From assembly GCA_029559155.1 (NCBI GenBank), contig JAKQCM010000408.1, forward strand, positions 1 through 41,220: a stretch of DNA of 41,220 nt, in the 5' to 3' direction. The number at the start of each line of letters is the position of its first letter. The first letter of the stretch is position 1. This DNA comes from Chloroflexota bacterium. Lineage in GTDB: Bacteria > Chloroflexota > Anaerolineae > Promineifilales > Promineifilaceae. A program made the position numbers and the translations under genes. Positions 1 to 41,220 of this stretch are shown in pieces. The notes under the pieces are model-generated. The model saw only the letters and a program-made list of their open reading frames with translations. It ran no database searches and was not told the DNA's origin.

Positions 1-2
1 GC

Positions 3-89
3 CGCCGCATGTTGTGGCAGGCGGGCGGTTTGCTCTTGTTGGGGCTGGCGTTTCTCAGTTACGGGTTTCTGGCGTCCCGGCAGAAGTAA
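3..89 (+). CDS. C-terminal fragment of a membrane-anchored protein (5' truncated by window)
   Basis: Frame 3 is open from the window edge to a TAA at 87-89. The visible 28 residues contain a hydrophobic stretch rich in Leu and Gly (about residues 7-25) followed by a short basic tail, Ser-Arg-Gln-Lys. This is what the last membrane segment or C-terminal anchor of a surface protein looks like. No sorting motif such as LPxTG is visible in the part shown. The function cannot be told from this fragment. Confidence 0.5.
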   Translation, partial: RRMLWQAGGLLLLGLAFLSYGFLASRQK

Positions 90-116
90 GAAGGAGATTG
101 GGAAGTCTGGGGGGAG

Positions 117-134
117 CGGGGTAGGGATACCCCG
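117..134. terminator. Short GC-rich hairpin after the truncated gene
   Basis: CGGGGTA and TACCCCG form a perfect 7-bp stem around a GGGA tetraloop, 28 bp after the stop codon at 87-89. No T-run follows, so it is at best a weak terminator or a transcript-end stabiliser. Confidence 0.35.
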
Positions 135-165
135 GCTACTAGTCCAAAAGTCACCCTCGTTTCGC

Positions 166-194
166 TTGAATTTGATTTTGACTTCCTCTATAAA
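166..194 (+). promoter_or_regulatory. Predicted sigma-70-type promoter of the lamin-tail/PLD gene
   Basis: TTGAAT (166-171) and TATAAA (189-194) are separated by exactly 17 bp. A start near 201 would give a leader of about 130 nt before the ATG at 331. The rest of 90-330 holds no convincing gene; the upstream in-frame extension from 235 lacks a ribosome binding site. Confidence 0.45.
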
Positions 195-330
195 CGTAGC
201 TGCTGTTCTATTGGATGCTGGTTGACAGCGGCGTGTGCGCAAGAAAGGTTTCAATCAATTCATTCAGCGTTATGTTGGAGACGGATGTTTAATCTGCGCT
301 CGACAATCCGCACTTACCCAGGAGGGAGTG

Positions 331-3300
331 ATGTGTAAACGTGTGGTTTGCTTGGTGTTGATCGTTTTCGTGCCGGTTGTGTGTTTGTTTGTGTTGTTGG
401 ATTTTGGCCGGGAAACGGCCGTAGCCGCCCCTACCGATTCTCCTATCATCATCAACGAAATCCACGCCGACCCGGATAGCGCAAATGGTGATGCGAATGG
501 TGATGGGGTAATCGGTTCTGATGATGATGAATTTGTCGAATTGGTAAATAACGGAAGTACGTTGATAGATCTGAGTGGTTGGAAACTGTACGACAGCTTG
601 AGTACCCCAACGTTGCGCCATACCTTTGCTGCAGGCACCTTGTTGCCGGAGGGGTGTGCGATAGTTGTATTTGGCGGCGGCAATCCAACGGGCAGTTTTG
701 GCGGCAGTCTGGTCCAGACGACTGGCAGTCTGGGATTAAATAATGGCGGCGACGCCATCACGCTGTATGATGCGGCTGACACGGCCGTTATCTCCTACAC
801 CTACGGCAGCGAAGGCGGCGACAATCAGTCCCTCACGCGCAGCCCGGACATTACCGGAGCCAGCCCCTTAATTAAACATACCCTTGCTGCCGGTTCCAAT
901 GGGTTGCTGTTTTCTCCTGGCACCCATGTTGATGGCACGCCCTTTGCCTCTTGCGAATTACCCCCATCGGCCGATCTGGCGGTGACAAAAACCGGCCCCA
1001 CCATCGCCGCGCCGGGGGAAAGCGTGGTGTATCTTGTCCGGGTGCAAAACGTGGGCGTCCTGACGGCCGTGCAAACCATCATCACCGACAACCTGCCGAC
1101 CGGTCTGACCTACGTGGCCGACAGCAGCGGGTATCCTCTGCCGCAGCCGATCACCCAAACGGTGGCCTGGCAAGTTGGCGATCTGCCGCCACAAGCCGAC
1201 ATGCAATTTAGTGTGACGGCGACCCTGGGCACGGCCGTTTCCGGTTCCATCACCAACACCATCCGGGCGGCCACGGCAGCAACCGAAACAACCCAGAGCA
1301 ATAATGTGGCGACGGCCGTCACCATCATTACCAGCCGTGACGTGGTGATCGACGCCGTGCATTACGATGGCTACGAAGGCGTGCTCGACGAAGCGGTCGC
1401 CTTGCGCAACGTGGGCGAGCAGCCGGTAGACGTGGGCGGCTGGCAAATTAGCGATGGTTCGGCGGCGGCCGTGATTCCGGCGGGTGTGGTTATTCCGGCG
1501 CATACGGCCGTCTGGCTGGCCAACGACGCCCTGGCCTTTCAACGACAGTTTGGCCACTTGCCCGATGTGGCGAAAACGGCCGTTGGACTGCCCTCGCCGC
1601 TGCCACTGCTGACCGGTTCCTGGCCGGGTTTTGCCAATGACGGCGATGAAGCGCTGCTGATTAACGCGGCCGGAATTTTAGTAGACGTGCTGGTGTACGA
1701 AGCGGGTAATACCAATCAAACCGGCTGGCTGGGCGCGGCGATACGGCCGTATGTGGGCAGCGGCCTGCCGGTGGCGGGGCAAATTGTTTACCGGATGCGC
1801 GACCAGCTTACCGGCCAGCCGGTGCCGGACACCGACACGGCCGCCGATTGGGCGCAGTCCACCACGGATGTGATTAACGGCCGTAAAGTGCGTTACCCTG
1901 GCTGGGACCTGGATGCGTTCTTTTTTACGACGCAGGTGACGGAAACGGCCGTTATCACCCTGGCCATTGCGCCCGACAACGCCTATGAAGCCATCGTCGC
2001 CCAAATCGATCAGGCGCAAAACCGCATCCACGTCGGATCGCTCACCGTCGAGAGCATCGCCATCAGCGAAGCGCTCATCCGCGCCGCCGGGCGCGGCGTC
2101 TCGGTGACGCTGCTGCTGGAAGGCGGCCCGGCCGGCGGCCTGACCGATCAAGAAAAATATATTTGCCGCGAAATCGAGCAGGCTGCTGGCGCGTGTTGGT
2201 TCATGATCAACGATGCGACGGCCAAAATTTATGATCGGTATGGTTATGTGCACGCCAAATACATGCTCATCGACGAAACCTGGGCGGTCATCAGCAGCCA
2301 GAATTTTTCGCCGGACAGCCTGCCCAACGACGATAAATCAGACGGAACGTGGGGGCGGCGCGGTCTGGTGGTGATTACCAATGCGCCGACCGTGGCGCAG
2401 CACGTTCAGACCTTGCTGGCCCATGATTTTGATCGGACCCATCAGGACATTGTGCATTGGCAGCCAACGGCCGATTGGCTGCCAACGCCCGGTTTTGTGC
2501 CCATCACCCAGACGGGCGGCATCACCTATGCCGTGCGTTACGCCGATCCGCTGGTTGTTTCTGGTGTCTTTCCGCTTGAGATTATTCAGTCGCCGGAAAA
2601 CAGTCTGCGCGATGTGGACGCTTTGTTGGGGCTGGTGAAGCAGGCCGGATTGGGGGACAGGGTACTGGTGGAGCAGTTATATGAACGGCCGTATTGGGGA
2701 CCAACCACCGGCGGCGCGCCTGCCACAGACCCGAACCCGCGCCTGGAAGCTTATATTGCCGCCGCACGGCGTGGCGCAGTGGTGCGCCTGCTGCTGGACA
2801 GCTATTTTGATGACGAGGCCAGCCCCACCAGCAACCGGGCGACTTGTGAGTATGTGAATCAACTGGCGATGACGGAACATTTGCCATTGGCGTGTACGCT
2901 GGGCAACCCGACCGGGCTGGGGATTCACAACAAAATGGTGCTGGTGGAGGTAAACGGCCGTGGGTACATTCATGTTGGCAGCCTGAATGGTTCCGAACAA
3001 TCGCACAAAGACAACCGCGAGTTGGCTTTGCAAATTCAATCGGATGCCCTATTTACCATGCTCGCCGATATGTTTTTGCATGATTGGCCCTATCGGGTGT
3101 ACCTACCCGGCATTTACCATAATTATGTCGGCGCAGCCAGCCATCTGCTGATTAGCGAGGTCTTATATGATCCGCCCGGACCCGACTCCAGCGAATTTGT
3201 CGAATTGGTTAATCCGACGCCGCAAATCTGGGACTTGAGCCACTACAGCCTCGGCGATGCGGTCAACCCCACGGATTTTGAGGACGTGCGCCGTTTCCCA

Positions 3301-3687
3301 CCCGGGACGCTGCTGGCGCATGGCGAGACCCTGGTGGTGGCTGTTAGCGGCATCGATTTTTTTGCAGAATATGGCATGTATCCAGATTTTGAGATTTTGA
3401 ACACAGTAACGGCCGTGCCCGACTTGCTCGACGATTTAGCCTGGGGTGATCCGGCGACGTTTTTGCAGCTTGGCAACCTGGGCGATGAGGTAATCTTGCG
3501 CGATGCGCAAGATCAGATTGTGGATGTGGTGACGTATGGGGCAGGGAGCTATCCGGGCGTGGTTGGCTGCCCCCTGGTCAGCTTGTTAAACGCCAGCCTG
3601 GAGCGCTGGCCTTATTGGCGGGATACAGATAATTGTCTGATGGATTTTAGAGAGTGGCCATTTCCCAGCCCGGGTGCGGTCCCGTAG
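331..3687 (+). CDS. Secreted lamin-tail / DUF11 / phospholipase D-like protein
   Basis: A 1,118-residue exported protein. I chose ATG 331 because AGGAGG (320-325) precedes it and a hydrophobic signal segment (about residues 5-24) follows directly; the open frame back to 235 has neither. Domains in order: lamin-tail domain (IIINEIHADP, DEFVELVN), DUF11 adhesin-like repeat (ADLAVTKTGP), a second lamin-tail-like domain, two phospholipase D-type halves, a VYLP motif near residue 921, and a final lamin-tail domain (LLISEVLYDP, SEFVELVN). The first HKD motif is intact (HAKYMLID, His near 641). In the second (HNKMVLVE, His near 866) the Asp is Glu. It probably acts outside the cell on phosphodiester bonds (extracellular DNA or lipid); the substrate is not evident. 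Thirteen ACGGCCGT sites lie in the gene. Confidence 0.85.
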   Translation: MCKRVVCLVLIVFVPVVCLFVLLDFGRETAVAAPTDSPIIINEIHADPDSANGDANGDGVIGSDDDEFVELVNNGSTLIDLSGWKLYDSLSTPTLRHTFAAGTLLPEGCAIVVFGGGNPTGSFGGSLVQTTGSLGLNNGGDAITLYDAADTAVISYTYGSEGGDNQSLTRSPDITGASPLIKHTLAAGSNGLLFSPGTHVDGTPFASCELPPSADLAVTKTGPTIAAPGESVVYLVRVQNVGVLTAVQTIITDNLPTGLTYVADSSGYPLPQPITQTVAWQVGDLPPQADMQFSVTATLGTAVSGSITNTIRAATAATETTQSNNVATAVTIITSRDVVIDAVHYDGYEGVLDEAVALRNVGEQPVDVGGWQISDGSAAAVIPAGVVIPAHTAVWLANDALAFQRQFGHLPDVAKTAVGLPSPLPLLTGSWPGFANDGDEALLINAAGILVDVLVYEAGNTNQTGWLGAAIRPYVGSGLPVAGQIVYRMRDQLTGQPVPDTDTAADWAQSTTDVINGRKVRYPGWDLDAFFFTTQVTETAVITLAIAPDNAYEAIVAQIDQAQNRIHVGSLTVESIAISEALIRAAGRGVSVTLLLEGGPAGGLTDQEKYICREIEQAAGACWFMINDATAKIYDRYGYVHAKYMLIDETWAVISSQNFSPDSLPNDDKSDGTWGRRGLVVITNAPTVAQHVQTLLAHDFDRTHQDIVHWQPTADWLPTPGFVPITQTGGITYAVRYADPLVVSGVFPLEIIQSPENSLRDVDALLGLVKQAGLGDRVLVEQLYERPYWGPTTGGAPATDPNPRLEAYIAAARRGAVVRLLLDSYFDDEASPTSNRATCEYVNQLAMTEHLPLACTLGNPTGLGIHNKMVLVEVNGRGYIHVGSLNGSEQSHKDNRELALQIQSDALFTMLADMFLHDWPYRVYLPGIYHNYVGAASHLLISEVLYDPPGPDSSEFVELVNPTPQIWDLSHYSLGDAVNPTDFEDVRRFPPGTLLAHGETLVVAVSGIDFFAEYGMYPDFEILNTVTAVPDLLDDLAWGDPATFLQLGNLGDEVILRDAQDQIVDVVTYGAGSYPGVVGCPLVSLLNASLERWPYWRDTDNCLMDFREWPFPSPGAVP

Positions 3688-3735
3688 CGTCGCTGCATTA
3701 AATCGGGGGACTTGTTTTATCGTGGCAGGCAAAAA

Positions 3736-3770
3736 AAGAACCTTTGCCCTTTTAAAGGGCAAAGGTTCTT
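3736..3770. terminator. Bidirectional intrinsic terminator
   Basis: A perfect 17-bp inverted repeat with a 1-nt centre (3736-3752 and 3754-3770), flanked by an A-run on the left and an AT-rich stretch on the right. It lies between the convergent lamin-tail/PLD gene (+) and the small peptide gene (-) and can end transcripts from both sides. Confidence 0.85.
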
Positions 3771-3824
3771 ATATTAAAAATTCGACTAAAGAGCCAAACA
3801 TCAACAGATGCGTGCCATTTTAGA

Positions 3825-3875
3825 TGTCTAGTTGTCAAACAAATGAGAATTAGAGTGTCTAGCTGCCAAACAAAT
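3825..3875. repeat. Two-copy direct repeat containing the 3' end of the small peptide gene
   Basis: The 20-mers at 3825-3844 and 3856-3875 match at 18 of 20 positions with a 31-bp offset. The second copy includes the last codons and stop of the RiPP-like peptide (Leu-Phe-Gly-Ser-stop on the minus strand); the first would encode Leu-Phe-Asp-Asn-stop. A local duplication of the gene's end is the simplest reading. Confidence 0.6.
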
Positions 3876-4038
3876 CAGCAGGATCAACACCTTTTTCGCT
3901 GTCGCCGCCACCGACCGGCGAACCGGCTCTGGTTGTGATGACCCCTTCGTAAATTACTGCTGGGGTTTCATACGGCAGGGGTTGATTGTTTTCAGTGATG
4001 TTGGTTTCAACCTCGGAGGGCTGTTGATTCATGAACAT
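3859..4038 (-). CDS. Small RiPP-precursor-like peptide (59 aa)
   Basis: The start is ATG 4038, seven bases after AAGGAGA; the open frame back to 4074 would bypass that site. The peptide has an acidic, Asn/Gln-rich N-terminal half, then YETPAVIYEG (residues 23-32), then RAGSP (37-41), a Gly run, and an acidic tail ending DLFGS. Tyr23, Pro26, Val28 and Gly32 fit the spacing YxxPx(hydrophobic)xxxG that RiPP recognition elements read in lasso-peptide leaders. A possible core could start at Gly39 with Asp46 as the eighth residue, which is speculation. No cyclase, protease or radical SAM gene is in the window. It sits alone between its own promoter and a strong terminator, so it is probably made as an abundant monocistronic transcript. 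It could instead be an unmodified small structural or signalling peptide. Confidence 0.65.
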   Translation of the reverse strand: MFMNQQPSEVETNITENNQPLPYETPAVIYEGVITTRAGSPVGGGDSEKGVDPADLFGS

Positions 4039-4101
4039 TTGTTTGTCTCCTTGTGCGCTGCGTCTGATTAGCACGCTGGCTCCTACAAAATATTAAGGCT
4101 T

Positions 4102-4130
4102 ATTATGCCGAATCTCAGGCATCATGTCAA
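4102..4130 (-). promoter_or_regulatory. Near-consensus promoter of the small peptide gene, with a palindrome in the spacer
   Basis: On the minus strand TTGACA (4130-4125), a 17-bp spacer, and CATAAT (4107-4102) form an almost ideal sigma-70-type promoter. The inverted repeat ATGCC-N8-GGCAT (4105-4122) sits in the spacer and touches the -10 box, a typical place for a repressor site. The leader would be about 57 nt. The rest of 4039-4232 is AT-rich and shows nothing else. Confidence 0.65.
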
Positions 4131-4232
4131 TATAAATGTCTAGCATATTGAGCCTGGCTTACATCTTTTGTTACTAAAATCCTACTCGTTGGTATTTTGG
4201 GGGTCGATTTACATTACTTGTAGGAACGGCCG

Positions 4233-6572
4233 TCAAATGTCACATTGGCCCGATAAACAGGCAAATTCTTGGGCAGCAGTGGTCAGATCTTCTTCTTCGT
4301 AGCGATAGATTTTAGAGAAATCGATTTCTGGGAACTTGCCTACTAGCTGCTCGTATTCTTCCAGGCCGGTCTCGACGTAAGGCATTTGGTCGTATTGCGC
4401 ATCGAAGGCGGGCAAAAAGGCCATGCCGCCTACTTTGTCTTGATGTTCCCAAATCCAACGGATGATGTCTAATACTTCATCTTGCTGGTAGGTGATGGTA
4501 ACGGAAGGATTGTGTTCGGTGTAGTTGAGTTTGTTTTGCAGCCAGAAATCGCATTGTTCCAGGGCCGTACGGTCGTTGCGCGTGATTGCGCCATCCGGCG
4601 ATTTGACAGGAAAATGGATGACCCAGGTGTTGGCATTTTCTCGTGTCTGCCCATTTTCCGGATCCATGGGCACGCCAGCGTCTTGCAAGACTTTGCACAC
4701 TGGCGAGTGGGTGCCGACCCGCACATTGCGGATGTAATACTCGGACCAGCGGGCATGTAAACCAGAGGCGGAGTTGAGCAGTTGGGAGGAGTTGCCCGAC
4801 GGCTTGACACAGGTGGTGGCCGCTGATTGGTTGATGCCTAACAACGCGGCATAGTGTCGATTTGTTTCAACGGCTACTTGTTGCAGTTTGGTCTGAATTT
4901 CCGGGTCTTGGGCAGCCTGACTGTCCATTTGTCCATTCAGGTCTACGCCCAACAGGCGTTCTTCAACGCAGTTTTGTTTCCACTGCGGGCGCAATCCGGG
5001 GAAGTAGGTTGCCATTGATTGGATGGTGCCGATAATGGCGGCCAGTTCTACTTTTTCTTTCAGGGTTTCGTAGGTGTCTTCGGAGCGGGCGACGGCGCTG
5101 GAGAGGTTGCAGAATTGATACGGCCGTAACAAAATCTCGCCGCATGGGTTGGTGCCAAAAACGGCTGCTTGGCGGCGCGCCGGACGGCCGTCTACCGCCG
5201 CTTTGCGGTTAAAAATACCTGGTTCGCCACGGCCAGATTCCACCATATCCAGAACAAAGCGCGTGATTTCTGTTTGTGAAAGCTCGCGTTCTGGCCAAAC
5301 GGCGGAATTGTTGGCATTCCAACGCTGGCTGTTATTGCGCCAGAAATCTCCGTCTTTGCAGTGCAGCATTTCCAAATCGTCGTAATCAAACAGCGAGATC
5401 ATGGCAGTGCGGCGTACGCCGCCGGATACGGCCGCATCTCCAACGGCACACATGATGTCGTGGGCGTCTAACGGCCGTAAAAATCCCCCTTGCCGCGACA
5501 AAATCCGGCTGCGGGCAAAATCCAGCATCTTGCGCAGCGGTTCTGGACCGGAGGCGCGCCCGCCTTTTACCCGCAGCGGCGCGCCGGCTGGACGCACCTC
5601 AGAATAATCAAAAGTAACGTCTTCCCCTTCAAACCAGGCGGTGATCCCGGTGCGCACAGCCTCGGCCCACCCTTCGGATGAATCGCTGACAGTGCAGGTG
5701 GCTGGTGGATTGCCTTTCTGCCGGGCGATACGAGGAAACTGCTCTACGTATTGCCGTTCGACGGAAAAACCAACGCCGCAGCCGCTCATGGATATGATCA
5801 ATGCTTCCACAAACGAGTCGATGCTGTCGACGGGCATGTAGGAGCAGTTGTAGAGGGCGATGTTATTTCGCCGGGCAGCCGGGCCGGCCATGGCCAGCAG
5901 CCGCATGGAAGGCATCACCTTCATCTCTAAAATGCCCTTTCGAATGCGGTCGTAGGTTTCTGCTGGCAGGCGGTAATCCGATAATTCTTTCATGTAGTCC
6001 ACGGCGCGGTCTACGGTTTCGATCCAGGTTTCGCGGCGGCCTAATTCGTAGCTAAAGCGCGAGTACTTGTCATAAAATTGGAATTTTTGCAGTTGAGTTG
6101 GAAAATATTTGTCTGATTGGGCGAATGCCTGGCGCACATCTTCCGGGACGGGGCGGCGCACGCGCATTTTGGCGTGTTCGGCGCGATAGAGAATGTAGTG
6201 TTTGGCGGCTTCGTATTCTCCGGCGGCTTGCAGCGCCATTTCAACAATGTCTTGTACGCCTTCCACTGTAGGGAGGTCGTATTTGGCGGCGACAACATTG
6301 ACGACTTGTTGGGTCAGATCTTCAACAGAAGTTTTGGGTGGGTTGGCCAGACTGGCAAAACAGCGTTCCAAGGCGACTTGTATGCGCCCGGCGTCGAAGG
6401 AAACGATACGGCCGTCGCGCTTAATAATTTGCTTGGGTATGGCTACCTTAAAATAGATGCTCTCTGCGCCCATGGTCTTGGAGCCGTTGGTTCCATTTTT
6501 CCCATTGAGGCCATTTTTCTTTTGCTCTGTTTGGGGCAACAAATTAATCGTCCCGCCTTGATTTTCAGACAT
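4233..6572 (-). CDS. nrdJ: Adenosylcobalamin-dependent (class II) ribonucleotide reductase
   Basis: Reduces ribonucleotides to deoxyribonucleotides with a B12-generated thiyl radical, without oxygen and without a separate radical subunit. I chose ATG 6572 (779 aa) because AGAAGGAG lies just upstream; the frame from 6614 has no such site. A Lys/Asn/Gly-rich leader (about 17-34) is followed by an ATP-cone (about 45-130; KRDGRIVSFDAGRI) and the ten-stranded barrel. TNPCGEI supplies the radical Cys477 and Glu479, Cys243 and Cys488 are the likely active-site disulfide pair, and C-terminal Cys772 and Cys777 (CLSGQC) match the thioredoxin-linked pair. It resembles the monomeric Lactobacillus-type triphosphate reductase more than the NrdA-like class II enzymes. 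It follows nrdR on the same strand. Confidence 0.93.
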   Translation of the reverse strand: MSENQGGTINLLPQTEQKKNGLNGKNGTNGSKTMGAESIYFKVAIPKQIIKRDGRIVSFDAGRIQVALERCFASLANPPKTSVEDLTQQVVNVVAAKYDLPTVEGVQDIVEMALQAAGEYEAAKHYILYRAEHAKMRVRRPVPEDVRQAFAQSDKYFPTQLQKFQFYDKYSRFSYELGRRETWIETVDRAVDYMKELSDYRLPAETYDRIRKGILEMKVMPSMRLLAMAGPAARRNNIALYNCSYMPVDSIDSFVEALIISMSGCGVGFSVERQYVEQFPRIARQKGNPPATCTVSDSSEGWAEAVRTGITAWFEGEDVTFDYSEVRPAGAPLRVKGGRASGPEPLRKMLDFARSRILSRQGGFLRPLDAHDIMCAVGDAAVSGGVRRTAMISLFDYDDLEMLHCKDGDFWRNNSQRWNANNSAVWPERELSQTEITRFVLDMVESGRGEPGIFNRKAAVDGRPARRQAAVFGTNPCGEILLRPYQFCNLSSAVARSEDTYETLKEKVELAAIIGTIQSMATYFPGLRPQWKQNCVEERLLGVDLNGQMDSQAAQDPEIQTKLQQVAVETNRHYAALLGINQSAATTCVKPSGNSSQLLNSASGLHARWSEYYIRNVRVGTHSPVCKVLQDAGVPMDPENGQTRENANTWVIHFPVKSPDGAITRNDRTALEQCDFWLQNKLNYTEHNPSVTITYQQDEVLDIIRWIWEHQDKVGGMAFLPAFDAQYDQMPYVETGLEEYEQLVGKFPEIDFSKIYRYEEEDLTTAAQEFACLSGQCDI

Positions 6573-6666
6573 GAATAAACTCCTTCTCAATTTAGATAAA
6601 GGTTTTGGACACAAAGATATAGAACAGACCTGCAGGGAGAGCGCTGGCGAGAGGGGCAGCCTGCTA

Positions 6667-7119
6667 TTATTTGGTCTGTAATAGACGATCGATTTCGGTT
6701 CGAATGGATTCCAGGTCGTCGAGGCCTAAGTAAACGATGGCGTAGCGAATGTAGGCGACCTCATCCAGCTCTTTGAGCTTGGCGATGATTTTGTCGCCTA
6801 CGAGACGGCTTGGCACTTCTGCGCGTCCCAGTTGTTGCAGTTCAGCTTCAATTTCCCCGGCGATATGCTCAATGTCGGCGGCGGCGACTGGCCGTTTGGC
6901 GCAGGCGACGCGCACGCCGGCAAGAACTTTGTCGCGTGAGAATTCTTCACGTGTTCCATCCCGCTTGACCAGCATGGGGGTGGCCAGGATGGGGCGTTCG
7001 TATGAGCTAAATCGTTGATCACAATGATCGCAAACCCGGCGGCGGCGTGTGCCGCCACGGCCGTCGTGACTGGTATCGATGACGCGGGTTTTGTCGTTAT
7101 CGCAATACGGGCATTTCAC
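6667..7119 (-). CDS. nrdR: Transcriptional repressor NrdR
   Basis: A 150-residue repressor of ribonucleotide reductase genes that senses ATP/dATP. Starts at GTG 7119, eight bases after GAAGGAG. The N-terminal zinc ribbon has two CxxC pairs (MKCPYC and VCDHC), followed by the RRRRVC basic stretch and an ATP-cone from about residue 48 (LVKRDGTREEF). Length is typical for the family. The next gene, 94 bp downstream on the same strand, is its expected target nrdJ, so the two probably form one autoregulated unit. Confidence 0.96.
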   Translation of the reverse strand: MKCPYCDNDKTRVIDTSHDGRGGTRRRRVCDHCDQRFSSYERPILATPMLVKRDGTREEFSRDKVLAGVRVACAKRPVAAADIEHIAGEIEAELQQLGRAEVPSRLVGDKIIAKLKELDEVAYIRYAIVYLGLDDLESIRTEIDRLLQTK

Positions 7120-7186
7120 GTTCAGAACTCCTTCAACCGGTTACACCCAGGGATGTGTTTTTTGGGTGAAAACCTAATCGCATGTG

Positions 7187-7226
7187 CCATATATGGGGAT
7201 AAGAACTGCATTTACCCTATATTTGG
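7187..7226 (-). promoter_or_regulatory. Pair of candidate NrdR boxes
   Basis: CCATATATGG (7187-7196) and CTATATTTGG (7217-7226) each match about 8 of 10 core positions of the NrdR-box pattern CWATATATWG. They are 30 bp apart start to start, close to the three-turn spacing NrdR box pairs usually show. They lie between the predicted promoter and the nrdR start codon. Confidence 0.6.
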
Positions 7227-7243
7227 CGTGCGAGAGTGGCGAC

Positions 7244-7272
7244 ATTATAGCATACGGCCGTTTACCAGACAA
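7244..7272 (-). promoter_or_regulatory. Predicted promoter of nrdR-nrdJ
   Basis: On the minus strand TTGTCT (7272-7267), a 17-bp spacer, and a perfect TATAAT (7249-7244). The spacer contains one ACGGCCGT copy. The transcript would begin just upstream of both NrdR boxes. Confidence 0.55.
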
Positions 7273-7322
7273 GGTGGTTATATATGAAAAAACCTTAAAA
7301 AATTTACGGCCGTTTTTAGTTG

Positions 7323-7364
7323 AGCAGGCAGTATACAGCGTTTACACACTATACACTGCCTGCT
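7323..7364 (-). terminator. Hairpin at the 3' end of ftsZ
   Basis: AGCAGGCAGT and ACTGCCTGCT form a 10-bp stem with partial further pairing, starting 5 bp after the ftsZ stop codon. The following minus-strand sequence is only mildly T-rich, so this may be a terminator or a stability element ending the dcw transcript. With the nrdR promoter region it fills the 250 bp between nrdR and ftsZ. Confidence 0.6.
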
Positions 7365-7369
7365 AAAAA

Positions 7370-8536
7370 TTAGCGTTTTTTACGTAAAAAAGCGGGGACG
7401 TCGATATCGTTAATGCGGTATGCAGAAGAGGAATCAGGCTCTACCCGGCTGGATGGCGCAGGGGTGCTGGGGCGATTGCTGCTGACGGAGACGGGTTCCC
7501 GGCGTAAACTGCCGCTGGATTGGGTTGCTTGCCGGTTAATTGGGCGCATCATCGGTAAAGAATGCTCAAATCCGGTGGCAATTACGGTAATGCGAATGGC
7601 GTCGCCCATCGTTTCGTCGATCACCGCGCCAAAGATCAGATTGACTTCGGGGTGGGCGGTTTCGCGGATGATGGCCGCAGCCTGATTGATCTCGAACAGG
7701 CTTAAGTCTGGGCCACCGGTCACATTAAAGAGAATGCCGCGCGCGCCGTCGATGGTAATGTCTAATAACCGACTGGCCAGGGCTTGCTCGGCCGCCTTTT
7801 GGGCGCGATCATCACCGGAACCATGGCCGACAGCCATCAGGGCTGCGCCGCCCAAGGACATGATTGTCTTCACGTCAGCAAAGTCCAGATTGATCAATCC
7901 AGGAACGGTGATTAATTCGCTGATGCCTTGAATGCCTTGTCTCAGCACGTCGTCGGCCAGTTTGAACGAGTCGAGCAGGGTGATCCGTTTGTCGGCCGTT
8001 TCCAGTAGTTTGTCATTCGGGATAACAATGAGTGTATCGACGTGTTCTTTGAGCTCTTCGATGCCGGCTTCGGCGGCGCGGGCACGGTGGGCGCCTTCAA
8101 AGGAAAACGGCCGTGTCACCACCCCAATCGTCAGCGCCCCTTCCTCACGCGCTATCTTAGCCACCGTTGGCGTCGCTCCGGTACCCGTGCCGCCGCCCAT
8201 ACCGGCCGTCACAAATACCATGTCCGAGCCTTGCAGCGCTTCGTGCAACTCTTCTACAGACTCTTCCGCTGCCTTCAGCCCAACTTCCGGGTTGCCGCCG
8301 GAACCGAGACCCCGTGTTGACCGTTCGCCCAACTGCAATTTATGCGGCGCCAGGCTTTTGTTCAGCGCCTGCTGGTCTGTGTTCACGGCGATAAAGTCAA
8401 CACCAACGATGTTTTCTTCAATCATGCGGTTAATGGCATTGCTGCCCCCGCCGCCAACACCAACCACGCGAATCAGGGCCGTGCCCTCCGCCTCCGGCAT
8501 TCTTTGTGTTCTTTTTGTGTACTCTTGTGTCTTCAT
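7370..8536 (-). CDS. ftsZ: Cell division protein FtsZ
   Basis: The tubulin-like GTPase that forms the Z ring at midcell. ATG 8536 (388 aa) lies eight bases after GAGGG; an in-frame GTG two codons earlier is too close to that site. [13 protein letters not shown] opens the GTPase domain, GGGTGTG is the tubulin signature loop, and NTDQQAL and the T7-type region NLDFADV are intact. After the core (about residue 315) comes a Ser/Pro-rich linker and the C-terminal peptide [12 protein letters not shown], which contacts FtsA. It is the last gene of the dcw cluster. Confidence 0.98.
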
Positions 8537-8601
8537 GATCACATCCCTCTTTTTTGTAAACTGTTATAAGCCAGCCATGCCACCTGCTAATTTATTTTGA
8601 T

Positions 8602-9816
8602 TTATCCGGGTAACAACGCCCGTAAAAAATTACTCATACGTCGGCTCCACAGGCCATTATTCGGCCGTGGGCGGAACGATTCATGCTCATCCATGGCCCA
8701 GTTCAGCAAGCCGATGCCGGTTGCATACGCCGGGCTGTTGAGGTTTTCTACCATGCCCACCACGTTTTTGGGGCGAGCAACACGCGCCGGCACATTTAAG
8801 ACGCGTTCGGCGATTTCAGTAATGCCGCGCAGCTGCGCTGTTCCGCCGGTCAATACGATTCCCGCCGGCAGCAGACCATCGTAACCGGAGCGGCGAATTT
8901 CTTGCAAAATGAGCTGGAAGATTTCTTCTGTGCGGGCCTCGATCACATAGGCCAAATCCTGACGGCCGACCTGAATTTTTTCGCCGCCAAATGGTTCGAC
9001 GGTAAAGAGAAAATTCGGGTCGATTTGCGCCGGACGACAATCGCCATGTTGGATTTTCACCTGTTCGGCAATGTCGTAAGGTGCGCGCAGGCCGATGGCA
9101 ATGTCGTTGGTGATGTGGTAGCCGCCCACAGGAATGACCTTGGTATGCCAGACGGTGCCTTGCATGTACAGGGCAATGTCGGTTGTGCCGCCGCCAATAT
9201 CGGCGACGATAACGCCCATTTCTCGTTCGTTGGGCTCCAAAACCGCTTCACCGGAGGCCAGGGCATTGAGCACAAATTCGTGCGCCTGAATTCCCACATT
9301 GTCGATGCATTTGGCCAGGTTTAATACCGCCGGGGTGGCGGCCGTGACGATGTGGGTTTCCACTTCGAGTTTGAAGCCGTGCATTCCCAGAGGGTTACGA
9401 ATGCCTTCCTGGTCATCAATGGCATAGCTGCGTGGGATCAGGTGGATGATTTGGCGGTTTTGCGGCACAGCAATCGATTGGGCGGCATCCAGAGCGCGGC
9501 CAATGTCTTCCGTGGTAACGCCGGTATCGTTGCGACCAATGGCCACTGCGCCGCGGTTGTTGCTGGAGCTGACGTGTTCACCGGCCATGCTAACAAGAGC
9601 CTGCGACAGGTTGTAACCGGAAGTTTGCTCCGCCTGTTCGATGGCTTTGGCAACGGCGATGGAAGTTTCGTTTACATCCATTACCACGCCTTTGCGCATA
9701 CCACGTGCAGCCTCAATGCCCATGCCAATAATTTGTAGCCGGCCCTGGCGTACTTCACCTACCAGGGCGCAAATCTTGGTGGTGCCAATGTCTAAGCCAA
9801 AAACGATTTCTTCCAT
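8602..9816 (-). CDS. ftsA: Cell division protein FtsA
   Basis: An actin-like ATPase that tethers FtsZ to the membrane and recruits late divisome proteins. 404 residues, normal length. The phosphate-1 motif is GLDIGTTKICALVGEV at the N-terminus and the phosphate-2 motif VADIGGGTTDIALY lies mid-protein. The C-terminus (RRMSNFLRALLPG) is a plausible membrane-binding amphipathic helix. GGGAGG precedes the ATG. It lies directly upstream of ftsZ. No exact ACGGCCGT copy occurs in this gene, only near matches. Confidence 0.97.
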   Translation of the reverse strand: MEEIVFGLDIGTTKICALVGEVRQGRLQIIGMGIEAARGMRKGVVMDVNETSIAVAKAIEQAEQTSGYNLSQALVSMAGEHVSSSNNRGAVAIGRNDTGVTTEDIGRALDAAQSIAVPQNRQIIHLIPRSYAIDDQEGIRNPLGMHGFKLEVETHIVTAATPAVLNLAKCIDNVGIQAHEFVLNALASGEAVLEPNEREMGVIVADIGGGTTDIALYMQGTVWHTKVIPVGGYHITNDIAIGLRAPYDIAEQVKIQHGDCRPAQIDPNFLFTVEPFGGEKIQVGRQDLAYVIEARTEEIFQLILQEIRRSGYDGLLPAGIVLTGGTAQLRGITEIAERVLNVPARVARPKNVVGMVENLNSPAYATGIGLLNWAMDEHESFRPRPNNGLWSRRMSNFLRALLPG

Positions 9817-9835
9817 AAGTGATGCCCTCCCAACC

Positions 9836-10795
9836 TTATTGGGCTTTGTAATATGGTTTTGCCTGATCGCTCACACTGATATAGGCCGGCTGAATCTGGC
9901 GGGCCTGTAAGTCGGCGACGATGGTTTCATATACGCTGAGTTTTTGATTCATATCGGCGCCTACGCCGAAGTAAGCGCGCCAGCCACGGCCGTCTTGGTA
10001 GCTTAAACCACTTCCAGGCCGGTAGTACAATTTGTCGATATTCGGCCGCAGCTGGCGCAGTTGGAGCGCACCCGTAAGCACATTGTCGGGCACAAAACCG
10101 ATGGCGGCGTGGGGGGCCACGGCCGTTTCCTCGGTTTCGGCTGTCTCGTCTGTGCCCAGGCTGTTGGCTGAAGGTGTTGGCGGCGCCTCATATTCAATCG
10201 TCAACAGCCCGATAGCCGGCGTGCGCGCCGGAATTAGCTCATTACGTTTGGTAATCCAAAACTGCTGACCGCCTTCTTGCCATAAGGCAATTGGCGTGTC
10301 TTCTACAATTTCTATCTGTACCTGGTTTGGCCAGGACAGGGTGACTTTGCTGGAAACCACACCCGGCAGGGCAGCGATGCGCGTGGCCGCTTCATTGGGG
10401 TCGGCGGCAAAGACATGGGCGCCACCCAGCCCGCTGGCGGCCACAATTTCGTTGGCCGGAATAGAAACCACGCCTGTCACCGGGATGGTTGTCAGGTAAA
10501 AATGTTCATCGGTCGCGGCAAGGAACAGAGCGAATAGAGTAAAGGCCAGCAGCCCCAAACTCAGCCAACGGGCGGAAAAAACGACGCTTTTTAGCCCTTG
10601 CAGCGGCAGCGTGGTTGCCTGCCGCCGGTTGCGCCGCCGCCGATGGGTTGCCGTTTTGGGCACGCCGGTGGGCGCTACTCTGGGCATGTGCAGCGCGTGT
10701 GAAGATTGGACGCGGCGCATTTGGGGCTGTTTGCGCAGGCGTTGGCCTGATGGTTTGGCTCGGTTAGAGCGTTGAGGTTCCTGGTTTTGTGTCAT
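9836..10795 (-). CDS. ftsQ: Divisome protein FtsQ/DivIB
   Basis: A 319-residue bitopic membrane protein that links early and late divisome proteins. A long basic cytoplasmic tail (about 1-85, with RRRRNRR) precedes one membrane helix (about 90-112), then a POTRA domain (TTIPVTGVVSIPANEIVAAS, about 118-190) and a beta domain. An acidic Glu/Thr-rich insertion containing EETAV lies around 210-225. Gene order ddl-ftsQ-ftsA-ftsZ matches the classical cluster. Confidence 0.92.
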   Translation of the reverse strand: MTQNQEPQRSNRAKPSGQRLRKQPQMRRVQSSHALHMPRVAPTGVPKTATHRRRRNRRQATTLPLQGLKSVVFSARWLSLGLLAFTLFALFLAATDEHFYLTTIPVTGVVSIPANEIVAASGLGGAHVFAADPNEAATRIAALPGVVSSKVTLSWPNQVQIEIVEDTPIALWQEGGQQFWITKRNELIPARTPAIGLLTIEYEAPPTPSANSLGTDETAETEETAVAPHAAIGFVPDNVLTGALQLRQLRPNIDKLYYRPGSGLSYQDGRGWRAYFGVGADMNQKLSVYETIVADLQARQIQPAYISVSDQAKPYYKAQ

Positions 10796-10815
10796 GGAAT
10801 GTATGGTTTACGATT

Positions 10816-12003
10816 TCAGGTAGACGATGGTTCGCTTGCCGAAAAAGTTGTTTTTAGATTCGATTTCTCTGCGAATCTTTCGATGGCCAGATCGATGAGC
10901 TTGTCTAATAACTGCGGGTAGGGCAGGCCGCTGGCTTCCCACAGTTTGGGATACATGGAGATGCGCGTAAAGCCGGGAATGGTGTTGATTTCGTTGAGGT
11001 AGAGCGCGCCGGTGTCGGTGTCGAGCAGCAGGTCGACGCGGCCCATGCCGGCGCAGTCGATGGCTTGATAGGCGCGAAGGGCGAGTGTTTGCACGGTTAC
11101 GGCCGTTTCCTCATCCAATTCCGCCGGTATCATCAGCTCAGAATAGTCGTCGGAGTCGGGGGTGGCCAGATATTTAGCCGTGTAATCATAAAAATCGCGG
11201 CGCGGCCGAATCTCGCCGACCACGCTGGCGGCGGGCGCTTCGTTGCCCAACACAGCCACTTCCAATTCGCGGACCCTGATGCCCTGCTCCACGACGATGC
11301 GCCGGTCGTATTGGGCGGCTTCGTGCAGCCCGGCGACCAATTCGGCGCGATTTTTGCATTTGCTGATGCCCACGCTGGAGCCCAGATTGGCAGGTTTGGT
11401 GAACATGGGGTAGCTCAGGGCGGCTTCCAATTTGTCCAGCACGGCCGTTTCGTCCATGATCCATTCTTGCCGCGTTACCAGTTCCCAGGGCAGCACCGGC
11501 AGACCGTTGGCCGCCATGACGTGCTTAAAAATGGCCTTGTCCATGCCCACCGCCGAACCGACAACGCCCGCGCCGACGTAGGGTAGGCCGGCCAGTTCCA
11601 ACAGACCTTGCACCGTGCCGTCTTCGCCGTAGGTGCCGTGCAGCACGGGGATGAGGACATCGAGATGGGTAACGGCCGTTAACCCGGACGGTTCCGCGTT
11701 GGTTTCTTGCAGCGCCATCAGGCCAGAAATTTGCGGATCGGGCAGCAGCGCTGTCGGCTGGACGTCGGTGTTGCCTTCGGTTAGGGCGGCCACCACGTTA
11801 CCGGTTAGCCAACGGCCGTCGCGGGTAATGCCCACCGGCACCACGTCATACTTTTTGCGGTCCAACGCCGCCATCACCGACTGCGCCGACAGCAGCGACA
11901 CTTCATGCTCGCCAGAGCGCCCACCAAAGATGACGCCGATTTTTAGTTTGTGGGAATGGTTTGTTTGCTCGTCCATGTCTTGTTGTTGTGGCTGGCGGAT
12001 CAC
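10816..12003 (-). CDS. ddl: D-alanine--D-alanine ligase
   Basis: Joins two D-alanines with ATP, giving the dipeptide that MurF attaches to the wall precursor. ATP-grasp enzyme; GVIFGGRSGEHEVS is the N-terminal signature, FTKPANLGSSVGISK binds ATP, and NEINTIPGFT holds metal-binding residues. FYDYTAKY keeps the Tyr typical of D-Ala-D-Ala rather than D-Ala-D-Lac ligases. The frame opens at GTG 12003, 15 bp after the murB stop; ATG at residue 10 (MDEQTNHSHK) is an alternative start, and neither has a strong ribosome binding site. 395 aa is slightly longer than usual. Confidence 0.96.
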   Translation of the reverse strand: MIRQPQQQDMDEQTNHSHKLKIGVIFGGRSGEHEVSLLSAQSVMAALDRKKYDVVPVGITRDGRWLTGNVVAALTEGNTDVQPTALLPDPQISGLMALQETNAEPSGLTAVTHLDVLIPVLHGTYGEDGTVQGLLELAGLPYVGAGVVGSAVGMDKAIFKHVMAANGLPVLPWELVTRQEWIMDETAVLDKLEAALSYPMFTKPANLGSSVGISKCKNRAELVAGLHEAAQYDRRIVVEQGIRVRELEVAVLGNEAPAASVVGEIRPRRDFYDYTAKYLATPDSDDYSELMIPAELDEETAVTVQTLALRAYQAIDCAGMGRVDLLLDTDTGALYLNEINTIPGFTRISMYPKLWEASGLPYPQLLDKLIDLAIERFAEKSNLKTTFSASEPSST

Positions 12004-12018
12004 GTCCCGCGCCCTGCC

Positions 12019-12978
12019 TTATTCGCTAAATTTCCAGTCACCCACCAGCTCCACTTCCAGTTCCATTTCTACGCCAAATTGGCCGCGCACGCGGTGCCAG
12101 GCTTCGGCAATGAGGGCGCGAATGTCTTCGGCGGTGGCGTCGCCATCGCTGACGAAGAAGTTGGCGTGTTTTTCGGAGATGCGCACATTGCCCACCTGAT
12201 ACCCTTTAAGCCCGGCCGTATCGATCAAATACCCGGCGTAATAATTGGGCGGGTTTTTGAACATGGACCCCATGCTCGCGCCGCCGGGCTGTGTTTGCTT
12301 ACGGTAGGCGGTAAACCCATCCGCGCGGGCGGTCAGCACGCTCACCGATTCGGGTGTCAACTGTAGTTCGGCGGAGAGCACCACGCGCCGCGCCAGATTG
12401 CGCCCCTGTTCCCGCTTGAGCAAGCTGTCGCGGTAGCTGTACTTAAGGTCTTCTTTGCTGTATAGTTTCGCGCCGCGCCCGGGTTCCCAGATGTTGGCGG
12501 CCAGTAAATTGCCGGCCATGTCGCCGCCGTGCCCGCCGGAGTTTCCGACAACTGCGCCGCCCAGTGTGCCAGGGATGCCAATGGCCCATTCCAGGCCGCC
12601 CAGCCCTTTGCCAATGCACTGCCGCGCCAGGGAGGAGAGGTTCATGCCAGATTCGGCGGTGCAAACGACGTGGGCGCCGGTGTGGCGGAAGCGCACCGTT
12701 CTGGCGCGGTTCATGATCACCAAGCCGCGCACGCCTTCATCGGCGACGAGGATGTTGGAGCCGCCGCCGAGGATGAAGTAGGGGATGTGTTGCGCGTAGG
12801 CCAGTTCTACGGCCGTTTGCAATTCCAGGGCGTTATCGACTGTGAGAAACATTTCGGCCGGGCCGCCCACACGCGCCGACGTGTATTTCGCCAACGGCGC
12901 GCCTAATTGGAATTTTTCGCCGAAAATTTCCCGGTATTGGCCCTGAATGGCTTCGAGTACAGATGTTTTTAAATTCAT
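12019..12978 (-). CDS. murB: UDP-N-acetylenolpyruvoylglucosamine reductase
   Basis: FAD enzyme that reduces enolpyruvyl-UDP-GlcNAc to UDP-MurNAc with NADPH. I chose ATG 12978 (319 aa) because GAGGAAGAGGG lies just before it and it clears the murC stop by 23 bp; starting at 13041 would overlap murC by 40 bp. FAD-binding motifs are TSARVGGPAEMF and LGGGSNILVADEG. The catalytic-Ser region is GASMGSMFKNP. It sits in the usual murC-murB-ddl order. Confidence 0.97.
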   Translation of the reverse strand: MNLKTSVLEAIQGQYREIFGEKFQLGAPLAKYTSARVGGPAEMFLTVDNALELQTAVELAYAQHIPYFILGGGSNILVADEGVRGLVIMNRARTVRFRHTGAHVVCTAESGMNLSSLARQCIGKGLGGLEWAIGIPGTLGGAVVGNSGGHGGDMAGNLLAANIWEPGRGAKLYSKEDLKYSYRDSLLKREQGRNLARRVVLSAELQLTPESVSVLTARADGFTAYRKQTQPGGASMGSMFKNPPNYYAGYLIDTAGLKGYQVGNVRISEKHANFFVSDGDATAEDIRALIAEAWHRVRGQFGVEMELEVELVGDWKFSE

Positions 12979-13001
12979 GCCCTCTTCCTCTATCTCTAGC
13001 G

Positions 13002-14420
13002 CTAGCTCTGAACTCTTTTGCTTAATCCTTCTAAAACCCACTGCCCGACCATGTCGCCGTCGCCTGCGCCCAATGTCAGGATAACGTCATCGGGACGCAC
13101 GCGGTCCAGCAGGTAATCGGCCGCGGCGCGCCGGTCGGGAATGTGGATGGCGTGCGGATGGTCCATCGCATTGATGATCACGCTTGTGTTCATGCCCAGA
13201 GTGTCTTGTTCGCGGCTGCGATAAATATCCAGAGCAATGACCCGGTCGGCCTGGTCGAAACTTTTGGCGAACTGCTCGGCCAGCAGGCGGGTGCGGCTGT
13301 AGGTGTGCGGCTGCCACACGGCCCACAATCTGCGTCCGGCAAACCGCTGTCGCGCCGCCGCCAGGGTTGCCTGGATTTCGGTGGGGTGGTGGGCATAATC
13401 GTCGATGACCGTTACGCGGCCAACTTCGCCTAATACCTGGAAACGCCGTCCTATGCCGCCAAATTCAGCCAATCCCTGGCGAATAATCGAAAAATCGATG
13501 CCTAAATCCAGGCTGACGATGATAGCGGCCAGGGCGTTCCGCACGTTATGCAGGCCAGGCACACGCAGCCGCGCCAGTCCGATGAGCTGGCCATCTTCTT
13601 CGACCACGAAGTCCATACCGCCAAGCTGGTTGGGGCGGCAGTCCAGGGCTTGGAAATCGGCTGATACGGCCGTTTCCTCATCCGACAGCGCGTAAGTTGT
13701 AATTTCCACGTCCGTCAGCGTGAGATTATGAAGCAGGGCCTGCACGCCAGGATCATCGGCGCAGGCGATCAGTCGCCCGCCATCCGGCAGCAGACCGACA
13801 AATTCACGGAACGCACTCACATAATCGCCTTCGGTGGGGAAGAGGTCGGGGTGATCGTGCTCGATGCTGGTGATAATGGCCACTTCGGGGCGCAGGCCCA
13901 AAAACATGTGGTCGTATTCGTCGGCTTCGATCACAAAATAGTCGCCCTGGCCGTAACGGCCGTTGCCCTCTATGCTGGGCAATGTGCCGCCCACAATCAC
14001 CGTCGGGTCCAGCTCTGCCTGGAGCAAAATTTGCGCAATCATACCGGTGGTAGTGGTTTTGCCGTGGGATCCGGCAACGGCAACGCCGATTTTATCGGCC
14101 ATCAGATGGCCCAGCAGGTCGGCTCGTTTTAGCACGGGGATGCCTTGCGCTCGCGCCGCCGCCACTTCCGGATTGTCGTTTGGCACGGCTGAGGAAATGA
14201 CCAGCGCGTCTGCGCCGGCGATGTTTTCTGCCCGGTGGCCCTGGTAAATGGTTGCGCCTTTGGCGGCGAGAACGGCCGTTAACGCATTGGCTTGCATATC
14301 CGACCCCGATACCACAAATCCTCGGCCCATAAGCACCCTGGCGATAGCCGAAATGCCCGACCCGCCAATACCGACCAGATGAATATGCATCTCATTACGC
14401 AGCTTAAAATCTGTTATCAT
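13002..14420 (-). CDS. murC: UDP-N-acetylmuramate--L-alanine ligase
   Basis: Adds L-alanine to UDP-MurNAc with ATP. 472 residues. The Rossmann-like nucleotide-sugar site is HLVGIGGSGISAIARVL at the N-terminus, the P-loop is GSHGKTTTTGM, and EADEYDHMFL and DDYAHHPTEI are Mur-ligase signatures. Start ATG 14420 follows a short CAGGGAT; ATG at residue 11 (MHIHLVGI) is an alternative. It is separated from the CvpA-like gene by a palindromic repeat. Confidence 0.97.
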   Translation of the reverse strand: MITDFKLRNEMHIHLVGIGGSGISAIARVLMGRGFVVSGSDMQANALTAVLAAKGATIYQGHRAENIAGADALVISSAVPNDNPEVAAARAQGIPVLKRADLLGHLMADKIGVAVAGSHGKTTTTGMIAQILLQAELDPTVIVGGTLPSIEGNGRYGQGDYFVIEADEYDHMFLGLRPEVAIITSIEHDHPDLFPTEGDYVSAFREFVGLLPDGGRLIACADDPGVQALLHNLTLTDVEITTYALSDEETAVSADFQALDCRPNQLGGMDFVVEEDGQLIGLARLRVPGLHNVRNALAAIIVSLDLGIDFSIIRQGLAEFGGIGRRFQVLGEVGRVTVIDDYAHHPTEIQATLAAARQRFAGRRLWAVWQPHTYSRTRLLAEQFAKSFDQADRVIALDIYRSREQDTLGMNTSVIINAMDHPHAIHIPDRRAAADYLLDRVRPDDVILTLGAGDGDMVGQWVLEGLSKRVQS

Positions 14421-14453
14421 GATCCCTGACTAAAACTAGAAAGAGCGTTGACA

Positions 14454-14487
14454 AGACCTGACAGGTTTTAGGAAACCTGTCAGGTCT
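14454..14487. repeat. Perfect 15-bp palindromic repeat (CCTGACAGG type)
   Basis: AGACCTGACAGGTTT, loop TAGG, then the exact reverse complement. It sits in the only sizeable gap inside the downstream half of the dcw cluster and has no T-run, so it is not a plain terminator. It looks like a REP-like or MITE-like element; from memory, similar CCTGACAGG palindromes are common between genes in this group of bacteria. Confidence 0.65.
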
Positions 14488-14498
14488 ACGTCGATAAG

Positions 14499-15071
14499 TT
14501 AAATCATTACAATAATCACAAACAAGAAGACAATCACAACCAGGAAAGGCAGGTAAGGCGCCAGCAGCGGAAGCGGTAAGTTGGTGAGCAATGTCTCCAT
14601 ATCGGTTGTCCGAATGACCCAAGAAAACGGATACGATACACCTGGGGCCAAACGTACCCAATTGCTGGGTGATTGTAGCTGGTATTCCAAAAAGGCCAGA
14701 ATGGCCCCAATGATCAAATAGCCATTTACGCCGCCTACCAACAGTCCCATCAGCTTATCCTGTAAGCTGTCTCTTACACGCAGTCTTTCGGCCAGGCGGC
14801 TGCCGGCAAATGCCGGCCCCTGGTAGCTAAAAAAGGCGATAACGAGGTGGATGCCGGTAAACAAATAAAACACTTGCCGTCGAATTGCATCGGTATCAAT
14901 TGTGCTGCCCCCGCCCATGAGCGACGTGAAATAGGGGCCAAATTGGTTGATGGCAAAAAGCGATAAAATCAGACCAGATGTGGCAATCACTTCTTTTGTC
15001 CAACCGCGCATCGAGCCGATAAGGGCAAAAAACATCACCATAATCCAGAAAAAAGCAGTCAAACTAATCAC
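14499..15071 (-). CDS. CvpA-family-like integral membrane protein
   Basis: A 190-residue hydrophobic protein with about four membrane helices. The N-terminal pattern (a helix, then RGWTKEVIATSGLILSLF) resembles the CvpA (colicin V production) family, which is widespread and poorly understood. Its ATG overlaps the end of murG (15068-15071), so it is translated with it. This gene is not part of the standard dcw order; its place between murG and murC suggests a role linked to envelope synthesis, which is inference. Confidence 0.65.
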   Translation of the reverse strand: MISLTAFFWIMVMFFALIGSMRGWTKEVIATSGLILSLFAINQFGPYFTSLMGGGSTIDTDAIRRQVFYLFTGIHLVIAFFSYQGPAFAGSRLAERLRVRDSLQDKLMGLLVGGVNGYLIIGAILAFLEYQLQSPSNWVRLAPGVSYPFSWVIRTTDMETLLTNLPLPLLAPYLPFLVVIVFLFVIIVMI

Positions 15072-16195
15072 GCGGCGACTCCTTGCGGTTTGTCTACGGC
15101 CGTCTGACGAATCACCTGGGCTAAACGATGGGCGGCATCGGGCCGGGCCAGGGCGGCGGCGGCGGCGCGCATTGTTTCCAGTCGGGATGTGTCTTGGAGC
15201 AGGTCCAAAATCAACTTGCTCAACTCATCCGGCAGGCGTTCGTCGGTGGATTGGATGGCCGCGCCGCGTTCGGTCAGGTAATCGGCGTTGACTTTTTGGT
15301 AGCGCCAAGCAAATGAAAGCGGAACCAGGATGGAAGGCAGGCCAAAGGCCGGGCTTTCACCCAGCATGCTGGCTCCGGCGCGGGCTACCACAAGATCGGC
15401 GGCGCGGAAGGCGGCGCCCATGGTCTCGTGCAGGTATGGGTAAGGGCGATACCATTGGCGCAGGTGGGCCGGCAGGACGCTGGCGTTTTCTTCCACTTGC
15501 GGCCAGGTGAGCGTGCCGCTGATGTGGATGATTTGAATGTGGGTCAGCAGGTCCGGCAGGCTGTCCATCAGGGCTTTGTTGATGTTCCACGAGCCGCGGC
15601 TGCCGCCGAAAACGAACAGCGACGGCCGTCCGGGTTGCAGATCAAATTGGGCCAGCGCCTCAGCCTGACTGAGCCGGGTGGCGGCGCGAATTTCCGGGCG
15701 CAGCGGGTAGCCGGTGACGACCAGTTTGTCGGCCGGGACAAACGCTTTGGACAAGTCGGTGGTGCAGGCTACTTTATGCGCCAGCGGCATGACGGCTTTA
15801 ATGGCTGAACCGGGTTCCACGTCTGGCAGGAAGATGACGATGGGCACGCCGTGCAGGCGAGCGGCCAGGGCGACAGGCGCGGCCATGTAACCGCCGGTCA
15901 TAAACATGACATCTGGCTTAAATTGGCGGATGAGTTGGTGGGCTGTGCCCACACTCCAGGTTAGTTTCGCCAAGTTTTTCATCCTTGCTGCCAGGGGAAC
16001 GCCGACGACTGCGCCGCCCTGAATGGTTTCCAGTTTCAGCCCTGCTCGCGGGACCAGGGTTTCTTCCATTTCGCCTTGTGTGCCGACCCACAAGATTTGC
16101 TCTCGGCTAAGGCCGAGGGTTTGTAATTCGGAAACGGCCGTTAAAGCCGGATAAATGCCGCCGCCGGTGCCCCCGGCGCATACCAGTACCTTCAT
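15068..16195 (-). CDS. murG: Lipid II synthase MurG (GlcNAc transferase)
   Basis: Transfers GlcNAc from UDP-GlcNAc to lipid I on the inner face of the membrane. 375 residues from ATG 16195; the frame runs back to a TTG at 16204 in a repeat-filled spacer. The GT-B fold is indicated by the N-terminal Gly-rich loop, FMTGGYMAAPVALAARL, FVFGGSRGSWNINKAL, ARAGASMLGE and PLSFAWRYQKVNADYL. In the first loop the family's conserved GGTGGH is GGTGGG here, so the His is replaced by Gly; I rechecked the codons. Everything else is typical. Confidence 0.95.
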   Translation of the reverse strand: MKVLVCAGGTGGGIYPALTAVSELQTLGLSREQILWVGTQGEMEETLVPRAGLKLETIQGGAVVGVPLAARMKNLAKLTWSVGTAHQLIRQFKPDVMFMTGGYMAAPVALAARLHGVPIVIFLPDVEPGSAIKAVMPLAHKVACTTDLSKAFVPADKLVVTGYPLRPEIRAATRLSQAEALAQFDLQPGRPSLFVFGGSRGSWNINKALMDSLPDLLTHIQIIHISGTLTWPQVEENASVLPAHLRQWYRPYPYLHETMGAAFRAADLVVARAGASMLGESPAFGLPSILVPLSFAWRYQKVNADYLTERGAAIQSTDERLPDELSKLILDLLQDTSRLETMRAAAAALARPDAAHRLAQVIRQTAVDKPQGVAA

Positions 16196-16251
16196 AATAG
16201 TCAATTGCTAATGGTCAACGGCCAATGGCTTCTGGTCAATGGCCTATGGTT
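16196..16251. repeat. Degenerate heptanucleotide array between ftsW and murG
   Basis: Eight successive 7-mers fit the pattern AATGGYC with substitutions (for example AATGGTC, AACGGCC, AATGGCT, AATGGCC, TATGGTT). The array fills the whole gap between ftsW and murG and covers the place where the murG ribosome binding site would be. Confidence 0.7.
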
Positions 16252-17408
16252 TATTTTCTCTCTGGTTGAACGCGGCGCTCAATGGCGGCGTCGCGGGAGA
16301 TGTTTAATAAAATGCCGATGCCCAGCATCGAGAACAGCAGCGATGACCCACCGTAGCTCAGAAAGGGCAGGGGGATGCCGGTGAAGGGGATAACGGCCGT
16401 GATCACCGCAATGTTAATCAACGCCTGAAACCCTAACCAGGCGGTAATCCCCAAAGCCAACAGCGAACCGTAAATATCCCGCGCATTTAAGGCAGTGCGG
16501 ATGCCCCGATACACCATCATGGCCAGCAGCCCGATAAATGTCAGCGTTCCCATCAGGCCCAGCTCTTCGCCTAAAATGGCAAAGACGCCATCCGTATGCG
16601 CCGCCGGCAAAGGACCGAATTTTTGCGTGCTTTCACCAATGCCCACGCCGAACCAGCCGCCGCGTCCCAAAGCAATTAGCGTTTGCTGCACATGCCAGCT
16701 TGCCTGCGCCGGGTCGCGCAGGGTTTGTTTGAAGGCATCTACACGAGCGGCGGCGTGGGGCAGCGTGTTGATGATGATCAGAAAGACGACGCCGCCGACC
16801 AGAGCGGCCACAGCAAACTGCCGCCAATCCGCCCCGGCGATGAAGAAGAGCGTAAAGCAAATGAGGGCAATGAGAACGGCCGTGCTCACATCTGGTTGCT
16901 GCACAATCAAAGCGCAAACCACACCTGTCAGAAACGAAAAGGGCAGTAAACCATAGGTCAGGTCTTTGATGCGGTCGCCTTTAGAAGACAGCCAATGGGC
17001 GATATACAAAATGGTAGCTATCTTGGCCACCTCCGATGGTTGATAGGAACCTTCGTAGATGCCGCGCTGCGCGCCAAAAATCGATTCGCCAAAGAACAGC
17101 ACAACAATCAGGCCAAGCAGCGTCAATGCCAAAAACGGCACAGAAATGCGCCGAAAGGCGTGATAATCGAACTGCATGATGACGAGAATACCTGCCAAAC
17201 CGAGGAGCATGGCCACAAACTGCCGTTGAAAATAGTAGGTCGGATCGTCTTTGAAGAGCAGGCCATAATCAAAGGTGGTTGAATAGACCATCATCATGCC
17301 GATGATGAGCAGACCGGCGACCGTGAGCAGCAGCCAATAGTCGAATTGCAGCCGGGTTCCCGGCCGAACGCGATTGCTGTTTTTTCTGACGACGTTAAAT
17401 GTGGTCAT
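16251..17408 (-). CDS. ftsW: Lipid II polymerase FtsW (SEDS family)
   Basis: A polytopic membrane glycosyltransferase that polymerises septal peptidoglycan together with the transpeptidase FtsI. 385 residues with about ten membrane helices. SEDS motifs: QPSEVAKIATI, the catalytic-Asp loop QQPDVST, GWFGVGIGES, DGVFAILGEELGLMG and PLPFLSYGGSSLLFSM. It lies between murD and murG as expected, so FtsW rather than RodA is favoured. Confidence 0.95.
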   Translation of the reverse strand: MTTFNVVRKNSNRVRPGTRLQFDYWLLLTVAGLLIIGMMMVYSTTFDYGLLFKDDPTYYFQRQFVAMLLGLAGILVIMQFDYHAFRRISVPFLALTLLGLIVVLFFGESIFGAQRGIYEGSYQPSEVAKIATILYIAHWLSSKGDRIKDLTYGLLPFSFLTGVVCALIVQQPDVSTAVLIALICFTLFFIAGADWRQFAVAALVGGVVFLIIINTLPHAAARVDAFKQTLRDPAQASWHVQQTLIALGRGGWFGVGIGESTQKFGPLPAAHTDGVFAILGEELGLMGTLTFIGLLAMMVYRGIRTALNARDIYGSLLALGITAWLGFQALINIAVITAVIPFTGIPLPFLSYGGSSLLFSMLGIGILLNISRDAAIERRVQPERK

Positions 17409-17440
17409 AGGTTAAATCCTCAATCGTTGGTCAAAGATCG

Positions 17441-18790
17441 CTAAAGATGGTTGACCCAATCTCGAAAGCATTCGCCGCGCTCGGCAAAGTCGTTGAAGGC
17501 GTCGAAACTTGTGCCGCCGGGGGAAAGCAGGACGATGTCGCCGGCTGTGGCGATATGGGCGGCGGTGGTCACGGCGGTTTCCAGCCCATCCACGCGCGTC
17601 ATCCGGTTGCAGCCCGCTGCAGCCAGCCGTTTTTCCAGCATCTCTGCCAGATCGCCAAACAACACCACATGCTTCACACGCTGCGTTACCTGTTTGGCCC
17701 ATTCATCCCACTGCATGTCCTTGTCGCGGCCGCCGGCCAGCAGCACCAGCGGTTCATCGAAGGCGGCCAGGGCGGCCAGGGCGCGTTCCGGAGCCGTGGC
17801 GATGGAATCGTTGATGTAGCGCACGCCGCGAATCTCGCGCACCAGTTCCAGCCGGTGCTCCACGCCGCGAAAGGTGCGAATCGCCTGCCGCATGGCTTCG
17901 GCCGGGATGCCAACCGAATCGGCGAGTGTGACAGCCGCCAGGACGTTGAGCACATTGTGTTGGCCGCGTAGTTGGATGTCGGTGAGGGGGCAAACGGCCG
18001 TCTCGTGCCCATTTTGCAGCCAGATATACCCATCACGCACAAACGCGCCGTCTTCCACCACGCCGCGCAGGCTAAACGTGCGCAGCCGGCCGCGCACCAC
18101 ATCGGCCAACGACATAGCGCCGGCGTCATCGGCGGCCAAGACGGCGATGTCTTCGGGCGATTGATAACGCAGGATGTTGGCCTTGGCTTCGGCGTAGGCG
18201 GCCATCGTCTTGTGGCGGTCCAGATGGTTGGGCGTGATGTTGAGGATGGCGGCCACATGCGGGCTTTGCGTCCAGATTTCCAATTGGAAGCTGGAAAGTT
18301 CTTGCACGACCATGTCATCGGGCTGCATTTTGTGCAGATCGGCGATGAGCGGCCGGCCGATGTTGCCGCCGACCCAGGTGCGCCGCCCGGCTACCTGACC
18401 CATCACGCCGGTGAGGGCTGTGGTGGTGGTTTTGCCAGCCGAGCCGGTGATGCCGATCACGGCCGTGGGCGCCCGGTTCATAAATTCTTGCGAATCGTTG
18501 GTGAGGCGAATGCCGCGTGCTTGCGCCGCTTGCACCAGCGGCGCATCCAGTGGCACGCCGCCGCTAATCGCCAGCACATCTGTTTTTTCCAATAAACTCA
18601 TAGGATGTTCTCCTAAGACATATGCAATATCTAGATCTTGCAAATCGGCCAGCACGGCCGTTAGTTTTTCCGGCGGGCGCAAGTCCGAAATCGTCACATG
18701 CGCGCCTGCCTCAGCGGCAAAACGAGCCAACGCCTTCCCCTGCCGCGCCAGCCCCAAAATGAGTACATGTTTGCCGCTTAATTCATCCAT
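17441..18790 (-). CDS. murD: UDP-N-acetylmuramoylalanine--D-glutamate ligase
   Basis: Adds D-glutamate to UDP-MurNAc-L-Ala. 449 residues, normal. The N-terminal domain starts VLILGLARQGKALARFA, the P-loop is GSAGKTTTTAL, and NITPNHLDRH and the C-terminal YINDSIATAPERALAAL are Mur-ligase features. It follows mraY after 16 bp and precedes ftsW. Confidence 0.97.
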   Translation of the reverse strand: MDELSGKHVLILGLARQGKALARFAAEAGAHVTISDLRPPEKLTAVLADLQDLDIAYVLGEHPMSLLEKTDVLAISGGVPLDAPLVQAAQARGIRLTNDSQEFMNRAPTAVIGITGSAGKTTTTALTGVMGQVAGRRTWVGGNIGRPLIADLHKMQPDDMVVQELSSFQLEIWTQSPHVAAILNITPNHLDRHKTMAAYAEAKANILRYQSPEDIAVLAADDAGAMSLADVVRGRLRTFSLRGVVEDGAFVRDGYIWLQNGHETAVCPLTDIQLRGQHNVLNVLAAVTLADSVGIPAEAMRQAIRTFRGVEHRLELVREIRGVRYINDSIATAPERALAALAAFDEPLVLLAGGRDKDMQWDEWAKQVTQRVKHVVLFGDLAEMLEKRLAAAGCNRMTRVDGLETAVTTAAHIATAGDIVLLSPGGTSFDAFNDFAERGECFRDWVNHL

Positions 18791-18806
18791 AATCGTTAGC
18801 TATGAA

Positions 18807-19799
18807 CTAAATCAGGGCCAGCGCCATCCCCACCATCGCCGCCAAAATGGCTACCAGCCACCAGCGCTGCACGATTTGCGTTTCGCTCCAGCCGATAAGC
18901 TCAAAATGATGGTGGAGTGGCGCCATCTTAAACAACCGTTTACCGCCTGTAGCCTTAAAATAAAGCACCTGAAGCGTCGTGGACAGCATCGTGGCATAAG
19001 GCACGGCGGCGATAACCGGCAGAATAAGCCATTGATTGGTCATCAGAGCTACCACGCCCAACGCGCCGCCTAACGCCTGCGACCCTACATCGCCCATAAA
19101 CATTTGGGCTGGTTTGGCGTTGTACCAAAGAAAGGCAAAACAGGCGCCCACTGTGACCATGGAAAAGGTGAGTAGAAAATTTTGGCCCTGTAAAAAGGCG
19201 ATGATGCCGTAGGCAATAAAGGCCGTCGCCGCAATGATTCCGGCTAAACCATCCAGGCCATCGGTGATGTTGACGGCGTTAGCCGTGCCGGTGATGATGA
19301 TGACGGCGATGGGGACATACAAAATGCCGATGTCCAGCAGAAAAGGTACGGTGGGCACACCCACGTATCCATGCCCACTGTTAACCACCCAGTAGAGCAA
19401 CACGGCCGCTATCAGGGCAATGCCCAACTGCCACCAGATTTTTACACGGGCGCGCATTCCTTTTTCGCCGTGTGGCTGGGGATGGAAACCCAGGTAGTCG
19501 TCGATGCCGCCTAAAATGGAGTAGGCGACCATCACGCCTAATGGGATGACGACGCTCTCGGCAAATTCCAGGTTTTGGATAAACACAACCACATTGACCA
19601 CCAGACTCACCAATACCACCCAACCGACGATGAGGATGCCGCCCATGGCGGGTGTGCCCATTTTGGCCATGTGGGTTTGCGGTCCATCGATGCGAATTTG
19701 TTTGCCCATTTTCAGTCGTCGCATAATTTCGATGAGCGGGCCGCCCCAGATGACGGCGAGCAGAAAAGTCATGGTGGCTACGGTGAGGGCGAATATCAT
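18807..19799 (-). CDS. mraY: Phospho-N-acetylmuramoyl-pentapeptide transferase
   Basis: Makes lipid I from UDP-MurNAc-pentapeptide and undecaprenyl phosphate. 330 residues, about ten membrane helices. Signatures: MGGILIV near the N-terminus, DDYLGF, NITDGLDGLAG, FMGDVGSQALGG and the cytoplasmic PLHHHFE loop. Its start overlaps the murF stop by one base (TGATG), a sign of translational coupling. Confidence 0.97.
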   Translation of the reverse strand: MIFALTVATMTFLLAVIWGGPLIEIMRRLKMGKQIRIDGPQTHMAKMGTPAMGGILIVGWVVLVSLVVNVVVFIQNLEFAESVVIPLGVMVAYSILGGIDDYLGFHPQPHGEKGMRARVKIWWQLGIALIAAVLLYWVVNSGHGYVGVPTVPFLLDIGILYVPIAVIIITGTANAVNITDGLDGLAGIIAATAFIAYGIIAFLQGQNFLLTFSMVTVGACFAFLWYNAKPAQMFMGDVGSQALGGALGVVALMTNQWLILPVIAAVPYATMLSTTLQVLYFKATGGKRLFKMAPLHHHFELIGWSETQIVQRWWLVAILAAMVGMALALI

Positions 19800-21208
19800 C
19801 AGCCTTCTCCTAGCGCAGCGACGATGCGGCTCATGGCCATGCCCAGCGAACCTTTGATGAGGATCATGTCTTGAGGCGCGATGATTTCTTGCAAGGTGGA
19901 CACGGCCGTTTCCACATCTTCCACCATAAACACCCGATCCCGCGCCATGCCCACTTTTAGCGCTTCTTCACCAATCCAACGGCCGCGTGGGCCAACCGTC
20001 ACCAAAATCTGAGCCACGTCGGCGGCCCGCCGCCCAACCAGACGGTGGGAAGATTCTTCCATGTAGCCCAGTTCCAACATATCACCCAAGACAGCCAGAC
20101 GACGGCCGTCCAAATCGTGCAGCAGGTTTAGCGCGGCCATAGCCGAATCCGGGCTGGAATTGTAGGTGTCGTCGATGATGGTGGAGCCATGTGGGCCGGG
20201 AACGGCTACCAGGCGGAGCTGCGCTCGGGAGTTGGACAGCCCGGCGATGATGGTTTCCCAGGATAAGCCTTCAACCAGGCCAACGGCCGTGGCGCGCAGC
20301 GCGGTGTGGACGCTGTGCCGCCCGATGAGCGGAACCTGGACGTTGAGGGTTTCACGGCCGTGATGTAAAGTGAAGCGGATGCCTTCCAGCCCCATCGAGT
20401 GAATGCGGTCCGCCCAAAGGTCGGCGTTTGGATTGAGGCCGTAGGTGAAAATTTGCGCCTGAGTGTGGGCTGCCATGCTCATCACCCGTTCGTCGTCTTT
20501 GTTGAGAACGGCCGTGCCGTCAGCCGGCAAGCTTTCCACCAATTCTTGTTTGGCGGCGACGATGGCTTCCAGGCTGCCGGCGCGTTCCAGGTGTACCGGC
20601 CCAACCATCGTTACAACGCCAACGACCGGTTTGGCCATTTGGCACAGACGAGCGATTTCGCCGGGGGTGTACATGCCCATTTCCAGCACGGCATATTGGT
20701 GAAACGGCCGTAACGCCAGCAAAACCGGCGGCAGTCCCAGCACACTGTTGCGGTTGCCCGGCGATTTCAGGGTGTTGTACTGCTGCGCCAGCACCGAATG
20801 CACCAGCTCTTTGGTAGAACTTTTGCCTACGCTGCCGGTGATGCCCACCACGCGCAAATCGAACCGGCTGCGCCATGCCTGGGCGACAGCTTGCATGGCC
20901 GCCACGGGATCATCTACCACCAGGCACATGTGAGGGCGTATTGTCAGGTCTGGTTGGGGCTGTCCTGCCCGCAGATCGATGGTTGCCTGGGCGGCGGGCA
21001 GCGGGCGCGCCACGATGGCCGCCTGCGCGCCATTGGCAAACGCCTGCGCCACGTAATCGTGGCCGTCTACGTGTTCGCCAACCAGCGCCACAAACACGCT
21101 GTCCGTGACGGCTTCGCGGCTGTCTACCACAACGCACGAAACGGCCGGTTCGCGGCCGGTCGTTTCGTAAGTGGTTAGTACCTCTAAAAAGTGACCAAGA
21201 TTTAACAT
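19799..21208 (-). CDS. murF: UDP-MurNAc-tripeptide--D-Ala-D-Ala ligase
   Basis: Attaches D-Ala-D-Ala to complete the stem pentapeptide. 469 residues. The N-terminal domain holds VVVDSREAVTDSVFVALVGE, the P-loop is GSVGKSSTKEL, and IIDDTYNSSPDSAMAALNLL is the ATP-ligase signature. It directly follows ftsI; murE, which normally lies here, is absent. Confidence 0.97.
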   Translation of the reverse strand: MLNLGHFLEVLTTYETTGREPAVSCVVVDSREAVTDSVFVALVGEHVDGHDYVAQAFANGAQAAIVARPLPAAQATIDLRAGQPQPDLTIRPHMCLVVDDPVAAMQAVAQAWRSRFDLRVVGITGSVGKSSTKELVHSVLAQQYNTLKSPGNRNSVLGLPPVLLALRPFHQYAVLEMGMYTPGEIARLCQMAKPVVGVVTMVGPVHLERAGSLEAIVAAKQELVESLPADGTAVLNKDDERVMSMAAHTQAQIFTYGLNPNADLWADRIHSMGLEGIRFTLHHGRETLNVQVPLIGRHSVHTALRATAVGLVEGLSWETIIAGLSNSRAQLRLVAVPGPHGSTIIDDTYNSSPDSAMAALNLLHDLDGRRLAVLGDMLELGYMEESSHRLVGRRAADVAQILVTVGPRGRWIGEEALKVGMARDRVFMVEDVETAVSTLQEIIAPQDMILIKGSLGMAMSRIVAALGEG

Positions 21209-21263
21209 AACGTTGGATATTGTACGATGACGGCTAAGGCGTATCGTTCACAGTTTTACGTTC

Positions 21264-22958
21264 CTAATTTCTTAAGGCCATCACATCGTCGCGCAGGCGC
21301 ACATCGTCGGGCGGAATGCCCAGGAGCACAACCAGTTCGTTGGCCAGTTTGGCGAAGGTAGGCGCGGCGGTGGTGGACCCCCACGGCGATACCTGGGGTT
21401 TGTCCAGTTTTACCAAAACAATAATCTCCGGATTGTCGGCAGGCAGCCAGCCGATGAAGGAGGCAATGGTGTCTTCTTGCAGGTAGACGCCGTTTTCGGC
21501 GATCTGGGCTGTGCCTGTTTTACCGGCGATGGTGTAGCCGTCGATTTTGGCTTCGGGGACTTCGCTGGCAACGGCCGTAACGGCCATGGCTGTCACTTGT
21601 TTGGCTGTTTGTGGGCTGATAGGGCGGCTTAACACGGAAGGTTCGTGGATAAATGTGCCGTTGCTGGAATGAATTTCTTGCACCAGATAGGGCTGCATCA
21701 ATTCTCCACCGTTGGCGATGGCGGAAACGGCCGTAACCATTTGCAGCGGCGTCACCGCCAGACTTTGCCCATAGGCGTTTGTCGCCAGAAAAGATTCCGT
21801 CCAGATTTCATCACCCGGCAGCGGCATCAGGCCGCCGGCTTCCGACATAATGTCGATGCCGGTCGGGCTGCCAAAATTGAAGCGGCGCATGTAGTCATAA
21901 TATGTGTCTGCGCCCATCCAGGTAGCAATAGTGGCCGCGCCCACATTTAGCGAACGAGCCAGCAGCGTTGTCATATCGACGGTGCCGTGGGCGGCGCGAT
22001 CCCAGTTTACCGTGCGATGGCCGCCTACCCACAATTCGCCTGAATCGTAATAGGTGGTTTCCGGCGTGACTGTGCCGGAATCCAGCGCGGCGGCCATAGT
22101 GACCAGTTTCATTACCGAGCCGGGTTCGTATTGGCGGCTGACAATGGGGTTGAACAACATTTCTTCCGGCGCGTCGTAAAAATCGTCCGGGTTATAACAA
22201 GGTTCGCTGGCCATCGCTAAAACCGCGCCTGTACGGGGATCCATCACAATGATGGTGCCGCCCTCCGCGCTGTATTCGACCATGGCCTCTTTAAGCGTTT
22301 GCTCCACCAGATATTGCACGGACCGGTCGATGGTCAGCACCATGTCGGCCCCTTCGCGGGCAATGACGGATTCTTGGGCATAAAAAGGCGAGATGTTGAT
22401 GGTGGCGCTGGCGGCCTCGCCGGCCAGTTCTGGCTGATAGTAACCTTCGATGCCCGCGCCGCCGTTGCCATCAAAATCGACATAGCCGAGGGTATGGCAC
22501 ATCAATTCACCCTGCGGATAAAAACGCCGGGGCAGCGGATCGATTTGCAGGCCGCCGTATTCGTCGTTGAGGGCGCGAATGCGTTCGGCGACGTCGGAGG
22601 AAACGCGGCCGGAGAGCATGACAAAGGGGGTGTCGGCTTCCAGGTCGGCCAGGATTTGGCGGCGCGGCTCTTCCAGAATGACGGCGAGTTGACTGGCCAT
22701 TTCTTCTGCGTCGACGATCAGGTTGGGGGAGGCGCCAATTTGATAATCGGCGCCATTGGCGGCCAGGACGGCGCCGTTGCGATCATAAATGGTGCCGCGT
22801 TCCGGGCGGGCGACGACGACCAGTTCGTCGGAAGTGCGGGCGGCCCATTCTTTGCCCTGGATGATTTGGAAGGCGACCAGACGGCCGATAATGATGAAGG
22901 TGGCAAAGACCAGGCCCATGATCACGATCCACATGCGGCGTAATTGACTGTTATTCAC
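21264..22958 (-). CDS. ftsI: Septal penicillin-binding protein (FtsI/PBP2-type transpeptidase)
   Basis: Cross-links septal peptidoglycan. GTG 22958 (564 aa) follows AAGGAG and overlaps the ftsL-like stop by 8 bp; the frame back to 23003 would extend further into ftsL. One membrane helix (about 11-33), a dimerisation domain (RGTIYDRNG), then the transpeptidase domain with Ser281-Val-Met-Lys, Ser-Leu-Asn at 336 and KTGTA at 480. No PASTA domain follows; the protein ends about 70 residues after KTG. The ACGGCCGT palindrome encodes Thr-Ala-Val in its C-terminal part. Confidence 0.94.
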   Translation of the reverse strand: MNNSQLRRMWIVIMGLVFATFIIIGRLVAFQIIQGKEWAARTSDELVVVARPERGTIYDRNGAVLAANGADYQIGASPNLIVDAEEMASQLAVILEEPRRQILADLEADTPFVMLSGRVSSDVAERIRALNDEYGGLQIDPLPRRFYPQGELMCHTLGYVDFDGNGGAGIEGYYQPELAGEAASATINISPFYAQESVIAREGADMVLTIDRSVQYLVEQTLKEAMVEYSAEGGTIIVMDPRTGAVLAMASEPCYNPDDFYDAPEEMLFNPIVSRQYEPGSVMKLVTMAAALDSGTVTPETTYYDSGELWVGGHRTVNWDRAAHGTVDMTTLLARSLNVGAATIATWMGADTYYDYMRRFNFGSPTGIDIMSEAGGLMPLPGDEIWTESFLATNAYGQSLAVTPLQMVTAVSAIANGGELMQPYLVQEIHSSNGTFIHEPSVLSRPISPQTAKQVTAMAVTAVASEVPEAKIDGYTIAGKTGTAQIAENGVYLQEDTIASFIGWLPADNPEIIVLVKLDKPQVSPWGSTTAAPTFAKLANELVVLLGIPPDDVRLRDDVMALRN

Positions 22959-23430
22959 CGGCTTCTCCTTGAACCAGGCTGCTGGCGCTTGCTTGGAAAG
23001 CAAACCAGATGGCTTCGTCGATGGTTTCTAGCGGCGGGCTTGTGCTGAGGCTGGCGGTATCGGGGTTGAGGGCGGGGGGAACGGCCGTTTCCCGTGGATA
23101 ATCGGGTATGACCAGGTACTCAATGTCTTCTGGCAGCGCTTCAACAAACCCCATCGCCTGCGCCTGCTGCTGCAATCGGTCTAATGATTGTGATTCGGCG
23201 ATAGTTTTCTCGATATCGGCGTTGTCGCGTTTTAGGGTGTCTAGTTCGTTTTGCATCATTTGCACCCGGCGACCGGTCACGGCGATGTGGCTGGCCTGGT
23301 TGAGGTAAATGGTTCCCAGAACAGCCACCAGCACCAGAATAATGCCCCAGCCGATGGCGGCTTGCGCTTCGGTGAGCCAGTTCAGGCGTTTTACTTTTTC
23401 TCGTTTTTGTCTCATCGAATTTGTCGTCAT
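22951..23430 (-). CDS. ftsL: FtsL-like septum protein
   Basis: A small bitopic protein (159 aa) in the ftsL position. A basic N-terminus is followed by one membrane helix (about 27-46) and a short coiled coil (about 52-90), as in FtsL/DivIC proteins of the FtsQLB complex. Beyond it is a Pro/Ser-rich tail of about 60 residues that FtsL usually lacks. Its ATG overlaps the rsmH stop by 4 bp, and its own stop overlaps ftsI. Sequence conservation of this family is poor, so the call rests on topology and position. Confidence 0.8.
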   Translation of the reverse strand: MTTNSMRQKREKVKRLNWLTEAQAAIGWGIILVLVAVLGTIYLNQASHIAVTGRRVQMMQNELDTLKRDNADIEKTIAESQSLDRLQQQAQAMGFVEALPEDIEYLVIPDYPRETAVPPALNPDTASLSTSPPLETIDEAIWFAFQASASSLVQGEAGE

Positions 23431-24350
23431 ACGTTATTTTTCTCGACGACCCGCAGGCGGGCGCTTCGGCTGCGCGGGTTGTTTTCTATTTCGGTATCGG
23501 TGGCTTGCACTGCTTTGCGCGTGATCAGGCGCAGTGGAGCGTGTCCACCGCAGGTGCAAATTGGCTGTTCCGGCGGGCAGGTGCAGGCCTGGCTTTGCTG
23601 GCGAAACAGCCGTTTGACGAATCGATCTTCGAGCGAGTGAAAGCTGATGACAGCCAGTCGGCCGCCGGGTTTAAGCAGTTCAATCGCTGCCGGAACGCCG
23701 CTTTCTACAGCGGTAAGTTCCTGGTTGACGGCGATGCGCAAGGCCTGAAAAATTTGTGTGGCGGGGTGAATGCGGCGATGTGATTGGCGGCTGTGGCCGG
23801 CGATGAGGTCGGCGAGCTGCGTGGTGGTGGTCAGGGGCCGATTGGCGACGATGAGACGGGCGTAGGCGCGGCTGTGTTTTTCTTCGCCGTAACGCCAGAA
23901 AATGTCGGCGAGTTCTGCTTCTGGCAGGGTGTTGAGCAGGTCGGCGGCTGTTTCGCCCTGGGTCTGGTCGAAGCGCATGTCGAGCGGGCCTTCTTGACGG
24001 AAGGCAAATCCGCGACGGCCGTCGTCTAACTGCCGTGACGAGAGGCCCAGATCGAGCAAGATACCATCGACCTGAGCAAAGCCTAGTCCGGGGGCTATCT
24101 GGCCCATATGGGCGTAGCTGTCGTTGACGTAGGTGACGCGCTGGCCGAATTCGGCCAGGCGTTGGCGGGCGTAGGCGATGGCTTCCGGGTCACGGTCGAA
24201 ACCAAGCACACGGCCGTCTGGCGCGGAAGCGGCCAGCAGGCCAGCGGTGTGCCCGCCAGCGCCAAGTGTGCCGTCCAGGTAACGGCCGTTTGGCTGTGGG
24301 CGCAGCAGATCGATTACTTCTTGGTAAAGAACAGGGGTATGGGTGGTCAT
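23427..24350 (-). CDS. rsmH: 16S rRNA (cytosine-1402-N4)-methyltransferase
   Basis: Methylates C1402 in the ribosomal P site. 307 residues. HTPVLYQEV opens the protein; the SAM site is LDGTLGAGGHT, followed by FDRDPEA, LDLGLSSRQLDDGRRGF and the C-terminal VISFHSLEDRFVK. Formerly mraW; second gene of the dcw cluster behind mraZ as usual. Confidence 0.97.
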   Translation of the reverse strand: MTTHTPVLYQEVIDLLRPQPNGRYLDGTLGAGGHTAGLLAASAPDGRVLGFDRDPEAIAYARQRLAEFGQRVTYVNDSYAHMGQIAPGLGFAQVDGILLDLGLSSRQLDDGRRGFAFRQEGPLDMRFDQTQGETAADLLNTLPEAELADIFWRYGEEKHSRAYARLIVANRPLTTTTQLADLIAGHSRQSHRRIHPATQIFQALRIAVNQELTAVESGVPAAIELLKPGGRLAVISFHSLEDRFVKRLFRQQSQACTCPPEQPICTCGGHAPLRLITRKAVQATDTEIENNPRSRSARLRVVEKNNV

Positions 24351-24438
24351 GTGTTTTTAAGTGTCGGGTGTTCAGGTGTTCGGGCGGGCTTCTGATTGTT
24401 TTTGCCCCGGACCACGTAAACACGTATCCACAAAACGA

Positions 24439-24864
24439 TTAAATCCCCAAATCTTCCCAGCGAGCGGCATCACTACTATCGTCGATGGAGGCGCGAATGG
24501 TTTCCCAGGCGGACGCGCTCCAAAGTTCAATGTAGCTGTACATGCCGGCCACAACGACGTCATTTTCAATGGCGGCAAAATCGCGCAAATAGGGTGGCAG
24601 CAGGATGCGTCCTTGCCGGTCGGGTTCCAGATCAATGGCTCCGGAGAAGACTCGCCGCCGGAAAGCGCGCACATCTTCGTCGGATAACGGCCGTTGGGCA
24701 ATTTTGTCCGCCAGTTCTTGCCAGCCTTCCAGCGTGAACAGCATCAAGTTCTGGTCGAAGCCGCGCGTGACGACCAGCCCGGGAGCCAAAACGCCGCGAA
24801 ACTTCGCGGGAATGGTCAGGCGACCCTTGTCGTCTATGGTGTGCGTGAATTCACCTAAAAACAT
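24439..24864 (-). CDS. mraZ: Transcriptional regulator MraZ
   Basis: A 141-residue ring-forming DNA-binding protein that represses its own dcw operon. Two SpoVT/AbrB-type halves are visible: GEFTHTIDDKGRLTIPAKFR and DLEPDRQGRILLPPYLR. Length is typical. It is the first gene of the cluster, and its expected operator, TGG repeats on a 10-bp period, lies about 130 bp upstream of the start codon. Confidence 0.96.
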   Translation of the reverse strand: MFLGEFTHTIDDKGRLTIPAKFRGVLAPGLVVTRGFDQNLMLFTLEGWQELADKIAQRPLSDEDVRAFRRRVFSGAIDLEPDRQGRILLPPYLRDFAAIENDVVVAGMYSYIELWSASAWETIRASIDDSSDAARWEDLGI

Positions 24865-24918
24865 TGCTTGCTGCTGTCCCTTTTTCTAAACCGGACTTGA
24901 TCTGGTTAGGGCTGAAGC

Positions 24919-24936
24919 ACCTTTTTTGAAAAAGGT
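24919..24936. other. AT-rich hairpin in the mraZ leader
   Basis: ACCTTTTT and AAAAAGGT pair around a 2-nt centre. On the plus strand it is followed by a T-run, on the minus strand it is not. It could block antisense transcription into the leader or be incidental. Confidence 0.35.
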
Positions 24937-24942
24937 TTTTTA

Positions 24943-24954
24943 GAACATCTGTTC
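24943..24954. promoter_or_regulatory. LexA-type palindrome GAAC-N4-GTTC in the mraZ leader
   Basis: GAACATCTGTTC is a perfect match to the GAACNNNNGTTC core bound by Gram-positive-type LexA. It lies about 80 bp upstream of the mraZ start and some 16 bp downstream of the predicted -10, where a bound repressor would block elongation. A single 8-base match can occur by chance. Confidence 0.45.
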
Positions 24955-24969
24955 CAATTGCCCCATTTT

Positions 24970-24999
24970 AACATAGTTTTGTGTGGTTTTTGTGACCAA
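24970..24999 (-). promoter_or_regulatory. Predicted promoter of the dcw cluster
   Basis: On the minus strand TTGGTC (24999-24994), an 18-bp spacer, and TATGTT (24975-24970), followed by AAAAT. Both boxes are imperfect. The -35 box coincides with the last TGG repeat of the MraZ operator, which supports the placement. Confidence 0.4.
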
Positions 25000-25038
25000 A
25001 ACGCCCCACATTGCCCCACTTTTCACCACGTTAGGCCA
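24994..25038 (-). promoter_or_regulatory. MraZ operator: five TGGNN repeats on a 10-bp period
   Basis: Read on the minus strand: TGGCC (25038-25034), TGGTG (25028-25024), TGGGG (25018-25014), TGGGG (25008-25004), TGGTC (24998-24994), each separated by exactly five bases. This is the arrangement known for MraZ (TGGGN repeats with 5-bp gaps), with the two central copies perfect and the outer ones weaker. Confidence 0.8.
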
Positions 25039-25176
25039 ACAGTATACACCAAAGCCCATTTTGTGTGAAGGTGCGCGGGCGAACTTTTAAGGTAAATTAG
25101 CAGTGAATTGGGTGGATTGACGGCCGTGTTTTTTAGGGGATGAATGAGGGAAGAAGTTGGGCGGCGCTGCGGTTTA

Positions 25177-25213
25177 AAAAAGTAAGCTCCGGGTGGGGAA
25201 GTCCCGGAGCTTA
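25177..25213 (-). terminator. Intrinsic terminator of the minus-strand pair ending at 25373
   Basis: TAAGCTCCGGG and CCCGGAGCTTA (25183-25193, 25203-25213) form a perfect 11-bp stem with a 9-nt loop. On the minus strand it is followed by CTTTTTT, so it ends transcription coming from the genes at 25373-26997 before the dcw promoter. Confidence 0.8.
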
Positions 25214-25372
25214 AGGAAGGAGGAAAACGAGTCGAAAAAGCTTTAGCGTTATGATGCTTTCAGTATAGGCTTTCCAGCCGTCCTGGTAAATGGGACGTTG
25301 GGTCTAGGACGCAGGAGCTATATGCCTGGGTAGTTGGTTTGTAAATCGGCCTAACCGGCAAGTCGGGCGAGG
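25214..25372. other. Gene-free 159-bp block with several small hairpins
   Basis: Contains GGCT-TTCC-AGCC (25268-25279) directly abutting CGTCC-N9-GGACG (25279-25297), then GTC-TAG-GAC. It lies in the minus-strand 3' region before the terminator. No known RNA family could be assigned and no open frame with a ribosome binding site is seen. Confidence 0.35.
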
Positions 25373-26152
25373 TTAATTATCAAACCGGGAATCGTCGAGC
25401 CGGCGACGCTGCACTTCTTCTTCATCGAGGGCTGGTGGCAGGCCATTTTGGGCGTCGGCTTGTTTCATGGCTTCGGCGGAGGCGGCGAGGATGTCGGGGT
25501 GGACGCTTCTGACGATGCTCCATTTGTGGCAGTGGGGGCAGCGGTCGTATTTACCCACACCGATGTTGAGACCCCACCAATGGCGGGCAAACGGCCGTTT
25601 GCACTTCGGGCAAATTGTGCCGCCAAATATGCCATCAATGGCTAAATCGTGGCCGTTTTTTGTTTTGCCGCGCCGGGCGATGAAGTAGAACAACAACTGA
25701 CCGCCAATGACCAGCGCCAGGATGGGAATGATGATCCACAGGGTAATGCGGTTGCTTTCCTGGCCGGTGAGGATGTTGCGGGTGATGGTATTGGAGGTGA
25801 GTTCCTGGCCCACGGCCGTGTACCCCACAGCGCTAAACGTATGGACGCCGGGCGAATAAGCGTCGGTATGAAACTGATAACGAAAAGGCGGCGTGGTGAC
25901 TTCGGCCATCGTTTCGCCATCAATTAAAAATACGACGCGGGTCAGGTCGGCCGGGCCTTCGGCGCGTAAGGAAAATTTGCCCTGGATGCTGCTGCCGATG
26001 CCGGTGCCAAAGTCGCGGCGCAGGCTGAGTTGCAGGGCGGATTCGTTTTGGGCCAGAACTGAGGGCACGAGTAAGAGACTAACTATCAGCAGGAAGGCGG
26101 CGTGTTTACCGGTTTGTGACCAGCGAACGGCCGTGCGGGTTAAGGTGGTCAT
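25373..26152 (-). CDS. Membrane protein: Ig-like ectodomain, one helix, cytoplasmic zinc ribbon
   Basis: 259 residues, function unknown. A signal peptide (about 16-35) is followed by an Ig-like beta domain (about 38-128; VFLIDGETMAEVTTPPF resembles bacterial Ig-like folds), one membrane helix (about 137-159), a basic stop-transfer (ARRGK), and a zinc ribbon with Cys181, Cys184, Cys205 and Cys208 (CPKC and CPHC). The tail is charged. Its start overlaps the stop of the death-like-domain gene by 4 bp, so the two are translated together and may form one complex. An outside sensor coupled to an inside adaptor would fit the topology; this is inference. Confidence 0.7.
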   Translation of the reverse strand: MTTLTRTAVRWSQTGKHAAFLLIVSLLLVPSVLAQNESALQLSLRRDFGTGIGSSIQGKFSLRAEGPADLTRVVFLIDGETMAEVTTPPFRYQFHTDAYSPGVHTFSAVGYTAVGQELTSNTITRNILTGQESNRITLWIIIPILALVIGGQLLFYFIARRGKTKNGHDLAIDGIFGGTICPKCKRPFARHWWGLNIGVGKYDRCPHCHKWSIVRSVHPDILAASAEAMKQADAQNGLPPALDEEEVQRRRLDDSRFDN

Positions 26153-26997
26153 TCTTCTTCTTCACTTTCTGTTGACGCATGCATACGGTCGATCAATTCG
26201 TCGATGCGGTTGCGTCGATAGAGATACAGCAGGAAATTGCGGACTTTTGCCTTTTTGTTGTCGCCGCCGATCTGCTCCCAGTCGATGCCCAGTTGGGCGG
26301 CCATTTCGCGCAGGTCGGTGAGCGAATAATTAGCCAGAAGGTAATAACGCAGGATGGTGGGCGGGGAGGCGACGGTGATTTTTTCTAGCCGGGGGAGCAA
26401 ATGGGGCGAAATGGGAGTGAGGATGCGCTCTACAGCCAGGGTCAGGGCGCTGGCTTGCCCGTTTTGTTGGGCGGTGTCCATGATATTGACGATGAGTTGG
26501 TTAACGTTTTGGTCGAGGGTAGCGACGTCGTTTTCGTTGATGCCCAGGTCGAACATGAGGTCGAGGACGTCTTCGTGGCCGAAGCGGGTGCGGATTTCAT
26601 TGTAGAGCATTTGGCGGTCGAAGGCGGTGCCGTCGTCGAAGGTGATGTTCAGGGGCGGCGGTGGGGAAATGACGGCCGTCGTCGTGCCGACTGGCATGGC
26701 GGGTTGTGGGGGGGATGGAACGGCCGTGGGGGCAACGGCCGTGGTCTCGCGCACCGGTTTTAACACACCCCAGGTCCAGACGGCCATGCCGCCAACAATT
26801 ACCCCGGCGATGACGTAGAAAAAGAAACCTAATTCATCCAGCATTTGGCTGCGGCTGAAGGTGTTGAGAAATGTATCCAACAGGACGGCGGAAGTAACGC
26901 ACAACAGGCCCACGCCTCCATTGAGGCTGGGGCGACGCAGGAACATTATCAGGAAAACAATTACCACCAGGAGTTCGATTGCCAGAATTATTGTCAT
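26149..26997 (-). CDS. Membrane protein with two effector-associated (death-like) domains
   Basis: 282 residues. Three predicted membrane helices (about 3-20, 27-47, 57-79), a Pro/Thr-rich linker (about 84-117), and two similar helical domains at about 126-192 and 213-274. Both show the effector-associated/death-like pattern: a helix with Leu and Tyr, then FDLGINENDV or AQLGIDWEQI, then a Lys/Asn-containing helix; the second ends in YRRNRIDELIDRM, as such domains do. In other Chloroflexota and cyanobacteria these domains join sensors, proteases and NTPases of biological-conflict systems by like-with-like contacts. No effector is fused here. The domain call is from pattern memory, not a search. 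Confidence 0.65.
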   Translation of the reverse strand: MTIILAIELLVVIVFLIMFLRRPSLNGGVGLLCVTSAVLLDTFLNTFSRSQMLDELGFFFYVIAGVIVGGMAVWTWGVLKPVRETTAVAPTAVPSPPQPAMPVGTTTAVISPPPPLNITFDDGTAFDRQMLYNEIRTRFGHEDVLDLMFDLGINENDVATLDQNVNQLIVNIMDTAQQNGQASALTLAVERILTPISPHLLPRLEKITVASPPTILRYYLLANYSLTDLREMAAQLGIDWEQIGGDNKKAKVRNFLLYLYRRNRIDELIDRMHASTESEEEE

Positions 26998-27095
26998 GTG
27001 GCTGATTTTAGCACTCGCTGGTTAGGGCGCAAGACTACGGCCGTCTGCGCGGGCTGGCTTTGGGCGGATTGTTGGGCGAGTGGTATGATCGGGTG

Positions 27096-28391
27096 ATGCG
27101 TGGGCGATTGTTTGCAAATGGCTGTTGGCGGATTGGCGTTGGCCTGATCTGGGCGCTGGTTTTGGCCGGTTGCGGGGCGGGAACGGCCGTTTCTCCAATC
27201 GCCGTGCCTACCCTGGCCGCTGCCGCCGGTGTGCCGACGGCCGCAGAAAGCGCCGCTGCGAATTTGCCGGCCACCTTTACGCCGCCGCCGGATACGGCCG
27301 TTGACCCCAGCGCCAATTTCAACCAGATGGCCACCCTCGGACCCACTGCCACGCCCTCCATCGTGCCCACGTATCCTACCGGCACGCCGCGTCCCACCCG
27401 CACCCCCACACCTTCCGTAACGCCAGACGTCACCGCCACGTCTACCCGCTATATCAGCGTCATCCCCAATTTGCCGCCCAGCAACGAATTAGGCCCCAGC
27501 AAACTGGGCATCCATGTTGTGCGCAACAACGATCCGGCGATCATGGAGTTTGTGCGCCGCAGCCAGCCAGCGGTCATGAAAGGGGTCGATGACCTGGGCT
27601 TTTTGGAAGAAGTGAAGGCTGTCTCGCCGCGCACCATCACCATTGGCCGCCTTAGCGCCCGCGACCAGACGTATGCGGGTGTGCCGGAAGAAACGGCGCG
27701 CGATTTTGTGGCTTACCAATTAGATCAATATCTGGCGAATCCATATGTGGATTATTGGGAAGGCTGGAATGAGCCGGACCCAAATATGGAAAACATGGCC
27801 TGGTACGCCCGGTTTGAGCAGGAGCGTGTGCGGCTGTTGGCGTCTTATGGGTTAAAAGCGGCCGTGGGCGGATTTGCCACAGGCGTGCCGGAGTTGGACG
27901 AGTTTGAATTGTTTGTACCGGCGATTGAGACGGCCGTTGAATACGGCGGCATCCTCTCCTTGCACGAATATGGCGCGCCAGACATGACCTATCTCTACGG
28001 CGATCCGCTGCCCGGTTATCCGGCTTATCCCGACCGGGGATCGCTGACATTCCGCTATCGCTGGTATTACCGCGAGATTTTGGAGCCGGCCAATCTGGTC
28101 ATTCCGCTGGTTATCTCCGAGGCCGGCATTGATGGCATCATTGGCGGCCGGCCGGGTCCGGATGGCCTGGGCTGGGCCGACTTTAAGGCATATTGGGTCC
28201 AGCAAGGGTGGGCGGCGACCGGCGAAGAAGCCTTTATCAAACAGTTAAACTGGTATGACAATGGCGTGCGGCTGGATGGGTACGTGATTGGCTTCACGGT
28301 GTTCACGGCCGGAGCGATTGGCCAATGGGAAGCCTATAATTTACACGACATTTTGCCGCAGTTGGCCGATTATGTAATTAGCCAGCAATGA
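27096..28391 (+). CDS. Lipoprotein with a glycoside-hydrolase-like (beta/alpha)8 domain
   Basis: 431 residues from ATG 27096. A lipobox LAGC places the lipidated Cys at residue 26. A long Thr/Pro/Ala-rich stretch (about 35-125) spaces the catalytic domain from the membrane. EGWNEPDP puts a clan-A type acid/base Glu at 226, and VISEAGID a possible nucleophile Glu at 342, the order expected for retaining glycosidases of clan GH-A (GH5/GH39-like). The substrate is unknown. The frame back to 27060 adds 12 residues with no ribosome binding site. It is divergent from the death-like-domain gene, with only 98 bp for both promoters. Confidence 0.7.
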   Translation: MRGRLFANGCWRIGVGLIWALVLAGCGAGTAVSPIAVPTLAAAAGVPTAAESAAANLPATFTPPPDTAVDPSANFNQMATLGPTATPSIVPTYPTGTPRPTRTPTPSVTPDVTATSTRYISVIPNLPPSNELGPSKLGIHVVRNNDPAIMEFVRRSQPAVMKGVDDLGFLEEVKAVSPRTITIGRLSARDQTYAGVPEETARDFVAYQLDQYLANPYVDYWEGWNEPDPNMENMAWYARFEQERVRLLASYGLKAAVGGFATGVPELDEFELFVPAIETAVEYGGILSLHEYGAPDMTYLYGDPLPGYPAYPDRGSLTFRYRWYYREILEPANLVIPLVISEAGIDGIIGGRPGPDGLGWADFKAYWVQQGWAATGEEAFIKQLNWYDNGVRLDGYVIGFTVFTAGAIGQWEAYNLHDILPQLADYVISQQ

Positions 28392-28433
28392 TGATGGTGC
28401 AACTCTAAAAAAATTTTTGCGTAAATAGGAGTG

Positions 28434-28943
28434 ATGAACAAGATGAGTCAAGGTAAAAAGGAAGAACAAGACATGGAATCAGCTCTGATAACGCAACAGA
28501 AAGATCCGGGCTTTTGGCGCGAGGTGTGGCAGCAGCTTCGTTTGGTGATGCGCCTGCTGCGCGATCCGGAAGTACCGTTTTATTTGAAAATTGTGCCCTT
28601 TTTAGGGTTTTTGTATCTGATATTCCCGTTTGATTTTGTGACCGATTTTGCGCCGATTATTGGGCAGTTGGATGACATTACCGCGTTGATTGTGGGCGCG
28701 AAGGTGTTTATTGAACTGGCTCCTCCGGCCGTTGTGGCCCGCCATTTGCACGAGATTCGGGTAGCTGATGGGTATGAGAGCGTGGTAGAAGGGGAAGTGG
28801 TGGCTTCCTCTGCGGTGACGAAGGGTGAGATTGAAGGCAACCTTGAGGATGTTATCATTCTCAACCCCGATCAGGCGGAGTTGGTGGAAAAAGAGCCGGA
28901 AAACTTCATCGACGATGAGGATAACATTCTGAGCGAAGAGTAG
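28434..28943 (+). CDS. DUF1232 (YkvA-like) membrane protein
   Basis: About 169 residues. The central segment (about 46-90) has the DUF1232 pattern: PFYLKIVPFLGFLYLIFPFDFVTDF, then LDDITALIVG, two membrane segments with a conserved Pro-Asp-Phe turn. The C-terminal 70 residues are strongly acidic. The role of this family is not known. Start is uncertain: GTG 28431, ATG 28434 or ATG 28443 all share one AGGAG (28427-28431). It lies 42 bp after the lipoprotein gene on the same strand. Confidence 0.8.
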   Translation: MNKMSQGKKEEQDMESALITQQKDPGFWREVWQQLRLVMRLLRDPEVPFYLKIVPFLGFLYLIFPFDFVTDFAPIIGQLDDITALIVGAKVFIELAPPAVVARHLHEIRVADGYESVVEGEVVASSAVTKGEIEGNLEDVIILNPDQAELVEKEPENFIDDEDNILSEE

Positions 28944-28948
28944 AAGAC

Positions 28949-29025
28949 GGAGAGTGGAGATTAGAGATTGGAGATTGGAAAACTAACCAGTTTCTAGTCT
29001 CCAGTCTCTAATCTCTAATCTCTAA
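28949..29025. repeat. Eleven-unit heptanucleotide array folded as an inverted repeat
   Basis: Every 7 bases a related word: GGAGAGT, GGAGATT, AGAGATT, GGAGATT on the left and TCTCCAG, TCTCTAA three times on the right, around a non-matching centre. The left words are near reverse complements of the right ones, so the whole array can fold on itself. It lies in the 3' region of the DUF1232 gene, before its terminator. Confidence 0.75.
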
Positions 29026-29039
29026 TAACCCAATTACCT

Positions 29040-29073
29040 GGGGAGATGGCAGCCGGCCATCTCCCCTTTTTTT
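29040..29073 (+). terminator. Intrinsic terminator of the DUF1232 gene
   Basis: GGGGAGATGG (29040-29049), a 7-nt loop, CCATCTCCCC (29057-29066) and a run of seven T. A textbook rho-independent terminator on the plus strand, placed just before the convergent acylase gene end. Confidence 0.93.
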
Positions 29074-29076
29074 GTG

Positions 29077-31548
29077 TTACCGGGCCGGTTGGAGGATGAG
29101 TTTGTCCTGGGTGGCGGCTTCTACGGCCGTTCTGCTCCACAGCATGGTGTGATATTGGCCGTTTAACCACAGCGGCATCTGGTCGTCGTAGTGGGGGTTG
29201 TAGGGATGGCCGCTTTGGCCGGTGGGCAGCACGGTTTGGCTGGCGTCCAGATTGCTCATATCGACGATCATGCGCATGGAAGGGTGCCAATACACCTCCG
29301 CCGGGTGTTCTACGTCCCAGGAAACGGCGTTGACAATGCTGTTGCCGCCGTCGGCGGGGAAGGGGCCGCGATTGACCAGGGATTCGATGGCTCCGATGCC
29401 GCTTTGCCCCAGCGGATTGCTGACAAAGGTGGCCGTGTGCAGGCTGCCCCAGGTCCAATCTTCCATGTTGCCGCCAACGTTGGCATCGAACCAGGCCAGG
29501 GCTTCGGTGAGGGCCTGGGCCATGATGTCGTCGCGGGTTTCAACTTCCGGCGTGGTCTGGTTGTCCCACCAGGGCGAGTCTGGCTGGCTGGCAAGCTGGT
29601 TGAAGAAGATATTGTTGCGGATTGTGCCCACGTTGTCCGCGCCGACGTCGTCGGCCAGGGTGTCGTGGGTAAGATTGAGGTAGAAGATTTCAAAGAGGGA
29701 GGTGGCCACGCTGTCGCGGCGTTCCTGGCGGTCCCAGGCGGTGATGAGGGACACGGCCGTTTGCTCCCGCGCGTCATTGGTCTGGATGTTGGCGAAATAA
29801 GGCTGGTAGGAGGCGGCCATGAGCGATTCGCTGTCGAATTGCATCCGCGCGAAGTCGTCGGCGGTGAATTTTTGGCCGCTGGCCAGCGTCGCTTCCACCA
29901 TATCGACAATGCGCTGCCCCCGGTCGCCATCGGCCCAATCGCGGGTGATGAGGTAGGGGTAGGTTTCGTCGACGATGGCGTGGTTGGCGGTGACGATGTA
30001 CCCTTTTTCGGGGTTCAGCACGGCCGGAAGCTGCTCGTAGGGAATCCACCCCTGCCATTCGTATTCGTCCGTCCAGCCGGGGACGGGCAAACTGCCGTTG
30101 CCGTTCTTGCGAATGGGGGTCAGGCCGGGCATCTGGTAGGCGATGTTGCCGTCGGTGTCGGCATAGACGAAGTTTTGCGAGGGCACGTCCCAATAACGCA
30201 GGGCTTCGCGGAACTGTTCGTAGTTTTGGGACTGGTTGATGAGGACCACAGACTGCAAAACGCGCGACGGTTCGGCGGCTGTCCACTGCACGGCCAGGGC
30301 GTCTTTCTGATCGTCCAGCACATCGCTGATGATGGGGCCGTGGCGAGTGACGCGCACCGGCAGGCTGATGTCTTCGCCGCCGTTGACTTTGATGACCTCG
30401 TTGATAATTTGCATGTCTTGCCATTCGCCCATGTATTCGTACTGGTTGGGGTTGGCGGGGTTGATTTTTTCGATGAAAAGGTCTTGCACATCGGCGCCGG
30501 TGTTGGTGACGCCCCAGGCGATATGTTCGTTGTGGCCGATGATGACGCCAGGAACGCCGGCGAAGGAGAAGCCGGTGACATCCATGCCGGGCGCGTGCAG
30601 GCCGACTTCGTACCAGATGGCGGGCATTTGGATTTCCAGGTGGGGGTCGTTGGCCAGCAGGGGCATGCCGGTGGCGGTATGGTCGCCGCTGACGACCCAG
30701 TTGTTGCTGCCGACGGCCGGACCGCTGCCGAAGGTGTATTCATCGGGGGGCGCGCCGATGAGTTGGGTGTTGACGCTTTGCCAGTTAACGGCCGTTAGCC
30801 AATCTGCGGCCGTGGCGGTGGGCGGTTGTTCGTTGGTGCGTTCGGCGGCGGCGGTGATGACGGGGCGGGTGGCGTAGGGATAGGGCGGCGAGAGGGTAAA
30901 GGTGGTTTCTTCGCCCAGTTGGGCCACCAGATTGGCGTAATCTAGTTCGCGGAAGATGTCGCGGCTGAGGACATCGGACATGACAACGCCCCAGGAGACG
31001 GTGTTGACAGGCGTCCAGGGTTCGATGTCCCATTCCCCCTGGCTTAATTGCAAGATGGGGATGTTGATGGAGAGGTTGGCGGGATTGGGGTTTTCGGCCA
31101 GGAAGGCGTTGACGCCGGCGCTGTAGGATTCCATGATGGCATAGAATTCCGGAGCCTGCTCTTTGTAGTAGTTGGTGGTGGTTTCGGCCATGCGGTTCCA
31201 GCCCATGGTGCGAATAAACTTGTCGCTGTCGACGGTGGCCGAGCCGACAATCTCGGAGAGGCGACCCTGGCCGGTGTGCCGCCAGAATTCCATCTGCCAG
31301 AAGCGGTCTTGGGCGTGGACGTACCCTTCGGCGAAGTATAAATCGTCCAGATTGTTAGCGTAGATGTGGGGGACGCCGAATTCGTCGCGGAAGATTTGCA
31401 CTTCTTCTTTGAGTCCGGACAGGGTGACGATGCCGTTGGTGTCGGGGAACGGCCGTCTAACGGTTGCCACGCCGCCGGCTGAGATCAGCAGCAGCAATAC
31501 CAGGATTATGCCAACAAGGATGAGACCAATTCGTGCCAGGCGGTTCAT
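29077..31548 (-). CDS. Penicillin acylase family (S45) amidohydrolase
   Basis: 823 residues. An N-terminal hydrophobic segment (about 7-27) exports or anchors the protein. The precursor of this Ntn-hydrolase family cuts itself to expose an N-terminal Ser on the beta chain; GSNNWVVSG gives Ser281 with the family's Asn-Asn-Trp context. IFRDEFGVPHIYA and GYVHAQDRFWQMEFWR are alpha-chain signatures, and HGPI and NFVYADTDGNIAYQ lie in the beta chain. Possible substrates are acyl-homoserine lactones, penicillins or other N-acyl amides; the sequence does not decide. GAGGAG precedes the ATG. Single gene, facing the DUF1232 terminator. Confidence 0.92.
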   Translation of the reverse strand: MNRLARIGLILVGIILVLLLLISAGGVATVRRPFPDTNGIVTLSGLKEEVQIFRDEFGVPHIYANNLDDLYFAEGYVHAQDRFWQMEFWRHTGQGRLSEIVGSATVDSDKFIRTMGWNRMAETTTNYYKEQAPEFYAIMESYSAGVNAFLAENPNPANLSINIPILQLSQGEWDIEPWTPVNTVSWGVVMSDVLSRDIFRELDYANLVAQLGEETTFTLSPPYPYATRPVITAAAERTNEQPPTATAADWLTAVNWQSVNTQLIGAPPDEYTFGSGPAVGSNNWVVSGDHTATGMPLLANDPHLEIQMPAIWYEVGLHAPGMDVTGFSFAGVPGVIIGHNEHIAWGVTNTGADVQDLFIEKINPANPNQYEYMGEWQDMQIINEVIKVNGGEDISLPVRVTRHGPIISDVLDDQKDALAVQWTAAEPSRVLQSVVLINQSQNYEQFREALRYWDVPSQNFVYADTDGNIAYQMPGLTPIRKNGNGSLPVPGWTDEYEWQGWIPYEQLPAVLNPEKGYIVTANHAIVDETYPYLITRDWADGDRGQRIVDMVEATLASGQKFTADDFARMQFDSESLMAASYQPYFANIQTNDAREQTAVSLITAWDRQERRDSVATSLFEIFYLNLTHDTLADDVGADNVGTIRNNIFFNQLASQPDSPWWDNQTTPEVETRDDIMAQALTEALAWFDANVGGNMEDWTWGSLHTATFVSNPLGQSGIGAIESLVNRGPFPADGGNSIVNAVSWDVEHPAEVYWHPSMRMIVDMSNLDASQTVLPTGQSGHPYNPHYDDQMPLWLNGQYHTMLWSRTAVEAATQDKLILQPAR

Positions 31549-31604
31549 ATTTTTCTCCTCTTTTGAATAAAACTAGCTAACCTAAAGTTTTGAAAAAAGC
31601 GGTC

Positions 31605-31654
31605 GGTCGTTCACCATTCTTTAACCCCCCAAAAGGATGGTGAAAATGACGACC
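31605..31654. repeat. Interrupted inverted repeat beside the transposase remnant
   Basis: GGTCGT-TCACCAT (31605-31617) pairs with ATGGTGA (31637-31643) and, after a 5-nt bulge, ACGACC (31649-31654). It overlaps the first codons of the transposase remnant and may be what is left of the element's left end. Confidence 0.45.
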
Positions 31655-31849
31655 AATCAACTATATCATACGCTAATGCGCGAAATAGAGCAGATATTTC
31701 CCCAGAACGAGTAATCCGAAAACGGGTCTTGGCCTGGTAATGACCTGTTTGTTCTTGGGACGCAATCCCCCGCCGTCAGACAGGGCAACAAGATACCGGG
31801 CGAAGCCCAAAAAACCAGCCAAGCAGAACGATTGCGCCGCTGGTTGTAA
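31646..31849 (+). pseudogene. Frameshifted N-terminal remnant of an IS4-like transposase
   Basis: Pieces of one protein appear in three frames in the right order: a 22-residue start (MTTNQLYHTLMREIEQIFPQ) ending at TAA 31712, then RVIRKRVLAW in another frame, LVMTCLFLGR in the third, and back in the first frame GNKIPGEAQKTSQAERLRRWL up to TAA 31847. Together they read like the N-terminus of IS4-type transposases (a leading helical region, RVLAWLxTGLFLG, RLRRWL). At least three frameshifts and the missing catalytic part make it dead. An AAGGA sits upstream of the ATG. The remaining bases of 31549-31900 show nothing else. Confidence 0.6.
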
Positions 31850-31900
31850 CAAAGCTGTCTGTGTGTGAGACCAGTATGGACCGATAGCACATCTACTGTA

Positions 31901-33631
31901 TTAAAGAATTTCTCCGCGCCGCCAGCCGCGCACAGAGTTGAGGAGATAAATTTGCGCCGCCTGCCGCAAATCCTCCTTGGTTAAAATTTTTTCGCGGATA
32001 CGGCCGTGCGCCAACATCTCCTCGCGCATGGTCCCCGCCAGCAAGCCACAGCTTACCGGCGGCGTCCACAAGCCGCCGTCTACTGCCAGCACCACATTGG
32101 CGCTAACGGCTTCGGTCAGCTCACCGCGCTCATTCCACAAAATCACCTCGTCACAATCCGGCCGCGAGGCCCTAGCCGCCTCATATACCCGTCGCTGCGT
32201 GGTTTTGTGGCATAAAAACAGGTCATCAGACCGCACCGGCTCAAGCGCCAATCCGACCCTGGCCGGTTCAGGTAGTTGGCCTAACGGCATAGATTCGGTC
32301 TGGATACGGCCGTTCTGCCCCACCATTAACCGCACTTTACACGGTTCCGCCAACCCGGCAGCGTGCTGCGCCAGCGCTGCGCGCACGGCCGTTTCCACCA
32401 GCGCCACATCAAAATAAGCCGCACTGTCCATCAACCGGGCCACATGCCGATCGAGCAAATAATAACCGCTTTCTGGCCGCCACAGCAGCGATTCCAGGAG
32501 GTCAAAATCTGGCCGCCGCGCCAGCAGCACTTTTGCTTTCAACAAACATTCCGCATACTCCGCCGCCGCGTCTGAATCCCAAACCACGCCGCTGCCTACG
32601 TTGTATACGGCCGTTTCCCGCTGCCTATCCACCACCACCGTGCGAATAGCCACATTAAATTGGGCGCGCAATCGTGACGCCGTGTCAGGTTCCGGCGCGA
32701 TCCGTCCCACCGCCCCGGTGTACACCCCGCGCGGCTCCGGCTCCAACTCTCGAATGATGCGCATCGTGCGTACCTTGGGCGCGCCGGTGATGGAAGCGCA
32801 GGGGTACATGGCCTGAAAAATGTCGCTCAGCGCTGCATCGGTGCGCGCTGTCACGGTAGAGGTCATTTGCAGCAAGGTCGGATAGCGCTCCACGGCAAAC
32901 AGGTCCGGCACGGCCACACTCCCCAGAGCCGCCACGCGCCCCATATCGTTGCGGATCATGTCTACAATCATCACATTTTCCGCCCGGTTTTTCTCTGATT
33001 GGCGCAGCCAGTCTGCGTTAGCTCTGTCTTCGGCCAGGGTGCGCCCGCGCACGGCCGTTCCCTTCATCGGCTTCGATGTCAGCACACCATCTTCCAGGCG
33101 AAAAAACAATTCCGGCGACGCCGAGCAGACAACATGCCGCCCGGTGTCCACATAGGCAGCATAATGCGCCCGCTGCGCGGCCGTCAGGGTGCGAAAAAGC
33201 CCCCACGGCTCGCCGCGAAATGAGGCGCGCAAGGGAAATGTCAGATTCACCTGGTAGGTATAGCCGGCGGCGATGTGGTTTTTGATTTGGGTTACGGCCG
33301 TTTCATGCTCGCTTTCATTCAGCCCGGCCTGCCAGTTGCCCAGTTCATAGTCGGTAAGGGGAAAATCGTCGAGTGTTGCCGCCACTTCGGGCGCGGCGTA
33401 CAGGCCAAACCACACCAGCGGCGGGTCGTCGGGATGGGGTGCGTGAACGGCTAGCCCATAAGCGGCGGCGGCTTCGTAGGTGAGGAAACCAGCGGCGTGA
33501 AGATTGTGGGTGGAAACGGCCGTTTCCACCGCCGCCAGCGCCGCCGCCACCTCGCCCGGTTTCGTCGTCGAAATTACCCGCACCGGCTCCCGAAACATCA
33601 GCCAACGTGCGCCATCCTGAATAATTACCAT
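31901..33631 (-). CDS. pabBC: Fused aminodeoxychorismate synthase component I / aminodeoxychorismate lyase
   Basis: 576 residues combining two steps of p-aminobenzoate synthesis for folate. The N-terminal PabB part (about 1-365) has PMKGTAVRG, with Lys190 as the PabB-specific catalytic Lys, and the chorismate-site motif SITGAPKVRTM. The C-terminal PabC part (about 375-576) is a fold-type IV PLP enzyme; HKTTQRRVYE gives the PLP Lys476, and NERGELTEAVSANV and AGTMREEML are family motifs. ATG 33631 is chosen because the 25 codons upstream are just the translation of a heptamer repeat; no clear ribosome binding site exists for either. The glutamine amidotransferase partner PabA is not in the window. 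Seven ACGGCCGT copies, a high density. Confidence 0.92.
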   Translation of the reverse strand: MVIIQDGARWLMFREPVRVISTTKPGEVAAALAAVETAVSTHNLHAAGFLTYEAAAAYGLAVHAPHPDDPPLVWFGLYAAPEVAATLDDFPLTDYELGNWQAGLNESEHETAVTQIKNHIAAGYTYQVNLTFPLRASFRGEPWGLFRTLTAAQRAHYAAYVDTGRHVVCSASPELFFRLEDGVLTSKPMKGTAVRGRTLAEDRANADWLRQSEKNRAENVMIVDMIRNDMGRVAALGSVAVPDLFAVERYPTLLQMTSTVTARTDAALSDIFQAMYPCASITGAPKVRTMRIIRELEPEPRGVYTGAVGRIAPEPDTASRLRAQFNVAIRTVVVDRQRETAVYNVGSGVVWDSDAAAEYAECLLKAKVLLARRPDFDLLESLLWRPESGYYLLDRHVARLMDSAAYFDVALVETAVRAALAQHAAGLAEPCKVRLMVGQNGRIQTESMPLGQLPEPARVGLALEPVRSDDLFLCHKTTQRRVYEAARASRPDCDEVILWNERGELTEAVSANVVLAVDGGLWTPPVSCGLLAGTMREEMLAHGRIREKILTKEDLRQAAQIYLLNSVRGWRRGEIL

Positions 33632-33641
33632 GGGAATATTT

Positions 33642-33704
33642 GAGTGGGGAGTGCGGAACGCGGAGTGGGGAAAGAGGTTCCGCACTCCCCACTCCGCACT
33701 CCGC
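33642..33704. repeat. Nine-unit heptanucleotide array folded as an inverted repeat
   Basis: Words GAGTGGG, GAGTGCG, GAACGCG, GAGTGGG, GAAAGAG, then GTTCCGC, ACTCCCC, ACTCCGC, ACTCCGC, all in strict 7-bp phase. 33642-33658 and 33678-33694 are perfect reverse complements over 17 bp. It fills the gap between proC and pabBC. Confidence 0.8.
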
Positions 33705-33709
33705 ACTTC

Positions 33710-34546
33710 TTACTGCGGCCCTTTGGACTCTTCGCCGCGGCCCAAAGCAATAGACCGCTCATAAGCGGCCCAAATACCGCGCGAGATAACCGTGCGCAGG
33801 CCGCCTTTTTCCATGTGGTACAGCGCCTCGGCCGTCGTGCCGCCAGGGGATGTGACCTGATTACGCAGCTCGGCGACGTGTTTATTCGAGCGGCGGGCAA
33901 ATTCCACCGACCCCAGCATCGTCTGCGTGACCAAATCGGTGGCGATGCGGCGCGAAAAGCCCATGTGGACCCCGGCGTCAATCATCGCCTCCATCATCAT
34001 GAAAACGTACCCCGGGCCGGAGCCGCTAAGCGCGGTAGCCATGTCCAGATACCGCTCATCATCGACAAAAATTTCCTGGCCGAAGGAGCCGAGGATGGCC
34101 TGCGCCTGCTGCTTGTGCAGGTCGCTCACTTCCGGCGTGGAGGTCCATACCGTAATGCCCTGGCCGATTTGCGCCGGGGTGTTGGGCATGGCGCGCACCA
34201 CAGAGGCGTGGGCCACGCCATTCGCCAATTTGCGGATGGGCACGCCGGCAATGATGGAAAGCACCAAATCTTGCCGCCGCAAGTGGCCGCGAATGGTCGG
34301 CATCACCTCGTCCAGATTTTGCGGTTTGATGGAAAAGACGATGACCTGCCCTTCCTCGGCCGCGTAGGCGTTGTCGCCGGTCGTATTCACGCCATGACGC
34401 TCGTGGAGATATTTCAGCCGCGCTTCCCAGGGGTCGGCGGCGATGATGTGGTCGGCGGTGACAATTTTTTGGTCCAACAGGCCGCGAATCATGGCTTCGG
34501 CCATGGTTCCGCTGCCGATAAAAGCAATTTTTTTATCTTGAAACAT
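33710..34546 (-). CDS. proC: Pyrroline-5-carboxylate reductase
   Basis: Last step of proline synthesis, reducing pyrroline-5-carboxylate with NAD(P)H. 278 residues, normal. The Rossmann motif is AFIGSGTMAEAMIRG, VRAMPNTPAQIGQG is the family signature, and the C-terminal ALSGSGPGYVFMMMEAMIDAGV and QVTSPGGTTAEAL regions form the helical substrate-binding domain. AAAGGAA precedes the ATG. It follows the racemase-like gene after 36 bp. Confidence 0.96.
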   Translation of the reverse strand: MFQDKKIAFIGSGTMAEAMIRGLLDQKIVTADHIIAADPWEARLKYLHERHGVNTTGDNAYAAEEGQVIVFSIKPQNLDEVMPTIRGHLRRQDLVLSIIAGVPIRKLANGVAHASVVRAMPNTPAQIGQGITVWTSTPEVSDLHKQQAQAILGSFGQEIFVDDERYLDMATALSGSGPGYVFMMMEAMIDAGVHMGFSRRIATDLVTQTMLGSVEFARRSNKHVAELRNQVTSPGGTTAEALYHMEKGGLRTVISRGIWAAYERSIALGRGEESKGPQ

Positions 34547-34582
34547 GTGGTTTCCTTTTTAAGGGTTTGTATAGATTGGTGA

Positions 34583-35704
34583 TTATCGGATGGTTTGATG
34601 GTGGAGGGTAACGGCCGTTAACGCCCCCTCATCCACTTCTATGCCTAACCCCGGCCCGGTCGGCACTGTGATGGTGCTGTCGGCAGCGTTGAGGGTGAAG
34701 CGCGTGGCAATGTCCTGGTGATAATATCGCTCGGTAGCCGAAATATCGCTGGGCAGCGTAAAACCGGGCAGCGCGGCCAGCGCCAGCTGCGCCGCCCGGC
34801 CAATGCCCGTCTCCAACATGCCGCCCACCCACAGGCCCAGACCCGCCGCTCGCGCCAGATCGTGAATCTGGCGCGCCTCTGTCCAACCAGACACCCGCGA
34901 CGGTTTCACGTTGATAATGTCGCATGCCTGCAAGGCGATGGCGTACCGCGCATGGTCGGCGGAGGTGATGGACTCATCCAGGCACAACGGCGATTGGATG
35001 AGCGGGCGCAGTTGGCTGTGATCATAGATGTCGTCGTGGCCCAGCGGCTGCTCGATCATGAGCAGGTTCAGGTCGTCCATTGCCTGGAAGAGGGGCGCAT
35101 CTTCCAGACGATAGGCGGAATTAGCGTCTAGCATAATCAGCGTATCGGGGAAGGCAGCGCGGGCGGCGCGGGCCAGTTCGATGTCATGGCCGGGTTTGAT
35201 TTTGAGCTTGATACGGCCGTATCCCTTCGCCAGGTTTTCGGCAATCACGTCCAGCGTTGCCGCCACGGACGGCTGCGTGCCGATGCTGATGCCTACCTTC
35301 ACCCGCTCCTTGGGGCCTTCCGGGTAGGGTTGGGCCAGCTTTTGGGCCACCGACAGGCCGTCGCGCTGCGCCGTCAGGTCCCAGGCGGCCTGATCGATGG
35401 CCGCCTTGGCCAGCGGATGGCCGCGCACGCCGCGCATCCAATGCTGCACATCGGCGGGTTCTTGTAAATCCTTACCCAACACTTCCGGCACAAGAAAATC
35501 GCGCAGGATGTGCCAGGCGGTCTGGGTGGTTTCGTAGCTGTAGCCCGGCTCCCAGGAGGCCACGCATTCGCCCCAACCGGTCAGCCCGTCGGCGGCGATT
35601 TTGACGATGATGGCGTCGCGGTCGGTGGTCATGCCAAAGCTGGTGCCAAATGGGCTGACCAGCGGCATACGAATCTGGTAAAGGTCAATCTTTTCAATTT
35701 TCAT
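34583..35704 (-). CDS. N-succinylamino acid racemase / o-succinylbenzoate synthase-like enolase
   Basis: 373 residues of the muconate-lactonizing subgroup of the enolase superfamily. ATG 35704 follows GAAGGAG; the frame from 35725 does not. KLKIKPG holds the catalytic Lys166/Lys168, Asp193 (LDAN), Glu218 (IEQP) and Asp243 (LDES) bind Mg, Lys267 (NVKPSR) is the second base, and GGMLETGIGRA closes the site. These residues suit both menaquinone o-succinylbenzoate synthase (MenC) and N-succinylamino acid racemase. The directly upstream GNAT gene favours the racemase role; no other men genes are nearby. Confidence 0.85.
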   Translation of the reverse strand: MKIEKIDLYQIRMPLVSPFGTSFGMTTDRDAIIVKIAADGLTGWGECVASWEPGYSYETTQTAWHILRDFLVPEVLGKDLQEPADVQHWMRGVRGHPLAKAAIDQAAWDLTAQRDGLSVAQKLAQPYPEGPKERVKVGISIGTQPSVAATLDVIAENLAKGYGRIKLKIKPGHDIELARAARAAFPDTLIMLDANSAYRLEDAPLFQAMDDLNLLMIEQPLGHDDIYDHSQLRPLIQSPLCLDESITSADHARYAIALQACDIINVKPSRVSGWTEARQIHDLARAAGLGLWVGGMLETGIGRAAQLALAALPGFTLPSDISATERYYHQDIATRFTLNAADSTITVPTGPGLGIEVDEGALTAVTLHHQTIR

Positions 35705-35725
35705 AGATGCTCCTTCGTCGGGCAA

Positions 35726-36619
35726 TCAGATTGTCGATGAGCCGTCGCTCATCGTTTGCAGGAGGTAGTAGCTGCGGGAACGGCCGTCTTCCATTTTTTT
35801 GTGCAGGAATTCAGTTACCACAAATCCGGCAGCGAATAAACTTTCAAACATCTGACGCGTGCTAAACCGCCAGGCGCGGGCCAGTTCAAAATCGGCCATT
35901 TTAACGGCCTGGAAATTGGCCGGAATCTCGATCAGGCAAAATGGGAAATCGGGCCGCAGGATTTCTGAAGGCATTTGCGCCGGGATTGGCAGACCACGGT
36001 CATCAAAGACGGCCGGATTGCAGATGTTCGCGCCGCGCTGCAGCAGACTGGCCAGGGGTAACGGCCGTCCCTCGCCTTTTATTCTCCTTTGCACCCGCTC
36101 GCTGCCAAGCCACCAATCTACGTCGAAGCGGTCTGTGGGCAGGCCGGCGTTGATACCGCCCATGTCGCCGTGAAAATGGCGCAGGTAGGTGCGGCAGGTA
36201 GCTCCGAGGTTGGCGATGTTGAGACGGCCGTTGCGGCTTTCCAGCGGGTCAAATGTCCAGGTAATCAGCGGCACGCCAATCCGCAGGGCAAAGTCGCGCT
36301 GCGCCAGTTTGAGCTGTCGGCCAATGCCCTGGCCCTGGTAAGCGGGCAGCACCCCGGCCATCACCGAATACATTTTTAGCCGTTCCACGGCCGGTTGCTC
36401 CGGGCGTTGGGGATTGGCACGCGTGGCCAACACACCCAAGACCATGCCCACCAGTCGGTCGCCGTCATAAGCGCCAATGAGCGCCGCGCCGTTGTGGGCC
36501 AGGGCGTGCAGCGAATGCGCCGACATGAGTTCGTCGGGCGGCATGTTCCAGGTTTCGGTTTGCAACGCTTCAGCGGCGCGCATATCAGCCAGTGTTGTGA
36601 TGGGGCGAATATCGATCAT
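35726..36619 (-). CDS. GNAT acetyltransferase-like protein (COG3375 type)
   Basis: 297 residues from ATG 36619; a GTG at 36637 would add six residues, and neither start has a clear ribosome binding site. The acyl-CoA loop is AYQGQGIGRQLK (about 92-103), preceded by the beta strand YSVMAGVLP. The long C-terminal part (TWTFDPLESRNGRLN, DRFDVDWWLGSERV) is typical of the COG3375 group, which is often next to N-succinylamino acid racemases and in studied cases transfers succinyl from CoA to D-amino acids. Together with the next gene, 21 bp downstream, it would feed a D- to L-amino acid conversion route. Confidence 0.75.
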   Translation of the reverse strand: MIDIRPITTLADMRAAEALQTETWNMPPDELMSAHSLHALAHNGAALIGAYDGDRLVGMVLGVLATRANPQRPEQPAVERLKMYSVMAGVLPAYQGQGIGRQLKLAQRDFALRIGVPLITWTFDPLESRNGRLNIANLGATCRTYLRHFHGDMGGINAGLPTDRFDVDWWLGSERVQRRIKGEGRPLPLASLLQRGANICNPAVFDDRGLPIPAQMPSEILRPDFPFCLIEIPANFQAVKMADFELARAWRFSTRQMFESLFAAGFVVTEFLHKKMEDGRSRSYYLLQTMSDGSSTI

Positions 36620-36670
36620 GAGGTTGAATTGTGCCACTGTCGGGCGACGTTCACAAATTTTGCAGGGAAC

Positions 36671-36713
36671 AAAAAAACCCCGCCACGTTTTTGACCGGTG
36701 GCGGGGCTTTTTT
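36671..36713. terminator. Bidirectional intrinsic terminator
   Basis: CCCCGCCAC (36678-36686) and GTGGCGGGG (36698-36706) with A7 on one side and T6 on the other. On the minus strand it ends the giant secreted-protein transcript; it also insulates the GNAT group that starts 50 bp on. Confidence 0.92.
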
Positions 36714-36770
36714 ATTGGTTCACCGGATAAGCTGCCCGGGTGGACAGCTTATCACGGCGAAGAACGGCCG

Positions 36771-39700
36771 TTACGGCTTCATAATAATTGGCAGATAGAC
36801 GCGGGTCACCGTGACAGTGGCTGTATCGGTTGCCATTGCCTGTCCACCCATCGCCGAGTTTTCAGCCATCCACGTGATCGTGGAGGCGGTGTCTGCGGTA
36901 ATGGTCTGAGGATAGATAACCGATTCAGACGCGCCCGGAGCCAGGTCGAAGTTAAAGGTATCGATATGACCCATCACCGAGTCGGTAATGGTGTGCGTGG
37001 GCAGCATCATATTGCCGGTGTTGGTCACGGTATAGCAGTAGTACACTACCGTACCGGGGACAACTTCCAGCGTATCAGACGCGCCGCAAGAATTACTGGT
37101 GCTGACGGTCACAGCCAACGAAATTTCGGGCACGACAACGGTCATCGTTACCGGAATCTGGATGGAGGCGTGCATCGGATCGGCTGAGGCCAGGTCAAGG
37201 ACAGCCATATATTGGCCGGCGCCCAACCCGGTGGAGTCGAACGATACCGTCACAAGCTGCGACGTGTCTGCGCCCAAAGTACCCGTGATCGGGTCTTCAG
37301 ACAGCCAGGGTACGTCGGAACTAGATGGCAAGAGGGTTTCAACCTGATCGAAGAAGACGTTGCCTACGCCGGTGGCCCCTTGCACGGCGGCAAAGGTCAG
37401 ATCGACAGATTGGCCGGAGTAAGCGCTGACATCCACAATTTGGTTGACCCAGCCGGTCGTATTGTTGGCCTGGCTCATTTCCAGCGTCCAAACGTCCGTG
37501 CCGTTGACCTTGACAGAGGCTGTGCCATTGTCAGTCGGATCATCAGGATCGGAGCGTTGGGCATAATACCAGAAGGAGAGTCGGGTATGGCTGGCCGGAA
37601 TGGTGATGGTCTGGGAAGCGCTGTTGTTGTTTGGCGCGCCACAGAAGCCGCCAGCCCAGAAGTATTGGGAACCATTGTAGGCTGTCACGCCCACAATCGA
37701 AGTCCAATTTCCGATCCAGGGAATGCAGCCGGTGGAGTCGATTTCCGTCCAGGGGCCTATGGTGGGATCGGCTTCAAAGCTGCCGTCGTTGATCAGGTCT
37801 TGGGGAGCGCGAGCGGCATTGGCTGGTGTGGCATAGGCAACGAATTGAGCGGCGTTGGTTAACGGCCGTTTCGCAGCGCTGCTATCCACATTCACCATCA
37901 CTGGCGTGCCCGCAAGCATGGCAACCGGCACTTCCGCCACTTCCCAATCCGTCCCTAACGCGCCGCCATTGTCAATCATCAAAGAGCGGGTGGTCGTTTC
38001 GTTAGCCCCAATTTCTACATTAAAGGCTGTTGGATCTACGGTGACGCATGGCTGCAAGAGGCGCAGGTCAAAGTTTTGCGTGGTGGTGTATTGCCCGGTA
38101 ATCGCTACGCCAGTGGCCAAACCACCTTCGTGCCCGGCGGCAGCCACAGTAACCGTGATCGGGCTGTTGGACTGATCCAGATACAAGCTGTAATAGCCGT
38201 TGGCATCTGCGGTCAGGGTCCAGGTCATGCCGCTGGAAGCTTGGATGTCTACTGCCGCGCCAACGGCCGGCGCCGGGCTCGCATCACAATAACCGAGGCC
38301 CGTAACCGTGCCTTCCAGGAAGCCAAAGGTGGCTGGCGGCGTTACGGTCATGGTGACCGGCACAGTCCAGCTTCCATATGGCGTATTGTTCTTCACCAGG
38401 AACTCGGCTGCATAAACGCCGGGCTGGGGAACCGATGGGTTATTGGCATCGAACCCAACAGAAACCACCTGATTACCCGCAGGCGCAATGGTTCCGGTGA
38501 TCGGCGCGGCCGATAACCAGGGCACTACGTCGGCCGGAGCCAGGTAATTGATGATGCGCTGCGCCAATTCCAGAGCGTTCGCGTGGGAGGCAATGTAGCG
38601 GTAATCGAACGAGGTGTAGATGGCTTTGTAACCCATCCGATCCACACGGACGCCGCCGGCGTTGGCCGGGAAGGCAAAGATACGATAGCCCTCGGCATTC
38701 ACGGTGAAGGAATCGGGGAAGGGATCTGCGGTGATGTCCAGATTCAGCCCGGTCATGATGTCTTCACCGGTCAGCAGAGCGCCGCCATCATCGGCCACAT
38801 AGGTCGCCTGGAGGTAGGTCTGGTAGAAGACGGTGGTTTTTTGGAAGTAACCCAGGTCATTATCGGTAATGTACAACGACCCGCCGGCATCCATGTAGGC
38901 CATCATCAACGTGCGGCTGGCAGCCGATGTTGACCCGGCGTACATGACGATCTGGTATGTCAGCAAATCATCGACGGTCAGGCTCTGGAAGGCGGCGTCG
39001 GTGACGCGGTCAACGGTGTAGCCAAGTTCGGTAACGGCCGTCTGCAACGCATCGGCCGACAAACCATCATAAGCTACCAGCAAAAAGTCTGCCGACGCGC
39101 CAATGTTACGTTCCTTCAGGGTATAGGAAGCCGCTACGCCGCCCAGGTTGTCCAGGGTAAACTGGCTGGCCGTGGTGTTGCCCAGCTCCACACTGACGCT
39201 GACACCGCTGGGCGTCGCGGCTAACCAGCCTGCGTCGAGGTAGAAGTCGTGGCTCTGGTTGACGCTGTTTACCACAGCCAACGTGGTGTTGGCCGGGCTG
39301 TAGTTGCCGGTCATGGTGGCGGTGAAAACGTGCGAACCAGAGGGAGAGTAAAGGGCGTAGAAGGCATCGTCAACGGCCGTGTCCTGTGGCGTCGCTACCG
39401 TGACTGTGCTTTCAGCAACATCATTGCTAACCACTGCCCCAATCAAAGGTCCATTGGTATTGTTGTCGTAGACATTCCCCACAACCAGCGCGCCGGCCGG
39501 GGCAACACAGCCTACATCAGCTACGCTGACGTCATCAATATGGATGTCGTTGCCAAAGGCGCTGATGGCATTGAAGCCAAGACGGACGGCCGCAGCGCCA
39601 GCATAAGCGCTGAGGTCTACGCTGTGTTTCTTCCAACCAACAGAGCCATCATAACGTGGAACGGCCGTGCCTACATCCGTCCAGGTTGCCCCGGCATCGG

Positions 39701-41220
39701 TAGACACCTGCACCTGAACCCGATCATTGGAGGAATAGCCAGTGTCATGATACATCCACAACGAAACGCTGGGTGACGCGGCGGCGCTGAGATTCAGGTC
39801 AACCGTACGGAACAATCGTGTGCTGTTGCCGCTCGATGCCGTCCATGAATTAAAGTACGCCAGACGCGAGCCGCTGTGCGGGAGCTGACTGGCAGGGTGT
39901 ACTGTCGCTGTGCTGGTAGCCCAGTCACCGGCGGTGCCGCTGGTAACTACCTGATCCCAACCGTCGCCAGGGAAGGTGGTAACCGCTTCAAACGAATTGG
40001 TGAACACATCGATCGCGCTGATAGAATAGCCTGGCGCTGAACAAGCAAAAGCATCAATGTTCAGAGCAAAATCTTCTGTAACATTGGTTGCAAAAGCCGC
40101 CACTGTCCGCGTTTCAGCTACATAACCATCAATAAACGACGTGACAGTGAAATCATAGGGCGTCCCGCCGGGTAAGACAACACTGTAAGCGCCCGTTACC
40201 GGATCTGTCCAGATCGTGCCGCCAGGATATCCGGCGATGGTGATGCCCGCATAAAGCGGCCAGCCCGTGTTCACGTCCGTCACTGTGCCGGATACTGTGT
40301 AGCTCGGAGCCGGGTCCAGGGCGATGTCGACCGTCGTGGTTGTGCCAGAGTAAATGCTCACCGCGCTTACGGTGGTGGACAAATACCCAAAAGCGGAGGC
40401 CGTGACATCATAATCGCCAACCAACAAATTGACACTGTAGGAGCCGTTGCCCTGAGAAACGGTGCTGCCTGTTTGGGTCAGGCCATTGGTGGCATAAATA
40501 CTGACGCCGCTCAAAGGATTGGTGGTGCTGCTGTCGGTAATCGTGCCATTTAATGTCCCGGACGCGCCCAAGTAACCGGTGCATTCCGGCAGGCGGAAGG
40601 TGCCAATGCGCGTGTTCCAATTGAAGCTTTGGTCGCTGATGTCGTGGTACTCGCCGGTATACCAGAATGTACATTCGTCGGCGGGGTCTACGCTCATTGA
40701 GCTGTAATCGCCCCAGCGATCGTAGGGGCCGGTCTGGGAGCCGCCGCCGGCATACAGCGTGGCTTCAGCTTGCAGCGTGCCCAGTGGATCGCTGCGCAGG
40801 CGCGAGGCATACCGCAGTGATGGGTAGGTGGTGAGACTGGAAACGCTGTAACCCAGGGCGATATTGCCAGAACCATCCATGGCGATGCTGCCCATCCACC
40901 GGTGGTCGGTGTCTGGGGAATGTGTGCCTTCCTGGTTCAAGGCCCAGGTTGCGCCTGATTTTTGCAGCTCGAACCAACGGATACCGGCATGGTCTGCGCC
41001 ATTGGTATCGACAGTGAAGTTGCCGACCAGGGCTTCATATGCGGTCAGGTTGCGGTAGGCAAAGCGCCACATGGGCCAGGGGTCGACGGCATCCAATTTT
41101 TGGGTTGTGCCTGGCTGCGGGATACAGTCGCCGGCAAAGAAACCGCAGGTGGTGTAGTTGTAATCAGCGACGGGGATTTCTTGAACGGCCGTAAACGTGC
41201 TGTTAGCCGGCGTCGCCCAA
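36771..41220 (-). CDS. Giant secreted multidomain protein (N-terminus beyond the window)
   Basis: The frame stays open to the window edge, so the 1,482 residues seen are only the C-terminal part; a TTG near 41096 is internal. From the N side: a beta-propeller-like region with DYSSMSVDP and CTFWYTGEYH (to about residue 190), three carboxypeptidase-regulatory-like repeats (TLNGTITDSSTTNPLSGVSI; SGTVTDVNTGWPLYAGI; later GALVVGNVYDNNTNGPL), a jelly-roll/MAM-like domain (LWMYHDTG, VQVSTDAGATWTDVG), a domain with ITDNDLGYF, another regulatory repeat (FGFLEGTVTGLGYC), two copies of a PWLS-PITGT to PVTMTV repeat, a second jelly-roll (NDGSFEADPTIGPW), and a DUF11-like end. The last residues are RVYLPIIMKP. 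Possibly a peptidase or adhesin; the catalytic part, if any, is upstream. Confidence 0.8.
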   Translation of the reverse strand, partial: WATPANSTFTAVQEIPVADYNYTTCGFFAGDCIPQPGTTQKLDAVDPWPMWRFAYRNLTAYEALVGNFTVDTNGADHAGIRWFELQKSGATWALNQEGTHSPDTDHRWMGSIAMDGSGNIALGYSVSSLTTYPSLRYASRLRSDPLGTLQAEATLYAGGGSQTGPYDRWGDYSSMSVDPADECTFWYTGEYHDISDQSFNWNTRIGTFRLPECTGYLGASGTLNGTITDSSTTNPLSGVSIYATNGLTQTGSTVSQGNGSYSVNLLVGDYDVTASAFGYLSTTVSAVSIYSGTTTTVDIALDPAPSYTVSGTVTDVNTGWPLYAGITIAGYPGGTIWTDPVTGAYSVVLPGGTPYDFTVTSFIDGYVAETRTVAAFATNVTEDFALNIDAFACSAPGYSISAIDVFTNSFEAVTTFPGDGWDQVVTSGTAGDWATSTATVHPASQLPHSGSRLAYFNSWTASSGNSTRLFRTVDLNLSAAASPSVSLWMYHDTGYSSNDRVQVQVSTDAGATWTDVGTAVPRYDGSVGWKKHSVDLSAYAGAAAVRLGFNAISAFGNDIHIDDVSVADVGCVAPAGALVVGNVYDNNTNGPLIGAVVSNDVAESTVTVATPQDTAVDDAFYALYSPSGSHVFTATMTGNYSPANTTLAVVNSVNQSHDFYLDAGWLAATPSGVSVSVELGNTTASQFTLDNLGGVAASYTLKERNIGASADFLLVAYDGLSADALQTAVTELGYTVDRVTDAAFQSLTVDDLLTYQIVMYAGSTSAASRTLMMAYMDAGGSLYITDNDLGYFQKTTVFYQTYLQATYVADDGGALLTGEDIMTGLNLDITADPFPDSFTVNAEGYRIFAFPANAGGVRVDRMGYKAIYTSFDYRYIASHANALELAQRIINYLAPADVVPWLSAAPITGTIAPAGNQVVSVGFDANNPSVPQPGVYAAEFLVKNNTPYGSWTVPVTMTVTPPATFGFLEGTVTGLGYCDASPAPAVGAAVDIQASSGMTWTLTADANGYYSLYLDQSNSPITVTVAAAGHEGGLATGVAITGQYTTTQNFDLRLLQPCVTVDPTAFNVEIGANETTTRSLMIDNGGALGTDWEVAEVPVAMLAGTPVMVNVDSSAAKRPLTNAAQFVAYATPANAARAPQDLINDGSFEADPTIGPWTEIDSTGCIPWIGNWTSIVGVTAYNGSQYFWAGGFCGAPNNNSASQTITIPASHTRLSFWYYAQRSDPDDPTDNGTASVKVNGTDVWTLEMSQANNTTGWVNQIVDVSAYSGQSVDLTFAAVQGATGVGNVFFDQVETLLPSSSDVPWLSEDPITGTLGADTSQLVTVSFDSTGLGAGQYMAVLDLASADPMHASIQIPVTMTVVVPEISLAVTVSTSNSCGASDTLEVVPGTVVYYCYTVTNTGNMMLPTHTITDSVMGHIDTFNFDLAPGASESVIYPQTITADTASTITWMAENSAMGGQAMATDTATVTVTRVYLPIIMKP

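Follow-up and report, generated by a model that had tools for sequence, protein, structure and literature searches.

The window analyzed here is a stretch of 41,220 nucleotides (positions 1 to 41,220 of contig JAKQCM010000408.1, assembly GCA_029559155.1) from a Chloroflexota bacterium of the family Promineifilaceae. On its reverse strand, an open reading frame at positions 3859-4038 encodes a 59-residue peptide which, as originally described, contains the sequence YETPAVIYEG, the motif RAGSP (residues 37-41), a Gly run and an acidic tail. The following features were assigned to the locus:

235..3687, + strand: gene for a predicted secreted LTD/PLD/DUF11 protein of 1150 aa, convergent to the peptide gene (Pfam)
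3736..3770, − strand: intrinsic terminator with a stem of 16 pairs followed by T5 (sequence)
3859..4038, − strand: gene for an LppA-like precursor peptide of 59 aa (open reading frame and peptide-family alignments)
3865..3885, − strand: acidic C-terminal signature DPADLFG (residues 52-58), conserved in the family of the window's genome
3916..3927, − strand: AGSP (residues 38-41), with A38, G39 and P41 invariant
3919-3921, − strand: Ser40, presumed modification site by analogy with Ser3 of the LPP core (see below)
3943..3972, − strand: leader motif YETPAVIYEG (residues 23-32), presumed RRE-binding site, with Y23 and P26 invariant
4047..4052, − strand: Shine-Dalgarno sequence AAGGAG (sequence; kept in the relative L067)
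4102..4130, − strand: sigma-70-type promoter TTGACA-17-CATAAT (hexamers kept in L067)

The start codon ATG is located at 4036-4038 on the reverse strand. An alternative GTG start resulting in a 71-aa form is also possible, but the 59-aa form was preferred, since AAGGAG is found 8 nt upstream of the ATG and is unchanged in L067, a relative of the same genus. The promoter matches the consensus at 11 of 12 positions, and both hexamers are identical in L067 although the DNA just upstream differs at many places. Judged by its number of occurrences, the pattern does not exceed chance (1 site compared to 1.4 in shuffled sequences). In the promoter spacer, an imperfect dyad (ATGCC-N8-GGCAT, 4104-4123), in which one base differs in the relative, represents a candidate operator. 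The stem of the terminator consists of 16 pairs instead of the 17 bp originally given. A 23-nt direct repeat with 87% identity (3825-3847 and 3856-3878), also found in L067, means that a partial copy of the 3′-end of the gene lies just downstream, where a similar frame would read SHLFDN-stop. A search with Rfam around the gene revealed no known RNA element.

The open reading frame is a real gene under purifying selection. A chance ORF was ruled out by homologues in Anaerolineae, detected in single-genome searches down to E=7e-12, and by the comparison with the orthologue in L067 (dN 0.061, dS 0.228, dN/dS 0.27), which was also found in genome G659 as L215. In the block YETPAVIYEGVITTRAGSPVGGGDSEKGVDPADLFG, the protein is identical in L067 while third codon positions are changed. 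An HMM built from the peptide family matches the window's ORF at 3.4e-21; the NCBIfam and Pfam models gave no match to the precursor. Within the window's own genome its match is unique. A plasmid or phage origin was also considered and rejected, as the precursor had no match in a plasmid collection and no confirmed relative among viral contigs.

Conservation of the peptide family

The peptide family comprises at least 66 distinct peptides in the fetched Anaerolineae loci. These 66 were scored by a regular expression, which one further peptide did not fit. The offset between the Tyr of YxxP and the residue following AG is 17 in all 66 scored peptides, and this residue is a Ser or a Thr in 64 of them. 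The position before AG is occupied by Arg (50 of 66), Gln (10 of 66) or Phe (5 of 66). In 29 aligned homologues, Y23 and P26 of the leader as well as A38, G39 and P41 are invariant; the YxxP..RAGSP block, whose conservation the original prediction had proposed to examine, is conserved. If the core is counted from Ala38, Ser40 is located at core position 3. An acidic residue is found at core positions 7, 8, 9 and 10 in 4, 4, 15 and 15 of the 66 peptides, respectively. The peptide of the window contains neither Cys nor Trp. A phylum-wide profile search added few further members, so the family seems to be centred on Anaerolineae.

Maturation genes in related genomes and in the genome of the window

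In other Anaerolineae families, the precursor gene is part of a recurrent operon with the order NTP_transf_5, WETA, HprK-like, PqqD, precursor, C25, S26, WETA, C25 (for example in L131, L133, L141 and L154), where WETA is the name used here for a domain characterised by WETATExDtxGFxLYRs. Outside the window's family, a PqqD gene was identified within 8 kb of the precursor in 11 of 22 well-flanked loci (at least 3 kb on both sides; not independent by descent), compared to a chance rate of about 0.8% each as calculated from the PqqD density in the window's genome. In the same 22 loci and the same distance, HprK-like genes were found 6 times, archaeal-type S26 genes 8 times, C25 genes 9 times and NTP_transf_5 genes 3 times; these counts are descriptive, since part of the loci counted had also served as seeds for the cassette HMMs, whereas the gene positions are independent of the seeding. 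The identities of PqqD, S26, NTP_transf_5 and C25 were confirmed on examples by Pfam or NCBIfam HMMs. ABC exporter pairs adjoin the precursor in L134 and L143 only. The prediction of a RiPP precursor with a leader of the type read by RiPP recognition elements (RRE) is thus borne out by the conserved block and by relatives that adjoin PqqD-type RREs.

In the window itself, no maturation gene was found with our own profiles for PqqD, HprK, S26, NTP_transf_5 and the WETA domain, in agreement with the original prediction; the C25 profile gave only a marginal match (E=4e-4), to the LTD/PLD protein. In the main scan of the window's family, none of 22 precursor loci had machinery within 8 kb, with genome G151 as a later exception. 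The corresponding genes are located on other contigs of the window's genome, so that the designation as an orphan holds for the window but not for the genome. Of the two findings that the original prediction named as its refutation, a genome devoid of RRE or modifying enzymes and a lack of block conservation in homologues, neither was obtained. Contig C295 carries WETA-PqqD-C25-WETA-C25, and on contig C279 PqqD, an HprK_rel_A-like kinase and NTP_transf_5 form one operon. The latter (L039:5630-8670) has no recognised precursor; PqqD is preceded by a protein that weakly matches a Tat-type signal. Contig C11 contains S26 and C25 genes near NadD-Obg, C244 an HprK-like gene and C375 a further NTP_transf_5 (the NTP_transf_5 genes of this genome being PF14907 matches). 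Genome G151 encodes an orthologue of the C244 kinase (2e-58, 35-37% identity) in the interval separating NrdJ from the precursor gene, a position that ties the C244 kinase to the window's locus.

The distribution of these genes was determined in 19 genomes of the window's family. All 14 genomes that have the precursor, but none of the 5 that lack it, contain an S26 gene at E 1e-16 or better (one of the latter, G133, has a weak S26 match at 9e-7). With a threshold of E<1e-12, an RRE was detected in 13 of the 14 and in none of the 5, respectively. For HprK, the numbers are 12 of 14 and 1 of 5. Four of the five precursor-less genomes belong to one genus, so that only a few independent losses underlie the co-occurrence. 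As the window's assembly is 93% complete and distributed over 519 contigs, absences from this genome are provisional.

The key residues of the encoded proteins are intact. In all aligned RRE copies, those of C279 and C295 included, an Asn is kept together with an Asp at a distance of 37 residues; in the RRE of LPPs, the residues N33 and D70 hold the leader (PMC13381572). In searches against the PDB, the RRE profile matched the lasso RRE TbiB1 most closely (2e-15), and LppB (9x8z) at 1.5e-11. The cassette S26 proteins match TIGR02228 (archaeal-type, SipW-like), and their domains keep SMxP, HR and GD with the following Asp. This includes the C11 copy, in which the Ser, His and Asp positions are intact (sigpep_I_arch match at 4e-12). 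The HprK-like proteins share an invariant His, the P-loop GxSGSGK[S/T] and an Asp, while their matches to curated HprK families are under the curated cut-offs. As a sequence search of the PDB with the kinase profile returned mostly P-loop noise, a structure model was used for the kinase-like protein of L086, which is encoded beside a precursor (pLDDT 86.4). The model aligned to 238 residues of PEPCK (Z 16.2, 3.7 A; Foldseek E 2.5e-8); HPr kinase was not among the fold-search matches listed. PEPCK and HPr kinase have a common fold, and the model suggests that the L086 protein adopts this PEPCK/HprK fold, which does not in itself imply kinase activity.

Comparison with known systems and proposed maturation

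The Linear Polyphosphorylated Peptides (LPPs) have been reported to be restricted to Bacillota, and their role is unknown (Nat Commun 2026;17:6633; PMC13381572). The third core residue of LPPs, Ser3, is polyphosphorylated, and a helper protein (RRE) delivers the peptide both to a kinase and to a signal-peptidase-like protease (PMC13381572). LPPs and the Anaerolineae system are alike in the YxxP leader, a discrete RRE with an Asn/Asp pair, an HprK-like kinase, an archaeal/SipW-type signal peptidase, an NTP transferase and the lack of a cyclase. Further likenesses are the polysaccharide genes in the vicinity of some copies and an acceptor Ser which, with a core starting at Ala38, would also be placed at core position 3. 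LPPs also have an MsbA-like exporter, to which the ABC exporter pairs of L134 and L143 may correspond. In contrast, the extended LPP consensus YxxPxVLxHQxIxFETxxS was not found: the Anaerolineae motif reads YExPAxIYExxxxTRAGSP, without HQ and FET, and the distance from Y to S is 17 compared to 18 in LPPs. Thr occurs at the acceptor site in the Anaerolineae family, whereas the LPP kinase LppK did not accept S3T (PMC13381572). In addition, the phylum is different, the Anaerolineae operon contains C25 proteases and WETA-domain proteins, and the machinery is dispersed in the window's family. Because it departs from the extended consensus, the system is described here as LPP-like and was not classed as an LPP member.

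Paeninodin-type phosphorylated lasso peptides have the RRE, the HprK-type kinase and the NTP transferase in common with this system (PMC13381572). They differ in that no macrolactam cyclase or B2 was identified and no ring acid is present here, and their leaders are mostly WxxP (PMC13381572). Weak best or near-best matches of the HprK-like and PqqD-like proteins were obtained to SynChlorMet (ScmC TIGR04249, ScmD TIGR04248), with best scores of 33 and 45 bits lying below the curated cut-offs of 125 and 100; the radical SAM enzymes ScmE and ScmF are absent from the AGSP cassettes. The C279 operon, with PqqD, an HprK_rel_A-like kinase and NTP_transf_5, resembles the HPr-rel-A system (TIGR04352 kinase, TIGR04353 PqqD), but its kinase scores 83 bits against a cut-off of 200 bits and no precursor was recognised beside it. 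Among the papers searched, no report of such a cassette in Chloroflexota was found.

Taken together, the peptide probably gives rise to a linear, LPP-like RiPP which is modified by a kinase and whose enzymes act mostly in trans. Modification, leader binding, cleavage site, export and function of the window's peptide are drawn here from analogy with the systems above. A discrete PqqD-type RRE (C295 or C279) would bind the YxxP leader. An HprK/PEPCK-fold kinase, with C244 as the best candidate and C279 as an alternative, would then modify Ser40 of AG[S/T]P, probably by phosphorylation; the sequence of the window's peptide presumed to carry it is AGSPVGGGDSEK. That these kinases and RREs act on the window's peptide we infer by analogy. 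NTP_transf_5 may add to or extend the modification of Ser40. The archaeal/SipW-type signal peptidase of C11 would remove the leader near T36/R37, possibly assisted by secreted C25 proteases, for which an extracellular cut behind Arg37 is conceivable. In gingipains, C25 proteases are Arg-directed. The product would probably be exported and act at the cell surface. Where the precursor is separated from the enzymes, as in most of the window's family, maturation would take place in trans.

Secreted neighbours and alternative readings

Where the flank was long enough, precursors of the window's family are mostly found near an LTD/PLD secreted-protein gene and often near NrdJ. Of 24 loci checked, 18 have an LTD/PLD homologue close to the precursor, among them loci that lack NrdJ. 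According to a crude hydropathy rule, a predicted secreted protein of at least 200 aa directly adjoins the precursor in 14 of 18 loci of the own family (26% expected) and in 24 of 38 loci outside of it (42% expected; a modest enrichment, p=0.006). The large neighbours vary and include proteins with an alpha-amylase domain, SdrD_B/GEVED adhesin-like proteins and DUF285 proteins, several of them predicted to be secreted (L119:8636-11977, L057:449-3610, L120:1874-5527, L126:1-5172 and L121:3637-5499). This arrangement and the Arg preceding AGSP in most family members would also fit a peptide that serves as a tag or cofactor of its large secreted neighbours (LTD/PLD, C25, SdrD_B, DUF11), with sortase-like attachment or processing by C25 after Arg37 and the kinase and RRE in accessory roles. 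This is considered unlikely, as the two genes of the window are convergent and form no operon, 15 of 66 peptides carry Gln or Phe instead of Arg, and the enrichment outside the family is modest and derived from a crude predictor.

Somewhat less probable still is a RiPP modified by a radical SAM enzyme, in which the RRE would hand the peptide to a SPASM enzyme. Genomes G181 and G094 of the window's family carry a cassette in which RRE, HprK and radical SAM genes accompany a YxxP precursor that contains Cys, at the NadD/Obg locus (L197:4013-14278 and L202:2165-12630), in the order WETA-HprK-PqqD-radical SAM-precursor-C25-S26-WETA-C25. Of this radical SAM branch, C11 in the window's genome retains only S26 and a C25 at the same place. 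In L149 (3665-5245), the gene immediately after an AGSP-type precursor encodes a PapB/QhpD-like radical SAM maturase, and the window's genome has four SPASM matches. Against this reading, the window's peptide lacks Cys and Trp, a radical SAM gene is missing from most AGSP cassettes, and the inspected SPASM loci (C21, C52 and C112) adjoin neither an RRE cassette nor a recognisable precursor. One of these, C52 (L233:5353-8469), carries a tandem pair of radical SAM/SPASM genes, of which one includes a PqqD-like part, and has no recognisable small precursor nearby.

A small non-modified regulatory or structural protein with an incidental likeness to RiPP leaders would agree with the lack of nearby maturation genes at most loci of the own family. 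It is very improbable, however, given that homologues in other families lie in RRE/kinase/protease operons, that the 17-residue register is fixed, and that the presence of the precursor tracks S26 and RRE across genomes. The originally proposed lasso peptide, with B1/B2 removing the leader and Gly39 or Ala38 cyclised to Asp46, was rejected as hardly conceivable: it would account for the YxxP leader, the closeness of the RRE profile to TbiB1 and the Thr two residues before Ala38 (T36, where many homologues carry Val), but the window's genome (assembly 93% complete) has no match over the cut-off to B2 transglutaminase (PF13471), its sole strong Asn-synthase match (PF00733) is AsnB-like and located in a polysaccharide-type locus, no lasso-type cyclase was recognised in the relatives' cassettes, and the ring positions have no conserved acid.

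The reading as a linear, kinase-modified and LPP-like precursor may be extended, tentatively and with less than even confidence, to the Anaerolineae in general. These bacteria might possess a widespread undescribed cell-surface RiPP system with RRE-guided HprK-type kinases and SipW-type peptidases, whose linear AG[S/T]P peptides work together with large secreted adhesin- or protease-like proteins, one dispersed enzyme set serving unlinked precursors. If true, an LPP-related system would exist beyond Bacillota, in the Anaerolineae, a frequent group among genomes from sludge and reactors. It would greatly enlarge the set of precursor, RRE, kinase and peptidase sequences and indicate a role at the surface. 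RRE-guided maturation would then work on precursors located apart from their enzymes, which genome mining based on co-localisation would miss.
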